A stretch of DNA of 64,000 nt from Marivita geojedonensis (lineage in GTDB: Bacteria; Pseudomonadota; Alphaproteobacteria; Rhodobacterales; Rhodobacteraceae): NCBI RefSeq assembly GCF_002115805.1, contig NZ_JFKC01000008.1, positions 1 through 64,000 of the forward strand. The letters are read 5' to 3'. Positions 1 to 64,000 of this stretch are shown here, piece after piece. The translations under genes and the position numbers were made by a program. The stretch's first letter is position 1. Each line of letters begins with the position of its first letter. Below the pieces are notes generated by a model that saw only the letters and a list, made by a program, of their open reading frames with translations, made no database searches and was not told the DNA's origin.

Positions 1-1
1 C

Positions 2-478
2 CCTAGAGACAAGATTGTAGGGGTTTCCGATCACTGCGCAGGTGTATACTTCCCGGGAACCAACCATGTCGCCTTGGTAGCACCGTCACTGGTGAGCGGT
101 ATGATGCCTCTGGACAGTGCCTTCTCCACACTCGAAGCTGACGTCTTCTTTGACAGTCTGCTCGTTCACGAGCTCGCGCACGCCTTTACAGAACAGCGAA
201 ACGCAAACGCGCTGAAGTGTTCGGCAGACAGTGAGTACATCGCCTACGCACTTCAGATAGAAAGCCTTCCCCATTCCGATCGTGAGACGGTGCTTTCTTT
301 TCGAGAAGTGAAACGGCCGGTACCAGAGCAGAAACTGAATGATTTTGTGCTTGGCTTTTCACCCGACATGTTTGGCGTCTTGGCTTGGTCTCATTTCTCC
401 AGTCCGGACAATGGCTGTCGCTTCATTAATGAACTGATCAATGGCAATGTCACATTGGCATTACCGGACTTGGAGTAA
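2..478 (+). CDS. Partial HExxH-motif putative metallopeptidase (N-terminus outside window)
   Basis: The frame is open from the first bases of the window, so this is the last 158 codons of a longer gene. An in-frame TTG at 74 exists, but the residues before it (GVYFPGTNHVALVAP) look like coding sequence and it has no ribosome site. The motif HELAHA fits the HExxH zinc-binding signature of gluzincin-type peptidases, and a later acidic and tryptophan-bearing region (LAWSHF) follows. No membrane segment is visible in this part. I cannot assign a family, and a catalytic role is inferred from the motif alone. It could also be a non-catalytic DUF protein. Confidence 0.6.
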   Translation, partial: PRDKIVGVSDHCAGVYFPGTNHVALVAPSLVSGMMPLDSAFSTLEADVFFDSLLVHELAHAFTEQRNANALKCSADSEYIAYALQIESLPHSDRETVLSFREVKRPVPEQKLNDFVLGFSPDMFGVLAWSHFSSPDNGCRFINELINGNVTLALPDLE

Positions 479-618
479 AGCAAGTGCCGCGACATTCGCG
501 ACGCCAGAGATCGCTATTCCCTATCCGCGCCTAAGACATTGATCTGCCTCAAAGCATCACATTCATCATTCCGCACATTTTATCCACTCGTTCGCCGAAC
601 GCAGAGAGGAAATCCAAA

Positions 619-1008
619 ATGGCGCATCTGAATTTACGCGTAGTTGTCTTTCATAGTCTTACCGGAGCGTTGCTTGCGACCGCAGTCGCGGCGGAAGACA
701 TGGCAGTTGATCTCAACAAATTCGATTGCGGTGTGGTCCGAAAGAATGGCGAAAGCCTGGAACTTGATCGAAGAACAACTGCTGGACCTGTCACGACAAG
801 GTTTTTCTGCACAGGTCGGTCCTGTCTCAATCGAGAACAGATCGAAGCTGCCGACGGGTCAACCTCGGAAGTCTTTCGGCACATATATCTTCCAAGGGAT
901 CGCAATGAATACGTTTCAACATGGGCAATGTACAAGGCGGGTGAAGACGCCCCATCCGTTCATCGGTCCAAGGTGTATCCGTTTGTGAATTGCGTTGATC
1001 CGGAGTGA
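619..1008 (+). CDS. Small secreted hypothetical protein
   Basis: This 129-residue protein has a basic start followed by a hydrophobic stretch ending in alanines (LLATAVAAED), which fits a Sec signal peptide cut near residue 25. The mature part has four cysteines (in DCG, FFC, SCL and NCV contexts), which could form two disulfides in the periplasm. GAGAGGAAAT lies just before the ATG. It stands alone between the upstream HExxH gene and the convergent cox cluster. I do not recognise a family. Confidence 0.6.
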   Translation: MAHLNLRVVVFHSLTGALLATAVAAEDMAVDLNKFDCGVVRKNGESLELDRRTTAGPVTTRFFCTGRSCLNREQIEAADGSTSEVFRHIYLPRDRNEYVSTWAMYKAGEDAPSVHRSKVYPFVNCVDPE

Positions 1009-1052
1009 TCCAGCTGTTGCCTGGATTGCCATGCGGTATTGTGGGATCATTG

Positions 1053-1080
1053 CCAGACCTCAGGTTCTGCCTCGGTCTGG
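1053..1080. terminator. Hairpin downstream of two convergent genes
   Basis: CCAGACC pairs with GGTCTGG across a 14-nt loop in which AGG/CCT can pair further. It lies between the secreted-protein gene and the end of coxG. No T-run follows, so it is a candidate structure rather than a proven intrinsic terminator. Confidence 0.4.
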
Positions 1081-1142
1081 AACCAAGGTACGCAGTTGAA
1101 CCGCCCAACCATGCATTCGCCAATGCGGACACCTGAAATGAT

Positions 1143-1169
1143 GTTCCCGTGCCTTGGAGACACGGGAAC
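1143..1169. terminator. Hairpin downstream of coxG
   Basis: A 9-bp perfect stem (GTTCCCGTG with CACGGGAAC) encloses a 9-nt loop, about 55 bases past the coxG stop in the minus-strand reading direction. There is no strong U-tract. Its place between convergent transcription units fits a bidirectional terminator. Confidence 0.45.
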
Positions 1170-1223
1170 CAGTGATCCAACTCGGAAGCACTGCCGGTGA
1201 CATTCTCAGTTTAGATGTCTGCC

Positions 1224-1676
1224 TTATGCGACGGTCTCGGCCTCCATGACCTCAGCAAAGGACGAAAAGAACTTTGCGGCGAGCTTTTTCGCCGTGCTCT
1301 GGATCAATCGGCTGCCCAACTGCGCCAGTTTGCCGCCAATCTCGGCCTTGGCCTCGTAGCGCAGGATGGTCTCGTTCCCATCCGCGATGAGCGTCACATC
1401 TGCGCCGCCTTTGGCATGTCCAGCTGGGCCACCATTGCCCTGCCCGACCAGCGAAAATTGATCCGGCGCGCCTGCGGTGTCGAGTTCGACATTGCCGCTG
1501 AACTTTGCCTTAACGGGCCCAACCTTGAGCACGACCTTGGCCTCAAGCTCGGTATCGGAATGCTTGATCAACTCTTCGCAGCCGGGAATGCACTGTTTGA
1601 GCACCTCCGGATCGTTGAGCGCCGCATAGACCACGTCTTTCGGGGCCGCGATGCGGATTTCATCAGAGAGTTCCAT
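1224..1676 (-). CDS. coxG: CO dehydrogenase accessory protein CoxG (SRPBCC/START-like fold)
   Basis: The protein has 150 residues and opens with the CoxG-type sequence MELSDEIRIAAPKDVVYAAL, then LNDPEVLKQCIPGCEEL. The family has a hydrophobic-pocket SRPBCC fold. In known cox clusters CoxG is linked to recruiting the enzyme to the membrane, perhaps with quinone binding. GAGG precedes the ATG by about nine bases. It is the last gene of the minus-strand cox cluster, separated from coxF by 235 bases, so it may be less tightly coupled than the upstream genes. Some CoxG homologues sit with other molybdenum hydroxylases, but here the neighbours settle the assignment. Confidence 0.88.
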   Translation of the reverse strand: MELSDEIRIAAPKDVVYAALNDPEVLKQCIPGCEELIKHSDTELEAKVVLKVGPVKAKFSGNVELDTAGAPDQFSLVGQGNGGPAGHAKGGADVTLIADGNETILRYEAKAEIGGKLAQLGSRLIQSTAKKLAAKFFSSFAEVMEAETVA

Positions 1677-1911
1677 GGATGTTATCCTCTTTTAGCAACA
1701 GGGAAATTTGATTTGCGCAAGGCGGTCAGCCTGATCGCGCGTCAGGGCAAAACGTCTGAAGAGCCGTTTGAGCGGCACTTTCGATCGGTTTTCGTCTGAC
1801 GCGCCTTGCAAAGGTGAAAGGCAAGGAATTGGTGTCACCAACTCTGATTCCGCTGTGACGCGGTGTTTGAACGACCCGATCTCGTGACATGCCACATCAA
1901 GTGTTTCGACC
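1677..1911 (-). other. coxF-coxG spacer with an unconvincing small open frame
   Basis: This is the only sizeable gap between the coxS-to-coxG accessory genes. A minus-strand frame of 75 codons runs from an ATG at 1919 (overlapping the coxF stop, with GAGGTGAGG just before it) to 1692. Its translation has no recognisable domain. The good ribosome site and stop-start overlap favour translation, while the composition and lack of family resemblance argue against it. It may be a degraded gene. Confidence 0.25.
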
Positions 1912-2697
1912 TCAGGCATCCTCACCTCGCGGTAGAGTTTGGCGTCGCAGCTGGGTCAGCTCGGCCATGATCGAAAGAGCGATTTCCTCCGGCGTCACGG
2001 CGCCGATATTGAGACCGGCGGGGGCCGACACTTTCGCGATGTCCTCGGGGGCAAGTCCGGCCTGCTCCAGCTTGGCTGACAGGGCGGCGAACTTCTTGGT
2101 GCTGCCGACAAACGCCACATGCGCAGCAGAAGACCCCAAAGCGGCTTTCAGGGCATCAAGATCGCCCTGCCCTTGCGTGGCAATCACGGTTGCACGCAAG
2201 CGCCCGCCCGCAGGCACGTTGCGCTGCTCACGAACCACGGCCCAATGAAACTGCGGAGCCAGCTTCACCAACATGTCGGCAACGGGCGACGCTCCGAGAA
2301 CCGTCAGTTCCGGCATCGGCAGACAGGGTTCGATGAAGATATCAACGGTGCCGCGCGACGGGCAGCCATTGCGCGCATAGGTGACACCATCCGCCTCAGC
2401 GCCCGCTGTCACACCCTTTTCAGACAGCAGCTCTTCGGGCGCGACGGAAATCAGCTGCGGCGCGCCGGTTGCGATCGCCTGAAGCGCCGCACGCTTCACC
2501 GCACCGCGCGTGCATCCACCACCGAGAAAGCCCTGAGCAATGGATCCGTCTGCGCGGATCAACGCCTTGGACCCCGGCTTGGCCGCCGTGGTTCCGGCTG
2601 TGCGGATGATCGTGGCAAAAGCGAACGGCTCTTCGCGGGCTCGCAAATCCTGAGCCAAGCCCGCAAGGTCGGACGACATGATCTCGGCGGGGGTCAT
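1912..2697 (-). CDS. coxF: XdhC/CoxF-family molybdenum-enzyme maturation protein
   Basis: This 261-residue protein belongs to the XdhC/CoxF family, which handles the sulfurated molybdenum cofactor during maturation of molybdenum hydroxylases. Visible marks are the N-terminal FAFATIIRTAGTTAAKPG segment, the GFLGGGC signature with cysteine near residue 61, and a C-terminal Rossmann-like part ending in APAGLNIGAVTPEEIALSI. The ATG at 2697 overlaps the coxE stop as ATGA, which fixes the start although the frame stays open further upstream. Its place after coxE matches CoxF in the Oligotropha-type gene order. CoxI is a related paralogue and no second copy is present here. Confidence 0.9.
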   Translation of the reverse strand: MTPAEIMSSDLAGLAQDLRAREEPFAFATIIRTAGTTAAKPGSKALIRADGSIAQGFLGGGCTRGAVKRAALQAIATGAPQLISVAPEELLSEKGVTAGAEADGVTYARNGCPSRGTVDIFIEPCLPMPELTVLGASPVADMLVKLAPQFHWAVVREQRNVPAGGRLRATVIATQGQGDLDALKAALGSSAAHVAFVGSTKKFAALSAKLEQAGLAPEDIAKVSAPAGLNIGAVTPEEIALSIMAELTQLRRQTLPRGEDA

Positions 2698-3881
2698 AGG
2701 CGTACCAACTCCTGTTCCAGCGCGGCGATATCGCCGAGCGTGTTGGCGGAAGAGAAAAGGTCGAGATGCGGCAGGGCTGCGGCCATTCCAGCCGCGACAG
2801 GGGCATAGTCCTTCCAGCCCTTCAACGGGTTGAGCCAGATGATCCGACAGCCCCGCTTGCGGAGCTTTGTAAGGGCCGCGTCGATCAACTCGGGGGGCGA
2901 TGTGTCGTAGCCGTCGGACAAGATGATCACAACCGAACGACCATCGACAAAACGCTTTGCGTAGGTGTCGGCAAAGCGCATCAGGCATTCGCCAATCTTG
3001 GACCCGCCACCAAAGCCATCGGCCATGAGCGACAGTCGCCCGATTGCCCGCATCGCATCCTTGTCGCGCAGCGCGTCCGTTATGCGAACAAGGCGCGTGT
3101 GGAAAAGATACCCATCGGAATTCGTATCACCACGCAGAAGACCTGCAAGGAACGCCACGAAGACCTGCGCATAGACGCTCATGGAGCCGGAAACATCGCA
3201 CAGCGCCACGATCTTTACCTCGCGGTCCGGGCGCGTACGACGGATCAGCCGGATCGGTTCGCCGCCAGTCGAGAGGCTCCGCCGAATGGTCTTTCGGAAG
3301 TGCAAGCCGACACCCTTGCGTGCCGCGATCCGGCGGCGCGACCGTCTGTAGCGCAAAGCAGCGCCAAGGCGGCGCGCAACGGCTTCGGCTTCGGCGACCT
3401 CTTCGGGGCGCACCAGATCACGGAGGTCACGCTTGGCAAGGTTCGTCATCTCAACTGCAATCAGCTTACCTTCGCCATCGCTCTCGGCCTCACCATCGGC
3501 ACCATCCGGCGCGGTCGATTGCCCAGCCCCACCCTCCGAGTCCTGGCCTGCGGCGTCGCGCGAAGAGTGGACGGACCCGTTGTTCGATCGGACAGGCTTT
3601 TTCGGCACCACTTTCTGGCGGACCCTACCCATATCCATCCAATAGGAATTGAACAGGTCGTCGAACCGAAGCGCCTCATCCTTGGACCCGGTGCAAACGG
3701 CCTTGAGCGCAGCGCGGGCGCGGTTGGGGTCGGCTGCATTCACATGGGTCAGCGCATCCAGCGCGGTGCGCGTTTCCTCGGCACCAAGACGCAACCCATT
3801 CTCGCGCAGATGTGCGAGAAAGCCCGACATGCGGGCTGTCGGACCGGGATCCCGGCCAGCGAATTTGGTGATCCTGCTCAC
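2694..3881 (-). CDS. coxE: CoxE: VWA-domain maturation protein of CO dehydrogenase
   Basis: The protein has 395 residues. The C-terminal half is a von Willebrand factor A domain with a metal-binding MIDAS motif (CDVSGSMS). The N-terminal half is typical of CoxE and includes an acidic, low-complexity linker around residues 110-140. CoxE works with the AAA+ ATPase CoxD in building the [CuSMoO2] centre of CoxL. Both ends overlap their neighbours by four bases (with coxD before and coxF after), so the genes are translationally coupled. Confidence 0.92.
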   Translation of the reverse strand: MSRITKFAGRDPGPTARMSGFLAHLRENGLRLGAEETRTALDALTHVNAADPNRARAALKAVCTGSKDEALRFDDLFNSYWMDMGRVRQKVVPKKPVRSNNGSVHSSRDAAGQDSEGGAGQSTAPDGADGEAESDGEGKLIAVEMTNLAKRDLRDLVRPEEVAEAEAVARRLGAALRYRRSRRRIAARKGVGLHFRKTIRRSLSTGGEPIRLIRRTRPDREVKIVALCDVSGSMSVYAQVFVAFLAGLLRGDTNSDGYLFHTRLVRITDALRDKDAMRAIGRLSLMADGFGGGSKIGECLMRFADTYAKRFVDGRSVVIILSDGYDTSPPELIDAALTKLRKRGCRIIWLNPLKGWKDYAPVAAGMAAALPHLDLFSSANTLGDIAALEQELVRL

Positions 3882-4753
3882 GCGGCCTTCCCGGCAAGGC
3901 GTTGCGAGACCTCTGTGGTGATCTGCCCACGGTCGGCCTGCGTTTTCAGAAGCGTCGTCAGCGTCGCCTGCAACGCCGCAGGGTCGCGGGTCAGATCGTT
4001 GATCCCAAGCCCCATCAGAGCCGCGGCGAAATCGAGTGTCTCGGCAATGCCCGGAACCTTCTCCAGCTCTTCCTTCCGCAAGGCCTGAACAAAGCCAATG
4101 ACCTGATGCGCCAATCGGGCTTCGATGCCTTTGCAGCGAGTATTCAGGATCTCCAATTCGGTGTCGCGGTCGGGGTAATCGACATAAGTGAACAGGCAGC
4201 GACGGCGCAGCGCGTCCGACAGATCGCGCGTGCCGTTCGAGGTCAGGATAACGATCGGGATCGAGGTCGCCGTGATCGTACCCAGTTCCGGCACCGTGAT
4301 CTGGTAATCGGCCAGCATTTCCAGAAGAAACGCTTCGAACTCTTCATCGGCGCGGTCAATCTCGTCGATCAGGAGCACAGGAGGCTCATCCTGCGTGATT
4401 GCTTTCAACAGCGGGCGTTCCAGAAGGTACTCACGAGAGAAGATACGCTCCTCGACCGCGCGTCCGGTCTCGCCCGCATCCGATGCGGCGCGGATCGCCA
4501 GCAGTTGCCGTTGGTAATTCCATTCGTAGATCGCCTGTGCGGCATCCAGGCCTTCATAACATTGCAAACGAATGAGAGAGGTGTTGCGCGCTGCGGCCAG
4601 CACACGGGCCACTTCGGTTTTCCCGACCCCAGCCGCGCCTTCAAGCAAGAGCGGGCGTTGCAGCGACAATGCGAGGTGCAGCGCCACGGCCATGTCCTCA
4701 TTGGCAACGTAGCCCTCTGCCGCCAGGGCAGTCTGCAGATCGTTCCAGGTCAT
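3878..4753 (-). CDS. coxD: CoxD: MoxR-type AAA+ ATPase for CO dehydrogenase active-site assembly
   Basis: This 291-residue MoxR-family ATPase has Walker A (GAAGVGKT, near residue 44), Walker B (LLIDEIDRAD) and an arginine-rich sensor region (LRRRCLFTYVDYPD). In Oligotropha, CoxD is a chaperone ATPase needed for sulfuration and copper insertion in CoxL. I chose the ATG at 4753, preceded by GGAG six bases away, over a TTG 24 bases upstream with no ribosome site. It follows coxL by 66 bases and overlaps coxE by four. Confidence 0.93.
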   Translation of the reverse strand: MTWNDLQTALAAEGYVANEDMAVALHLALSLQRPLLLEGAAGVGKTEVARVLAAARNTSLIRLQCYEGLDAAQAIYEWNYQRQLLAIRAASDAGETGRAVEERIFSREYLLERPLLKAITQDEPPVLLIDEIDRADEEFEAFLLEMLADYQITVPELGTITATSIPIVILTSNGTRDLSDALRRRCLFTYVDYPDRDTELEILNTRCKGIEARLAHQVIGFVQALRKEELEKVPGIAETLDFAAALMGLGINDLTRDPAALQATLTTLLKTQADRGQITTEVSQRLAGKAA

Positions 4754-4819
4754 TATGTTCTCCGAAAGTAGCTGCAAGGTCGCCGCGCCCCAGCAAAGAG
4801 GCGCGGCGGTTCTTGGTTA

Positions 4820-7242
<2,423 letters not shown>

Positions 7243-7246
<4 letters not shown>

Positions 7247-7737
7247 TCTGCTGCCTCCTTGGCTGCACTCATCTCTGCCGCTGCGGCGAGGATGGATTTC
7301 ACGATGTTCTGGTAGCCTGTGCAGCGGCAGATATTGCCTGCCATGCCAAAGCGGACCTCTTCCTCGGTCGGGTTTGGGATCTCCTCAAGCAGCTTGGACG
7401 CGCGGGTGATCATGCCCGGCGTGCAGAACCCGCACTGAAGACCGTGATGTTCCTTGAACGCCTCTTGCAGCACATGCAGGCTGTCGGGCGATCCGAGACC
7501 CTCAATGGTGGTCACTTCCGCGCCATTGGCCTGAGCCACGAACATGGTGCAGGACTTCACTGACTTGCCGTTGATGGTCACGGTGCAGGCCCCGCAATGG
7601 GACGTTTCGCAACCGATATGCGGACCTGTGATGTTCAGGCGCTCCCGCAGGGTGTGGATCAGAAGCTCACGCGGCTCAGCCAGGAATTCCTGCTCCTCGC
7701 CGTTGACGGTCATCTGGATATGCATCTTCTTTGCCAT
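7243..7737 (-). CDS. coxS: CoxS: CO dehydrogenase small (2 x 2Fe-2S) subunit
   Basis: This 164-residue iron-sulfur subunit carries electrons from the molybdenum site of CoxL to the FAD of CoxM. The N-terminal plant-type ferredoxin cluster is visible as [11 protein letters not shown] followed by a later cysteine (KSCTMF). The C-terminal cluster is CGFCTPG with CRCTGY. The ATG at 7737 has GGGAGGAA eight bases ahead, so I prefer it to the GTG at 7755 that overlaps the coxM stop. Confidence 0.96.
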
Positions 7738-7751
7738 GATGTGTTCCTCCC

Positions 7752-8606
7752 TCACGCCCGATCCCAGGCGCGCGCGATGGCGCGGCGCAGGATCATGGCG
7801 GCTGCATGGCGTTTGAATTCGATCGGCCCGCGGTTGTCCTGGGTCGGGTCGATATCGCCCAACATGGCCGCAACGGCCGCGTCGATGGCGGCTGCGTCAA
7901 CCGAAGTCCCAACAAGAGCGTCACCGGCAGCTTCAGACCAGACCGGTGTATCGCTGAGGTTGGTCATCGCGATGGACGCAGAGCTACAGGTGTCCCCGTC
8001 TTTCACCAGCAGCACAGCCGCCGCAGCGGTCGCGTAGTCGCCGATCTTGCGCTTCTGTTTTTCGTAGGCGTAGCCGCCCGACGGCGCGTCAAAGGCCACG
8101 GCGACCAGAACCTCGTCATCTTCGCGGTCGGTCATGTAGGCGGCTTCGTAGAAATCGCGGGCCTGAACCTCGCGTTCACCGTCCGGGCCAACAAGGATGA
8201 AGGTCGCGTCGAGGCACTGCATCAATCCCGGCATGTCATTGCCCGGATCGCCATTCGCTACGTTCCCACCAACGGTGCCCATATACCGTACCTGCGGATC
8301 TGCGATCTGAAGAGACGCCTCGCGCATGATCGGCGCGGCCTCCGCGAGCGCCGCATGGCCGATGATGTCGGATTGCGTGGTCATTGCCCCGATACGAATG
8401 CGCCCGCCATCGACAGTGATGCCCGACAACCCGTCGACATCTTGCAGGTCGATCAGGTGCGGGACATCCGCCATGCGCAGTTTCATCATCGGAATCAAAC
8501 TGTGCCCACCGGCAAGAACACGCGCTTCATCGCCATGCTCTACCAATACGGCCAGTACCCCTGCCATGTCCTTTGGACGATGGTACTCAAAGGCAGCTGG
8601 AATCAT
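7752..8606 (-). CDS. coxM: CoxM: CO dehydrogenase medium (FAD) subunit
   Basis: This 284-residue FAD subunit passes electrons to the quinone pool. The two FAD-binding loops of the family are present: [13 protein letters not shown] near residue 33 and [14 protein letters not shown] near 107. The ATG at 8606 has GGGAGG seven bases before it. A GTG six bases further upstream abuts that ribosome site and is a worse start. coxM is the first gene of the structural operon, and the 134 bases before it hold LytTR-like repeats. Confidence 0.95.
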
Positions 8607-8701
8607 TGCCACTCCTCCCTAAGCAATTTCTCTCGCTGCGCGGAAGGGTGCACAGGGTTCGTGCAATCACTTCTGAAAACGCTCAATTTTCGCACTTTTT
8701 G

Positions 8702-8752
8702 CACGAAATGCGCCGTGTCTCGCACGAACGGCGCGCGGCTTCAGCAGAACGC
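8702..8752 (-). promoter_or_regulatory. Candidate LytTR-protein binding repeats upstream of coxM
   Basis: Read on the minus strand, three 9-mers are spaced exactly 21 bases apart: GCGTTCTGC (8752-8744, overlapping the coxC stop region), CCGTTCGTG (8731-8723) and CATTTCGTG (8710-8702). Nine-base direct repeats with 12-base spacers are the usual architecture for LytTR regulators such as AlgR and AgrA. The middle copy matches the AlgR consensus CCGTTCGTC at eight of nine places. The neighbouring coxC encodes a LytTR domain. Binding is inferred. Confidence 0.55.
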
Positions 8753-9874
8753 TGTCTGTGCGTCTTTGAGACGGGAGCGGCTTACGGGCACCGGAGGCAG
8801 GTTGCTACCCGAGAAGGTGAGCCGACCCTTGTCCTTGGTGCGCTCGAAGGTTGCGACCATGGACGGGTTCACAAGGTAGCTGCGGTGCACCTGCATGTAT
8901 CCGGCAGGCAGCAACTTGGTTGCGGCCTTGGTGATCGGCCAGACACAGAAGTAGCGATCCTTCATCGTGTAGACTTGGCTGTAATGCCCGTCCGCCCGGA
9001 CGAAGGCCACGTCCGCTGCGGAAATGAAAACCTTGCTCCCGTCACGTTCGCACGGAATGCTCACGAAGTCCGGTGACGGCCGGGGTTTGACCGCCTGCAC
9101 GTCGTCTATAGGGCCGACATCCGGTATTGCCGCCACACCCGCTGGGACGGGTTCATACTGCGGTGGGATAAGATAGGTGGAGCCGACCCAGAGAAAGGTG
9201 CCGAAAATCACAAAGCTCGACAGGATCACGCCTAGGGCAAGTGTCTCGTTGCTGATGAGCGGCCCAAGTTCGTCGGTCTCGGGCAATGCGATGAAGTTCG
9301 TCCCCGCCATTGCAAGGAAATGCACCGCAACCACGGCGCAGCCGAAACACAGTGTACCGATCACGATGTTCCGTGTGCTGCGGGTCTGGTAAGCGACACT
9401 GAAAGCAAGGACGCACAGCACGACAGCCAGCACCGACGAGGCAAACACACCGAGCGTTGTGTAGACCGGCTGGCATAACTGCATCCCGGCCATCCCGACG
9501 TAGTGCATCGCAAGAATGCCAAGGCCGACAATGGCGCCGGCCGCAACGATGATTCGGTTACTGCGTCTGGTGAAATGCAACAGCACCAATGCCAAGGCGA
9601 CCATAAGGATCGCGATCAGCGCAGACACCAACGTGACCGCGGCATCGTAGTAGAAAAGGATTGGCATTTGCAGACCAAGCATGGCCAGAAAATGCATCGA
9701 CCATATCCCCCCGCCCAGCGCGACCGAGGCCAGGGCGACAGCCAGTTTGCGCTGTGTCACGGATTTCTTTGAAAGGTCCTTGGTCAACGTCAAGCCGGTT
9801 GCTCCCGCGACCAGCGCGATAACAAGGGACATGGCCACCAGCCATGGATTATACCCGACTTCGAGGAACTCCAT
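8741..9874 (-). CDS. coxC: CoxC-like membrane regulator: MHYT sensor with LytTR DNA-binding domain
   Basis: The protein has 377 residues. The N-terminal ~230 residues form about seven membrane segments with three MHYT-type motifs (SMHFLAM, AMHYVGM, AVHFLAM), whose His/Met pairs have been proposed to bind copper and sense a diatomic gas. The C-terminal ~105 residues are a LytTR DNA-binding domain (YSQVYTMKDRYFCVWPITK, VHRSYLVN). Oligotropha CoxC and CoxH have this architecture, and the place before coxM matches CoxC. AAGG lies seven bases before the ATG. It probably acts on the coxM promoter. Confidence 0.88.
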   Translation of the reverse strand: MEFLEVGYNPWLVAMSLVIALVAGATGLTLTKDLSKKSVTQRKLAVALASVALGGGIWSMHFLAMLGLQMPILFYYDAAVTLVSALIAILMVALALVLLHFTRRSNRIIVAAGAIVGLGILAMHYVGMAGMQLCQPVYTTLGVFASSVLAVVLCVLAFSVAYQTRSTRNIVIGTLCFGCAVVAVHFLAMAGTNFIALPETDELGPLISNETLALGVILSSFVIFGTFLWVGSTYLIPPQYEPVPAGVAAIPDVGPIDDVQAVKPRPSPDFVSIPCERDGSKVFISAADVAFVRADGHYSQVYTMKDRYFCVWPITKAATKLLPAGYMQVHRSYLVNPSMVATFERTKDKGRLTFSGSNLPPVPVSRSRLKDAQTAFC

Positions 9875-10278
9875 GAGACAGCCTTGTAGGCAATCCTATC
9901 GGCCAAGCAAAGGTCGATGTTCCAGCTTGGCAGGAATTCAAAACAGCCTCCAATACCTGCATCGGAGATCTTAACAGAAGGCCAGATTTCAAGTCGTAGT
10001 GAAAACAGCAGCTATTGGATGGAACCAGCACACAAGGCTCCCAAAGCACACCTGCTATCGGCGGCTGGTTGCCGCGAGACTCTGGGACATTGGGAGATCA
10101 GGCATCAGTTCTCGGGTACCCGAGCAAGGCAGACGGCCGTCTTGTAGGCCTCTATCGCCCGGCCTTTGCCTCGTGAAAAACTGTATGTGCAGACGCGGTC
10201 CAGCGAGAAATCCGCAAACGGCAGGTCTGTGCCCAAGGCAATCGCCCCCTCTGCATGACCGGATGACTGGAGGACGGG
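9875..10278. other. Intergenic stretch, no supported gene
   Basis: These 404 bases separate coxC from the DUF2189-like gene. They should hold the coxC promoter, but I see no convincing -35/-10 pair. On the minus strand the frame of the upstream DUF2189 gene stays open for 57 codons after its TGA (10278 down to 10108). The translation is protein-like but has no ATG or GTG start. I treat it as non-coding. Confidence 0.5.
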
Positions 10279-11097
10279 TCACACCTCTGCGGGGGACACG
10301 GCTCGCTTGTAGAGGTGCCACGTGGTGTGACCAAGGATCGGCAATGTAAAGATCAGACCCATAAACGCTGGAACAAGTGACAAGAGCATTGTGGCCGAGA
10401 TGATCGCCGCCCAGCCGAGCATGACAACGGGATTCTCCTGAACCACGCGAAGGGATGTGAGCATTGCCGAAATGAAATCCATGTCCCGGTCGAGCAGCAT
10501 GGGCATGGCGACCACGGTTACAGAGAACAATACTGCGGACAGAAATGCACCCACGCAGGTGCCAACGGCCAAGAATGTCCACCCCTCCGGTGTGAAGAAT
10601 ACTGTTTGGAAAAACCCGTCCAAATCCGAAAAGGCTGAATCCTGAAGGATGATCACAAGCAGCGTCCGAAACTGGTAGAACCAGATCCACAAAAGGAACA
10701 GCGTGACAAAGGCCATCCAACCCATCTCGCGTTTTCTTTGATCGGCCATAACGGTGAGAATGTCATACCAGCCGAACGCTTCTCCGTTCTGAAGCCTACG
10801 AGACATCTCATACAGCCCCGCGGCCGCGAAAGGCGCAATCAATGGAAAACAGATCGCTGCCGGTATGACCATCCAGATCTTCCCGAGCCAGACCAGACAC
10901 CAAACAAACACAATCCCGAAAACTGCGTAGAAAAGACCAAAAAAGCCGCTCATGAACGGGCGCGCCAGAAAGTCGGAAAACCCTGCGTTCAACGAGGCTT
11001 TGATATCATCCGCCGTCACCTTGTTGACCTTGGGCGCGCTTGCGCGCTGCGGAGACAGATCGTCCGTTGATTTGGAGCCTGTTGTCTCGGATGTCAT
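10279..11097 (-). CDS. DUF2189-like integral membrane protein
   Basis: This 272-residue protein has a soluble N-terminal ~35 residues followed by about six hydrophobic segments, and the pattern RPFMSGFFGLFYAVFGIVF...LIAPFAAAGLYEMSRRL recalls the DUF2189 family. That family has no assigned function. The ATG at 11097 is preceded by GGGAGG at six bases; the frame stays open for 54 codons upstream but without a ribosome site. It lies between the cox and amide clusters on the same strand, with about 290 bases or more of spacer on each side, so it is probably its own transcription unit. Confidence 0.75.
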   Translation of the reverse strand: MTSETTGSKSTDDLSPQRASAPKVNKVTADDIKASLNAGFSDFLARPFMSGFFGLFYAVFGIVFVWCLVWLGKIWMVIPAAICFPLIAPFAAAGLYEMSRRLQNGEAFGWYDILTVMADQRKREMGWMAFVTLFLLWIWFYQFRTLLVIILQDSAFSDLDGFFQTVFFTPEGWTFLAVGTCVGAFLSAVLFSVTVVAMPMLLDRDMDFISAMLTSLRVVQENPVVMLGWAAIISATMLLSLVPAFMGLIFTLPILGHTTWHLYKRAVSPAEV

Positions 11098-11388
11098 GAC
11101 AGTCCTCCCAAAGCATGGCATTTCGCCGCTTGGCTCGCCAGCACGCCAAGCGATGGCAGCAACGGCCTCTCCTCCATGGCAGCATCCCCCAGCAAAGGCT
11201 TTGGAGCAAGAAGAACCGCATGCGTTGGACGCTTGGGACCTTTGACGGGAATGCAGCAATTGGCGATTCCGACATGCCGCAGACCTTCACATCCGAAAGT
11301 TCATTGATGGAGACTGTCTTGAAACCGGTGGCCGCTCATGAGGCCTTGCAGCTAAGCCACCACCGGCAAAAGTACATTCGCGCTCAGT
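11098..11388. other. Intergenic stretch downstream of fmdB
   Basis: No gene is supported here. A 7-bp stem (CCGGTGG at 11325-11331 with CCACCGG at 11360-11366, 28-nt loop) lies just past the end of fmdB and may act as a weak transcript end. The rest probably carries the promoter of the DUF2189-like gene. Confidence 0.4.
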
Positions 11389-11721
11389 TCAATGCGAAAT
11401 CATCCAGGGGCGCTTGGACGGAAAGCTCTTCGATCCGTCGGGACGATACAGCGTCTTGCTGTTCTTCTTCGCGCCACCGCTGCAACACCCGCAACCGGGG
11501 CCGTGGGTGCTGGTCCGTTTCGGACTGTCGGCAGAGCGTTCGTTGGTCTCATGCGCGCGCCGGGTGTTGCTGCTCAGGCCCGAGATATGCGGAACGCTAA
11601 ACAGGACGCGCGGCGCCGACTGGCCGCACTCGGGGCAGTCGCAGGGATCGGCAAAGGCCTGCATCGGGGCCATGTTTTCAAAGATGCCGCACTCGGAGCA
11701 TTTGTATTCATAGACGGGCAT
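11389..11721 (-). CDS. fmdB: FmdB-family zinc-ribbon protein
   Basis: This 110-residue protein has an FmdB zinc ribbon: MPVYEYKCSECG (Cys8, Cys11) followed by CPECG (Cys29, Cys32). A second cysteine patch (GCGCCSGG) and the basic end KRPWMISH complete it. FmdB was first described beside formamidase in Methylophilus as a probable regulator, and its biochemical role is still unclear. The ATG at 11721 has GGAG seven bases ahead; the longer frame upstream lacks a start signal. It is the last gene of the urt-fmd operon, 58 bases after fmdA. Confidence 0.88.
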   Translation of the reverse strand: MPVYEYKCSECGIFENMAPMQAFADPCDCPECGQSAPRVLFSVPHISGLSSNTRRAHETNERSADSPKRTSTHGPGCGCCSGGAKKNSKTLYRPDGSKSFPSKRPWMISH

Positions 11722-11779
11722 AGTGGGTCTCCAGGACAGGGAACCGGCGCGGCCACGAGGGTCACGCCGGTCAGGGACA

Positions 11780-13009
11780 TCACAGATCGGGGGCCAGCGG
11801 CACGTCGACACTTCCGTCGAGGTACTTTTTCGGACCGTCGGCGTTGGGCATCATGTCCCACTCGAAAATGTCGTTGGGCAGCCAGAGCGTCGCACAGGCG
11901 TTCGGAATGTCGACCACACCCGAGATGTGCCCCTGCACCGGGGCCGTGCCGAGGATCGCATAGGCCTGCGCGCCGGAATAGCCGAACTTCTTGAGGTACT
12001 CGATCGCGTTAAGGCAGGCCTGACGATAGGCGATATGCACGTCGAGGTAGTGCTGTTCGCCCTTTTCATCGACCGAGATGCCTTCAAAGATCAGGTAGTC
12101 GTCGTATTTCGGCGTGATCGGCGACGGTTTGAATATCGGGTTGCGGATCCCGTATTTCGACATGCCCTCCTTGATCAGCGACACCTTGAGGTGCAGCCAG
12201 CCCGCCATTTCGATGGCCCCGCAGAAGGTGATCTCGCCATCGCCCTGGCTGAAGTGCAGGTCGCCCATCGAAAGGCCCGCGCCCTCTACGTAGACCGGGA
12301 AATAACAGACCGACCCACGGCTCAGGTCCTTGATATCGCAGTTGCCGCCATGTTCGCGCGGCGGAACGGTGCGGGCGGCCTCGGCGGCGGCGGCATCGCG
12401 CGCCTCGCCCTTCATCGCGCCCATATGCGCGCTTTGGGTGTTCGGCAGGGCGGCAAGCGGCGGGACGCGCTGCGGATCGGTGTTGAAAAGTGCGGTTTCG
12501 CGCGCGTTCCACATGTCCAGCATCTTGCGATCCGGCAGACAGCCGATCAGGCCGGGATGGATCAGACCCGCGTATTTCACCCCGGGCACATGGCGCGACT
12601 TGGTGAACATCCCATCGATGTCCCAGATCGACTTCTGCGCCTCGGGGAAATGCTCGGTCAGGAAACCGCCGCCATTCTGCTTGGAAAAGAAGCCGTTGAA
12701 ACCCCAAAGCATGTCCTCTTTCGCGCCGATGTCGAGGATCTCGACCACCAGCAGGTCGCCCGGTTCCGCGCCTTTGACGCCAATCGGGCCAGACAGGTAG
12801 TGCACCTGCTCAAGCTCCACGTCGCGCACATCTGCGGCGTCGTCATTGTTCTTGATCTGACCACCGGTCCAGTCATAGGTCTCGATGCGAAAATCGTCAC
12901 CCGGCTCCACCCACACGTTGATCGGAATGTCCGGGTGCCAGCGGTTGTGCACGTTCTCGTTGGTGTGCGGGCTTTCGCTCAGCTCTACGGAAATCAATGT
13001 CTCAGCCAT
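11780..13009 (-). CDS. fmdA: Formamidase (acetamidase/formamidase family)
   Basis: This 409-residue cytoplasmic amidohydrolase belongs to the FmdA_AmdA family and splits formamide into formate and ammonium. Typical segments are NRWHPDIPINVWVEPGD near the start, GDLLVVEILDIG, the Gly-rich FSKQNGGGFLTEHFP, and GGNCDIKDLSRGSVCYFPVYVEGAGLSMGDLHFSQGDGE in pieces through residues 225-265. AGGAGG precedes the ATG. It follows urtE in the same operon, so the Urt-type transporter probably supplies short-chain amides, with urea as a possible second substrate. No urease genes are in the window. Confidence 0.93.
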   Translation of the reverse strand: MAETLISVELSESPHTNENVHNRWHPDIPINVWVEPGDDFRIETYDWTGGQIKNNDDAADVRDVELEQVHYLSGPIGVKGAEPGDLLVVEILDIGAKEDMLWGFNGFFSKQNGGGFLTEHFPEAQKSIWDIDGMFTKSRHVPGVKYAGLIHPGLIGCLPDRKMLDMWNARETALFNTDPQRVPPLAALPNTQSAHMGAMKGEARDAAAAEAARTVPPREHGGNCDIKDLSRGSVCYFPVYVEGAGLSMGDLHFSQGDGEITFCGAIEMAGWLHLKVSLIKEGMSKYGIRNPIFKPSPITPKYDDYLIFEGISVDEKGEQHYLDVHIAYRQACLNAIEYLKKFGYSGAQAYAILGTAPVQGHISGVVDIPNACATLWLPNDIFEWDMMPNADGPKKYLDGSVDVPLAPDL

Positions 13010-13030
13010 GTCTACCTCCTGGTCTGCTGG

Positions 13031-13720
13031 TCATACGGAAAGGAATTTCGAGACCTTGGCCTCGTCGATGCCCGCGCGCGGGCTGTCATGCACAAAGTTG
13101 CCGTTCTCGATAACCATCACCCGGTCGGCGACGTCGAGCGCAAAGCTGAGCACCTGTTCGGAAACCACGATGCTCAGGCCCTTTTCATCGCGGATTTTGC
13201 GCAGCGTCCGGGCCATGTCGCGGATGATCGAGGGTTGGATGCCTTCGGTCGGTTCATCGAGCAGCAGAACCTTTGGGTTCGAGGCCAGCGCGCGGGCGAT
13301 GGCCAATTGCTGCTGCTGACCGCCCGACAGGTTGCCGCCGCGCCGGTCCTTCATCTCCAGAAGCACCGGGAAGAGTTCGAATATGTCATTCGGCACCTTG
13401 GACTGACCGGTCACGGTCAGCCCGGTTTCCACGTTTTCCTGCACCGTCATCGCGGAAAAGATCATCCGGCCCTGCGGGACATAGGCGATGCCACGGGCAA
13501 CGCGCTCGTGCGATTTCAGCCCCGTCAGCGCCTGATCACCCACCGCGACGTCGCCGGATTTTTCGGGAACGATGCCCATGAGCGTTTTCATCAGCGTCGT
13601 CTTGCCCATGCCGTTGCGGCCCATGATGGCGACGATCTCTCCGGGCGCGACGTTCAGGTCGAGCCCGTGCAGAACTTCACTTTGGCCGTAGGCTGCGGTC
13701 AGGGATTTCACGTTCAGCAT
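13031..13720 (-). CDS. urtE: UrtE: urea/amide ABC transporter ATP-binding protein
   Basis: This 229-residue LivF-type ATPase has Walker A (GRNGMGKT), signature LSGGQQQQ, Walker B (LLLDEPTEG) and a switch histidine replaced by the LivF-typical SEQV. Together with UrtD it drives import through UrtBC. The specific phrase TEGIQPSII after Walker B is usual for UrtE. It starts 12 bases after urtD. Confidence 0.93.
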   Translation of the reverse strand: MLNVKSLTAAYGQSEVLHGLDLNVAPGEIVAIMGRNGMGKTTLMKTLMGIVPEKSGDVAVGDQALTGLKSHERVARGIAYVPQGRMIFSAMTVQENVETGLTVTGQSKVPNDIFELFPVLLEMKDRRGGNLSGGQQQQLAIARALASNPKVLLLDEPTEGIQPSIIRDMARTLRKIRDEKGLSIVVSEQVLSFALDVADRVMVIENGNFVHDSPRAGIDEAKVSKFLSV

Positions 13721-13732
13721 GTCTGGGCTCCT

Positions 13733-14482
13733 TCAATGACCGAGGTAGACTTCGACGACCTTCGGATCGTTCTGCACCCGGTCCATCGTGCCTTCGGACA
13801 GGGTTTTGCCTTGGTGCAGGACCGTGACGCGGGTCGCGATGTCGGCAACAAAGCCCATGTCATGTTCGATCACGATCACCGACCGGTCCTGAATGATCCG
13901 GTTGAGCAATTCGGCGATTTTCTTGCGCTCGGCCACGGACATGCCCGCAACCGGTTCGTCGAGCATCAGAAGTTCGGGGTCCTGGATCAGCAGCATCCCG
14001 ATCTCGAGCCACTGCTTCTGCCCGTGGCTGAGGAAGGCGGCTTTTTCGTCAAGCTGCCCGTCGAGGAAGATCGTCTGCGCGATTTCCTTGATCCGGGCGC
14101 GGACGGTTTCGTCGCGCTTGAACGCCAGCGCACCAAACACGCCATGCCCCTTGGGGTAGCTGAGTTCGAGGTTCTCGAACACGGTCAGGTCTTCGTAGAC
14201 AGAGGGCGTCTGAAACTTGCGACCCACCCCGGCATGCACGATCTGGTCTTCGCGCATCGCCAGAAGCTCTTTGCCCTTGAACACAACCGATCCTTCGGTG
14301 GCCTTGGTCCGCCCGCAGATCAGGTCAAGCACGGTGGTCTTGCCAGCGCCGTTCGGGCCGATGATGACCCGGCACTCGTTGGGTTCGACGTAGAAGCTGA
14401 GGTGATCCACCGCCTTGAAGCCGTCGAAGGACACGGTGAGGTCTTCGACCTTGAGAATGAAACGCTCGTCCATACCGATCAC
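13733..14482 (-). CDS. urtD: UrtD: urea/amide ABC transporter ATP-binding protein
   Basis: This 249-residue LivG-type ATPase has Walker A (GPNGAGKT), a modified signature LSHGQKQW as is usual for UrtD, Walker B (LMLDEPVAG) and the switch histidine EHDMGF. The ATG overlaps the urtC stop as ATGA. A second ATG three codons on (MDERF) is also possible. Confidence 0.93.
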   Translation of the reverse strand: MIGMDERFILKVEDLTVSFDGFKAVDHLSFYVEPNECRVIIGPNGAGKTTVLDLICGRTKATEGSVVFKGKELLAMREDQIVHAGVGRKFQTPSVYEDLTVFENLELSYPKGHGVFGALAFKRDETVRARIKEIAQTIFLDGQLDEKAAFLSHGQKQWLEIGMLLIQDPELLMLDEPVAGMSVAERKKIAELLNRIIQDRSVIVIEHDMGFVADIATRVTVLHQGKTLSEGTMDRVQNDPKVVEVYLGH

Positions 14483-15603
14483 TCCGCCGGGGCGCCATCA
14501 GGCGCGGGTGCTACAGATTTCTTCTTGCCCATGATCTCGAGCAGGCGCGGTTCGATCTTTTCGGACCAGACGCCGGCCAGACCGTTTGGGAAGACCATGA
14601 CGACCGCGATGAAGAGGCCGCCAAGGCCCAGCAGCCACAGTTCGGGGAAACTTTCCGAAAGCGAGGTCTTGGCCCAGTTCACGAGCAGCGCGCCGTAGAC
14701 CGCGCCGAGGATCGACAGGCGACCGCCGACGGCGCAGAAGATCACCATCTCGATGGAGGGCACGATCCCGACCAGGGTCGGTGACATGAAACCAACCTGC
14801 AGGGTAAACATCGCCCCGCCGATCCCGGCAAAGGCCGCGCCAAGGCAGAAGATGAAGATCTTGAAGTTGGCGACGTTGTAACCCGAAAAACGCACGCGGT
14901 CTTCCTGGTCGCGCATGGCGATCAGAAGGCGGCCCAGCTTGGACTTGCGGACATATTGCGCGACAAGCAGCACCGCGAAAAGCAGCACGCCGTTGACGAA
15001 GTAGAGCACCGTCTTGGCCTCGTCTGTGCGGATGTCCCAGCCCAGCAGCGTGCGCAGGTCGGTGATCCCGTTGACGCCGCCGGTATAACCCTGCTGTCCG
15101 ATGATCAGGATCGTCATGATCGCGGCAAAGGCCTGGGTGATGATGGCAAAGTAGACGCCGCCCACCCGCCTTGTGAACATGGCCACACCGATGATGAAGG
15201 CGAACATGACCGGCACCGCGACCACAGCGATCAGCGCGATGGGAAGGGAATAGAACGGCTCCCACCACCAGGGCAGTTCGGTCAGCTGGTTCCAATCCAT
15301 GAAATCAGGAATGCCCGGGGTGGACTGGATCGCGGTGTTCTCGGGCGTCGATGCCTCGAGCTTGAGGAACATCGCCATGCAGTAGCCGCCCAGTCCGAAG
15401 AACACTCCCTGGCCGAGGCTCAGGATGCCCCCTGCCCCCCAGCAGAGCGCAAGGCCGACAGCCACAAACGCATAGGTCAGGTACTTGCCGAAGAGGTTGA
15501 GGCGGAAGTTGTCCAGCACCGCCGGGAAGATGACGAAGATCAGCGCGGCGAGGATGACAAACCCGATGATCTCTTTGCGGGACATGAAGGCAGAGGATTG
15601 CAT
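14479..15603 (-). CDS. urtC: UrtC: urea/amide ABC transporter permease
   Basis: This 374-residue LivM-type permease has about ten hydrophobic segments and the family's FFGLGGYCMAMFLKLE and GFSGYNVANFK-like cytoplasmic loop (RVRFSGYNVANFKIF). The long insert with PWWWEPFYSLP near residue 115 is typical of UrtC. It forms the channel with UrtB. It starts 12 bases after urtB and overlaps urtD. Confidence 0.93.
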   Translation of the reverse strand: MQSSAFMSRKEIIGFVILAALIFVIFPAVLDNFRLNLFGKYLTYAFVAVGLALCWGAGGILSLGQGVFFGLGGYCMAMFLKLEASTPENTAIQSTPGIPDFMDWNQLTELPWWWEPFYSLPIALIAVVAVPVMFAFIIGVAMFTRRVGGVYFAIITQAFAAIMTILIIGQQGYTGGVNGITDLRTLLGWDIRTDEAKTVLYFVNGVLLFAVLLVAQYVRKSKLGRLLIAMRDQEDRVRFSGYNVANFKIFIFCLGAAFAGIGGAMFTLQVGFMSPTLVGIVPSIEMVIFCAVGGRLSILGAVYGALLVNWAKTSLSESFPELWLLGLGGLFIAVVMVFPNGLAGVWSEKIEPRLLEIMGKKKSVAPAPDGAPAE

Positions 15604-15615
15604 CTGCTGTGCTCC

Positions 15616-16542
15616 TTACTTGCGCAACTTGAGGGAGAAGAGGCCTTGCGGGCGGATCATCAGGATGCCGACCACCACAAGCAGGGTCAGGACCTTGGCC
15701 ATCGAGCCGGAGAGGAAGAACTCCATGATCGACTGTGCCTGGCTGATCGAAAACGCGCTGGCGATGGTGCCAAGAAGCGATCCCGCGCCGCCAAAGACCA
15801 CGACAAGGAAGGTGTCCACGATATAAAGCTGCCCCGCCGTCGGCCCGGTGGAGCCGATCATCGTAAAGGCGGACCCCGCCACTCCGGCCACGCCGCAGCC
15901 GATGCCAAAGGTCAGCCGGTCGGTCCATTCTGTGTTGATGCCAACCGCGCCTGCCATGACGCGGTTCTGGTTGATCGCGCGCACCTGTTTGCCCCAGGTC
16001 GAGCGGAACATCATCACGTAGACGGCGATGGAAATGCTGACCGCGAGGACCATGACGAAAATACCATTGATCGGCACTTCGATCAGATCGGTCAGCGGCA
16101 GCGACCCCATCATCCAATCAGGGATCGTTACACCCACCTCGCGGGCACCAAAGACGCTGCGATAGATTTGCTGGAGGATCAGGCTCAGACCCCAGGTCGC
16201 CAGAAGCGTATCAAGCGGGCGTTTGTAGAGATGTCGGATCAGTGCCCATTCGACGAAGAGCCCTAGCGCCCCTGACGCCAGAAAGGCCAGAAACATCGCC
16301 ACGAAGAAATACGTGCCGAACAGCGCTGGCATGTAGTCTCCGAACAAATTGGACGTGAGGTAAGTCACGTAGGCGCCAAGGATCATGAATTCGCCATGCG
16401 CCATGTTGATGACGCCCATCTGGCCAAAGATGATCGCCAGACCCAGCGCCATAAGGACGAAGACGGAAAACAGGATCAGGCCGGCAAAGCCCTGCATGGC
16501 GAAAATGGCGCCCAACTCGGACATGGAATAATCGGCGAACAT
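15616..16542 (-). CDS. urtB: UrtB: urea/amide ABC transporter permease
   Basis: This 308-residue LivH-type permease has about eight membrane segments and the diagnostic GQMGVINMAHGEFMILGAY stretch near residue 45. Some UrtB proteins carry a long N-terminal extension, and this one does not. It is separated from urtA by 75 bases that contain a hairpin, a common arrangement that lets the binding protein be made in excess. Confidence 0.93.
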   Translation of the reverse strand: MFADYSMSELGAIFAMQGFAGLILFSVFVLMALGLAIIFGQMGVINMAHGEFMILGAYVTYLTSNLFGDYMPALFGTYFFVAMFLAFLASGALGLFVEWALIRHLYKRPLDTLLATWGLSLILQQIYRSVFGAREVGVTIPDWMMGSLPLTDLIEVPINGIFVMVLAVSISIAVYVMMFRSTWGKQVRAINQNRVMAGAVGINTEWTDRLTFGIGCGVAGVAGSAFTMIGSTGPTAGQLYIVDTFLVVVFGGAGSLLGTIASAFSISQAQSIMEFFLSGSMAKVLTLLVVVGILMIRPQGLFSLKLRK

Positions 16543-16576
16543 GGGACCTCCGACGCTGAAAGGGGGAAAGGGTCAC

Positions 16577-16602
16577 GCGACCCGGGACTGCCGCCGGGCC
16601 GC
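16577..16602 (-). terminator. urtA-urtB intergenic hairpin (attenuator or RNA-stability element)
   Basis: On the minus strand GCGGCCCGG pairs with CCGGGTCGC (nine pairs, one G-U) around an 8-nt loop, directly after the urtA stop. No U-run follows, so partial termination or 3'-end protection of the urtA message is more likely than full termination. Confidence 0.5.
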
Positions 16603-16617
16603 GCTTGATTTCGAGAC

Positions 16618-17889
16618 TTACTGGTAACCTTCCGGGAAAGGATCTGGCTCAACCAGTTCGGCGGTCTCGAACACCACCTCGTACTGTCCGTCGGCCAGCG
16701 CCCGTCCTACGCGGGTCTTGGACCACAGGTGATGGTTCTCATGCACTTTGACATAGCCTTCGGGGGCTGTTGTCAGTTCGATGCCAGGGCTTGCCTCGCG
16801 CACCTTATCGACATCGAAGCTGCCGGCTTTTTCGACCGCAGCCTTCCACAGCCACGGGCCAAGATAGGCCGCCTGCGTCACGTCGCCGATCACGATGTCG
16901 TCGCCCCACATTTCCTTGAACGCCTTGACGAAGGCGAGGTTGTTCTCGTTTTCCAGCGACTGGAAATACTTCATGCAGGCGTAGGATCCGGCGATGTTTT
17001 CGCCGCCGATCCCGCGGATTTCGTCCTCTGTCACCGAGATGGTCAGAACGATGGGCTTTTCCGCCGCCGGGTCGATACCCGCCGCGATCAGCTGCTTGTA
17101 GAAGGCCACGTTCGAGCCACCCACGACGATCGCATAGATGACATCCGGCTTGCGCAAGCGGATCTTGTTGATGACCGAGTTGAACTGCGTGTGACCAAGC
17201 GGATAGTACTCTTCACCGACGACCTCGCAGCCCTCCATGAAGTTCTCGATATGCTTGCGCGCGATCTTGTTCGAGGTGCGCGGCCAGATGTAGTCCGACC
17301 CCAAGAGGTAGAAGCTCTTTGCACCCTTGGTCTGGTTCACCCAGTCAAGGCCCGCGATGATCTGCTGCGTGGCTTCCTGCCCGGTGTAGATCACGTTCGG
17401 GCTTTCCTCGAGGCCTTCGTAGAAGGTGGGGTAGTAGAGGAAGCCGTTGTGCTGTTCGAATACCGGCAGAACCGCCTTGCGGCTGGCCGAGGTCCAGCAG
17501 CCCATGACCGAGGCCACCTTGTCGTTGACCAGAAGCTTGCGGGCCTTTTCCGCAAATGTAGGCCAGTCCGACGCGCCGTCTTCCTGGATGTATTCGATCT
17601 TGCGGCCAAGGATACCGCCCTGGGCGTTGATCTGCTCGATGGCCAGTTTCTCGGCCTGAACCGACCCGGTTTCAGAGATTGCCATCGTGCCCGTGACCGA
17701 GTGCAGGATGCCGATGGTCACGGTGTCATCCGTCACCGCCAGCCCTGTCGTGTTCACCTCGGCGGTGGGGAAATCGGCTGCCCGCAGGTTCTTTGGCAGG
17801 AACAGGGATGCGGTCAGAGCCGTGCCACCGGCAAGAACCGCTCGACGGCTTAGGTGATTGTTTTCACTTTCAGAATTTTGGTCAGACAT
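16618..17889 (-). CDS. urtA: UrtA: urea/short-chain amide ABC transporter substrate-binding protein
   Basis: This 423-residue periplasmic binding protein has a twin-arginine leader (LSRRAVLAGGTALTAS) and a cut site near AADFP. The mature part opens with TVTIGILHSVTGTMAISE, the usual UrtA/AmiC-like start, and includes YWPTFYEG-like segments (FLYYPTFYEGLEESPN). AAAGGAGG stands four bases before the ATG. It is the first gene of the minus-strand operon, and its promoter region is shared with the divergent sensor kinase. The fmdA gene downstream suggests formamide or acetamide as ligand, but UrtA-type proteins also bind urea. Confidence 0.93.
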   Translation of the reverse strand: MSDQNSESENNHLSRRAVLAGGTALTASLFLPKNLRAADFPTAEVNTTGLAVTDDTVTIGILHSVTGTMAISETGSVQAEKLAIEQINAQGGILGRKIEYIQEDGASDWPTFAEKARKLLVNDKVASVMGCWTSASRKAVLPVFEQHNGFLYYPTFYEGLEESPNVIYTGQEATQQIIAGLDWVNQTKGAKSFYLLGSDYIWPRTSNKIARKHIENFMEGCEVVGEEYYPLGHTQFNSVINKIRLRKPDVIYAIVVGGSNVAFYKQLIAAGIDPAAEKPIVLTISVTEDEIRGIGGENIAGSYACMKYFQSLENENNLAFVKAFKEMWGDDIVIGDVTQAAYLGPWLWKAAVEKAGSFDVDKVREASPGIELTTAPEGYVKVHENHHLWSKTRVGRALADGQYEVVFETAELVEPDPFPEGYQ

Positions 17890-17962
17890 ATCGCCTCCTT
17901 TTAACTTGCTCAGAAAATGGGCGATTCACCATCACCCGCTGAAGAAAGGATCGCGACAAATG

Positions 17963-17992
17963 CTGCGGCGCAGAATACGTCAAATGACGTAT
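17963..17992. promoter_or_regulatory. Candidate operator between urtA and the sensor-kinase gene
   Basis: ATACGTCA (17975-17982) and TGACGTAT (17985-17992) form a perfect inverted repeat with a two-base centre, about 90 bases upstream of urtA and 75 of the kinase gene. Directly beside it CTGCGGCGCAG (17963-17973) is a second 5+5 palindrome. The adjacent LuxR-type response regulator is the obvious candidate to bind the larger one. On the minus strand the site contains a TTGACG that could be part of a -35 box. Confidence 0.5.
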
Positions 17993-18065
17993 ACCGGTGC
18001 GCGTTTTGTGCACTTAGGGTTTCTGCGGATCACTGGACACGGGCGACTCCGCTTTCGACTCAGTC

Positions 18066-21000
18066 ATGTCGGCGCGGACAGCCTTTTCTGCGGACAACAG
18101 TATGGTTGCACGACTGACTGCCACCCGCGAGAAGCGGACATACAATCGTTGGGTCGCCAACGAGACGATGGAAGACTTTGCCCTGCGGTTCACCGCACGC
18201 CGGGCGCGACGGTGGAGCTACAGCCGTGTCGCGAATACCGCGATCGGGTCGATCTCGTTTCTGGCCCTCGAAGCGATCGGCGCGACCATCACGATCACCT
18301 ACGGCTTTGACACGGCGATCATCGCAATCATGCTGGTCGGTGCGATCCTGTTTCTGACCGGCCTGCCGATTTCGTATTACGCAGCAAAATATGGGCTCGA
18401 TATTGATCTCATGACCCGAGGCGCGGGTTTCGGGTATCTTGGCTCGACGATCACATCCCTGATCTACGCGTCGTTCACCTTCATCTTCTTTGCTCTGGAA
18501 GCCGCTATCCTGGCTCTCGCTTTGGAATTCACCCTGGGGGTGCCGCTCTTCATCGGCTATGTCGCGAGTTCTCTGGTCGTCATACCTCTGGTCATTCACG
18601 GCTTCTCCAAGATTTCAGCGTTCCAGGCGTGGACCCAACCTCTTTGGGTCCTCCTGCATGTCCTTCCGTTCCTGATACTCGGGTTTGTCGGATATGACAT
18701 TGATACGTGGACCGGGTTCAAAGGCAGCACCGAGGTTCCCGACGGCGCGGAACTCTTGATGCTGGGTGCAGCGTCCGGCGTAGTGTTTTCACTGGTTGCT
18801 CAGATTGGCGAGCAAATCGACTTTCTGAGGTTTCTGCCAGAACCGCGTTCTACGGCAGAAAGGCGCAAATGGTGGCTCGCCTTGATCTGCGCAGGACCGG
18901 GCTGGTCGGTTCTCGGGATGCTCAAGATGCTGGCCGGGTCTTATCTGGTCACGCTCGCCATTCGGGAAAACGTTCCACCGGAAGAAGCAACGGACCCAAC
19001 ACGTCTCTACTATACAGCATTCGAACAGATGCTTTCTTCGCCATTTCTGGTCTTGGCGTTGACGGCCGCTTTCGTCGTGTTGTCCCAACTCAAAATCAAT
19101 GTCACCAACGCTTATGCCGGCTCGATTGCGTGGTCGAATTTCTTTTCCCGGCTGACCAAGAGCCACCCGGGTCGCGTGGTCTGGCTGGTGTTCAATGTTG
19201 CCATCGCCGTGATGCTGATGGAATTGGGCGTCTTCACCGGTCTGGAGCACGTCCTGAGCCTGTATTCGCACGTTGCCGTCGCGTGGATCGGCGCGCTTGT
19301 GGCTGATCTTGTGGTGAACAAGCCATTGGGTCTCAGTCCTAAGGGAATAGAATTCCGGCGGTCTCATCTGTACGACGTAAATCCGGTCGGGATTGGCGCG
19401 ATGCTTATCGCCTGTCTCGTGTCGCTTCTTGCCTTTGCTGGAGTGCTCGGGACGATAGCACAGGCCTTTTCGTCGTTTGTCGCGCTGCTCACTGCTTTCA
19501 TCCTGGCACCGATATTGGCTTGGGCGACCAATGGCAGGTACTACCTGGCACGCGTCGATCCAGAGCCGACTGCGGCGGCGTCCATGCACACCTGTACTGT
19601 TTGCGAGTACCGGTTCGACGCCGAGGACATGAGCGATTGCCCATTCCATTTCGGGCGTATCTGTTCCCTGTGTTGCAGCCTCGATACGGCGTGTCACGAC
19701 CTTTGCAAGCCTCATGGAAGGCTCGATGCATCGCTGCGCGAAGCGTTCCTTGCGGCGCTTCCCGCGCCGATTGCACATGCCATGGTCTCGCGACTGTCAC
19801 GCTACATTCTGACAACGGCGTTCTTGTCGCTTTGCTTTGGTGCCTTGCTGTTGGTGATCCGCGCCTTCGCAAACGAAGACACATTGGACGCCGTTCTCAC
19901 GATCATTTTCTGTACCGTCCTGATCGTCATCGGCATTGCCGTCTGGATGTTTGTGCTGGTCGGTGAAAGCCAGAAAAATGCGTTGGAGGAAACAGAGCGC
20001 CAGACTCAGTTGCTCCTCAAGGAAATCAGAGCACACGAACGCACGGACCTTGCCTTGCAGGAGGCAAAGGAAAAAGCCGAAGCGGCCAACCTTGCCAAGA
20101 CACGGTATATGTCAGGGCTCAGCCATGAGCTGCGCACGCCTTTGAATGCGATATACGGTTTTGCTCAGTTGCTTGAAAAAGATCCCGACCTGGCCCCTTG
20201 GCGGGTCTCGATCACAAGTATCCGACGGTCTTCTGAGCATCTCGCGGGACTGATCAACGGTTTGCTCGATATCTCTCGGATTGAGGCCGGCAGGCTCGAG
20301 ATCGCGCGCGACAAGGTCAATCTGCACGCACTGCTCCGCCAGACCGCTTCGATTTTCGAAGCCGAGGCCAAGGACAAAGGCATCACTTTCAAGTGGTCGA
20401 CCCACGGGCGCATCCCGGCGCTGGTCGGCACAGATGAAAAGCGTTTGCGCCAAGTTATCATCAACCTGCTGTCGAACGCATTGCGCTATACGGATGAAGG
20501 GCGTGTCGAACTTGACCTGAGTTACCGCAACGAAGTTGCCGTCATCACCGTAAAGGATACCGGCATCGGTATCGCACCAGAAAACCTCACGCGCATCTGG
20601 CGTCCTTTCGAGCGTGCTGGCCGGTCTGACCGGCAAGGCTCCGGTCTTGGTTTGACGATTACGAAATTGTTGGTCGAGATCATGGGAGGCGAAATCGACC
20701 TCAAGAGCACACCCGGCTTGGGCAGCACCTTCTCTGTGAAGATGATGCTCCCGGCGATTTCGACGAGCATATTTGACGCTCAGGATTTGAACAAATCAGC
20801 CCATCAACCGACATTTGTTGGTTACAGGGGGGCACGCAAGACGATCCTCGTCGTCGATGACGACGTCAATCACCTGACACTCACCGAACGATTTCTTTCG
20901 AATCTGGGTTTCGTCGTTCTGGTCGCTTGCTCGGTAGATCTGGCCGAGGAGTTGCTGAGCGAAGCCATGCCCGATCTGATGGTGTTGGACATTGACATGC

Positions 21001-21446
21001 CCGAGCGGGATGGCTGGTCGTTTGCACAGGAGTTGCGTTCCGGAGACTGGCCGAACGTACCGATCATTGTCATTTCAGGCCATGCTGACGAGGAGGGTGT
21101 TCCAGGTTCACGGGTGGCGCTGCACGATGCGTTTCTCGCGAAACCGTTCAACCTCGACGAACTCCTGATGCAGATCGCAGAGTTGTTGAAGGTGACTCTC
21201 ATTCTGAGTTCGGAAGACGAGGCCGAACAAGCGGTCGTTGATGATTTGACGGACCACGATCTCGACGCGCTGTGCGAAAGCGCGGAGCTCGGCCATGCGG
21301 CTGGCGTGCGCACGCTCCTCGAGGAACTGCGCTCTGCAAAAAGGGGGGCGCCCAGCCTTCTCGACCTGCTCGAGAAGCGACTGGACCGTTTTGACATGGG
21401 AGGAATCGTCGAAGCCTTGGAGGCAACAAAAAATGGCGTTGAATGA
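18066..21446 (+). CDS. Hybrid sensor histidine kinase with NCS1-permease-like sensor domain and receiver
   Basis: The protein has 1,126 residues. Residues about 35-500 form ~12 membrane segments resembling purine/cytosine permeases (NCS1/CodB type). Next come a cysteine-rich patch (about 507-553, with CTVC, CSLCC and DLC) and two more membrane segments (about 575-630). A coiled linker leads to a HisKA domain with phospho-accepting His687 (HELRTP), an HATPase_c domain (NLLSNALRYTDEG, DTGIGI, GSGLGL), and a receiver with Asp975 (LDIDMP) and conserved Lys (AKPF). No clear ribosome site precedes the ATG, and an ATG at 18102 is an alternative. It diverges from urtA and overlaps the response-regulator gene, so it probably senses amide, urea or a related compound. 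Confidence 0.85.
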   Translation: MSARTAFSADNSMVARLTATREKRTYNRWVANETMEDFALRFTARRARRWSYSRVANTAIGSISFLALEAIGATITITYGFDTAIIAIMLVGAILFLTGLPISYYAAKYGLDIDLMTRGAGFGYLGSTITSLIYASFTFIFFALEAAILALALEFTLGVPLFIGYVASSLVVIPLVIHGFSKISAFQAWTQPLWVLLHVLPFLILGFVGYDIDTWTGFKGSTEVPDGAELLMLGAASGVVFSLVAQIGEQIDFLRFLPEPRSTAERRKWWLALICAGPGWSVLGMLKMLAGSYLVTLAIRENVPPEEATDPTRLYYTAFEQMLSSPFLVLALTAAFVVLSQLKINVTNAYAGSIAWSNFFSRLTKSHPGRVVWLVFNVAIAVMLMELGVFTGLEHVLSLYSHVAVAWIGALVADLVVNKPLGLSPKGIEFRRSHLYDVNPVGIGAMLIACLVSLLAFAGVLGTIAQAFSSFVALLTAFILAPILAWATNGRYYLARVDPEPTAAASMHTCTVCEYRFDAEDMSDCPFHFGRICSLCCSLDTACHDLCKPHGRLDASLREAFLAALPAPIAHAMVSRLSRYILTTAFLSLCFGALLLVIRAFANEDTLDAVLTIIFCTVLIVIGIAVWMFVLVGESQKNALEETERQTQLLLKEIRAHERTDLALQEAKEKAEAANLAKTRYMSGLSHELRTPLNAIYGFAQLLEKDPDLAPWRVSITSIRRSSEHLAGLINGLLDISRIEAGRLEIARDKVNLHALLRQTASIFEAEAKDKGITFKWSTHGRIPALVGTDEKRLRQVIINLLSNALRYTDEGRVELDLSYRNEVAVITVKDTGIGIAPENLTRIWRPFERAGRSDRQGSGLGLTITKLLVEIMGGEIDLKSTPGLGSTFSVKMMLPAISTSIFDAQDLNKSAHQPTFVGYRGARKTILVVDDDVNHLTLTERFLSNLGFVVLVACSVDLAEELLSEAMPDLMVLDIDMPERDGWSFAQELRSGDWPNVPIIVISGHADEEGVPGSRVALHDAFLAKPFNLDELLMQIAELLKVTLILSSEDEAEQAVVDDLTDHDLDALCESAELGHAAGVRTLLEELRSAKRGAPSLLDLLEKRLDRFDMGGIVEALEATKNGVE

Positions 21447-22326
21447 TTTTGGCCCGAAATGCATCGCTTTGGTGGTGGATGATACGCCCGACACACTGGG
21501 AATGGTTTCGAGTGCGCTTGAGGACAGCGGCATCACAGTGCTTGTCGCCACCAACGGGCCATCCGCAATAGAACTGACGCGCAAGGTCGAACCGGATGTG
21601 ATCCTCATGGACGCGGTCATGCCTGGCATGTCAGGGTTTGAAACCTGCCGTGAGCTCAAATTCGGGAGCGAGCCGGTAACAACACCGATTGTCTTTATGA
21701 CAGGACTGACTGAAAAAGAGCACCTTCTGGAAGGTCTTGCTTCAGGCGGTGTCGACTACATCACGAAACCGGTGATTGTCGAAGAACTCCTTGCCCGGCT
21801 CAGCACGCATATCGTCAATTCTCGACTGCTTCAAAGTGCCCGCGATGCGCTGGATACATCCGGTCGATCCGTGCTGGCGTGCGACAGAAATGGCAAGGTT
21901 TTATGGGGATCCCAGAACGCGCTGGCTGTCCTTCGCGAGTCAGATGCTGTGTTTGACTCATCCTGGACCGCATGGGTTGCAAACTGCGCGAACCGGCCTG
22001 TCTCATCGGTTCAACCCTTCGAGACGCGTGAACTGACGTTTCAGTTTGTTGGAATGACGGCGGCTGCAGAAATCCTGATCAAGCCGATGCGCAGCATGAC
22101 AGACAGCAAAGACAGTGTCCTCGCAAGCGCATTCCATCTCACACCGCGGGAAGCTGAAGTGCTGTATTGGTTGACCCTTGGAAAAACCAATCGCGACATC
22201 AGCATCATTCTCGGTCTGAGCGCGCGCACGGTGAACAAGCACCTTGAACAGGTATTTCAGAAGATGGGCATCGACAACCGCACATCAGCAGCGGTGAAAG
22301 CCGACCGGGTTCTGAACGCACTATAG
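21433..22326 (+). CDS. LuxR-family response regulator partnered with the permease-like kinase
   Basis: The protein has 297 residues. The N-terminal receiver (CIALVVDDTPD, phospho-acceptor in LMDAVMPGMSG, KP near residue 110) is followed by a middle PAS-like region (about 150-220) and a C-terminal LuxR helix-turn-helix (LTPREAEVLYWLTLGKTNRDI). GGAGG lies nine bases before the ATG, and the gene overlaps the kinase by 14 bases. It is the likely output of the kinase and candidate activator of urtABCDE-fmdAB through the nearby palindrome. Confidence 0.88.
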   Translation: MALNDFGPKCIALVVDDTPDTLGMVSSALEDSGITVLVATNGPSAIELTRKVEPDVILMDAVMPGMSGFETCRELKFGSEPVTTPIVFMTGLTEKEHLLEGLASGGVDYITKPVIVEELLARLSTHIVNSRLLQSARDALDTSGRSVLACDRNGKVLWGSQNALAVLRESDAVFDSSWTAWVANCANRPVSSVQPFETRELTFQFVGMTAAAEILIKPMRSMTDSKDSVLASAFHLTPREAEVLYWLTLGKTNRDISIILGLSARTVNKHLEQVFQKMGIDNRTSAAVKADRVLNAL

Positions 22327-22495
22327 CGTCAGGGTGCAGGATCGGCTCAGGCGAAGTTTCACATTACGGCCGTCGCAGACCCTTCTGCACCGACCGACTG
22401 TGATGGATCGTACATCTGCGATGTCAAGACGTGAACGGGGCACCAACGGGCGAATCCCAAAATGTGATCTTCCAAAGCTCGTGACCCTTTGGCCC

Positions 22496-22738
22496 TCAAG
22501 CAGATCGCGCGAGATACGCGGCCGCACGAGCCGGAGTAGATATTTCCGTGTAGTCTTTCTCGGGAATGTCGATTCCCAGCCGCTGATGAAGAGCCGTCAC
22601 GAGGTTCAGAACGTCCATGGAATCCAGTTCAAGATCGTCCTGAATATGATCGTCGGGACCGACATCGTCCGCGTCAATATCAGGTGCTACTCGTACCAAC
22701 TCCTCGAGGAAGATTGCCTGGTAGTCAGTTTCAGTCAT
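22496..22738 (-). CDS. Acyl carrier protein
   Basis: This 80-residue acidic carrier protein has the phosphopantetheine attachment motif LELDSMDVLNLV, with Ser as the expected 4'-phosphopantetheine site. The ATG overlaps the E2 stop as ATGA, so it is translated together with the dehydrogenase genes. It is not the housekeeping fatty-acid ACP by context: there are no fab genes nearby. Its partner is presumably an acyl group made by the E1/E2 or ligase of the same operon. The next gene converges from the other strand after 169 bases, where I see no clear terminator. Confidence 0.88.
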   Translation of the reverse strand: MTETDYQAIFLEELVRVAPDIDADDVGPDDHIQDDLELDSMDVLNLVTALHQRLGIDIPEKDYTEISTPARAAAYLARSA

Positions 22739-23919
22739 AGCTCCTCCGGTGATTGTACCAACTTTTCAAATGCGCTGATGAAACGCGCGACCTGTCGACC
22801 ATCGCTTACTCGGTGATCTGCCGACACCGTGAGAGTCACGACGTGCCTTGGGACAATTTCGCCATCAACAACCCATGGCCTGAGATGCGGAGCACCAAGG
22901 CCCACCAGCGCGACCTGGGGCGGGAATATAACGCCGGTCATCTCCTCGGCTCCGGTCTCGCCCAGACTTGAGACGGTAATCGTACCTTTTGTCATCTCGG
23001 AGCTGCGAAGCCGCCCGGCCCGGGCTCTGGCCACGAGGTCGCGCATGCCCTCCATGGTTTCCTCAAGTGTCATGGACATGGCATCCATCAATGCAGGCGC
23101 CACCAATCCGCCCCCGCGAAGCGCAACAGCAACTCCGGGATTGATAACCTCGGAGGGCTGGAAGCCATCGGGTTCGTTGAAATGTCCGTTCATCACGGGC
23201 ACCTTGCCAGCAGCAAGCGTCGTTGCGCGCACGAACAGCGCGCCCAAGAGAATACGTTTGTCAGGCGAGAGGGAGGCGTTCCGCTCCTCGAGAAACCGAA
23301 TTGCAGGATCGACGTCTATCGTCTCGGACAGATAAAAATGGGGAATTGTCTGCTTGGCCCGCGTCATTGCCGCGGCGATTGCCTTTCGCATTTCGCCAAG
23401 CCGGGTTCCGTCCGATGTGGGCGTGGGAGTCGATCGCGGCACAGCCGCACTCAATCCGTCCACGTCACCAAGGACAACAACCCCACCAGGGCCGGTGCCG
23501 CGAATATCTCGGAGATCAAGTCCCAGCTCATGAGCGCGAACACGTGCGGCCGGAGACGCCATGACTGCGGTTCCAGTGGCCGGAGCTGACCTCGGGATCG
23601 GATCCGGCACCGGCTGCGGCGTCGAGACAGGACGCGCAGGTGGTATCGCCTCCGCTTCTATTGGATCTCGCCGCATATCTTCGCCGGGTTTGAGGATCAC
23701 TGCTAACGGTGCACCGACCGGCAACTCACGACCGAGTTCAGCAGTCAGTTCGGTCACGGTGCCTTCATCGAAAGTCTCGATCTCTATCGCCCCTTTCTGC
23801 GTCTCGACAACCGCGACGATGTCACCGCGCTTTACGGTATCGCCGGGCTTGACCGTCCATTCGACAAGCTTTCCTGCCTCCATGTCGGCGCCCAAGGATG
23901 GCATCGTGAAAATGCCCAT
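22735..23919 (-). CDS. 2-oxoacid dehydrogenase E2 (dihydrolipoyl acyltransferase)
   Basis: The protein has 394 residues: an N-terminal lipoyl domain with the target lysine in VETQKGAIEIE (about residue 43), a proline-rich linker, a peripheral subunit-binding domain (ASPAARVRAHELGLDL, GTGPGG) and a C-terminal catalytic domain ending in SADHRVSDGRQVARFI with the catalytic His and Asp. It transfers an acyl group from E1 to CoA, or possibly here to the adjacent ACP. The ATG at 23919 has a G-rich site before it and lies one base after the E1 stop. No E3 gene accompanies it. Confidence 0.9.
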   Translation of the reverse strand: MGIFTMPSLGADMEAGKLVEWTVKPGDTVKRGDIVAVVETQKGAIEIETFDEGTVTELTAELGRELPVGAPLAVILKPGEDMRRDPIEAEAIPPARPVSTPQPVPDPIPRSAPATGTAVMASPAARVRAHELGLDLRDIRGTGPGGVVVLGDVDGLSAAVPRSTPTPTSDGTRLGEMRKAIAAAMTRAKQTIPHFYLSETIDVDPAIRFLEERNASLSPDKRILLGALFVRATTLAAGKVPVMNGHFNEPDGFQPSEVINPGVAVALRGGGLVAPALMDAMSMTLEETMEGMRDLVARARAGRLRSSEMTKGTITVSSLGETGAEEMTGVIFPPQVALVGLGAPHLRPWVVDGEIVPRHVVTLTVSADHRVSDGRQVARFISAFEKLVQSPEEL

Positions 23920-23920
23920 C

Positions 23921-25915
23921 TCAGACCCCCATTTGAGCTTTGACGGTCGCAACAATCGACGCAACCTGAGGGATCGATGCATCCTCAAGATGCTTCGGAT
24001 ACGGAATGGGGACTTCCCGTGCGCAGACTCTTTCTACAGGTGCATCGAGCGACCATAGGCATTGCTCCATGATCCGCGCCGAGATTTCAGCCGAAAGAGA
24101 CCCGCTGCGCCAACCTTCGTCAATAATCACTGCGCGCCGCGTCTTGGCGACTGACGCCATGATCGTCGCGTCATCGAGAGGGCGCAGCGTTCTCAAGTCG
24201 ATGACTTCAGCGTTTATTCCCGAGGACGCCAGAACATCGGCGGCTTCAAGCGTCTTGAAGAGGGATCCACCGTAGGTGATCAAACTGACGTCACTTCCTT
24301 CGCGACGCACAATTGCACGTGAAATATCCACGGCTCCAGCAGCCGTATCGATTGATCCCGTGCGATTGTAGAGCATGACGTTTTCGAAGATCAGCACCGG
24401 GTCGGGATCCTCGATTGCTGTCCAAAGCATGCCACGCGCATCCTCGATTGTGGCTGGCGCGAGCACCTTCAAACCGGGGATATGCGCATACCAACCTTCC
24501 AGACTGTGCGAGTGCTGAGCGGCCAACTGTTTGCCGGCACCGGTGGCCATCCGAATGACCAAGGGAACACTGAACTGTCCGCCCGACATATGCCGGATCG
24601 TTGCCGCGGTGTTCATGATCTGATCAAGAGCCAACAAAGAGAAGTTCACGGTCATCAGCTCGACGATAGGGCGAAGCCCGGCGGCAGCCGCTCCAATGCC
24701 TGCCCCGGTGAAACCGGATTCCGACAGAGGTGTGTCCCGGATGCGGTTCTCTCCGAACTCCTCCATCAAGCCTTTGGTCACGGCATAGCATCCACCGTAG
24801 GCCCCCACGTCTTCGCCCATCAGAAACACGCGATCATCCTGGGCCATCGCCTCACGAATGGCTTGCTTGACCGCTTCCCGATATGTCATCTCGACCGTTT
24901 GCCCCGACGGTTCTTTCGGCACAATTTCGGGCGCCTGCGGCCCAAGCACATGTTCCTCGAGGTCTTCGACTGGTTCCCAAGTACCGGCTTCAGCGAAAGC
25001 GACCGCCTCTGCTATCTCAGCATCGATCCGGGCGTCAATGTCAGAGACATCGTTTTCGTGGATCAGGTCATTTTCAAGCAGCCAGGTTTGGAACCTGACG
25101 ATGGGCCCTTTTTCGCGCCACAACTCGATCTCGGACTTTTCCCGATAAAGCTGCGCATCGAACATTGAATGTGCCCGGAACCGGTAGGTGGTGCATTCAA
25201 GAAAGTAGGGGCGCCCGGTGTCCCGAATGGTGGCCAAGGCCCTGCGGGTTGCGGCTTCTACCGCGACGACATCCATGCCATCCACCGTTTCCGAGACGAT
25301 GTTATAGGAGGCGGCCTTGGCGCGAATATCGGTCTGGGATTCATAGCGCGCCAACGCGGTACCCATCGCGTACCCGTTGTTTTCGCAGACGAACAGAACC
25401 GGCAAGTCCCACAGTTCCGCAAGGTTGAGGGTTTCGTGAAATTCGCCCTCTGCAACAGCGCCGTCACCGAAGAAGCACACCGTCACCCTATCGTCCCCGG
25501 TCATCTTGTCCGCAAGCGCAAGCCCTCCCGCAAGCGGAAGACCACCCCCGACAATAGCATTGCCGCCGAAAAACTCGGTCTTGGCATCGAAAAGGTGCAT
25601 CGAACCACCGCGCCCCCCCGAACAGCCTTCAGCCTTTCCGTACATTTCCGCCATGACACTCGACATCGAAACGCCGCGCACCAGGGCATGGCCATGTTCT
25701 CGATATGTAGCGACAATTCGATCTGTATCGCGCAGAACGGGAATGACACCCGCCGCGATTGCTTCTTCGCCGTCATAGAGATGCAGGAACCCTCGGATCT
25801 TCTGCTGAGTATACAATTCAGCACATTTGTCCTCGAATTTGCGGATCCGGATCATGTGGGCCAGCAGTTCCAGAACGTGAGCCCGATTGAGATGCGGTTT
25901 TTCGATAACGGTCAT
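23921..25915 (-). CDS. Fused E1 alpha-beta thiamine-diphosphate 2-oxoacid dehydrogenase
   Basis: The protein has 664 residues. The N-terminal half is an E1-alpha domain with the ThDP motif [17 protein letters not shown]...ENN. After a linker near residue 335, the C-terminal half is an E1-beta domain ([45 protein letters not shown]). It decarboxylates a 2-oxoacid (pyruvate, acetoin-like or branched chain; not decidable by eye) and acylates the E2 lipoyl group. In most bacteria alpha and beta are separate genes, so the fusion is notable. The ATG overlaps the ligase stop as ATGA. Confidence 0.9.
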
Positions 25916-27660
25916 GTCTCATCAGTCTCCAGTGTGGAAATGTCGCCTTCGGGAAGCCCTAACTCGCGCGCCTTCAGAAGCCGCCGCATGATTTTTCCGG
26001 ATCGCGTTTTCGGCAGTGTCTTGCGGAAGACGATCTCACGTGGCGCAACTGCCGGCCCAAGTTTCTTGCGCGCATGTCCTCGGATGGATTGCTCGAGGTC
26101 ATCATCCGGCTGAAAGCCCGGATTAAGCGTGACATAGGCTTTGACCAGTTCCCCGGCGGTTTCGTCGGGAACTCCGATGACACCTGCTTCAGCCACCGCT
26201 TCGTGTTCGATCAACGCGCTTTCGACTTCGAATGGCCCGATCAGATGCCCGGACGTTTTGATGAGATCATCAGCACGTCCTACGAACCAGAAATACCCAT
26301 CTTTGTCTCGCATCGCGAGATCGCCGGAGAGATACCAACCATCCCTGAAACACTTCTGATATCTGGCCTCTTCATTCAGATAGGCCCGCATCATGGAAGG
26401 CCATCCAGGCCGCAACGCGAGTTCCCCAATCTCACCATCGCCAAGTTCGACCATACCATCATTGGCTTGCGTGACGATGGCCGCTTCGATCCCCGGCAAG
26501 GGTCGCCCCATTGATCCGGGGCGCACCTCGGCTCCGGGACAATTGGCAATCATGATTCCGCCGGTCTCTGTCTGCCACCAATTGTCGTGGAATGGCTGTC
26601 CAAAGACTTCCTTACTCCAGATGACAGCCTCTGGGTTGAGAGGTTCTCCAACGCTGGCAAGGAAAACCAAGGACGAGAAATCATACTTCGCGGCAGTTGC
26701 ATTTCCCGCACGCATCATCATCCGAATGGCTGTAGGCGCTGAGTACCAGACCTCGACACGCTCTTTCTCAATCGTGCCGTACCATCGGTCGATGTCGAAC
26801 TCTGCCTCGTCGACCAGCATCGTCACACGGTTCACCAATGGTGATATGATTCCGTAGGTCGTGCCGGTAACCCAACCCGGATCAGCGGTGCACCAATAGA
26901 TCGTGCCCGGCGACAGGCGAAGTGCATAGTTGCCCGAGAACGCGTGGTAGATGACGGCGTTATGGACATGAACCGCACCCTTGGGCTTCCCGGTCGTGCC
27001 GGACGTGAAATGGATCAGTGCGGGATCCTCTGGCGCGGTCCTGACCGTTTCAAACGCAGTCGCAGCGGACGCCATTGATGGCCCAAGAGCGATGCAGTCT
27101 TCGGGCGCATCATCTCCTACGATCAGGACGAGTTTCAAAGTCGGAATTTCATCCCGCCACTTGGAAATCTTACGTTTGTAGATCGAAGCGGTGGTAACGA
27201 GAACGTTTGCCTTGCCGATTTCCATCCGAGTGCGGATGGGCTCCGGTCCGAACGCCGAGAACAACGGTGTAAAGATCAACCCCGCCTTAAGAGCGCCAAG
27301 TGCAGCAGCGTAAAGCTCGGGCACACGGCCCATAAGAGCGAAGACACTGTCGCCTTTTCTTAGCCCGTGATCGACAAGGACATTGGCAAATCGCGATGCC
27401 AACTCCGTCAGATCGGTATAGGTCAGGTCCTGCGTGCTTCCGTCCTTGCCAAGCCATTTGATCGCGATCTGCGCTCCGTGGCCATCGGCGACATGACGGT
27501 CTAGCGCTTCATGCGCGATGTTGATGCCGCCCTTCCATCCATCGATCAGACTTCGCGCATGGCCCCATGGGTCATCACCTTCAGTCAATGTATTAGGTAA
27601 ACCACTGGCGTCGGAAACTGCACCGACACCAGACGCGAGTGAAACGCGATCCTGGGTCAT
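25912..27660 (-). CDS. AMP-forming acetyl-CoA synthetase-like ligase
   Basis: This 582-residue adenylate-forming enzyme has the P-loop [15 protein letters not shown], the WWQTETGG motif and the C-terminal [13 protein letters not shown] with the catalytic lysine. The first Trp of WWQTETGG is the residue that restricts the acyl pocket to acetate in acetyl-CoA synthetases. It resembles AcsA-type acetate-CoA ligases. GGAGGAGAG stands before the ATG. It is first in a coupled operon with E1, E2 and ACP, so it may feed or scavenge the same short acyl unit. Confidence 0.88.
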
Positions 27661-27867
27661 TAGACTCTCCTCCCAAGCGCAGTTTGCGTGCAGGCTGAGG
27701 ACTTGGAAATGACTCAGGTCAAATCGGAATTCTGGAAATGCCGGGTGTCATCGAGCTGGAAATCCTTTCATGTCAACCCCGCGGAAGGGAACAATCCAAA
27801 GCGATCCAACACCAGGCCGGGGGACAGAAACGGCATCTACTTTCTTGTTGAGCGAAGGTTCCGCGCT

Positions 27868-28821
27868 CTACGGCTTGATGACCAATTTGCCTTTCACTTC
27901 GCCCAGTCCGGTGCGGCGAAGCGCCTCCGGCACCGACGATAACGGCAGGACCCCTTCAAGATGTGGAGAGATCTTCCCCTCGACAGCTGCTCGCGCGACC
28001 CGCTCTGTCAGGTCCCGACCGCTCGGAACCATCAACATTCCGATCGATTTCCTTGCAAGGCGATAGGCTACTCCGCCGAACACGAGGGATAGGAGAACGC
28101 TGACCCTGCCGCCCAGCGCTTGATAAACGCCGCCCGTTGTCAGGCACCCGGCAATTCGGGCGGGGCCTCGGGTCGCCACCATGTCGAGAATTCTGTTCCA
28201 CTTTCTTCCCAAGCTGGCGAAATCCTGCGCTCCATAATCGATCGTCTCATCAGCACCAAGTTCCCTGAGCCACACGATCTTGCCTGCGTTATCGACAGTT
28301 GTGACGTGCGCACCTTTCGCCTTGGCCAATTGCAACGCCATGGTTCCGGAACCACCCCCGGCCCCGTTGATAAGGAGCGTATCGCCCGGATTCAGACCGT
28401 CGGTACCAGACACCGCAATCGCCCCTGCCTGAGGCAAACACGCGGCGATATCGTCTGTCAGTTCCTCAGGGGCGTGGATCATTTCAGCTTCGGACACGCA
28501 GGCGAATTCCGCGAAACCTCCGCGAACCATAACGACATCACCCATTACCCTGTCACCAATTTTGAACATGGATGTTTCCGAGCCCAGCTTATCGACAATG
28601 CCGACGATATCGGAGCCCAGAACTGGGTTTTTCGGACGGAAAAGCCCACCGACAAGCCGCGCGTAGAACGGATCACCGACAAGATATTCCCAGTCGGACA
28701 GGTTCACGCCACAGGCAAGAACTCTGACACGGATTTCGGATGCGCGCGGCTCGGGGATCGGTATGTCAGCCAAGCGCAGGTGTTCGGGGCCTCCATACCT
28801 GTCTTGAACGATAGCTTTCAT
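27868..28821 (-). CDS. MDR-family zinc-independent alcohol dehydrogenase/quinone reductase
   Basis: This 317-residue medium-chain dehydrogenase/reductase has a GroES-like N-terminal domain (CGVNLSDWEYLVGDP, LGSDIVGIVDKLG) and a Rossmann domain with LLINGAGGGSGTMALQLAKAKGA. The structural-zinc cysteines are absent and the Cys at the usual catalytic-zinc site has no visible partners, so it is more like a quinone-oxidoreductase branch. GGGGAG precedes the ATG. It stands between the ligase operon and the molybdenum hydroxylase on the same strand, with gaps of about 207 and 339 bases, so co-transcription is uncertain. Confidence 0.82.
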   Translation of the reverse strand: MKAIVQDRYGGPEHLRLADIPIPEPRASEIRVRVLACGVNLSDWEYLVGDPFYARLVGGLFRPKNPVLGSDIVGIVDKLGSETSMFKIGDRVMGDVVMVRGGFAEFACVSEAEMIHAPEELTDDIAACLPQAGAIAVSGTDGLNPGDTLLINGAGGGSGTMALQLAKAKGAHVTTVDNAGKIVWLRELGADETIDYGAQDFASLGRKWNRILDMVATRGPARIAGCLTTGGVYQALGGRVSVLLSLVFGGVAYRLARKSIGMLMVPSGRDLTERVARAAVEGKISPHLEGVLPLSSVPEALRRTGLGEVKGKLVIKP

Positions 28822-29160
28822 GAAACTCCCCTTTTGTTCGAATGATCTTGGGACAATGAACGCACTCAGGACGGCACTCCCCCGGCAATAGTGAATTATG
28901 AACGAAGCCTCTTTTGTTTGCCTTGAGCAAGGTCAAGGCGCCCTTGTCGCGGCGAGGTCGATGCAGTGTCTCGGCAAAGGGTATTGGGATACGCTCTGGA
29001 GAGATCTTGGGCATTCTCGCTTTGGGTAGTGCGAACGTTCCCGTATCTTAGCGCGACCTGTGCCACAACATTATCGAAGTGGATAGAAGACCTGCAGACC
29101 AAGTGGTTCGCAAATCACCCTCGCGTGGTCGAACACTTCGGCCCCCGAGCAACCACCCCG
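28822..29160. other. Intergenic stretch, no supported gene
   Basis: These 339 bases between the MDR gene and the molybdenum hydroxylase contain only short frames without family resemblance or good ribosome sites. They probably include the promoter of the MDR gene. A 6-bp stem (GCAACC 29149-29154 with GGTTGC 29164-29169) spans the stop of the hydroxylase gene and could weakly end that transcript. Confidence 0.4.
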
Positions 29161-31272
29161 TTAGGTTGCGAGGGCAGCGGCGGTCAGGGCGTCGGGTGTG
29201 AAGGGCAGACGCCGCATGCGAAGTCCGGTTGCGTCATATACGGCATTGGCAATCGCAGCGAGGGTTGGGCCGGGGGAGGCTTCGCCCGCACCTACAGACG
29301 GGTCGCCGGGGCGTTCGATCAGGTCTGTATGGATGGCCGGAACCTCCGGAAATCGCAGAACCCGATAGCTGTCCCAGTCGCGTGATGTGACACCATCGCG
29401 ATCCCACGTTACGGCTTCGTGCAGCGCCCAACTTGCCGCCTGCAGGAAGCCACCTTCCAACTGAGCAATTAAACCGTCCCGGTCTACGATCCTCCCGGCG
29501 TCGGCTGCAATCCATGCCGTTTGAAGCTTGATTTCAGCGGCATCATTGACTGTCAGATCGACCGCGACAGCAACCCGGGTCATGGCGTTCTTGTATTGAC
29601 CATATGCAATGCCGCGGCCACATCCCTCTGCTTTCGGATGTCTGGAAAGGGCCGCTTCCAACCTGTCCAGAAGTGAGAGCGCCCGCGGATCGGTCAGATG
29701 AAACCGCCGATAGTCAAAGGCGTCTTGTCCTGACAGTTGCGCGATTTCATCGATAAAACTTTCGATACCGAACACGTTCAGAGCCGCCCCCAAGCACCGC
29801 AGTGCCGAGGTGCGCAGAGGCATCTGGGTCACAAGGCTCTTGACGAAACGGGTTTCGGGGATGTCGTAAATCGGGTTGAGATTCCGATGCAATCCGCCCT
29901 GCCGGTTCATGTTCGGCGCACCGGGCTGCGGCCCGACAGAAGCCTCTCGGTAGTGATTAGCCAACAGCTTGGCCGGGCCAGCCCTGTCAGGGCCTGACCG
30001 GGGACGTCCGCGAAACGTACCGCCGATTGCCTCAGCCGAAAACGCTGCCAGTCGCCCATCAGTGCCAAGTTTCGCCGACAGTTCTACAGCGCTTGCCGGC
30101 CCATAAGGCTCCCATGCGTGTTCGTCATCGCGTGTCCATTTGAGCAACACGGGTGAGCCCTGCAACACCATCGCCAGAAGCGCGGCTTCATACGCAGCGT
30201 CGTCGGCACCGTTGTGACCGTAGCAACCGGACCCCGGCATATAGCTGATCACCACATTTTCCGGCGCGAGGTCCAGACTTTCCGCAATGCTTTCCCGCAG
30301 AATGTAAATGCCTTGCGAATGGCTCGTGATTTCAAGCTTAGTCCCGTCCCAGACAGCCATTGCCGCCGATGGCCCAAGTGCGCCGTGCATTGTGAATGGG
30401 CGTTCATACCGTGCGCAAACATCCACAACCCGCAACGGTTCCGGTACGGGAGCATCGGTTCGCGGGCTGCCGTCGATCACGGCCAGACGTGTCGCATTCT
30501 CGCGGGTGAGCAGATTGAACACATCGCCTTCGGGCAAGCTTTCCGTGACGTTCCAACGACATGCTCCTGACAGCCGCTGTGCCGCACGAATGACCGGCCA
30601 TTCCCGTGGCCCTGCGACGGCGAGAAAACTGCCGTCCCGGATCACTTTGATCCCGGAGCTTTCCAGAGCCTCAACAGTTTTGGTGTCCACGTCTTCAAGC
30701 CATGCGCGGGCATGGGGCGGCCGGGGGACACGCGCGTGAAGCATATTCGGAACATCAAGATCGTGCAGAAACCGGTAGGTTCCACGCACGAGTTCGGTCA
30801 GTCCGCGCATCGGAAAACCAACACCGTCGGTTTGTGGCATCAGAGGAGCGCTCTCGTCCACGGGCTGCCTGAAGTCCACCTCAACTGCGAGATCGAGGAT
30901 CGAAAGAGGAAGGTTGCTGCCAGGAGCTTGAAAGGCGCCATCTTCCAACCGAAGGTCTTCAGGCCTTCCACCGATACGCGCGAGCGCCATATTCGTAGCC
31001 GCCTTCCGCAAGGTCGCCGCTGCAAGTCTCAGCGCATATCCAGACTGTTCGATCGAATTACTGCCAGAGGTCATGCCTTCGTCGGGGCTACGATCCGTAC
31101 GCACGGTTTCGACCTCAATCGCATCGCTCGGCAGGGTCAGTTCCTGACGCACGATCCCAACAAGCGCGGTTGATATCCGTTGGCCGATATCGACCTTCCC
31201 GGTCCGCACATAAAGTCGCCCGTCTTTGAGCGTCAGCCAGTCGGACAGTAGCGGATAGTCTTTCAGACTCAT
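29161..31272 (-). CDS. Molybdenum hydroxylase large subunit (IorB/nicotinate dehydrogenase-like)
   Basis: This 703-residue aldehyde oxidase/xanthine dehydrogenase family subunit binds molybdopterin. The layout (early GQRISTALVGIVRQEL and DEGMTSGSNSIEQSG, later GSGCYGHNGADDAAYEA, and a C-terminal GAGEASPGPTLAAIANAVYDATG with the catalytic Glu) matches the two-subunit branch that includes isoquinoline oxidoreductase IorB and nicotinate dehydrogenase. Those enzymes lack the FAD subunit and hydroxylate N-heteroaromatic rings. No C-terminal cytochrome c domain is present. It overlaps the Fe-S subunit gene by four bases. The substrate here is unknown. Confidence 0.85.
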   Translation of the reverse strand: MSLKDYPLLSDWLTLKDGRLYVRTGKVDIGQRISTALVGIVRQELTLPSDAIEVETVRTDRSPDEGMTSGSNSIEQSGYALRLAAATLRKAATNMALARIGGRPEDLRLEDGAFQAPGSNLPLSILDLAVEVDFRQPVDESAPLMPQTDGVGFPMRGLTELVRGTYRFLHDLDVPNMLHARVPRPPHARAWLEDVDTKTVEALESSGIKVIRDGSFLAVAGPREWPVIRAAQRLSGACRWNVTESLPEGDVFNLLTRENATRLAVIDGSPRTDAPVPEPLRVVDVCARYERPFTMHGALGPSAAMAVWDGTKLEITSHSQGIYILRESIAESLDLAPENVVISYMPGSGCYGHNGADDAAYEAALLAMVLQGSPVLLKWTRDDEHAWEPYGPASAVELSAKLGTDGRLAAFSAEAIGGTFRGRPRSGPDRAGPAKLLANHYREASVGPQPGAPNMNRQGGLHRNLNPIYDIPETRFVKSLVTQMPLRTSALRCLGAALNVFGIESFIDEIAQLSGQDAFDYRRFHLTDPRALSLLDRLEAALSRHPKAEGCGRGIAYGQYKNAMTRVAVAVDLTVNDAAEIKLQTAWIAADAGRIVDRDGLIAQLEGGFLQAASWALHEAVTWDRDGVTSRDWDSYRVLRFPEVPAIHTDLIERPGDPSVGAGEASPGPTLAAIANAVYDATGLRMRRLPFTPDALTAAALAT

Positions 31273-31727
31273 GGCGTACTGGTCGCGATCTCTACGGCCT
31301 CAAGGACCCGGGGGTGTGCTCCGCAACGGCAGAGATGCGGTTCAAGAGCCGCCTTTGCCTCTTCGCGGGAGACGGGTCTTCCCACAAGGGCAAGCGCCGT
31401 AGCCGCCACCACAAGCCCTGACGTGCAGTATCCGCATTGCGCGGCATTTGCAGCGACGAACGCATCCTGAACCCGACGGCCTTCTGCAATGTCCGCAACG
31501 CCTTCGACAGTGACGATTTCTCGCCCCTCAAATGTCGCAGCGGGTGCGACGCAGGACAGCGTCGCTTCACCGTCAACCAGCACCGCACAGGCCCCGCATT
31601 GTTCAAGCCCGCAACCCAGCTTCGCGCCCTTCAGCTTGAGCTCGTCCCGCAGCACAAACAGCAGCGGAGTTTCGGGATCAGAGGCGATTACACAGTCCTC
31701 ACCGTTTATGCGAAGAGTCAGACTCAT
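31269..31727 (-). CDS. Molybdenum hydroxylase small (2 x 2Fe-2S) subunit
   Basis: This 152-residue iron-sulfur partner of the large subunit has the first cluster at CGLEQCGACAV with a fourth cysteine in TLSCVAP, and the second at CGYCTSG with CRCGAH. The ATG at 31727 overlaps the OsmC stop as ATGA, so I prefer it to the in-frame start six codons upstream. Electron exit from this two-subunit enzyme is not encoded nearby. Confidence 0.9.
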   Translation of the reverse strand: MSLTLRINGEDCVIASDPETPLLFVLRDELKLKGAKLGCGLEQCGACAVLVDGEATLSCVAPAATFEGREIVTVEGVADIAEGRRVQDAFVAANAAQCGYCTSGLVVAATALALVGRPVSREEAKAALEPHLCRCGAHPRVLEAVEIATSTP

Positions 31728-32200
31728 GTGGCGACCTTCTCCCATGTCACATCAAGCACGACATCCGCAGAGCGGAACAGGTTCATCACCGGGCACCGGT
31801 GTTCGACATTTCGCGCCAGACGATCCAGCCTGTCCTGCGGTTCATTGGTGTGGACACGGATCTTTAGGCGCACCCAGTTGAAATAGGGCCGCACGCCCTG
31901 TACTCCCCTCGATCCGCGCTGGTCGACTTCGCCATCAGCTTCGATATCCACGCCGGAGTAATCAAACCGCATCGCCTCGGCGCATCGGTTGATGATGACC
32001 CCCTCGCACCCCAATAGAGATGACAGACACATTTCAAGCGGCGTCGGCCCGGTGTTCGTTTCTTTTTCGTCCGAAACGAGCACATGATCTCGTACCATCA
32101 TGACAGTTCGCGTGGACGCTTCGTTGCGGGCGACAACCCTGCGGATGCCCAGCGCCTTTGTGTCCGGATCAACGCTAGGCGGAAGAAGATCGTCCGTCAT
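31724..32200 (-). CDS. OsmC-family protein
   Basis: This 158-residue OsmC/Ohr-fold protein has the two conserved cysteines (LLGCEGV near residue 66 and EHRCPVMN near 137). Family members reduce organic hydroperoxides or act as YhfA-type proteins with unknown substrates. It overlaps both neighbours by four bases, so it is part of the hydroxylase operon. It may deal with peroxides or sulfur species formed by the pathway, which is inference. Confidence 0.85.
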   Translation of the reverse strand: MTDDLLPPSVDPDTKALGIRRVVARNEASTRTVMMVRDHVLVSDEKETNTGPTPLEMCLSSLLGCEGVIINRCAEAMRFDYSGVDIEADGEVDQRGSRGVQGVRPYFNWVRLKIRVHTNEPQDRLDRLARNVEHRCPVMNLFRSADVVLDVTWEKVAT

Positions 32201-33456
32201 AGCGTCATCTCCAGGATTTCGAGCCCCCGATTGCGGTCGAGAAGGTAAATCAAACCCTGGTCGTCCACATCGACGTCATTTGACTGCGGCGCGCGCCCAT
32301 CGGGGTATTCGGGCATGTAATGCGCCACTTCGACAGGCAGCAGCGGATCAGAAAGATCAAGAACTCGTAACCCGCCGGCAAACCATGTTGCATAGACCAA
32401 CGTCGAATCCAGCTTTTCACGGAACTGATGCGCACCAAACCTGACACCCGGCTCTCCGACCCAGGGACTGGCGCGCTCGGAAAGGTCCCAAGCGGTCACC
32501 GGTTCAATCCGGTCCATGTCGGTCACATCCAAAACCCAGATGAACCCGTGCAAACGGCCAGGTTTGTGGTCGTGTTCTTCGTCGATGGCTACCGCGTAGC
32601 GGCGATCATCGATTTCTTTCGACAGAGGCATGACCGTATGTGTCGGCTCCGGGATCGCCGCAGGCCAGACATAACTGGCCTTCAGTTTCGGCGCGGTGAT
32701 ATCGCTGGCGTCGAGAACCCTCATTCCTGCATGCCAGACCGCTGCCCAAAGCTCATCCCCGACCCGCATCGCGTGATGAAGTCTGTGACTGTAGCCTTTG
32801 CCCGTTGGGGTTTCCCCAGCGGCGACATGCTGACCAGGCATGTGCCATCGCGAGACCTCGGTCGGGTTCGTTGGATCGGACAAATCATAGATCACGAGGA
32901 TGTTGCCGACATACCCCTCCATCTCGGTGGAGATGTAGGCATAGTTTTCGTCCATGTCGAAACGATGCACACCAAACCCATGGGTTCTGACGTAGGAAAG
33001 AAGTTTCGGATTGGATTTGTCGGAAATATCCCAGACGCGGAAACCACCGGAGTGATACCCCCGTTCCAACGCGTCTTCGAGCACCGGAATATCCGCGAGT
33101 TCGACACCGAGTTCCGCTGCGATGGCGGCATCTTCCAGACCCGCAGCACGCAGACCCGCAATGCGGTCGCCCTTTCGCAGAAAATGACGGCGGTCCATTT
33201 CGACATTCGTGATCATGATGTCGCCTGCGACACGCACCTTATGAGTATGTGACCATTCGTCAGGCGGCGCGACGTGCGCAACAACCGTCGGGTTGGTCGG
33301 ATCACGGACATCTATGATGGATGTTCCCTTGGGGGGTTTCATGTGCCCAACAAAGGCATAGCCGTCCTGAACCACAACCTGGCCGCCACCCTCGATATCG
33401 AGGCCACCGAGACGGCGAATGTTACGCGACAATTCGTATTCGATTTCCCGTTTCAT
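32197..33456 (-). CDS. LVIVD-repeat beta-propeller-like protein
   Basis: The protein has 419 residues with several LVIVD-type repeats of the form xxIIDVRDPTNPTVVAHV, FRVWDISDKSNPKLLSYV, LVIYDLSDPTNPTEVSRW, MRVLDASDITAPKLKASY and LRVLDLSDPLLPVEVAHY. Such repeats probably build a beta-propeller. No signal peptide is visible. An insert at about residues 95-130 breaks the repeat pattern. The ATG at 33456 overlaps the tctA stop; the frame runs open far upstream but inside tctA, so that part is not coding. LVIVD proteins have no agreed function and often neighbour catabolic enzymes. Confidence 0.85.
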   Translation of the reverse strand: MKREIEYELSRNIRRLGGLDIEGGGQVVVQDGYAFVGHMKPPKGTSIIDVRDPTNPTVVAHVAPPDEWSHTHKVRVAGDIMITNVEMDRRHFLRKGDRIAGLRAAGLEDAAIAAELGVELADIPVLEDALERGYHSGGFRVWDISDKSNPKLLSYVRTHGFGVHRFDMDENYAYISTEMEGYVGNILVIYDLSDPTNPTEVSRWHMPGQHVAAGETPTGKGYSHRLHHAMRVGDELWAAVWHAGMRVLDASDITAPKLKASYVWPAAIPEPTHTVMPLSKEIDDRRYAVAIDEEHDHKPGRLHGFIWVLDVTDMDRIEPVTAWDLSERASPWVGEPGVRFGAHQFREKLDSTLVYATWFAGGLRVLDLSDPLLPVEVAHYMPEYPDGRAPQSNDVDVDDQGLIYLLDRNRGLEILEMTL

Positions 33457-34967
33457 TCCGCTGGCACCTCTTCGTTGCGACGCGCCCTGCGCCATTTCAG
33501 AATGATGGGCAGCATCAATGACAGGAACAGTGACACCCAGAGAATGTTGCCGAGCGTCGAAGAGAACAGGACGAAGACATCGCCATCCGATTTCTTGAGG
33601 GCCAGCAGGAAGTACCGTTCGAGAAGCGGCCCCAGGATGACGCCAATCAAGATGGCCGCCACATGGTAGCCGGTGCGGCGCGCGATATAGCCCAGCACAC
33701 CAAAGCAAAGTGCAAGGTACATATCGAACATGTACTCGCGGGGAACAAAACCACCCACGAGTGTGAAGGAGATAATGAGCGGCGCGAGATATATCGTCGG
33801 GATTGTCGTGACGTGGCTCATGTAGCGCGACAGCGGCAGGATTGTGAGGAACATGATGAGGTAGCTGACCGCCATCGCCATGAACATTCCATAGCCGACT
33901 TTGGGCTGGTTTTCGAAAAGGGCCGGGCCAAAGCTCACGCCGTGGAATTGCATCACGACAAGCATGATTGCTGCTGTCGCACCGCCGGGAATGCCAAGCA
34001 CCAACAGCGGCACAAGCGTTCCTGAGGTCACACCATTGTTCGCGCTTTCCGGCGCGATCAGACCTTCCGGGTGGCCGGTGCCGTATTTCTCGGGAGTCTT
34101 TGAATACGTCCGCGACTGCTGATAGGCTACAAAGCTGGCAATCGACGCGCCTGCGCCAGGCACAACACCAATCGCCAGCCCGATCACCGACGTCCATACA
34201 ATGTGCCACCAACGCTTGAGCGCAATGCCGACGCCTTCAATCGTATCGTGCCAGTTTGGATGTTTGGGCTCGGCATCTTCGCTGATGATCACACGCTTTT
34301 CGATGATGATGAACGCCTCGCTTACAGCGAACAAGCCGACCAGCGCGGGGATCAACGGCACACCGTCATACAACTCCAAAAAGCCCATGGTCCCACGGGG
34401 GGTCGCGTAGACGACATCCGTTCCGATCGACCCGATCATCAGTCCGAAAAAGCCTGCGATCAGCCCTTTGAGCAAATCCTGTGCGGCAATGGATGCGATG
34501 AGCGAGATGCCGAATAGCATCACAACGATCATTTCGACCGAGTGCATGTAGAACCCGACCCGTGCGAGGATTGGCATCGTTGCAAGCGCAATGATTGTGG
34601 TCAGCAGGCCACCGATACAGGACGCAACGAAGGAAATCGATAAAGCCTGCTGGCCTTTGCCCGCTTTGGCCATTGGATATCCGTCAAGCGGTGTCGCTGC
34701 CGCCCCGGCTGTTCCGGGAATATTGACTAGGATGGCCGGAATTCCAGCGCCCATCCGCGCCGCACAATAGAGCGACACCATGAAGACGATCCCGGTCTCA
34801 AGATCCATTGCGAGGGTGAGCGGCATCAGAATGATGATCGTGTTCGCCGCCGAGAAGCCTGGAATACCGCCAACGATCAGGCCAAGAAAGATCGTGGGAA
34901 CGATCACCCACCAATAGGCAATCGTTTCGAAGAAGACTTCCGTAAGGATGGTTGCGGTCTCACCCAT
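33453..34967 (-). CDS. tctA: Tripartite tricarboxylate transporter large permease TctA
   Basis: This 504-residue membrane protein has about 11-12 hydrophobic segments. Both TctA signature loops are present: GGIPGFSAANTIIILMPLT near residue 33 and GVVPGAGASIASFVAYQQS near 258, followed by NNGVTSGTLVPLLVLGIPGG. It forms the proton- or sodium-driven channel with TctB and takes substrate from the periplasmic TctC. It overlaps tctB by eight bases. Confidence 0.93.
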   Translation of the reverse strand: MGETATILTEVFFETIAYWWVIVPTIFLGLIVGGIPGFSAANTIIILMPLTLAMDLETGIVFMVSLYCAARMGAGIPAILVNIPGTAGAAATPLDGYPMAKAGKGQQALSISFVASCIGGLLTTIIALATMPILARVGFYMHSVEMIVVMLFGISLIASIAAQDLLKGLIAGFFGLMIGSIGTDVVYATPRGTMGFLELYDGVPLIPALVGLFAVSEAFIIIEKRVIISEDAEPKHPNWHDTIEGVGIALKRWWHIVWTSVIGLAIGVVPGAGASIASFVAYQQSRTYSKTPEKYGTGHPEGLIAPESANNGVTSGTLVPLLVLGIPGGATAAIMLVVMQFHGVSFGPALFENQPKVGYGMFMAMAVSYLIMFLTILPLSRYMSHVTTIPTIYLAPLIISFTLVGGFVPREYMFDMYLALCFGVLGYIARRTGYHVAAILIGVILGPLLERYFLLALKKSDGDVFVLFSSTLGNILWVSLFLSLMLPIILKWRRARRNEEVPAE

Positions 34968-35478
34968 TGGACAACAGAGCCTCCATCGTGATTTCGAACC
35001 ATCCGCGCGGGAACCTTGTGTCGAATGCCCAGATGAACAAAGCCCAACCAGCGACTGAAATCACGGCGGCCAATCCCGTAATCATGGCCAACCGTCGGCC
35101 CTTGCCAAGGATCGCCATGCTTACAAGCAGAAACAGAAAGGTTGTAAGCGTGAAGCCGAGGTGATCGATCAGAACACAAAAGCCGAGCGTCGCCCCCAGA
35201 AATCCGATGCGCCCGGTTCGAATGTCATCCCTGTTCACGAGAGTGGAAAAGCCAAGTGAGCCTTCCCGGTTCGCCAACATCCGTACACAGTTCAGGATGA
35301 AGATCCCGCAGACGAGAAGCAGGATTCCCCCTACGAGAAAGGCGCTTACCTGCGCAGTCCATGGAGAATTCCAGATCGTGCTGAAGTAATACAGCGTGAA
35401 AGCTATGGCCATTACAGGAATGACCAGCTCAGCGCCGAGCTGACGGCTCTTTTCAACCTTTTGCGGTTTCATCGACAA
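34960..35478 (-). CDS. tctB: Tripartite tricarboxylate transporter small subunit TctB
   Basis: The protein has 172 residues with four hydrophobic segments, matching the TctB/DUF1468 pattern, and the final Gly/Ala/Trp-rich segment (AAVISVAGWALFIWAFDTRFPRG region) close to the end. It is the small membrane partner of TctA and lies 58 bases after tctC. Confidence 0.9.
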   Translation of the reverse strand: MSMKPQKVEKSRQLGAELVIPVMAIAFTLYYFSTIWNSPWTAQVSAFLVGGILLLVCGIFILNCVRMLANREGSLGFSTLVNRDDIRTGRIGFLGATLGFCVLIDHLGFTLTTFLFLLVSMAILGKGRRLAMITGLAAVISVAGWALFIWAFDTRFPRGWFEITMEALLSNG

Positions 35479-35536
35479 TCCATTTGCTTGAAGGTGGCCG
35501 GCGCACCCCTCAGAACGCCGGCCGATATGTGCTGCC

Positions 35537-36532
35537 TTACGCGCCGGTCAGAAGCGGCTTGTATTTGGCTCCGAGTTCAAGCATCGCCTGCATGAACTCT
35601 GCACATTCTTCGACACCGCCGTAGCTGAGGTATTCAGGGGTGCCGCCAAGGCTGACATAGGACTCCAGCAGGCGCGGGTCCTCGAACGTCGCCTTGAATG
35701 ACTCCTGCAGTTTGGCGAACCGATCAGGATAGTCCTCAGCCGCCTTGCGATGGATAGCGAAGGCCCGGCTTGAGAGCATCTCAGGCAGATTGGTGCCAAA
35801 CGCATCGTTCATGCTTGGCGCATTGTCGAGCGCCTCGCCAACGCGGTTTTCACCGAACACGAGCAGGGTTTTCACCGCATCGCCAGCAGCAATCACCGAC
35901 CCAGATGTCAGTACCGAGAAATCGACTTCGCCCGTCACCGCGCCAGCAACCGTGTTCTTGCCGCCTGAAAGCGGGATCAGGTTGAATTGCGCACCTGTCG
36001 CTTCACCCAGTGCAAGCAGACCGATCGAGGCCGGATGCGCCATTCGGCTTGTGCCGACGTTCAGTTTACGCTCTTTGCCGGCTGCGATGATGTCGTCCAT
36101 CGTCTGCAATCCGCTCTCGGCACCGACGAACAGACATCCCGGGTCGACGTCCACCCGACCGAAGTAGAAGTAGTCATCAACCGAAAAGTTCGATGGTTCC
36201 TGCATCGCCCAGTTCAGAACCTCAGGTCCCATATTGCCGAAGATAAGGCTGTAGCAATCGGGCTCTTCCTTGCCCATGTACACCTCGTACCCAACGCGGC
36301 CCGATGCCCCCGGAAAGAAGCCGGGTTCGAAATCAGTGCCGAGTTTGTCTTTCCACACTTCGGCAAATGCACGGAAATTGCGGTCTGCGCCGCCGCCTTC
36401 CCGGGTCGGGATGATGACTTTGATGTTGCGTTCAGGGAAATCGGCAGCGCGCACGATGGTCGGTGCTGCCAGCGTCATTACACCTGCACCCGCGCTGGTC
36501 TTTAGAAAGCCTCTGCGATCTAGTGTCTTCAT
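35537..36532 (-). CDS. tctC: TctC/Bug-family periplasmic substrate-binding protein
   Basis: This 331-residue Bug-type receptor carries a twin-arginine-like leader (DRRGFLKTSAGAGVMTLAAP) with cleavage near RAADFP. The mature start NIKVIIPTREGGGADRNFRAF matches the usual GG-rich ligand loop near the beginning, although Bug proteins more often show PxxPGG. AGGAGGAGG precedes the ATG. Ligands of this family are carboxylates, from citrate to aromatic acids. The neighbours point to an aromatic or heteroaromatic acid here. Confidence 0.87.
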   Translation of the reverse strand: MKTLDRRGFLKTSAGAGVMTLAAPTIVRAADFPERNIKVIIPTREGGGADRNFRAFAEVWKDKLGTDFEPGFFPGASGRVGYEVYMGKEEPDCYSLIFGNMGPEVLNWAMQEPSNFSVDDYFYFGRVDVDPGCLFVGAESGLQTMDDIIAAGKERKLNVGTSRMAHPASIGLLALGEATGAQFNLIPLSGGKNTVAGAVTGEVDFSVLTSGSVIAAGDAVKTLLVFGENRVGEALDNAPSMNDAFGTNLPEMLSSRAFAIHRKAAEDYPDRFAKLQESFKATFEDPRLLESYVSLGGTPEYLSYGGVEECAEFMQAMLELGAKYKPLLTGA

Positions 36533-36638
36533 GGTCTCCTCCTCCTATCAGTCTTGGTACTCGGGTCTTTCCTTCTCTTTTTCGTTCACTCGACAACCTC
36601 ACCGGTCTGTTGTTCCGCAACGGATTCTGGGACTTCTC

Positions 36639-37679
36639 CTAGGTCTCCAGCATGGTTGCGGGGAACAGCTCTTCCGGAGCCACAATGCGCTCGGCGAGAT
36701 ACTGCTCCACCGAAAATCGGCAGACCGCCTCTAGCTCCGCGCGATTGGTTTTGAAGCCATAGCTCCAATAATCAGTCCCAAGGGCACGCAACGTGCGCTC
36801 CATGCTCGCATTCAGCCATGGCAGCGAAAGACGATTGGCATTTCCCAGCCACACCTTTCGCAGGCGCTCGATTGCGGCATCGCGAGACGCGACAAAGCCC
36901 TCGTATAACAACCGGGGTAAGTCAGGGTTCTCGAGCACAAGCGACTTACGGACCCCGATCAGGTGCATGATCGGGAAGAACCCGGTTTTCGCGTGATATT
37001 CCTGTTCAGCGGCCTCATAGTCAGGGAACAGCCGGACAAACCTATCGTCGCCATCCAAGAATGCCTGCGGCGGCTTTGGCGCCAACATCCCGTCGATCTC
37101 ACCCCGGATCAAAAGGTCCTGCAGCGTTTCCCCTTCGGAAATCGGTTCAACGATCATGCCTTCGGGCAGATCAAGTTCAAGGCGCTCACGGCGCACTCCC
37201 TGATCAAGCGCACCTGTCCGCCAATGAACGCTGCGGGCATCGACCCCGTATTCATCCGACAGTATGCCCCGCATCCATAAAGCCGCCGTCATTTGATATT
37301 CCGGGACACCTATGCGGCGACCGGCAAAATCCGCCGGGCTTTCTATTCCCGAACCTTTCCGCGCGAAATACCCAGAGTGGCGGAAGGCACGGCTGACAAA
37401 CGCCGGGATTGCGGTATATTCTCCCTCCCCTCGCGAGATCTGAAGGATGTAGCTGGAAATCGACATCTCTGTGATGTCATAGGGTGCATCGCTTACCGCC
37501 AACGGAAACAACTTCGCCGTTGGCGCAAGCACACTGTCCAACTCGACACCCGGGATGGTGACGCGACCTTCGTGCAATGCCATGACCCTGTCGTGATCCC
37601 AGCTGGCAAAGGTAAGGGATCGCTGGTCACCGCCACCTGAAGTCGGCGGCGCTTTGGTGGATGTCGCCACCTCCGACAT
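36639..37679 (-). CDS. 4,5-dihydroxyphthalate decarboxylase-like protein (NMT1/THI5 fold)
   Basis: This 346-residue protein without a signal peptide aligns in pattern with 4,5-dihydroxyphthalate decarboxylase: SLTFASWDHDRVMALHEGRV at the start, FDITEMSISSY-type motif (YDITEMSISSYI), PAFVSRAFRHS, and GILSDEYGVDARSVHWRTGA. The fold is that of periplasmic binding proteins, yet the family member in the phthalate pathway is a cytoplasmic decarboxylase. It lies six bases after the FAH-family gene. Many relatives act on unknown substrates, so the exact reaction is open. Confidence 0.78.
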   Translation of the reverse strand: MSEVATSTKAPPTSGGGDQRSLTFASWDHDRVMALHEGRVTIPGVELDSVLAPTAKLFPLAVSDAPYDITEMSISSYILQISRGEGEYTAIPAFVSRAFRHSGYFARKGSGIESPADFAGRRIGVPEYQMTAALWMRGILSDEYGVDARSVHWRTGALDQGVRRERLELDLPEGMIVEPISEGETLQDLLIRGEIDGMLAPKPPQAFLDGDDRFVRLFPDYEAAEQEYHAKTGFFPIMHLIGVRKSLVLENPDLPRLLYEGFVASRDAAIERLRKVWLGNANRLSLPWLNASMERTLRALGTDYWSYGFKTNRAELEAVCRFSVEQYLAERIVAPEELFPATMLET

Positions 37680-37685
37680 GCCGGA

Positions 37686-38384
37686 TCAGACCACCTTGAC
37701 GGTCAACGAGCCCATGCCCTCGACCTCGACCACCATTTCATCGCCCTTCTCGACAGCCGCGACACCGGATGGCGTGCCCGACAGAATGACGTCTCCAGGG
37801 GCGAGTTCGTAGTATTCCGAAAGGTACGCAATCTGTTCCGGCACTTTCCAGATCATCTGGTTGAGATTGCCATCCTGCCGCAATTCCCCGTTCACTGTCA
37901 GTGTGATGCGGCCCTGATCCGGATGACCGATTTCCTCAGCCGAGAGAATCGGACCAACCGGCGCCGAGGCTTCGAACGCTTTGCCGATTTCCCAAGGGCG
38001 TCCGAGCTTCTTCTGGATGCCCTGCAAGTCGCGGCGCGTCATGTCGAGCGCCAGCGCATAACCGAAAACGTGCTCCAGAGCCTGATCGACAGGGATATTC
38101 CGCCCCCCCGATTTCAGCATCACGGCGATTTCCGCTTCGTGATGCACATCCTGTGTCTTGGGCGGATAGGGAAACTCGCCCGAGGTGTCGAGGTTATCGG
38201 GATTCTTTTGAAAGAAAAAAGGATCTTCGCGGTCGGGGTCGTGCCCCATTTCGATCGCGTGAGCCGCGTAGTTGCGCCCGATGCAATAGACGCGACGCAC
38301 AGGAAAGAGCGCGTCGCTCCCCTGAACCGGCAGGGCCACGACGGGCGGACAATCAATGGCGTATTGCTGCGACGAATCTTTCAT
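37686..38384 (-). CDS. Fumarylacetoacetate hydrolase (FAH) family protein
   Basis: This 232-residue FAH-fold enzyme has the usual YCIGRNYAAHAIEMG, PFFFQKNPDNL, HHEAEIAVML (metal-binding Glu residues) and GDVILSGTPSGV motifs. Length and motifs are closest to fumarylpyruvate hydrolases/YcgM-type acylpyruvases that split ring-cleavage products into pyruvate and a dicarboxylate. GGGGGG precedes the ATG at 12 bases or less. It is the first gene of the minus-strand locus and faces the GntR regulator. Confidence 0.87.
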   Translation of the reverse strand: MKDSSQQYAIDCPPVVALPVQGSDALFPVRRVYCIGRNYAAHAIEMGHDPDREDPFFFQKNPDNLDTSGEFPYPPKTQDVHHEAEIAVMLKSGGRNIPVDQALEHVFGYALALDMTRRDLQGIQKKLGRPWEIGKAFEASAPVGPILSAEEIGHPDQGRITLTVNGELRQDGNLNQMIWKVPEQIAYLSEYYELAPGDVILSGTPSGVAAVEKGDEMVVEVEGMGSLTVKVV

Positions 38385-38454
38385 TCAGGTTCCCCCCCTA
38401 TTCTCAGCGCGATGGGCCAATTTTCCGGATTGATCCAACCAATTACGCCAAGTT

Positions 38455-38482
38455 GTGCGATTTTTGTTGCATTTTGTCGCAC
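38455..38482. promoter_or_regulatory. Candidate operator between FAH gene and GntR regulator
   Basis: GTGCGA (38455-38460) and TCGCAC (38477-38482) form a perfect inverted repeat with a 16-base AT-rich spacer that also holds TTGTTGC and TTGTCGC, 11 bases apart. It lies in the 140-base divergent promoter region. FadR-type GntR proteins usually bind shorter TTGT-n-ACAA sites, so the exact half-sites are uncertain. Confidence 0.35.
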
Positions 38483-38524
38483 TCTACCCACTTATTGAAC
38501 CAATGCAACCAAAATGATCGACCA

Positions 38525-39226
38525 ATGGGGGACTGGGTGCTTACGAAGCCCGAAACTGCAGACCAAACGGATGCCAATGAAGCCTTGGTCGATTTCATTG
38601 GCGCCGGCAACTTTGCTCCGGGTGACCGATTGCCCCCGGAGCGGGAACTGATGGTCAGCCTGGGGCTGTCGCGTACGGCACTTCGGAAAGCGCTCGACAA
38701 GCTGGAACACGAAGGTCGCATCTGGCGTCATGTCGGCAAAGGCACTTTCATCGCCTCGCAATCCGGCAGCGCCCGTCCTGGCAGACTCGCTGAAATCAGC
38801 GGGAAAGTCACACCCTTTCAGATGATGCGGGCGCGTCTGTCGCTTGAGCCTGCGATTGCCCGCGAAGCCGCGATCAATGCGTCGGAGGACGCGGTGAACA
38901 GAATTATGGCAGCGCGCGATGCCGCAAAAGATGCGCCGGATTGGGATACCTATGAGGCAAAGGACGATGCCCTGCACCGCACCATCGCAGAGGCCACAGG
39001 CAACATCCTGCTGCTGGAACTGTTCGACCAGCTGAACCAGGTCCGCCGCGCCGTCGCATGGGAGTCAGTCGTCCGCACGTCGCAGCGCCCGCCCCGGGAT
39101 CATTTGAGCTTTGCCGAGCATGACCGCATCACGGCTGCGATCGCCGCCCGCAATCCAACCGAGGCGCACGCCGCAATGCGCGAGCATCTCGGCTCCGTTT
39201 CCGCACGTCTTTTCGGGGAGATCTGA
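38525..39226 (+). CDS. GntR/FadR-family transcriptional regulator
   Basis: The protein has 233 residues. The N-terminal winged helix-turn-helix reads GDRLPPERELMVSLGLSRTALRKALDKLEHEGRIWRHVGKGTF (in pieces, residues about 33-75). The C-terminal helical FCD domain carries the metal-binding residues (AIAREAA, DDALHRTIAEATGN, EHDRITAAI, MREHL). I chose the ATG at 38525; no good ribosome site is present and a leaderless or GTG start cannot be excluded. It is divergent from the FAH-to-ADH locus and lies 61 bases before the ABC importer on the same strand, so it probably controls one or both. Confidence 0.87.
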   Translation: MGDWVLTKPETADQTDANEALVDFIGAGNFAPGDRLPPERELMVSLGLSRTALRKALDKLEHEGRIWRHVGKGTFIASQSGSARPGRLAEISGKVTPFQMMRARLSLEPAIAREAAINASEDAVNRIMAARDAAKDAPDWDTYEAKDDALHRTIAEATGNILLLELFDQLNQVRRAVAWESVVRTSQRPPRDHLSFAEHDRITAAIAARNPTEAHAAMREHLGSVSARLFGEI

Positions 39227-39287
39227 CGCCAGGAACCAACAAGACCCGGATGAGACCGGGCGAACATCATCTTTAGGGAGGAACGAG

Positions 39288-40265
39288 ATGAGACAATTCT
39301 TGAAAAAAGTCGCGGCCACGGCGTTGGCCATTCCGCTGGCCATTGGCCTGAGCACGGCGTCGGTCCAAGCGGACACAATCCGCATCGCACTTGCCGAAAC
39401 GCCCTCGGATGAGCTCGCTGCGTTCTTCGTGGCACTGGAGCGGGCCAAGGCAAACGGGCTTGACTACGAATGGACCGCCTTCTCGGATGAAGAACTGGCC
39501 ATCCAGGCAGTTCTCAGTGGCCAGATGGATATCGGCTTTGGCACGCCCTATGCCGCCATGCAGCGCTCCAAAGCGCCGCTCCGAATCGTCTTTCAGCTCT
39601 CCAAGTTGAAATTCTTCCCGGTGACGACGAAGAAATACAGCTCTCTGGAGGACCTCAACGGTGAACCGATCCTGCTTCACTCTCGGGGCGGCGGCACCGA
39701 CTCGATTGCAAATGTAATCGAAGATCGGCTTGGCATCGAGTTTGGAGAACGCTCTTACGTCCCTGGCTCATCCAACCGCGTTGCCGCGCTGCTCGGGGGC
39801 CGGGCGGATGCGACAATCATCGACCTGTCGAACAAGAACAAACTGATGCGCAGCGAAGCCGGCGAAAATTTCAATGTGCTTGAAATGTTCGAAGTCGAAG
39901 CCAGTGACGAAGCCCTGTTCGCAAACCTGAACTGGATCCAGGAAAACGAAGAAGATGTGAACACCTTCGTGAAGGCGCTGGTCAGCGTGTGGCAGGATAT
40001 GGCTGAAGATCCAACCATCATCCGCCGTGAGACGAACCCGGATGGCCCGATCGGCCAACTCCCACAGGAAATTCTCGACCAGTTGGACGGGTTCTATGCC
40101 GATGCTGTCGAGGGCGGGCTGTACGATCCAAACGGTGGCGGGCGCAAAGCCGCGCAGGCCGACATGGAATGGTACTCGGCCGCGGGTCAGCTCGACGGTG
40201 ACGCGTCCGAATTGAATATCGAGGATTTCTGGTACCTCGCACCGCTCGACGCAGCGATGAACTGA
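39288..40265 (+). CDS. ABC transporter substrate-binding protein (SsuA/TauA-NMT1 type)
   Basis: The protein has 325 residues, a clear signal peptide (VAATALAIPLAIGLSTASVQAD) and an NMT1/SsuA-like mature part: TIRIALAETPSDELAAFF, GQMDIGFGTPYAAMQRS, LNGEPILLHSRGGGTDSIANV. GGGAGG precedes the ATG. This family binds sulfonates, pyrimidine precursors or aromatic acids, and the ligand here is not evident. It heads a four-gene importer operon 61 bases after the GntR gene. Confidence 0.87.
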   Translation: MRQFLKKVAATALAIPLAIGLSTASVQADTIRIALAETPSDELAAFFVALERAKANGLDYEWTAFSDEELAIQAVLSGQMDIGFGTPYAAMQRSKAPLRIVFQLSKLKFFPVTTKKYSSLEDLNGEPILLHSRGGGTDSIANVIEDRLGIEFGERSYVPGSSNRVAALLGGRADATIIDLSNKNKLMRSEAGENFNVLEMFEVEASDEALFANLNWIQENEEDVNTFVKALVSVWQDMAEDPTIIRRETNPDGPIGQLPQEILDQLDGFYADAVEGGLYDPNGGGRKAAQADMEWYSAAGQLDGDASELNIEDFWYLAPLDAAMN

Positions 40266-40333
40266 TCGCGATTGGCCACCGCGCGTTCTGAAAGCGCGGT
40301 GGCCGACCGCTCCAATCACAGGACACAGAGTTC

Positions 40334-41095
40334 ATGCCTGACCGTGCGCTTCTGCTAAAACTGCTTTCCGCCGTCATCCTTTTCGGCGCGTGGGAAATCG
40401 CTGGTCACATCCCGATCAGCTATGCGTTCCCGACCTTTCTTGAGTCGATGTCGGCCATGTTCCGAATGATCGCTGACGGCACGATGATTGACGCCTATGC
40501 CGAAACCCTGCGCCCGCTTGTCGTCGGCGTTGCAATCTCGGCGGTTCTCGGGATTGCCATAGGACTGTGGATTGGCCTGAGTAACTTCTTCGACTGGCTG
40601 TTTTCCCCGATCTTCATCGTCATGCAGGCCGCTCCGCTGGCAGCGCTGATCCCGCTTCTGGTTCTGGCATACGGGATTGGACTCACATCCAAGGTTCTTG
40701 TTGTTTGCATCATGGCGATGCCTGTCATCGTGCTGAACACCGCCGGCGCCGTACGAAACACACCGGAGTCCCTCAAAGAGATGGGACGGGCGTTTTTGGC
40801 ATCGGAGCCGTCCATCATTCTGCGGATCATCATTCCCGCGGCCTCGCCCGTAATATTCGCGGGTCTGCGGTTGGGTATTTCCGCAGGATTTATTGGCGCG
40901 ATCCTCGCCGAACTGAAAATCACGCCGACCGGTGTCGGCGATATCATCACCTACAGTCGGTCCATCGCCGACTACCCCAGCATGTACGCAGCGATCTTCT
41001 CGATCATTCTGCTCGCGGTTCTGTTCCTCAACCTGCTGGAACGCACCGAAACCCTGCTATTCAAAGGAAATGAACGTGGCTATGTCTCAGATTAA
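40334..41095 (+). CDS. ABC transporter permease 1 (SsuC/TauC type)
   Basis: This 253-residue permease has about six membrane segments and the BPD_transp_1 cytoplasmic loop (ETPESLKEMGRAFLASEPSIILRIIIPAASPVIFAGLRLG region) that contacts the ATPase. It lies 68 bases after the binding-protein gene and overlaps the ATPase gene by about 26 bases. Confidence 0.88.
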   Translation: MPDRALLLKLLSAVILFGAWEIAGHIPISYAFPTFLESMSAMFRMIADGTMIDAYAETLRPLVVGVAISAVLGIAIGLWIGLSNFFDWLFSPIFIVMQAAPLAALIPLLVLAYGIGLTSKVLVVCIMAMPVIVLNTAGAVRNTPESLKEMGRAFLASEPSIILRIIIPAASPVIFAGLRLGISAGFIGAILAELKITPTGVGDIITYSRSIADYPSMYAAIFSIILLAVLFLNLLERTETLLFKGNERGYVSD

Positions 41096-41873
41096 ACAGG
41101 TTGTCGACAACACGCTGCCAGAGAGCGCGGTCTCGACCCGCAACATCTCGAAGAACTACGGTGACGTCGAGGCGCTGAAGAACCTGTCGCTGGAATTTCC
41201 CCGTGGGCAACTGACTTCACTTCTCGGTCCGTCCGGATGCGGAAAGACGACATTGCTGAAGATCATTGCAGGTTTGCTCGAACCGACGTCGGGCACCGTC
41301 GAGGTCAACGGCCAAACCGTCAAAGGCCCCGGCCCCGACCGTGCTTTCGTCTTTCAGGACTTCGCGTTGCTTCCTTGGGCCACGGTGCTCCGCAATGTCG
41401 CGTTCGGCTTGGAAATGCGCGGTGTCGCCAAGTCTGAACGCGAAGCAATCGCCGAGAAGTATATCAAGGAAGTGGGGTTGGCGGGGTTCGAACAGAGCTA
41501 CCCGCACGAGTTGTCCGGTGGGATGCGTCAGCGTGTGGGCCTTGCTCGTGCTCTTTCGGTGGACGCAGAAGTTCTGCTGATGGATGAACCGTTTTCTGCG
41601 GTCGACGAGCAAACCCGCCGCAAGTTCCAGGAGGACCTGCTTTCGCTCGTGCAGCACGAGAACAAGACCTTCATTTTCGTGACCCATTCAATCGAAGAAG
41701 CGGTGTATGTTTCCGACCAGATCGCGATCCTGCTGCCGCGTCCAAGCCGGGTACACGAGATCATTCGCCCGTCGAACTTCCGTTCCAAAGGAGTGGACAA
41801 CATTCGCCGGGATCCCGAGTACCTCGATATCGTCGACGAGATCTGGGCGTCGCTTCGGACATATGTGGAGTAG
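41070..41873 (+). CDS. ABC transporter ATP-binding protein (SsuB/TauB type)
   Basis: This 267-residue ATPase has Walker A (GPSGCGKT), Q-loop (VFQDFALLPW), signature LSGGMRQRVGLARAL, Walker B (LLMDEPFSAVD) and the switch histidine THSIEEA. Start choice is uncertain: ATG 41070 sits only two bases after AAAGGA, GTG 41076 has the best spacing, and ATG 41082 is also in frame. Confidence 0.9.
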   Translation: MNVAMSQIKQVVDNTLPESAVSTRNISKNYGDVEALKNLSLEFPRGQLTSLLGPSGCGKTTLLKIIAGLLEPTSGTVEVNGQTVKGPGPDRAFVFQDFALLPWATVLRNVAFGLEMRGVAKSEREAIAEKYIKEVGLAGFEQSYPHELSGGMRQRVGLARALSVDAEVLLMDEPFSAVDEQTRRKFQEDLLSLVQHENKTFIFVTHSIEEAVYVSDQIAILLPRPSRVHEIIRPSNFRSKGVDNIRRDPEYLDIVDEIWASLRTYVE

Positions 41874-41876
41874 GCC

Positions 41877-42629
41877 ATGACCCTTTTCGGATATCGCCTT
41901 CCCGGCATGTCGTCGCTGATCGTTTGGGGGCTGCTTTGGGAGATCGTCGGGCAAAGTGGATTGACCTTTTTTGTCCCGCCCCTCTCAGAGGTGGTGGCTA
42001 CCCTGTTCGGCGTAATCGGAACATCAGCGTTTCAAAAAGCCCTGGCTGAGACGGCTTACGCTTTCATTGCCGGCGTGTTCTTCGCCATCGTGATCGGCAT
42101 CCCGGTTGGCATCCTCATGGGAAAGAACCGCCTGCTCGACGAAATGCTTCTGCCATGGGTCAACGTCTTTCTGAGCGCCCCACTGACGGCCCTTGTGCCT
42201 GTGTTGATGGTCTTGTTCGGGTTCGGGATGAAATCCATCATCATAACGACCACCCTGTTCGGCATCTGGATCATAATCCTCAATTCCCGCGCGGGGGTGA
42301 AACAGATCAACCGCTCGCTCCTTGAGATGGCGCACAGCTTCGGGGCATCTCCGATGGACGCCTTCTTCAAGATCTACTTCTGGGCCGCACTACCTGAAAT
42401 CCTTGGCGGCGTCAGAATTGGCGTGATCCGGGCAGTCAAAGGCGTGATCATCGGGCAGCTTCTGATCTCAATCGTCGGCTTCGGCGCACTCTTTGAACTC
42501 TATTCAGCAAACTTCCTGATGGCGCACTTCTGGGCCGTACTGATCGTGCTCTTCGCGCTGGCGTTCTCGATCTCGGAGTTTCTTGCCTACCTTGAGAGAC
42601 GTGTCTCCTACTACGCGGCAAAGCGCTGA
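41877..42629 (+). CDS. ABC transporter permease 2 (SsuC/TauC type)
   Basis: This 250-residue permease has about six membrane segments and its own ATPase-contact loop (NRSLLEMAHSFGASPMDAFFKIYFWAALPEILGG, read in parts). It differs clearly in sequence from permease 1. Most SsuABC-type importers have a single permease gene, so this one probably works as a heterodimer. A strong hairpin follows its stop. Confidence 0.88.
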   Translation: MTLFGYRLPGMSSLIVWGLLWEIVGQSGLTFFVPPLSEVVATLFGVIGTSAFQKALAETAYAFIAGVFFAIVIGIPVGILMGKNRLLDEMLLPWVNVFLSAPLTALVPVLMVLFGFGMKSIIITTTLFGIWIIILNSRAGVKQINRSLLEMAHSFGASPMDAFFKIYFWAALPEILGGVRIGVIRAVKGVIIGQLLISIVGFGALFELYSANFLMAHFWAVLIVLFALAFSISEFLAYLERRVSYYAAKR

Positions 42630-42649
42630 CAACTTGGGAACAGGCAAAG

Positions 42650-42677
42650 ATGCGGGGCCGGGATAACGGCCCCGCAT
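42650..42677 (+). terminator. Rho-independent terminator of the ABC importer operon
   Basis: ATGCGGGGCCG pairs perfectly with CGGCCCCGCAT (11 bp, 6-nt loop GGATAA) and is followed by TTCTTCTT. It lies 21 bases after the last permease stop. Confidence 0.85.
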
Positions 42678-42764
42678 TTCTTCTTGGGTGAGACGTTTCA
42701 TGTCTCACATCGCATCTCCATCATCTCTTCCGCTCTTGCGAATGAGGTGCGATGCTCGATCACA

Positions 42765-43685
42765 ATGCGCATCGCGACACTGAACGTTCAAAACCTGCGT
42801 CTATTGCACGACCTCCCCGCCAAGCATTTGCGCGGGGCTTGGGATTCTGACGACCCTGAGACAGCGGTTTTTGACGTCATTGACCGACGATTGACCGCGC
42901 AACTGATGGCCGAGGTCAATGCGGACGTGTTCGTTTTGCAGGAGGTTTTCGATCTGGAAACGCTCAACTTTTTTCACGACAGGTTCCTCGTGCCAGCAGG
43001 GATGAAACCTTATCCACACCGGATCTGCATACCCGGCAACGATGGGCGTGGATTGGACGTTGCTGTGCTGTCCCGCATCGCAGCGGAGGGTGTGAAAAGT
43101 CACGCGGAGTTAACGCCAAGAGATCTCAACCTGCCGAGCATGGAAGGCGTGAAACCGGATGTGCCGGTCTTTCGAAGGGACTGCCTTCTGGTAACAATCA
43201 CCGGAGTTAAAATCTTCGCCTGCCATTTCAAATCACCTTACCCGAACCCGGCACTCTCCTGGATCACACGTCGGTGTGAAGCCTTGGCGACAAGACAAAT
43301 TGTCGACCAGAATTGCGCCAATCCAAACGAGGACCTGTGGCTGATCGCGGGTGATCTCAACGAAGGCTCTGAGAACAGAGACCCCGACAAGTCTGCGATT
43401 TCTCCACTTACCGGTGGGTTCTCGGTGAACCTTTTGGATCGCCTTCCTGCCTCAAACCGCTGGACCTATTTCGATCCCCATTCTGGCTTCCATCATTGCC
43501 CGGATGCTTTGCTCGCCTCACCTGCTTTGGCTAGACGGTGGCCGGAAGCCGTACCCACTGTCGTACGAAAAGGTCTAGGGCTCGAAGCAACCGGACGGAT
43601 GGCCGAGCATTTTCCGGGAGTCGGCCAACACAGGCCGCATGCCAGCGACCACGCGGCTGTCTATGTCGAGCTCCCCGGCATTTGA
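42765..43685 (+). CDS. Endonuclease/exonuclease/phosphatase (EEP) family protein
   Basis: This 306-residue protein has the EEP fold marks: TLNVQNLRLL at the start, the metal-binding Glu in LQEVFD, GRGLDVAVLSR, GDLNEGSEN and the C-terminal SDHAAVYVEL. No signal peptide is seen. The family includes nucleases, phosphatases and phosphodiesterases, and I cannot narrow it. It follows the importer terminator, so it is its own unit. The start at ATG 42765 matches the domain boundary; GTG 42747 is an alternative. Confidence 0.8.
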   Translation: MRIATLNVQNLRLLHDLPAKHLRGAWDSDDPETAVFDVIDRRLTAQLMAEVNADVFVLQEVFDLETLNFFHDRFLVPAGMKPYPHRICIPGNDGRGLDVAVLSRIAAEGVKSHAELTPRDLNLPSMEGVKPDVPVFRRDCLLVTITGVKIFACHFKSPYPNPALSWITRRCEALATRQIVDQNCANPNEDLWLIAGDLNEGSENRDPDKSAISPLTGGFSVNLLDRLPASNRWTYFDPHSGFHHCPDALLASPALARRWPEAVPTVVRKGLGLEATGRMAEHFPGVGQHRPHASDHAAVYVELPGI

Positions 43686-43891
43686 TCTCGGACAGCCTCC
43701 GCCCAGCTTACAGCCAATGCCCGGCAAAACAGAAGTTCTTTGCCTCCGAAGTCTCAATGAGAAAAACAAAACATCGGAGCGAAACCCGGCGAGCAAGCAT
43801 CGACGATTCCCAGACACAACTTGGCTTTGCTCCGAAAAGCGGCGAACAAGTGGATAAACACCAAAAAAACGCGGCTCAATGGATTGCACCT

Positions 43892-44914
43892 ATGAAAGCT
43901 TTCTTCGACGACAGACAATGGAAACACGATCCGAAGCATTTCATGGCCGCCGGCGCAATCAAGCCAAGCCCGGAACAGCCTGAACGCATTGCGCGCCTCA
44001 TGGCTGGCGCAGAGGCCGCCGGATGTCAGTTTTCATCCCCCATCGATGCAGGCATTGGCCCGATCGCCGCAATCCACACAGCAGAATACCTGACTTTTCT
44101 GAAGAACATCTTCATCCGTTGGCGACGTATCGAAGGAGCGGGTGCCGAAGTCATCCCGAATGTCCACCCGGCGAACCGGTTCGACAGCTACCCCAAATCT
44201 GCGGGAGGACAGGCAGGATATCATCAGGCAGATGCCGCCTGCCCTATTGCCGAACATACTTGGGAAGCCGCGTATTGGTCAGCGCAATCCGCGATCAGCG
44301 GAGCCGATGCTCTCGGCGACGGGACGCCTGCCGCCTACGTTCTCAGTCGACCACCCGGCCATCACGCTTTTTCCGATTTGGCAGGCGGATTCTGCTTTCT
44401 CAACAACTCTGCCATTGCCGCGGAACGTTTGCGTGCTGCGGGTCATCGTCCCGCTATCCTTGATGTGGACGTGCATCACGGTAACGGAACCCAGGGCATC
44501 TTCTATGATCGTGCTGATATCCTGACGATATCGATCCATGCCGATCCCGAGAACTTCTACCCTTTCTTTTGGGGGCACACGCAGGAACGGGGTGCGGGCG
44601 AAGGCACAGGCAGCAACCTGAACCTGCCGCTAGAACGGGGCACCGGGGACGACGCTTATTTGGCCAGTCTGGATCTTGCCCTGGAAAGAATTAGCGCTTT
44701 CGGCTGCACCGCCCTTGTTGTGGCGCTAGGCCTCGACGCGCATGAAGATGATCCGTTTCAGGGTTTGGCCATCACCACGCCGGGCTTTGCCCGGATTGGC
44801 GCCGCGATAGCCTCACTCAATCTGCCAACGCTATATGTTCAGGAAGGCGGCTACCTGTCCGATGCACTCCAGCATAACCTGACAAGTTTCCTTACTGGAA
44901 CGCAGGGTCCGTGA
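43892..44914 (+). CDS. Histone deacetylase superfamily protein (acetylpolyamine amidohydrolase-like)
   Basis: This 340-residue zinc deacetylase has RPPGHHAF (catalytic His pair), DVDVHHGNGTQ (zinc Asp and His) and GLDAHEDDP (second zinc Asp). Length and start (MKAFFDDRQWKHDPKHF) match bacterial acetylpolyamine amidohydrolases, which remove acetyl groups from acetylputrescine and similar amines. I place the start at 43892 by family length, but an ATG at 43757 would add 45 residues and neither has a good ribosome site. The stop overlaps the next gene as TGATG. Confidence 0.87.
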   Translation: MKAFFDDRQWKHDPKHFMAAGAIKPSPEQPERIARLMAGAEAAGCQFSSPIDAGIGPIAAIHTAEYLTFLKNIFIRWRRIEGAGAEVIPNVHPANRFDSYPKSAGGQAGYHQADAACPIAEHTWEAAYWSAQSAISGADALGDGTPAAYVLSRPPGHHAFSDLAGGFCFLNNSAIAAERLRAAGHRPAILDVDVHHGNGTQGIFYDRADILTISIHADPENFYPFFWGHTQERGAGEGTGSNLNLPLERGTGDDAYLASLDLALERISAFGCTALVVALGLDAHEDDPFQGLAITTPGFARIGAAIASLNLPTLYVQEGGYLSDALQHNLTSFLTGTQGP

Positions 44915-46011
44915 TGCGGGAAACCAGAGACATTGTTGTTATCGGAGGCGGGATTGCCGGATTGAGCGCCGCAGCCGCTCTGTCCGATCAGGCAAGTGTG
45001 ACGGTTCTCGAACAGGAAAAACAGCTTGCCTATCATTCAACCGGGCGTTCTGCAGCCGTGTTCATCCTCAACTATGGCAATGCCATGCTCCGGACACTGA
45101 ATGCGATGTCGCTTCCTGCGTTGAACGGAGGGGTGTCAGGGGAAAGCGTACTCGCACCGCGCGGGGAGATGCTGGTAGCGGGCGAAGCTGAACTTCCCGC
45201 GTTGGAAGCCTATCTGGATGGATCCGATGGTCTTGTACGCCTCTCTGTCGATGAGGCGGTTGAAAGAGTGCCAGCCCTGCGTCGGGACCGCATCGTTGCC
45301 GCCTGTTACGAGGAGCAGGCTCTCGAGATCGATGTGGACCGATTGGTACAAGGCTATGTCCGAAAGCTGAAATTAACGGGAGGCGAAATCCGGACAGACG
45401 CGCGCGTAAAATCGCTCGAACAGCACGGGGTTGATTGGATCGTGCGCACTCAAAACGTCGACATAAATGCAAAGCTGGTTGTCAATGCCGCAGGGGCCTG
45501 GGCCGATGACATTGCCAAGCGCGCCGGGTTGCCGCCGATCGGCGTTCAACCGATGCGGCGGTCGGCGGTGATCATGCCCGTGGATGCCAGGCAATTCAGC
45601 TACAGGGACTGGCCGCTGATCGCCTCCGCAGCCGAAGATTGGTACGCAAAACCCGAGGCGACCGGATTGATGATCTCTCCTGCAGACGAAGACCCGATCG
45701 ATGCACAGGATGCATGGCCGGACGACATGGTGATTGCAGAAGGCCTTCACCGGTTCGGAGAGATGATGGATATACCCATCACCAGGCCGACCCACAGCTG
45801 GGCCGGTCTGCGCAGCTTCGTTTCTGACCGAACGCCTGTCTGCGGGCTTGATCCTTTGGCAAAAGGATTCTTCTGGTTGGCCGGACAAGGCGGTTACGGG
45901 GTCCAGACTGCGCCGGCTTTGGCGGACGTCACGTGTGCCGTTTGCACTGGAAGCGCACATGACCTGCCACGCGATCTGCTTGCCTCCCTGAGTCCAGACA
46001 GGTTTCGGTAG
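44914..46011 (+). CDS. FAD-dependent amino-acid/amine oxidoreductase (DAO family)
   Basis: This 365-residue DAO-family flavoenzyme has the FAD-binding GGGIAGLSAAAAL near residue 11, AYHSTGRSAAVF typical of glycine/D-amino-acid oxidases and dehydrogenases, and a C-terminal GQGGYGVQTAPALA. It is coupled to the deacetylase gene, suggesting that a deacetylated amine is next oxidised. No membrane anchor is visible, and the electron acceptor is unknown. Confidence 0.85.
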   Translation: MRETRDIVVIGGGIAGLSAAAALSDQASVTVLEQEKQLAYHSTGRSAAVFILNYGNAMLRTLNAMSLPALNGGVSGESVLAPRGEMLVAGEAELPALEAYLDGSDGLVRLSVDEAVERVPALRRDRIVAACYEEQALEIDVDRLVQGYVRKLKLTGGEIRTDARVKSLEQHGVDWIVRTQNVDINAKLVVNAAGAWADDIAKRAGLPPIGVQPMRRSAVIMPVDARQFSYRDWPLIASAAEDWYAKPEATGLMISPADEDPIDAQDAWPDDMVIAEGLHRFGEMMDIPITRPTHSWAGLRSFVSDRTPVCGLDPLAKGFFWLAGQGGYGVQTAPALADVTCAVCTGSAHDLPRDLLASLSPDRFR

Positions 46012-46091
46012 TCCACCCGCCGCGCCTTGGAAACTGGCAGCAGTACCGGCAGGGTCCACTTTTATGGCTTTCCGCTCAAATTGGGCACATT

Positions 46092-46109
46092 CAGTATTCC
46101 CAAATACTG
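46092..46109. promoter_or_regulatory. Inverted repeat upstream of the outer-membrane protein gene
   Basis: CAGTATT (46092-46098) and AATACTG (46103-46109) form a perfect 7-bp inverted repeat with a 4-base spacer, about 180 bases before the next start codon and 80 after the flavoenzyme gene. It could be an operator or the end of the upstream transcript. The 275-base gap (46012-46286) shows nothing else I can support. Confidence 0.35.
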
Positions 46110-46286
46110 CCCGGCGTTTAACTATTGATCCAACGGTAAATGGTTTTTCGGCTGGTCGGATTTCGGGTTTGCGTACTTGTGTGCCTTCGCAAAGTTCACA
46201 ATCCGCCCACCAGGTTACTCGGTACATCGAGAAATTGGATGTCAGTCTGCCTTGCGCAACTGCAATACAGAACTTGGGAGAGGCCA

Positions 46287-47765
46287 TTGAAGAAGAGACA
46301 CATCGCGAGAAAGCCGACCCGTGCAGCGTATGTTACGGCAGCCACATTTGTTACGGCAGCCACATTGGCATTCGGTTTCACATCCATGCCGGCCTTGGCT
46401 CAGGACTCGGACCCGACAGCCTTCTACAGAAATGGCGATCTGACCCTGCGATGGCATCTTCAGGCCGGAATAAACGCTGTTGCTGAGCGCAAACTGTTCT
46501 GGAACCTCGCAGAGACTGCGGCACCCGGAAGCGGCTATGACCCCGATACCAACTGGCTGGAACTGTATGTCAAGCCGGGCATCAGTTTCGAGTATTCGCT
46601 GGATGCGGGTGCCACTGTCTACGGCAAGCTGTCTGCGGTCGCCTCGTACACAGCAGGTACAGACGCGTATGACACGGGAGACACCGGCGAGACCACACTC
46701 GAAGAGGCGTATCTTGCGGTGCGCGGCAATGCCGGCCAGTTGTCCTATGATCTGTCACTCGGTCCCAGAGAACTGAAACTCGGCACCGGTATGCTCATCG
46801 CCAATGGCGCATCCAGCGGATTCGAGCGGGGCGCATTGAAGTTGGGACCGAGAAAAGCATGGGAAATGGCCGCGATCGCACGCCTCTCTGGCAATGGGAT
46901 CACCGGAACGGCGTTCTACCTCGACCCGAATGAGCTTTCTTCGTCAGACGGCAAGAACGAACTTGCCGGCCTTGATGTCCGATATGACGACCCGCGCGGC
47001 GGATATCTGGGGGCGACGTACCTCAAAGTCCTGAACTCAGAGACACCTTACCCGCAGGCAGCGCCAGGTGGAAACGGGCCGCCAACAATCACCCCGGGCG
47101 CACGCGAAGGCACGAACGCGCTCAGTCTCTACGCCAAGACAAACCCATTTGCAGGTGCCATGGAGAATTGGACCTTCACGGGTGACCTTGCCTACGAATG
47201 GAACGACGAGATCGATCTGGACGCTTGGGCCGGACGGATCACTGCAAGCTACGCGTTCAAGAACCTGCCGTGGTCGCCAACCCTGACCTATGGGTACCAG
47301 ACGTTTTCGGGCGATGATCCGGACACAGCCGCACTCGAAAGGTTCGACCCCCTATACTACGAGGGCAGCCCGAGCGCCTGGGCGACCGGTTCGAAGTCCG
47401 CATCGACCTTTATCAACTCGAATGTGAACGCACATTCGCTGGCCCTGCGGGTCAAACCGACGGTTCAGGATACGTTTACCCTTCGGTATTCGCACATCCG
47501 CGTAAACGAGTTGCGCAGTCCTGTTCAATTCGGACAGGCCACCCGCGTTGATACGAGCGGTGCAACTGCAAATGTCGTAACCGGCGTCACCAATGCACAT
47601 CTCGCCGATGATCTCTTCCTTGAATACAATCGGGTTATCAATCGAAACACGTATCTGACCGCCGGTGTTTCTGTTTCCTTTCCTGGTCAAGGTATCAAGG
47701 ACGTCACTCCTGAATCGGATCCGAACTGGACAGGGGGTTTCGTGAACCTGGTCATCAATTTCTGA
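46287..47765 (+). CDS. Outer-membrane beta-barrel protein (alginate-export/porin-like)
   Basis: This 492-residue protein has a long signal peptide ending near MPALAQDSDP. The mature part is built of alternating strands rich in aromatic and acidic residues, e.g. LRWHLQAGINAVAERKLFWNL and YGKLSAVASYTAG, and ends with the barrel closing phenylalanine (NLVINF). The pattern recalls AlgE-type alginate-export barrels, although function may be general uptake. I chose the TTG at 46287 because GGGAGAGG lies three bases ahead and the basic LKKRHIARK start fits a leader; no ATG suits. An 18-base tandem repeat lies in the leader. Confidence 0.78.
   Translation: MKKRHIARKPTRAAYVTAATFVTAATLAFGFTSMPALAQDSDPTAFYRNGDLTLRWHLQAGINAVAERKLFWNLAETAAPGSGYDPDTNWLELYVKPGISFEYSLDAGATVYGKLSAVASYTAGTDAYDTGDTGETTLEEAYLAVRGNAGQLSYDLSLGPRELKLGTGMLIANGASSGFERGALKLGPRKAWEMAAIARLSGNGITGTAFYLDPNELSSSDGKNELAGLDVRYDDPRGGYLGATYLKVLNSETPYPQAAPGGNGPPTITPGAREGTNALSLYAKTNPFAGAMENWTFTGDLAYEWNDEIDLDAWAGRITASYAFKNLPWSPTLTYGYQTFSGDDPDTAALERFDPLYYEGSPSAWATGSKSASTFINSNVNAHSLALRVKPTVQDTFTLRYSHIRVNELRSPVQFGQATRVDTSGATANVVTGVTNAHLADDLFLEYNRVINRNTYLTAGVSVSFPGQGIKDVTPESDPNWTGGFVNLVINF
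46332..46367 (+). repeat. 18-base tandem duplication in the signal-peptide region
   Basis: Two adjacent copies (46332-46349 and 46350-46367) differ only at their last base. They encode VTAATF and VTAATL, lengthening the hydrophobic core of the leader peptide by six residues. This looks like a recent slippage duplication. Confidence 0.85.
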
Positions 47766-47845
47766 GGACATAACAGAACTTCCAGAGCGCAGATCAGGTG
47801 AAAGCCGATCTGCTCGCTCCCCCGAACATTCGCTGAGAGGAACAC

Positions 47846-48355
47846 ATGGCAGCCGGACATGCGACGAAACCCACCGGGCTTTGGCAGCGGGTCGACATGG
47901 CCTCGTTCGGCATGATCTATGGCTCGGTGACCGTGCTCGGGATCCTCATGGCCATGGGCGCGCATCCTGATGCGCCTCTTCCATCGGCAGCCATATTGTT
48001 CGGATCGGTATTGGCGATTTCCCTGGCCAAAGCCTTTGCCGAAGTGATGACCAACGCCATCGATAAAGGTGAACGGATCACAAGACAGTCGTTTTCCCAC
48101 TCTTGGGACCATGCACGCACGACCCTGGTCGCGGCGAACCTGCCAACACTGTTTTTCGTCGCGGCAGAATTCGAACTCTGGACTGTTCATACGGCAGTTA
48201 CGCTCTCGCAGTTTTACTGCGTTCTTCTTTTGATGCTTGTCGGCGCGCGGGTTGGATGGCGCTTGGACAACGCCTATCTGTCTGCAGCACTGGGGGCGTT
48301 GTTCGCAGGTGGTGTTGGGCTTGCACTGGCATTGATGAAGTTTGTGATACACTGA
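47846..48355 (+). CDS. Small integral membrane protein of unknown function
   Basis: This 169-residue protein has four hydrophobic segments (about residues 20-38, 47-66, 92-115 and 140-166) and a polar loop with TRQSFSHSWDHARTT. GAGAGGAA precedes the ATG. It lies 80 bases after the barrel gene on the same strand and may be co-transcribed. I do not recognise a family. Confidence 0.6.
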   Translation: MAAGHATKPTGLWQRVDMASFGMIYGSVTVLGILMAMGAHPDAPLPSAAILFGSVLAISLAKAFAEVMTNAIDKGERITRQSFSHSWDHARTTLVAANLPTLFFVAAEFELWTVHTAVTLSQFYCVLLLMLVGARVGWRLDNAYLSAALGALFAGGVGLALALMKFVIH

Positions 48356-48470
48356 GAAAAGACGCCGAAGCTGCGGGAACTCTTCGTCGAACCTTGCACG
48401 TTTGTTTGCTCCTGAGACAGGCAACCAAAGCGCAAGACGACACATTATGGCAACCGATGAGGTCAACATC

Positions 48471-49229
48471 ATGCATACTCTGATCTTGGCAGTGATACTG
48501 GTTCTGTCTGCATTCGGATTCCCTGACAGGGCCGAAGCGGATGACGGCGTGCTCAATGTGACCGTGTCCTACCGGGAACGCATGGCATTGCCGCCGGACG
48601 CGGAACTGGATGTTCAATTGCTCGACATCTCGCGCGCCGATGCCCGTGCCAAGCTCCTGTCAGCACAGCGTTTCTCGATGATCGGAGTGCCGACGAGCGT
48701 TCAATTGAACTACGACGCAGCCATGATCGAAGATCGCGCACGTTATGCTGTTCGGGCGGAAATTTGGACCGAAGACAAAAAGATGTTTCAGGCAACAACC
48801 ACTCTTCCCGCTTTGGGCGGGGAAACACCTGAACTCGATATTGTCTTGATGCGGGTGATGACCGGAACGGAAGATACGCAACCCAACCGTTCGATCACAG
48901 GTGTCTCGTGGGCCGTGGCCGAAGTTGCCGGCGTGCCGTGGCCGAATGATGATCCGGCGACGCTCGCAATCGATGGCGAAATGAGATTTTCGCTTTTCGG
49001 AGGCTGCAACAGGTTCATCGGATCAGTCGAAGCATTCGACAGTCGCATCACCTTCCCCGAGCAATTTGCCGGGACCCTGATGGCGTGCCCAGATGAAATT
49101 GAAACCGCCGAAAGGAGCTTACTGGAAGCCTTGCGCTCTGCCATGCGCTACGTCCGTTTCGGTGGTGGGCTGGTCTTTCTGGACGAGCACGATGTAGCAC
49201 TTCTGCACTTTGTTGAGCGACCAGAATGA
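48471..49229 (+). CDS. YbaY-META two-domain envelope protein
   Basis: The protein has 252 residues with a signal peptide (LILAVILVLSAFGFPDRAEAD). The first domain resembles YbaY/type III pilotin-like lipoprotein domains (LNVTVSYRERMALPPDAELDVQLLDISRADA), though no lipobox Cys is visible. The second is a META/HslJ domain (ITGVSWAVAEVAGVPW, MRFSLFGGCNRFIGS, LMACPDEIETAERSLLEAL). GAGG lies eight bases before the ATG at 48471, preferred to ATG 48447. Such proteins act at the envelope, in stress or antibiotic tolerance in some species. Confidence 0.8.
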   Translation: MHTLILAVILVLSAFGFPDRAEADDGVLNVTVSYRERMALPPDAELDVQLLDISRADARAKLLSAQRFSMIGVPTSVQLNYDAAMIEDRARYAVRAEIWTEDKKMFQATTTLPALGGETPELDIVLMRVMTGTEDTQPNRSITGVSWAVAEVAGVPWPNDDPATLAIDGEMRFSLFGGCNRFIGSVEAFDSRITFPEQFAGTLMACPDEIETAERSLLEALRSAMRYVRFGGGLVFLDEHDVALLHFVERPE

Positions 49230-49266
49230 TCGGTCCGCGCTTCACATGATGGCGAGGTGCACGCGA

Positions 49267-50955
49267 TCAGCGCAACTCGTTCGAACATCCTGCTTGGAAT
49301 CCATTGTCGCAATGCGTCTTTAAGCGTTCCGTATCCTCTTCGGTCCAGCCAGAAGGCGCGGTCACCTCGACCCACGGAGAGATATAGTCCTGCGCGAAAT
49401 ATGCGTGCCCGTGATCCGGTGGAGAACCGAATGAAAGCGCCATATCCAAAGCCAGCTGAAACTGCGTCACAATAGGCATGAAGACGAAATGCTCTGACAT
49501 GTCGTCTGCAGGGGGGTCGCGCATCCAAGGTGGTGCACGCCACAGCGATGCCGGATCGTAGAACACGATTGGGTCGCTTGAATACTGCAGAAACGCAATC
49601 CGCATCGCGCCCCACTCCCCGACTGCTTCAGAAGCGTCAGCGGTATGGGATGCATAGCGCACAAGTGACCCGTCACCGACGACAGGCAATACCCATGGGC
49701 TGCCGGGCTTTCTTTGGTTTTGGACGTAGTTCCAAAAGGCTGACGGAAACGGCGGACCAGCCCAAAACGCACCGTCTATTGGATCGTCAAGCAGCCGAAA
49801 GAGATTGGTCGCATACATCGAAGACCACGCCCCGAGACTAAGGCCATGAGCGTAAAGACGCGGGCGCGTCTCCTCTGGAAGCGTTTTCCAATAGGCATGT
49901 ACTACGTCCTGCAGCGCCGTGGCCTGCTCGAGCCCGGTTTGGGTTTCGAGGATCAGCGCAAGAGGTGACTGGAGATACGAATACTGTGCGGCAACCGTCG
50001 CGATATCGCCATTGTGCATGTATTCGACAGGATCATGGGAACCGGGGTCCATCCATCCGGTACCGGTCGGACTGGCAACGATCAGGACCTCGCGCTCAAA
50101 CGCGCCGAGCCGCTTGAGTTCTTTCAGCGCCAGTTCCGCGCGCTCCTGAGGCGTGTCCCCGTTGGCACGGCCAACATAGACACGGATAGGGTCAAGAGCG
50201 GGTTTTCCCGTGAACGCGGAAATCGCTTCGGCATCCGGGCCGGACAGGATGAAATCACGTCCGGGTTTCCCGATCGCGCTCCAATCGACGAACGACTCCG
50301 CGCTGCCAGTCATACGTGAATGCTCGGGGCGCGGCGGTGCATTCTCGAAAAGAGCCTGGGCGGCTTCATAGCTTGCATCCAAACCCGCAACGACCCGATC
50401 CAGAATCCCGTCGCGGGTGACGACAAGAAGGATCAAGACAACGGCGGTCGCACCAAGGACATTGGCCCGTCGCGGCGGCATGACGCGATAGAACCATGCC
50501 CGGATCAGTCGGAAGAGTGACGCAACAACCCGCCCGATCAGGTAAGACAAAGCAAACGTCACCACCGCAAAAAAGAGGATCGTGGAGAGGTGCAGGCCGT
50601 CCGCAGGTTCCATCGACATTTTCATTCGCAGGTCATTCTGCCACGTCAGGCTCGACCCGAAGACCCACAGGAAGAAACCCATAACGATGACTGCAGCAAT
50701 TCCGGTCAGCGCGCGCGCGGGCCGCCCCGTGAGTACAGGCATGTCCAAGGCGCGCCACAGCAATGAGACCACCCGCCCAGTCAGATACCCCAGCGCTGTA
50801 ACCAGACCGCCAAGAATGCCCTGAACCGCCGGTACCCGCGGGATGAGCGACGGCGTCAGGGATGCAGCAAAAAAGACGAGACCAAGCAAAAGGAAAGGGA
50901 TCGAGAACGGACCGGTTATTCGCGAAATGATTTGCCCAACGCTACGTCGATCCAT
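49267..50955 (-). CDS. Membrane-anchored alpha/beta-hydrolase family protein
   Basis: The protein has 562 residues. The N-terminal ~190 residues hold about five hydrophobic segments. The C-terminal part is an alpha/beta-hydrolase domain with the nucleophile elbow GLSLG (LYAHGLSLGAWSS, about residue 378), GWMDPGSHDPVEYMHNGDIATV before it and a final CDNGFQAGCSNEL with two cysteines. This matches a bacterial family of predicted membrane hydrolases with unknown substrate. It converges on the YbaY-META gene with only 37 bases between. Confidence 0.8.
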   Translation of the reverse strand: MDRRSVGQIISRITGPFSIPFLLLGLVFFAASLTPSLIPRVPAVQGILGGLVTALGYLTGRVVSLLWRALDMPVLTGRPARALTGIAAVIVMGFFLWVFGSSLTWQNDLRMKMSMEPADGLHLSTILFFAVVTFALSYLIGRVVASLFRLIRAWFYRVMPPRRANVLGATAVVLILLVVTRDGILDRVVAGLDASYEAAQALFENAPPRPEHSRMTGSAESFVDWSAIGKPGRDFILSGPDAEAISAFTGKPALDPIRVYVGRANGDTPQERAELALKELKRLGAFEREVLIVASPTGTGWMDPGSHDPVEYMHNGDIATVAAQYSYLQSPLALILETQTGLEQATALQDVVHAYWKTLPEETRPRLYAHGLSLGAWSSMYATNLFRLLDDPIDGAFWAGPPFPSAFWNYVQNQRKPGSPWVLPVVGDGSLVRYASHTADASEAVGEWGAMRIAFLQYSSDPIVFYDPASLWRAPPWMRDPPADDMSEHFVFMPIVTQFQLALDMALSFGSPPDHGHAYFAQDYISPWVEVTAPSGWTEEDTERLKTHCDNGFQAGCSNELR

Positions 50956-51059
50956 GGCCAGCCGAACGCCCTGTCTTTATTGCCTGCACCCATAGCGGTC
51001 CGACGCACACGCAGCGCGACCAAGCCGCTTCAATTATGCACTAAGGGGTAATGCCCAAA

Positions 51060-51084
51060 GACCGCGTTGTCGATGTTTGCGGTC
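51060..51084 (-). terminator. Candidate terminator after matB
   Basis: On the minus strand GACCGC pairs with GCGGTC around a 13-nt loop and is followed by TTT, 13 bases past the matB stop. The stem is short, so confidence is modest. Confidence 0.45.
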
Positions 51085-51096
51085 GCCGAGTGGAGT

Positions 51097-52617
51097 TCAC
51101 GTCGCCGCTTCGAACATGTCCGAATAGGTGTCACGCAGGACGTTCTTTTGCACCTTTCCCATCGTGTTTCGAGGAAGACTGTCAATCAGAAGCAGTTTCC
51201 GCGGGTGCTTGAAGCGCGCCAGCTGCTTTGCTGCTTCGGCTGCAATGGCGTCCAGATCGGGGCTGGCACCGTTTTCCGGGACGATCAATCCGAGAACGGT
51301 TTCGCCGAAATCGGGGTGCGGAACTCCAACCACCGCGCTCTCGAGAACACCGGGCTGAGAATCCAGGATGAGCTCAATTTCCTTGGGATAGATATTGTAA
51401 CCACCGGAGATAATAAGATCCTTGTCACGCCCGACGATGTGCAGATACCCATCCCCGTCGAACTTCCCGAGATCCCCCGTGATAAAAAAGCCGTCGCTTC
51501 GCAATTCAGCTGCCGTTTTTTCCGGCATCTGCCAATAGCCTTGGAAAACGTTCGGCCCACGAACTTCGATTTGGCCGATGCTGCCCTGAGGCAAGACCTC
51601 ACCGGAGGCGGGATCTGTGATCTTGACCTCGATCCCTGGCAGAGGAAACCCGACCGTCCCGGCACGGCGCTCTCCGTCATAGGGGTTGGACGTGTTCATG
51701 TTCGTTTCGGTCATCCCGTATCTTTCCAGGATGCGATGCCCCGTGCGCTCTTCAAAGGCGACATGCGTTTCTGCCAGAAGCGGCGCACTCCCCGACACGA
51801 ACAGTCTCATGTGCGAAACCAGATCGCGCGTGAACCGGTCATCCCCAAGCAGGCGTGAATAGAACGTGGGCACGCCCATCATCGCGGTGGCATCGGGAAG
51901 GCGTCCGATCATTGTATCCAGATCGAATTTGGGCAGGAAGATCATCGAGCCGCCTGCTGCCAGCGTCACGTTGGTCGCCACAAAGAGTCCGTGGGTGTGA
52001 AAAATCGGCAAAGCGTGCAAGAGGACGTCTTGGTCGGTAAACCGCCACGTTTCCATCAGAGTAAGGGCATTCGACAACAGATTGCCCTGCGAAAGCATCG
52101 CAGCCTTTGAGCGTCCCGTTGTCCCGGACGTATAGAGAAATGCCGCAAGATCGGCCTCGTCTCGAGGAACGGTATCAAAGGCCTCAGGCATGTCATCTGC
52201 TGCGTCACTGAGAGATCCTGACCCATCTGCGTTCAAGGTCGCGATGCGTGCTCCGAACGTCGACGCGACAGGAGCCAGAGCCTCTGCCTTTGCACCGTCG
52301 CACAGCACAAGCTTGGCACCGCTGTTATCGATGAAATAGGTCAGTTCATCCGTAGTGTAAGCTGTGTTGAGCGGAAGAAATACGACACCGGATTGGACAC
52401 AGGCCCCGTATATCGCCAGTGCTTCTGGTGATTTCTCGACCTGCGCGGCAAGCCTGTCGCCCGCAGAGAGACCCATTTGTGCAATGGCATGTGCATATTG
52501 AGCGACTTTGCGCAGAAAGGAATCGTAACACCACTCCGATCCATCCGGCAGGAACAGGAAGGTTTCTCTTTTTCCTGCATGCACCCCGAACAGGCTGTCA
52601 AAAAGTGGGTTTGACAT
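51097..52617 (-). CDS. matB: Malonyl-CoA synthetase MatB
   Basis: This 506-residue adenylate-forming ligase has FLYTSGTTGRSKAAM (P-loop), ERYGMTETNMNTSNPYDGERRAGTVG (the family's malonate-pocket arginine region) and PRNTMGKVQKN with the catalytic lysine. It activates malonate to malonyl-CoA. It lies eight bases after the decarboxylase gene in the same operon as a TRAP importer, which supports malonate over methylmalonate as main substrate. GGAGGAACC precedes the ATG. Confidence 0.93.
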   Translation of the reverse strand: MSNPLFDSLFGVHAGKRETFLFLPDGSEWCYDSFLRKVAQYAHAIAQMGLSAGDRLAAQVEKSPEALAIYGACVQSGVVFLPLNTAYTTDELTYFIDNSGAKLVLCDGAKAEALAPVASTFGARIATLNADGSGSLSDAADDMPEAFDTVPRDEADLAAFLYTSGTTGRSKAAMLSQGNLLSNALTLMETWRFTDQDVLLHALPIFHTHGLFVATNVTLAAGGSMIFLPKFDLDTMIGRLPDATAMMGVPTFYSRLLGDDRFTRDLVSHMRLFVSGSAPLLAETHVAFEERTGHRILERYGMTETNMNTSNPYDGERRAGTVGFPLPGIEVKITDPASGEVLPQGSIGQIEVRGPNVFQGYWQMPEKTAAELRSDGFFITGDLGKFDGDGYLHIVGRDKDLIISGGYNIYPKEIELILDSQPGVLESAVVGVPHPDFGETVLGLIVPENGASPDLDAIAAEAAKQLARFKHPRKLLLIDSLPRNTMGKVQKNVLRDTYSDMFEAAT

Positions 52618-52625
52618 GGTTCCTC

Positions 52626-53867
52626 CTATATCCCGAGTTTTTCCGCAGACGCACTGAGGGACCGGATCTCGGATGACATGGCGATCTCGTGGGATGTCGC
52701 AAAACGTTCATGGTTTCGCGACACGCGTTCCAAATCGTAGAGGTAATTGACCATGACTCCCTTGGACTGCTTCAGCCCCTTTTCAGACAGATCTGCATCT
52801 GCGTGAATTCTGAAAACCTCTGCACCATTGCCAAGGTGAAACCGAGCCACAGGATCAAGCGGCAGACCATCAGGTCGTTTTGCCGCCGTCAGGTAAGACG
52901 CCGCCAGAGCCCTCAGCTTCTCCGGATCATTGAAATCGTGCCCAGCCTGCAGCCACTTCGCCAATCCGGGAATTGGAGACAAGGTGACAAAGGTCTTCAG
53001 GCCACCAAGTTCAAGCGCGAGGTCTGCGGCGACCTGCTTGATAAGTGAATTGCCGAACGAAATGCTCGCAAGTCCGGCCTGACAGTTGGAAATTGAATAG
53101 AACGTTGCAGTATCGGCATCCTCGGCCATCAATGGGGCCCGATCCTCGGCCAGGAGCGATTGAATTGACCCCGGCACGCCATTTGTCAGCGCAACTTCCA
53201 CAAAAATCAGAGGTTCATCCGGCATCGCAGGATGGAAAAAGGCAAAGCACCGTCGATCAGCCGGCTCCAGACGCCGCCGCAAGTCATTCCAGCTGTCGAT
53301 TGCATGAACCGCCTCATAGGCGATGATCTTTTCAAGAATATGCGCGGGGCTTTCCCAGTTGATCGGCCGCAGAACAAGAAAGCCGCGATTGAACCAGCTT
53401 GCGAAAAGATGACGAAAGTCGAGATCTAGCGCTTCAAGCGACGCCTCACCCCGTCCAAGCCTCAGCAAGTCCGCACGCATGGCAACAAGCGCCCTTGTCG
53501 CGCCCGGGACCTGATTGAGCCGTCTGATCATTTCTTGCCGCGGCGGTTCGGCCGCTGCCATGAACGCCCGATAACTGCTCTTCGTCTGGCCGGTTTCATA
53601 TGCGTCCAACGCGCTGCGCACCGCAGTGGGTGTGATCGTCATGTTTTCCGCAAGGTGGCGGAAGAAAGCCAGCTTTTCCGCATCATCCGCCGAAGCAAAC
53701 CGCTCCAGTATGGTGCGGGCGACAGCCACGCCCGAGACCTCGCCCGCTGCTCCCATCAGATCGACGGTCAGTTCCTCAAAAGGACGCGTATCCGTGACGC
53801 CCTTGCGGGTCCAGCGCTCGTACCGTCGTTCAAAAACGGTCGAGAGAAGGTCCGCAAACAGAGTCAC
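52626..53867 (-). CDS. matA: Malonyl-CoA decarboxylase
   Basis: This 413-residue enzyme has the malonyl-CoA decarboxylase layout: a helical N-terminal domain (FRHLAENMTITPTAVRSALDAYE) and a GNAT-like catalytic domain (HAIDSWNDLRRRLEPADRRCFAFFHPAMPDEPLIFVEVALT, NLIKQV-type SFGNSLIKQV, FVTLSPIPG). It converts malonyl-CoA to acetyl-CoA and CO2. The start is a GTG at 53867 that overlaps the TRAP permease stop as GTGA. The frame is open far upstream, but that stretch lies inside the permease gene. Confidence 0.92.
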   Translation of the reverse strand: MTLFADLLSTVFERRYERWTRKGVTDTRPFEELTVDLMGAAGEVSGVAVARTILERFASADDAEKLAFFRHLAENMTITPTAVRSALDAYETGQTKSSYRAFMAAAEPPRQEMIRRLNQVPGATRALVAMRADLLRLGRGEASLEALDLDFRHLFASWFNRGFLVLRPINWESPAHILEKIIAYEAVHAIDSWNDLRRRLEPADRRCFAFFHPAMPDEPLIFVEVALTNGVPGSIQSLLAEDRAPLMAEDADTATFYSISNCQAGLASISFGNSLIKQVAADLALELGGLKTFVTLSPIPGLAKWLQAGHDFNDPEKLRALAASYLTAAKRPDGLPLDPVARFHLGNGAEVFRIHADADLSEKGLKQSKGVMVNYLYDLERVSRNHERFATSHEIAMSSEIRSLSASAEKLGI

Positions 53868-55180
53868 AGTTCCGGTCCCATGACCATGTCGGGCAGCCAC
53901 AGTGCCAGTCCGGGGAAGAGGCAGAGGAGAATGATAGCCACCACCATGCAGGCCACGTATGGAAGTGAGCCGACGAGGATCGTCTTGAGTTTGATGTCTG
54001 GCGCGATCCCGTTGATGACATACAGGTTCAACCCAACCGGCGGCGAGATAAGTCCGATCTCCATGTTGATTGTCAGAACCACGGCGAACCAAATCGGATC
54101 GAACCCGGCGGTAATGATGATTGGCAACAGGATCGGCGCGGCCATCAGGATCACAGCGACAGGAGGCAGGAAAAACCCGGCCACCAACAGAAACAGGTTG
54201 ACCATCGCCATAAGAACCCAGCGGTTCACGTCGAGCGATCCAATCCATTCCGCAATGGACTGCGTGATGAAGAGCGAAGACAACATGTAGCTGAAGACGC
54301 CTGCGGCTCCGATAATGAACAGGATCATCACCGACTCTTTGGTGCTGTCGCGCAGCACTTCCCAGATCTTTGTCGGGCTCCAGAGTTTGTAGATTACCAT
54401 CGCGATCACGAGGCAAAGCAATGCCCCGACTGCCGCAGTTTCGGATGGGGTCGCGATGCCCCCATACATCGCATAGAGCACCCCAAGGATGATCGCGATG
54501 AAAGGAATTACGCGTGGAAGGATTTCGAACCTTTCGCGCCACGAATAGGTGGTTGCGCGCAGCACGTTTGCATCGCCTGACTTCCACGTTGAATACAGCG
54601 ACCACAACATGAACAGGCCGACCAGCATCAGCCCCGGAACAACGCCTGCAAGGAAAAGGCGTCCGATCGAGGTTTCGGTTGCGATACCGTATACGATCAT
54701 CGTGACCGAGGGTGGGATCAGAATCCCCAGTGTTCCCCCTGCCGCGATCGAACCGGCCGCAACAGCATCCGGATATCCGCGTTTCCGCATTTCTGGGATG
54801 CCCATTTTCCCAATCGCCGCGCAGGTAGCAGGACTTGACCCGGACATGGCCGAGAACAGGGCGCAGGCCCCAAGGTTGGACACGACCAGACCACCGGGCA
54901 CCCGTGTCAGCCAGCGTTCCAGTGCTTCGTAAAGGTCCGCGCCGGCGCGTGTAGACGCGATCGCGGCACCCATGATGATGAACATCGGGATCGATAAAAG
55001 AGCGAAGTTGTTCAGCTTGCCGAAGAAGATCTCAGGCATCAGACTCAGCGCCGAGAAGCCTTCGAACACGATCAGGAACCCACCGGAGACCACCAGCAGG
55101 CCCGCAGCAACCGAGATACCCGAGAAGAGTACGCCAACCGTTACGATTGCAACGATAGAGCCAAGCGTCAACGGATCCAT
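53864..55180 (-). CDS. TRAP transporter large permease (DctM type), probable malonate uptake
   Basis: This 438-residue DctM-family permease has about 12 membrane segments and the usual PMFIIMGAAIASTRAG, GACALFSAMSGSSPATCAAIGKMG and IPPSVTMIVYG segments. It is the transport channel of a sodium-driven TRAP system. Its start overlaps the small-subunit stop as TGATG. Place in the operon points to malonate, as in MatPQM-type systems. Confidence 0.92.
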   Translation of the reverse strand: MDPLTLGSIVAIVTVGVLFSGISVAAGLLVVSGGFLIVFEGFSALSLMPEIFFGKLNNFALLSIPMFIIMGAAIASTRAGADLYEALERWLTRVPGGLVVSNLGACALFSAMSGSSPATCAAIGKMGIPEMRKRGYPDAVAAGSIAAGGTLGILIPPSVTMIVYGIATETSIGRLFLAGVVPGLMLVGLFMLWSLYSTWKSGDANVLRATTYSWRERFEILPRVIPFIAIILGVLYAMYGGIATPSETAAVGALLCLVIAMVIYKLWSPTKIWEVLRDSTKESVMILFIIGAAGVFSYMLSSLFITQSIAEWIGSLDVNRWVLMAMVNLFLLVAGFFLPPVAVILMAAPILLPIIITAGFDPIWFAVVLTINMEIGLISPPVGLNLYVINGIAPDIKLKTILVGSLPYVACMVVAIILLCLFPGLALWLPDMVMGPEL

Positions 55181-55764
55181 CAGTCTGCCCTTTCCGCAAT
55201 ATCAGTCAGTGTCGCTTCGGCTCCCAGGCCGAACGGTTCTTCGATCCGCAGCATCATCGCCACGAAATCCGCAGCCAATTGCAGCGCGTAAAGGCCAAAG
55301 CCCAGCGGAAGGGCAAGGTAGGGCACCCAGAGTTTCGGGTTCCAGGGCGTGTTCGATGTCTCGCCCCAATCCCATGCTTCATACCAGAAATGATACCCGT
55401 GCCAGAGCATCCCACCGGCGACCGCGATCGTCAGCAGCAGTACCAGAAAGGCCAAGAGTTTCCGCGCTCCGACCGGGAGCATCAACGGAAGCAGATCTAC
55501 GTTCACGTGACCGCGAAGGTACTGGACGTAAGGCAGGCCCAGCATTGTTGCGGCGATCATCATGTAAGTCACACCTTCTGTCTGCCATATGGTCGAGCCG
55601 TTCAGAATGAACCGAATGAAGATCATCTGGCAGGTGATGCCCACCGACGCGAGTATGAGCAGGGCTGCGATGATACCTGACAGGTGGCTGAGCCATCCTA
55701 TGGCGCGCAGCACGGGGTTGCCGCCATGAGGGGCGGTCACATGTGTATGGGACGAGCCGGACAT
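55180..55764 (-). CDS. TRAP transporter small permease (DctQ type)
   Basis: The protein has 194 residues with four membrane segments and the DctQ pattern (QMIFIRFILNGSTIWQTEGVTYMMIAATMLG, RGHVNVDLLP). The ATG at 55764 has GAGG five bases ahead and replaces a longer frame that lacks a ribosome site. It partners the adjacent large permease. Confidence 0.9.
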   Translation of the reverse strand: MSGSSHTHVTAPHGGNPVLRAIGWLSHLSGIIAALLILASVGITCQMIFIRFILNGSTIWQTEGVTYMMIAATMLGLPYVQYLRGHVNVDLLPLMLPVGARKLLAFLVLLLTIAVAGGMLWHGYHFWYEAWDWGETSNTPWNPKLWVPYLALPLGFGLYALQLAADFVAMMLRIEEPFGLGAEATLTDIAERAD

Positions 55765-55832
55765 GACGGCCTCTTTCTCTTGGATGATGTATGTGCTGGC
55801 CGGGCAGCTGCGTTGACCGCCCGGCCTATTCG

Positions 55833-56816
55833 TCACTCTACTGCAAGAGCCAGATCGAGAAGCTTCTGACCTTCAGGCGAGCCTTCAAGGAACGCCTTGT
55901 AAGCTGTCTCTTGCGCAATCGCGCGCCACGCGTCGAACTCCTCGGCCGTCATCTCAGCGATTTCGACCCCATTTTTGGCAAAGGTCTCGCGGGCTGCGCC
56001 GTCTTCTTTCTTGGCTTCTTCAAGATAGAAGGCTTCTGCCTTGGCTGCCGCCGCCATCAGTGCATTCTGCTGCTCTTCGGAAAGGCCATCGAACGTAGAT
56101 TTATTCATCAGCATCGGCTGATACATGAACCAAAGGGCGTAGTCGCCGGCGGGTGTAAAGCACGCCACCTGTTCGTAAATCCGATAGCTGACAAAGGACG
56201 ACGAAGATGTGTTCGCTGCGTCCAGAACGCCAGTCTGCATCGCGTTGTAGATCTCGGCGGACGACATCGAGGCGATCGACGCGCCAGCACCCGCAAGCAT
56301 CTGCTCGAACGCTTTGCCCGCCGCGCGGGTCTGAAGGCCCTGAACATCCTCCGGTGCGGTGATGCACTTCTCTTTGCCCGCGAAACCGCCGGCCAGGTAC
56401 CCATGCACCAAGACCATTACATCGTCTTCGGCCATGATCTTTTCGATCTCTTCCATGAACGCGCTTTCGTTCAGTCGCGCGGCGTGATCATGGTTTTTTA
56501 CGAGTCCCGGCATCAGCGTCAGGTTGTAGGCGTTCCGCAAACCACCAGCATAGGACAGCGGAAACACGATCATGTCGACCTGACCGCGCGACAGCGGCTT
56601 ATACTGTTCACGCGCCTTGAAGAGAGACTGGCTCGGGAAAATCTTGATATCGAGGCCCACATCGGCAGCGGCCACTTCGTCGGCGACGATCTGGGCGACC
56701 TTGTGCCGGACGTCCCCCTCGGACCATTGGTGCGAGACACGCAGTTCCTGCTGTGCCTGAGCTCCGAATGCAAAAACGGACAGCGCCGCAGCAGCGGCGA
56801 TTGATGTAAACTTCAT
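55833..56816 (-). CDS. TRAP transporter substrate-binding protein (DctP type), probable malonate receptor
   Basis: This 327-residue periplasmic protein has a signal peptide (SIAAAAALSVFAFGAQAQQ). The mature part starts ELRVSHQWSEGDVRHKVAQ and contains the DctP hallmark GLKIRT-equivalent (VQGLQTRAAGKAFEQML) with the Arg that holds the ligand carboxylate, and YNAMQTGVLDAANTSSSSF. GGGAGG lies eight bases before the ATG. It is the first gene of the mat operon and faces the GntR regulator. Confidence 0.92.
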   Translation of the reverse strand: MKFTSIAAAAALSVFAFGAQAQQELRVSHQWSEGDVRHKVAQIVADEVAAADVGLDIKIFPSQSLFKAREQYKPLSRGQVDMIVFPLSYAGGLRNAYNLTLMPGLVKNHDHAARLNESAFMEEIEKIMAEDDVMVLVHGYLAGGFAGKEKCITAPEDVQGLQTRAAGKAFEQMLAGAGASIASMSSAEIYNAMQTGVLDAANTSSSSFVSYRIYEQVACFTPAGDYALWFMYQPMLMNKSTFDGLSEEQQNALMAAAAKAEAFYLEEAKKEDGAARETFAKNGVEIAEMTAEEFDAWRAIAQETAYKAFLEGSPEGQKLLDLALAVE

Positions 56817-56898
56817 TCTGTTTTCCTCCCTTTCATGGCGGTTTTCTCGCCATGCAATGGCAAGGAGTGTCGCAGGATAAAACGCACGGGTCAACCTT

Positions 56899-56908
56899 TT
56901 GTATACAA
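56899..56908. promoter_or_regulatory. GTATAC palindrome 1 (candidate MatR operator)
   Basis: TTGTATACAA is a perfect 10-bp palindrome in the divergent region, 31 bases before matR and 83 before the TRAP receptor gene. Its core is like the MatR operator described in rhizobia (a TTGTA/TACA-type site, from memory). Confidence 0.6.
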
Positions 56909-56939
56909 GAACTCTTTCATTGTTCTTTAAGGAATACCC

Positions 56940-57611
56940 ATGTATACAAAAAAGATGGAAAGAAAACGGTCGGATCTAATCGCTGACGCGCTTGAGTCGC
57001 TCATTCTCGACGGCACATTTGCCGATGGGGAACGGCTGGATGAGCAGCAGCTTGCACAGAGATTCGACGTATCCCGAACGCCGCTCCGAGAAGCTTTTCA
57101 ACGATTGACCCTTTCCGGGTTGGTCGAACAGATTCCTCGCCGGGGCGTCTTTGTGAGACAGCCTGGCCCCGTCGAACTCCTGCAGATGTTCGAAGTCATG
57201 GCTGAACTGGAAGCCGTCTGCGCGCGTCTGGCCGCAACACGGATATCGGATGCTGCGCTCGAGGAAATGCACGCGACCAACGATCGCTGCAAAGCAGCCG
57301 TCGAAGCGCGGGAGACCGATGTCTACTACCGTGAAAACAGGCGGTTTCACGCGATACTCTATCACGAGTCGGGCAATGCGTTTCTCGAACAGGAATGCCT
57401 ACGCCTGCACAAGCGTCTGCACCCGTTCCGACGTATGCAGTTACGCCTGCGCGGACGCCTGCGCCAGTCTATGAGCGAGCACGAAGCCATTCTGGCCGCT
57501 TTGGAAGACGGAGATGGAACAGCCGCGGCTGAAGCCGTTCGCAACCACGTCGCGGTTCAGGGCGAAAAGTTTCATCACCTCATCGCGTCACTCAAGTCAG
57601 CGGCTGAATAA
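56940..57611 (+). CDS. matR: GntR/FCD-family regulator of malonate genes (MatR-like)
   Basis: The protein has 223 residues: an N-terminal winged helix (GERLDEQQLAQRFDVSRTPLREAFQRLTLSGLVEQIPRRGVFV, in pieces, residues about 30-72) and a C-terminal FCD domain with metal-site residues (ENRRFHAILYHESGN, SEHEAILAALEDGD, NHV). It is divergent from the TRAP-mcd-matB operon, the same setting as rhizobial MatR. AAGGAA stands eight bases before the ATG. Its own start codon overlaps a GTATAC palindrome, suggesting autoregulation. Confidence 0.88.
   Translation: MYTKKMERKRSDLIADALESLILDGTFADGERLDEQQLAQRFDVSRTPLREAFQRLTLSGLVEQIPRRGVFVRQPGPVELLQMFEVMAELEAVCARLAATRISDAALEEMHATNDRCKAAVEARETDVYYRENRRFHAILYHESGNAFLEQECLRLHKRLHPFRRMQLRLRGRLRQSMSEHEAILAALEDGDGTAAAEAVRNHVAVQGEKFHHLIASLKSAAE
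56941..56948. promoter_or_regulatory. GTATAC palindrome 2, overlapping the matR start codon
   Basis: TGTATACA repeats the core of palindrome 1, with centres 41 bases apart (about four helical turns, so the same DNA face). It begins with the TG of the matR start codon. A bound regulator here would block its own gene. Confidence 0.5.
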
Positions 57612-57792
57612 TCAGGACTTCCACCGAGAGTTCTCTCTCCTACAGAGCATTGACGTGCATCAATGCAGCACAACGCGTTTTCGATGCAGTCTCGCGTCGT
57701 GAGGGGTGTGTTTACCGTTGGTTGCGTTTCGACGTCAGCGAAGGTCGTTGGCCCTGCGCCGGCCTTTCAAACTGTTTCGCGCCATCTTGAAA

Positions 57793-57808
57793 CACATTCA
57801 TTAATGTG
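57793..57808. promoter_or_regulatory. Inverted repeat upstream of the efflux operon
   Basis: CACATT and AATGTG flank CATT in a 16-base inverted repeat about 37 bases before the adaptor start, within the 233-base gap after matR. Its place near the expected promoter suits a repressor site, but no TetR or MarR gene is adjacent. Confidence 0.4.
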
Positions 57809-57844
57809 CATATGTTGTGGACCGCTCTTGATGGAGAACTGACC

Positions 57845-58825
57845 ATGCCCAAGCGCCTGCTTATCGGAACACTGCTCGCTTTGCTGCCAACGCTGGCCTG
57901 GGCGCAGGAAAACCTGACCGCTCGAACGGTAGATCTGACAGACTGGAAAGCAGTCTTTGGTCGGATCGAAGCCCGTGATCAGATCCCGGCCCGATCCCGC
58001 CTCGGAGGGACTCTGGTCGATGTCACCGTGGTCGAAGGCTCCAAAGTCGTTGCGGGTCAGGAGATCGGACGGGTTACCGACGAGAAACTGGCTTTGCAGC
58101 TGAATGCCGTGGATGCGACTCTGCAATCTCTGAAGTCACAGTTGGAAAACGCCGAAGCCGAACTTGCGCGCGGTGAGAATCTTCTGGAACGCGGGGTCAC
58201 TACAGCCCAAAGACTGGACTCATTGCGCACCGAGGTCGATGTGATCCGGGGGCGGATCGGAGCGACGGAAGCAGAACGTAACGTTCTGGAACAGCGTGAA
58301 GCAGAAGGCGCCGTTCTGGCACCGATCGAAGGAACGGTACTCACTGTGCCGGTAACCGCCGGATCGGTCGTAATGCCGGGTGAGGTCATCGCTGAAATCG
58401 GCGGTGGCGGATTCTTTCTTCGTCTTGCTGTACCAGAGCGGCACGCGATGTATCTCAATGAAGGAGACACAATCCGCATCGAAGGGCCCGAAGGCGAACA
58501 GGCTGGACGTCTGGCGAAGATTTACCCCCAGATCCAGAATGGGCGCGTCGTGGCCGATGTCGAGGTTCCAGGTCTTCAGACCGATTTCGTGGATGCCCGC
58601 GTTCTTGTGCGGCTCCCGGTGGCGACGTCCACCGCAATCGTCGTTCCCGCACGTGCCGTTACATCCCGAATGGGGCTGGATTTCGTAACCGTTGAAGGAT
58701 CAGACGGAACGCGCACGCCACGCACGGTTGTCGTCGGCTCCGAGCACAGTGTCGATGGCGAACGCCTGATTGAAATTCTGTCCGGCCTTCAGGGCAGTGA
58801 AAAACTGGTGGCGGGCCATGAGTGA
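57845..58825 (+). CDS. RND efflux periplasmic adaptor subunit
   Basis: This 326-residue membrane-fusion protein has a signal peptide (LLIGTLLALLPTLAWAQ), a split lipoyl/barrel-sandwich domain (GGTLVDVTVVEGSKVVAGQEIGRV; APIEGTVLTVPVTAGSVVMPGEVIAEI), a helical hairpin (about residues 85-150) and a beta-barrel part. GGAG lies eight bases before the ATG. It links the inner-membrane pump encoded next to an outer-membrane channel encoded elsewhere. No lipobox Cys is seen. Confidence 0.9.
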   Translation: MPKRLLIGTLLALLPTLAWAQENLTARTVDLTDWKAVFGRIEARDQIPARSRLGGTLVDVTVVEGSKVVAGQEIGRVTDEKLALQLNAVDATLQSLKSQLENAEAELARGENLLERGVTTAQRLDSLRTEVDVIRGRIGATEAERNVLEQREAEGAVLAPIEGTVLTVPVTAGSVVMPGEVIAEIGGGGFFLRLAVPERHAMYLNEGDTIRIEGPEGEQAGRLAKIYPQIQNGRVVADVEVPGLQTDFVDARVLVRLPVATSTAIVVPARAVTSRMGLDFVTVEGSDGTRTPRTVVVGSEHSVDGERLIEILSGLQGSEKLVAGHE

Positions 58826-61800
58826 CAATCCGTCCAACACACCGCTGGGAATTGCCGGTGGCCTGACCAAGGCGTTCATTCATTCTGCACTGACGCCACT
58901 GATGATCCTTGCCGCATTGGCCGTTGGTCTTGTGGCGCTTGTCAGCCTGCCCCGCGAAGAGGAACCGCAAATCTCGGTCCCACTCGTAGACATCCACATT
59001 CAAGCACCGGGCCTCAAGTCCGAGGACGCCGTCAAACTGGTGACCGAACCGATGGAGACCATCGTTCAGGGCATCAACGGTGTCGAACACGTTTATTCGC
59101 AAACCTCTGATGATCAGGCGATGGTCACTGCACGTTTCATCGTCGGGACATCTGCGGATTCCGCAATTCTGAGAGTGCATGAAAAGGTGCGCGCCAACCT
59201 TGATCGCATTCCGGTCGGCATCGATCAGCCTCTCATCGTCGGGCGTGGCATTGATGATGTTGCGATCGTTGCGCTTACGCTCTCGCCAAAATCGCCGGAC
59301 AGCAATCTGACCGCAAACGATCTGACCCGCGTTGCCCGCGAACTCCAGGTCGAACTCGCAAAGATCAGCAATGTTGGGTTGACCTACCTCGTCGGTGACG
59401 CCCCTGAAGCAATCCGTATCGCGCCGGCCCCCGAGCGCCTCGCGCTGTACGGCGTCACGCTCCAACAGCTTGCGGGAAAGGTCGAAGGCGCAAACCGATC
59501 CTTCTCGACGGGCCTGGTGCGCGACGGTGGCGAACAGATCGCACTCGTCGCGGGGGAAACGCTGAAAGCTCCAGCAGATGTGGCAAACCTTCTTCTGACC
59601 ACCCGCGACAACCGTCCGGTCTATGTCCGCGACGTGGCCGATGTGAGTTTTGTCCCGAACACATCGGACCGGATCGTGGCAAATGTCACCCGTGGCGAGA
59701 ACGGAGAGATCGTTCGCACGCCAGCGGTCACATTGGCCATCGCCAAACGCGCCGGTGCAAACGCCGTGGTTGTGGCCGAGGAAATCCTGCACCGCACGCA
59801 TCTCCTGGAAGGTGACCTCATCCCAGAGACGATCCATGTGGATGTCACCCGCGACTATGGTGAGACGGCCGACGAAAAAGCCAACGAGCTTCTGTTCCAC
59901 CTCGGCCTTGCCACGGTGTCAATCGTTGCGCTGGTGCTGTTCTCGATTGGCTGGCGCGAGGCCATAGTGGTTGCTGTGGTCATCCCGGTGACGATCCTGC
60001 TCACGCTCTTTGCCGCTTGGATCATGGGGTACACCCTGAACCGTGTGTCACTGTTTGCGCTGATCTTTTCGATCGGCATCCTTGTCGATGACGCAATCGT
60101 TGTGATCGAAAACATAGCTCGCCATTGGGCGATGCCGGATGGGGCCAGCCGCACGCAGAAAGCCATCCGCGCCGTGGCCGAGGTCGGAAATCCGACCATC
60201 GTTGCGACGCTCACCGTGGTCGCGGCTTTGCTGCCGATGCTCTTCGTCTCCGGCCTGATGGGCCCGTACATGAGTCCGATCCCCGCCAACGCTTCGGCAG
60301 CCATGATCTTTTCCTTCTTCGTTGCGGTGATCATCACACCATGGCTGATGATGAAAGTCGCGGGTCGTGCTCCCGCGCACGCGCACGATCATGCTGGAGA
60401 AGCGCATCACGGCGGCGCTCTGGGGCGCATTTATACTGCAGTTGCACGCCCACTGCTGCGCACGAAGAGCGGCAGTCTGTTGTTCCTCTTGGCGGCGGCC
60501 GCACTGTCCTTCGGGTCACTTGGCGCGCTTTATACAAAGGATGTGACGGTCAAGCTTCTGCCATTCGACAACAAGTCGGAACTGTCCGTTGTCATCGATC
60601 TGCCGGAAGGGTCATCGGTTGAAGCAACAGACGCCGTAGCCCAAGAGATCGCCCGAATAGCGCTTGAGATGCCAGAGGTTCTGTCCGTTCAGACCCATGC
60701 GGGAGACGCAGCGCCGTTCAACTTCAACGGATTGGTGCGTCACTACTATCTGCGTGCCCGACCGGAAATGGGCGATGTTCAGATCAATCTTGACCACAAA
60801 GCCCATCGGGATCGCACGAGTCACGAGATCGCTCTTGAGCTGCGCGAAATGATTGCGAACATCGATGTGCCGGCAGGCACCAGCCTCAAGACGGTCGAAC
60901 CACCGCCCGGACCACCGGTCATCGCCACGCTCTTGGCCGAGGTGTACGGGCCCGATGGTGAAACCCGGCGCGAGGCCGCAGCAAAGATCCGCGAGGCTTT
61001 CGAAAGCGTACCCTTCATCGTCGATGTCGATGACAGCTTCGGCGTCCAGCCGCGCCGTCTCAGGGCGACGATCTCCACAGACCAGTTGGAATTCTTCGGT
61101 GTGCAGGAACAAGACGTCTTCACGACGCTGGGAATACTCAACGCCGGAACAACTGTCGGATATTCTCACAGAGGCGAGGGACGCTACCCGATCCCGATCA
61201 CGGTGGAACGTGATAGGTCGGACAGGGTGGTGGACGAGCGGTTTCTCTCAACACCAATACCCGCAAACGTGCTACCTGGAGCGCGCGGTGTGGTGGAGCT
61301 GGGCGACGTCATTCAAGTCCGCGAAGAATACGCGTCATTTCCGATCTTCCGCCACAATGGGCGCGAAGCTGAAATGGTCATGGCCGAACTGGCGGGCGAC
61401 TTCGAAGCACCTCTCTACGGCATGCTGGCCGTTGCAGACGCACTGGATGCGATGGAATGGGAGGACGGCACCAAGCCCGAAATCCGCTTGAACGGACAGC
61501 CCGAAGACGAAAGTGCTGTCACTCTGCTCTGGGATGGGGAATGGGAAGTCACCTGGATCACGTTCAGGGATATGGGGGCGGCCTTCGCGATTGCCCTTCT
61601 GGCGATCTACATTCTGGTGGTCGGCCAGTTCGGCTCATTCAAACTGCCGCTTGTGATCCTGACACCGATCCCACTCACGTTCCTAGGGATCATTGCAGGT
61701 CACTGGCTTTTCAATGCGCCGTTCTCGGCACCGTCGATGATCGGGTTCATTGCCCTTGCCGGGATCATCGTGCGGAACTCGATCCTCTTGGTCGATTTCA

Positions 61801-62030
61801 TCCGCCATGCTGATCCGGACAAGGACAAGACCGAAACCCTTATCGAGGCTGGAGCCATTCGGTTCAAACCCATTCTGCTGACCGCCGTTGCGGCGATGAT
61901 CGGGGCGGCTGTGATCCTGACCGATCCGATCTTTCAGGGTCTCGCCCTGTCACTTCTGTTCGGTTTGCTGAGCTCTACACTTCTGACGGTTCTGGTAATC
62001 CCGGCCATCTACCGGGTCTTCCGAACCTGA
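58818..62030 (+). CDS. RND efflux pump inner-membrane permease
   Basis: This 1,070-residue pump has 12 membrane segments and two large periplasmic loops. The proton-relay aspartates are visible in segment 4 (GILVDDAIVVIEN). The N-terminal LPREEEPQISVPLVDIHIQAPGL is typical of a proteobacterial RND branch distinct from AcrB (which has YPTIAPP there). The cytoplasmic His-rich loop (APAHAHDHAGEAHHGG, about residue 535) is unusual. The ATG overlaps the adaptor stop by eight bases. The substrate is unknown. Confidence 0.9.
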   Translation: MSDNPSNTPLGIAGGLTKAFIHSALTPLMILAALAVGLVALVSLPREEEPQISVPLVDIHIQAPGLKSEDAVKLVTEPMETIVQGINGVEHVYSQTSDDQAMVTARFIVGTSADSAILRVHEKVRANLDRIPVGIDQPLIVGRGIDDVAIVALTLSPKSPDSNLTANDLTRVARELQVELAKISNVGLTYLVGDAPEAIRIAPAPERLALYGVTLQQLAGKVEGANRSFSTGLVRDGGEQIALVAGETLKAPADVANLLLTTRDNRPVYVRDVADVSFVPNTSDRIVANVTRGENGEIVRTPAVTLAIAKRAGANAVVVAEEILHRTHLLEGDLIPETIHVDVTRDYGETADEKANELLFHLGLATVSIVALVLFSIGWREAIVVAVVIPVTILLTLFAAWIMGYTLNRVSLFALIFSIGILVDDAIVVIENIARHWAMPDGASRTQKAIRAVAEVGNPTIVATLTVVAALLPMLFVSGLMGPYMSPIPANASAAMIFSFFVAVIITPWLMMKVAGRAPAHAHDHAGEAHHGGALGRIYTAVARPLLRTKSGSLLFLLAAAALSFGSLGALYTKDVTVKLLPFDNKSELSVVIDLPEGSSVEATDAVAQEIARIALEMPEVLSVQTHAGDAAPFNFNGLVRHYYLRARPEMGDVQINLDHKAHRDRTSHEIALELREMIANIDVPAGTSLKTVEPPPGPPVIATLLAEVYGPDGETRREAAAKIREAFESVPFIVDVDDSFGVQPRRLRATISTDQLEFFGVQEQDVFTTLGILNAGTTVGYSHRGEGRYPIPITVERDRSDRVVDERFLSTPIPANVLPGARGVVELGDVIQVREEYASFPIFRHNGREAEMVMAELAGDFEAPLYGMLAVADALDAMEWEDGTKPEIRLNGQPEDESAVTLLWDGEWEVTWITFRDMGAAFAIALLAIYILVVGQFGSFKLPLVILTPIPLTFLGIIAGHWLFNAPFSAPSMIGFIALAGIIVRNSILLVDFIRHADPDKDKTETLIEAGAIRFKPILLTAVAAMIGAAVILTDPIFQGLALSLLFGLLSSTLLTVLVIPAIYRVFRT

Positions 62031-62041
62031 CGGCACCGGTT

Positions 62042-62071
62042 CGCGCGGCGGGGTTGGATACCTGCCGCGCG
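62042..62071. terminator. Hairpin between convergent efflux and OYE genes
   Basis: CGCGCGGC pairs with GCCGCGCG, extended by a G-U and two G-C pairs, around an 8-nt loop. It fills the 42-base gap between two convergent genes. There is no T-run on either side, so it is a likely bidirectional transcript end but not a textbook one. Confidence 0.55.
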
Positions 62072-62072
62072 A

Positions 62073-63215
62073 TCACGGTTGATAGAAATCCGAGGTCTTT
62101 TCCCGACCGGCCAACCACCATCCCGACTGCTCCGGCCAGGTACGGAAATCAGTATCAGCCCCAAGATCACGTGCCGCATGAAGCGCCCACATCGGATTGA
62201 AAAGCGCCTCACGCGCAATCGCAATCAGATCCGCGCTTCCCGCTTCCAAGATCGACTCTGCCTGAACCGGATGCGTGATCAATCCAACTGCCATAGTCTT
62301 AATGTCGGCTTCGCTGCGCACCCGTGCGGCGTAAGGAACCTGAAAGCCGGGTTGCCGTTTCTGTCCCTTTCCCGCCGTTGCCGCGCCTGCAATACCACTG
62401 GACGAGCAATCAACGACGTCGACCCCCAATACCTTCAGAGATCGTGCCAAGACCACAGTGTCGTCCAAGGTCCAGCCCCCCTCCATGCCATCGACGGCGG
62501 AGGTTCGGAAAAAGACCGGCAGGTCGTCAGGCCAGACAGAACGTACCGCTTCGGTGATCTCGAGCGCCAGGCGCATCCGTCCCTGGAGGTCACCACCATA
62601 TTCGTCCGTACGCCTGTTCGAAATCGGAGACAGGAAACTGTGAACCAGATATCCGTGCGCGCCATGAACTTCGGCGATCTTGTATCCGGCTTCCAGCGCG
62701 CGGCGAGCCGCCGAGACATAGTCTTCGATCAGCTGCTGGATTTCCGGAACGGTCAGCTCATGTGGCACTGGCCAACCGTCTGACACGGGAACCGCCGATG
62801 CTCCGACCGGCGTCCACGGCATATCCCCGCGCGCAAAGTCATCTTCGTTCAGTGGCCCGTTGCCGTACCAAGGTCGCTGCATCCCGGCCTTTCGACCCGC
62901 ATGCCCCAATTGCACGGCAGGAATGGCGCCATTGCGGGATACGAACTGAGCCACCCTTGCGTGGCCCGGAATCTGGCTATCCGACCAAAGGCCCGGGCAC
63001 CCATGTGTAATACGCCCGCATTTCTGAACTGCCGTTGCCTCGGCAAAGACAATTCCTGCACCACCGATGGCAAAACGCCCGAGATGAACGAGATGCCAAT
63101 CATCCATATGCCCTTCATGAGCAGAGTATTGGCACATAGGCGAAATCACGACGCGATTGCGGGTCTCGATCCCGCGCAGCTGCAAAGGTGTGAACAAGCG
63201 GGGTGCATCGGTCAT
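62073..63215 (-). CDS. NADH:flavin oxidoreductase (Old Yellow Enzyme family)
   Basis: This 380-residue FMN barrel protein has RNRVVISPMCQYSAHEGHMDDWHLVHLGRFAIGG at the start (in pieces), the active-site EVHGAHGYLVHSFLSPISNRRTDEYGG stretch with the His pair, and GLITHPVQAESIL near the end. CQYS after SPM is the YqjM-type OYE mark. It reduces activated C=C bonds or similar electrophiles with NAD(P)H. AAGGA stands ten bases before the ATG at 63215. Confidence 0.9.
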   Translation of the reverse strand: MTDAPRLFTPLQLRGIETRNRVVISPMCQYSAHEGHMDDWHLVHLGRFAIGGAGIVFAEATAVQKCGRITHGCPGLWSDSQIPGHARVAQFVSRNGAIPAVQLGHAGRKAGMQRPWYGNGPLNEDDFARGDMPWTPVGASAVPVSDGWPVPHELTVPEIQQLIEDYVSAARRALEAGYKIAEVHGAHGYLVHSFLSPISNRRTDEYGGDLQGRMRLALEITEAVRSVWPDDLPVFFRTSAVDGMEGGWTLDDTVVLARSLKVLGVDVVDCSSSGIAGAATAGKGQKRQPGFQVPYAARVRSEADIKTMAVGLITHPVQAESILEAGSADLIAIAREALFNPMWALHAARDLGADTDFRTWPEQSGWWLAGREKTSDFYQP

Positions 63216-63541
63216 GTCAGTAATTTCCTTATTCACTGCGTTTCAGAGTGGCGTCGTCCGACATGCCAATCAGATTTGGCGTTGTCTATACCGTATCGAC
63301 CGAACAAGAACTCAAGGCGCGGAACTCGGTCCCATGAACCACCTGACAGAGCTTCTCCGCGCAGTCATACGTCTGGACAATGGAATTCATGGCCGCATAC
63401 TGTGGTATACATTTTGTGAAGGCTGTGAAGTCCCCGAACATCGGATAGAATGCAGGGGCGCAATTCCACAAACGTGAAGGTTTCCAAAGAAGGCCTTGAC
63501 GCTTACGCGGGGACATTCCCGGATTGGCCAAGGATTAAAGT
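63216..63541. other. Divergent intergenic stretch, no supported gene
   Basis: These 326 bases should hold the promoters of the OYE gene (minus) and the TauE/SafE gene (plus). A plus-strand ATG at 63334 opens 47 codons (to 63477), beginning MNHLTELLRAVIRLDNG, with three cysteines near its end; it lacks a ribosome site and any family resemblance. I do not call it a gene. Confidence 0.45.
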
Positions 63542-64000
63542 ATGCAAGAGCTTCTTCCGGATGGTCTGTCGCTCGTAGCGTTCTGGACCATTTTATTCGG
63601 AAGCTTCATCGGCTCCTTCATCACCGCCGCCTTCGGGATCGGAGGAGGAGCGCTTCTTTTGGCAATCATGGCAAGCGTGATGCCGCCCGCCGCGCTGATC
63701 CCGGTTCACGGCGTTGTTCAACTCGGATCGAATATCGGTCGCCTGGGCATGCTGCTTCGCTCCGTATTCTGGCCGGCCCTCCCCTGGTTCACGGTCGGAT
63801 CTATTCTTGGCGCTGCTTTGGGTGGTGTGGTTGTCGTCGAACTGCCACCGCAATGGGTCCAAATCGGGATCGGGTTATTTGTCATCTACACGATCCTCGC
63901 CCGAGCTCCGAGATGGTTCAGTCAGTGGCCTGCAGTGACCGGGTTCATCTCAAGCTTTCTGACCATGTTCTTCGGCGCAACAGGGCTGTTCGTCGCGAGC
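63542..64000 (+). CDS. TauE/SafE-family permease (partial, runs off the right edge)
   Basis: The first 153 codons are present and the frame is open to the window end. Four or five hydrophobic segments and the TauE/SafE start pattern (GSFIGSFITAAFGIGGGALLLAIMA, then a second half beginning at FISSFLTMFFGATGLFVAS) are visible. The family exports or imports small anions such as sulfite, sulfoacetate or formate-like ions. AAGGA lies seven bases before the ATG. Confidence 0.85.
   Translation, partial: MQELLPDGLSLVAFWTILFGSFIGSFITAAFGIGGGALLLAIMASVMPPAALIPVHGVVQLGSNIGRLGMLLRSVFWPALPWFTVGSILGAALGGVVVVELPPQWVQIGIGLFVIYTILARAPRWFSQWPAVTGFISSFLTMFFGATGLFVAS

Follow-up and report, generated by a model that had tools for sequence, protein, structure and literature searches.

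A four-gene operon of Marivita geojedonensis encodes an acetate-CoA-ligase-like enzyme (ACS), a fused E1 of pyruvate dehydrogenase (PDH) type, a lipoyl E2 and a dedicated acyl carrier protein (ACP). Tentatively, and at a little less than an even chance, we read it as a module for handling acetyl groups at low oxygen, in which ACS and the ACP would form the core, E1-E2 the usual second arm, and a regulator of the FNR/FixK family would induce the whole. The dehydrogenase, ligase and carrier stay side by side in both Proteobacteria and Actinomycetota, and genes for survival at low oxygen often lie close by; no description of this gene set was found in the open-licence PMC literature. The enzymes are of known kinds; what appears to be new is a private ACP able to follow the ligase alone, together with the low-oxygen setting. 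The set may thus point to an undescribed movement of acetyl groups when oxygen is limiting. Should acetyl indeed travel on the ACP between the ligase and the 2-oxoacid dehydrogenase, an ACP would be serving, unusually, in a pathway other than the synthesis of lipids or natural products. Such a role would also suggest, in testable form, what respiring bacteria do with pyruvate and acetate once oxygen runs out.

Gene set and domain organization

All four genes lie on the minus strand of the window, that is, of the whole stretch of 64,000 nucleotides analysed. ACS (25912..27660; 582 aa) is an AMP-forming acetate-CoA-ligase-like enzyme assigned by NF003313 and its motifs, and E1 (23921..25915; 664 aa) is a ThDP-dependent dehydrogenase of PDH type with fused alpha and beta halves, assigned by TIGR03182 and NF006667. 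E2 (22735..23919; 394 aa from the ATG at 23919) has one lipoyl domain, an E3-binding domain and an acyltransferase core (PF00364, PF02817 and PF00198), and the ACP (22496..22738; 80 aa; PF00550) has Ser40 as its predicted phosphopantetheine site. ACS and E1 overlap by ATGA, E1 and E2 are separated by one base, and E2 and the ACP again overlap by ATGA. Positions, joins and family names all agree with the initial annotation, which had described a coupled set of ligase, fused E1, lipoyl E2 and 80-residue ACP. Pfam and NCBIfam searches found no E3 gene in the operon, and three genes above the TIGR01350 cut-off lie on other contigs of the same genome. E3 must therefore come from outside the set, as had been proposed. 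The genome also has four E2 genes besides that of the cassette and two phosphopantetheinyl-transferase matches.

ACS scores 851 bits on the acetate-CoA ligase model NF003313 (cut-off 729), and its closest solved chain is 9g79, 'Acetyl-coenzyme A synthetase'. The P-loop pattern is kept in 74 of 74 family sequences, WWxTETG in 73 and the A10 Lys pattern in 64. Because of its family and the conserved Trp of the WWxTETG motif, ACS probably acts on acetate. By its scoring ACS appears to be a normal acetate-CoA ligase with no sequence sign that ACP is preferred over CoA, which counts against an ACS-ACP core. The alpha half of E1 reaches 438 bits on TIGR03182 (PDH E1 alpha, cut-off 394) and the beta half 417 bits on NF006667 (an E1 beta subfamily, cut-off 321), and among solved chains those of human PDH E1, beta and alpha, come closest. 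The window has GDG as its ThDP motif, 60 of 63 family sequences have GEG (Glu in 60 and Asp in three at this alignment column), and the catalytic-Glu position in the VELM stretch is Glu in all 63 by alignment column. Membership in this E1 family makes pyruvate the probable substrate. E2 bears the lipoyl motif ETQKG and the catalytic motif DHRVSDG; among 71 sequences, one of them a fragment, DHRxxDG is kept in 69 and ETxKG in 68. The AlphaFold2 monomer has a mean pLDDT of 83.9. The best PDH E2 score, 233 bits on TIGR01349, lies below the family cut-off of 445.

The ACP of the window has the motif DSMD, and the phosphopantetheine Ser motif DS is kept in 72 of 72 cassette ACPs. Its model shows the four-helix ACP fold with a mean pLDDT of 91. 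On TIGR00517 it scores 43.9 bits, below the cut-off of 70.45 for ACPs of fatty acid synthesis. The net charge of helix II (residues 39-51) averages +0.74 over the 72 ACPs (range -6 to +2), compared with -4 in the AcpP of the same genome. Enzymes of fatty acid synthesis dock on the acidic helix II of ACP, so an ordinary role in lipid synthesis is unlikely for an ACP that lacks it. An acyl-ACP starter for fatty acid or polyketide synthesis, as initially suggested, was dropped as the main reading: the claim is weakened by the loss of the acidic helix II of AcpP and by the lack of a fifth conserved gene beside the four.

Conservation and distribution

The cassette was surveyed with one genome per species, and of 594 stretches with a pattern match the best 80 loci were kept. 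Four of these (L098, L099, L101 and L116), with 37-44% E1 identity and no match to a cassette ACP or ACS, were set aside. All four genes are present in 71 of the 76 remaining, E1-orthologous loci. Three of the other five (L045, L065 and L108) end with the contig, and two are incomplete: L085 has neither E2 nor the ACP, its ACS and E1 each matching in two pieces, and L102 is a fragment. Four-base overlaps join ACS to E1 in 71 of 75 loci and E2 to the ACP in 68 of 71. The closest E1 among the matches listed is that of the roseobacter Marivita hallyeonensis (89%). Outside the four genes no protein cluster occurs in more than 24 of the best 80 loci. The immediate neighbours vary between loci as well, so the four genes can be regarded as the unit. 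No conserved consumer of acetyl-ACP was found beside them in these loci, a point against the module proposed here.

A plasmid search with the E1 beta half returned 29 records, of which 18 (L147-L154 and L195-L204) were analysed, nine from Leisingera and two from Rhodococcus being left out. An ACP-like open reading frame with the DS motif follows E2 in 18 of 18, with a 4-base overlap in 16. These loci span alpha-, beta- and gammaproteobacteria and Actinomycetota (four classes), their hosts being Sinorhizobium, Ciceribacter, Azospirillum, Methylocystis, roseobacters, Burkholderia, Paraburkholderia, Cupriavidus, Photobacterium, Rhodococcus, Streptomyces and Embleya. E1 alpha and beta are annotated as separate genes in seven of the 18, so the E1 fusion is not essential. 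The spread is patchy: an E1 orthologue of at least 66% identity occurs in 20 of 149 genomes of the family, and the fused E1 as query at E 1e-200 was matched in four of 385 genomes of the class and five of 398 genomes of a phylum sample, the own genome included. Recurrence in 71 of 76 orthologous loci among the best 80 and in all 18 plasmid loci is more than chance. The initial annotation hung on whether the ACP neighbour is conserved, and in this survey the ACP consistently belongs to the set, its gene coupled to the others.

Partner of the ACP

A profile built from 61 cassette ACPs was run over the 149 genomes of the family. It scored at least 109 bits in 21 genomes and no more than 48 bits in any other, and all 20 genomes with an E1 orthologue fall within these 21. 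In 18 of the 20, one contig carries E1 with the ACP shortly after it, and the cassette of genome G040 is broken by contig ends. In G062, ACS is followed directly by the ACP with a 4-base overlap and no adjoining E2 match, and an E1-E2 pair sits elsewhere. In G125, too, the ACP follows ACS directly, here after a 3-base gap and with no adjoining E2 match. This genome gave no E1 match at 1e-100, and its three E2 genes score 255-286 bits on the E2 core family, compared with 175 for the cassette E2 of G062 and 200 for that of the window. The two ACS proteins have different closest relatives among cassette ACS, as judged by identity only and not by a tree, so the two cases may be independent.

Because the ACP stands behind ACS without E2 in both genomes, the ligase looks like its more stable partner, a judgement that draws on these two genomes. 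The transfer from E2 to ACP put forward in the initial annotation agrees with the coupling of the two genes and is incomplete as an account, since in G062 and G125 the ACP stays with the ligase without E2. However, most loci place the ACP behind E2 and not behind ACS, which counts against an ACS-ACP core. Partial correlations of ACP divergence over 58 loci are 0.40 with ACS, 0.46 with E2 and 0.03 with E1, and when the proteins are cut into parts the C-terminal domain of ACS gives the strongest correlation with the ACP (0.33). The highest partial value, 0.52, belongs to ACS and E1, a pair without supposed contact. Such mirror-tree values are confounded by differing rates of change, and the co-divergence pattern of the ACP is suggestive only.

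Low-oxygen setting and possible regulation

A box of FNR/FixK type, TTGACCTGAGTCAT, lies on the minus strand at 27709..27722, 62 bases ahead of the ACS start, and agrees with nine of ten consensus bases. Boxes were scored as at least nine of ten bases of TTGAYNNNNRTCAA, which we take to be the FNR/FixK consensus, between -250 and +100 of the ACS start. Among the best 80 loci, 54 of the 69 with the ACS start in view, the window included, have such a box, compared with 7.9% of 1380 random windows of the same loci and with 18 of 462 starts of long open reading frames (3.9%) from 40 windows of family genomes. It is also found in ten of 13 proteobacterial plasmid loci (control, 125 of 1800; 6.9%), in several of them at a greater distance ahead of the start (-151 to -326) than in the window; the plasmid loci of Methylocystis, Photobacterium and Azospirillum have none at nine of ten. 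None of the five actinobacterial plasmid loci has an FNR-type box, and their best matches to what is presumably the DosR consensus, at 11-12 of 20, are the same as in the control. The stand-alone ACS-ACP pairs of G062 and G125 have sites at eight of ten only. The actinobacterial result and these weaker sites speak against the low-oxygen module. In the genome of the window, one contig holds both a cbb3 oxidase gene and the gene of an FNR-type regulator that has N-terminal cysteines. To judge from the box, a regulator of the FNR/FixK family may control the operon. The main text of a paper on Dinoroseobacter FnrL (PMC5398030) contains no mention of acetyl-CoA, acetoin, pyruvate, acyl carrier, synthetase or dihydrolipo.

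Low-oxygen and stress genes, for PEP synthase, phosphofructokinase, universal stress, Hsp20 or CBS proteins and the like, lie within 10 kb of the cassette in 24 of 75 loci among the best 80, with queries from plasmid loci only and Leisingera L087 dropped, and in none of 40 control windows. The control windows, set at round coordinates, come from 11 family genomes, whereas the loci include other orders. With some queries taken from the loci themselves, the count is 33 of 76 against none of 40. The cassettes of Rhodococcus DK17 and Streptomyces fungicidicus stand amid genes of low-oxygen and stress type, and that of Sulfitobacter SK012 adjoins genes for phosphate acetyltransferase and acetate/propionate kinase. 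The available text on the OsdR regulon (PMC6302529) and on the lxa locus (PMC6127331) lists genes of the low-oxygen kind; the cassette itself is not named in the available text of these two papers or of PMC3862766. The FNR-type box and the low-oxygen neighbourhood, which the initial annotation did not have, are the best indication of when the set is used.

The neighbours of the cassette in the window, namely a hybrid kinase/LuxR regulator, a urea-type ABC transporter, a zinc dehydrogenase and a molybdenum dehydrogenase, were considered and rejected as parts of the module. Of the best 80 loci, that of Sneathiella (L061) is the only one to combine kinase, regulator and urtABC next to the cassette. 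Single, weaker matches to the kinase or the regulator occur at other loci.

Proposed mechanism and alternatives

In the reading that we prefer, ACS would move acetyl, by way of acetyl-AMP, to or from the phosphopantetheine thiol of the ACP. PDH-type E1-E2 would be coupled to this pair in most genomes that have the module, and acetyl derived from pyruvate, held as acetyl-dihydrolipoyl-E2, would join the same pool, either by direct loading of the ACP or by way of CoA; housekeeping complexes would lend the E3. An FNR/FixK-family regulator would induce the operon when oxygen falls. Flow could run either way, so that acetate and pyruvate are captured as acetyl-ACP or acetate is released with formation of ATP. 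A more specific and rather improbable version makes the cassette a CoA-sparing energy module for oxygen limitation: acetyl would pass from pyruvate via E1-E2 to the ACP, and ACS running in reverse on acetyl-ACP, AMP and pyrophosphate would yield acetate and ATP, the ACP replacing CoA as the shuttle between dehydrogenase and ligase.

Ordinary isoenzymes for low oxygen, a second PDH and an acetate-CoA ligase that both yield acetyl-CoA, are an unlikely explanation but one to be taken seriously; the ACP would then regulate or stabilise an enzyme such as ACS instead of carrying acyl groups. By the NCBIfam cut-offs E1 passes as PDH E1 alpha and ACS as an acetate-CoA ligase, their catalytic motifs are conserved, and the four other E2 genes of the genome and the acetate genes beside the cassette of Sulfitobacter SK012 fit as well; the Ser motif kept in 72 of 72 ACPs suggests a carrier instead, although modified ACPs can be structural. 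It is doubtful that the E2 core hands its acyl group to the ACP for a special pathway, with ACS as an accessory supplier. The 4-base overlap of the E2 and ACP genes in 68 of 71 loci among the best 80 and in 16 of 18 plasmid loci, and the partial correlation of 0.46 between E2 and ACP, argue for such a transfer, yet the ACP stays with ACS without E2 in G062 and G125, and no further gene able to use acyl-ACP is conserved beside the four in the best 80 loci. Moreover, the E2p core of E. coli takes CoA from inside its hollow core, the openings of which are about 30-40 A wide, according to the available text of PMC8421416, so that an ACP would have to get into the core.

Two further explanations concern single components. 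The E1 substrate could be acetoin or another small ketone rather than pyruvate, which we consider very improbable. The E1 of acetoin dehydrogenase belongs to the same broad family, and ACS could recapture acetate formed from released acetaldehyde, but E1 alpha scores above the PDH cut-off and is closest to human PDH among solved chains, and E2 reaches 71 bits against the cut-off of 307 on the acetoin dehydrogenase E2 model NF011457 and so does not score as AcoC type. Hardly to be expected at all is a part for the ACP in lipoylating the cassette E2, as a carrier of octanoyl or lipoyl groups. The E2 and ACP genes are coupled, and lipoyl assembly generally draws on octanoyl-ACP; however, the ACP lacks an acidic helix II (mean charge +0.74 against -4 in the own AcpP) and is present in G125 without a cassette-type E2.

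Comparison with known systems

The cassette resembles the PDH complex with an alpha2-beta2 E1 in both halves of E1, in an E2 with lipoyl domain, E3-binding domain and core, and in the catalytic motifs. It differs in that E1 is fused in the window and in many relatives, that no E3 gene adjoins, and that a ligase and a private ACP are coupled to it. It further differs in its FNR-type box and in being additional to the other E2 systems of the genome. ACS is alike to AcsA, the short-type AMP-forming acetate-CoA ligase (NF003313, 9g79), in its match over nearly the whole length, its P-loop and its Trp-rich motif, whereas its coupling to E1-E2 and a dedicated ACP, or straight to the ACP, sets it apart. 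The cassette ACP shares its fold and phosphopantetheine Ser with AcpP of type II fatty acid synthesis and differs by its lower TIGR00517 score, the lost acidic helix II and the company of ACS and E2. A further parallel lies with low-oxygen and dormancy gene islands such as the OsdR and DosR regulons and the lxa locus of Burkholderia cenocepacia, reportedly described by Sass et al. in 2013: among the neighbours of the cassette at various loci are PEP synthase, phosphofructokinase, universal stress proteins, Hsp20 and a cation ATPase, a kind of gene also listed for OsdR and lxa.

Genomic neighbourhood of the cassette

In the window, a gene for a hybrid histidine kinase of 1126 aa and an overlapping gene for a REC-LuxR regulator (18066-22326, forward strand) lie beside the cassette. 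The long hydrophobic N-terminal part of this kinase has no Pfam match. Among the best 80 loci from the scan of one genome per species, the kinase and regulator, together with urtABC, recur next to the cassette only in Sneathiella (L061).

In a Breoghania MAG (L085), matches to ACS and E1 are present, but E2 and ACP are missing, and the contig runs on. A plasmid of Rhodococcus opacus carries a cassette-type ACP stretch near a universal stress gene (L251:8001-8138), with no accompanying ACS, E1 or E2 matches; this stretch is probably a remnant.

E1 components

In both genomes with a stand-alone ACS-ACP pair, a distinct E1 alpha/beta pair, the same one in both, is located about 2-4 kb from it (L246:2308-4629, reverse strand; L248:106-2325, forward strand), with no E2 found beside it. 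Compared between the two genomes, this pair shows identities of 75% and 81%; its identity to the cassette E1 is about 33%. Its E1 alpha starts with a twin-arginine-like leader (SRRGFL); export of an E1, if real, would be odd.

The ThDP motif of the cassette E1 is GEG in 60 of the 63 family sequences and GDG in the remaining three, namely those of the window (23921-25915, reverse strand), L038 and L047.
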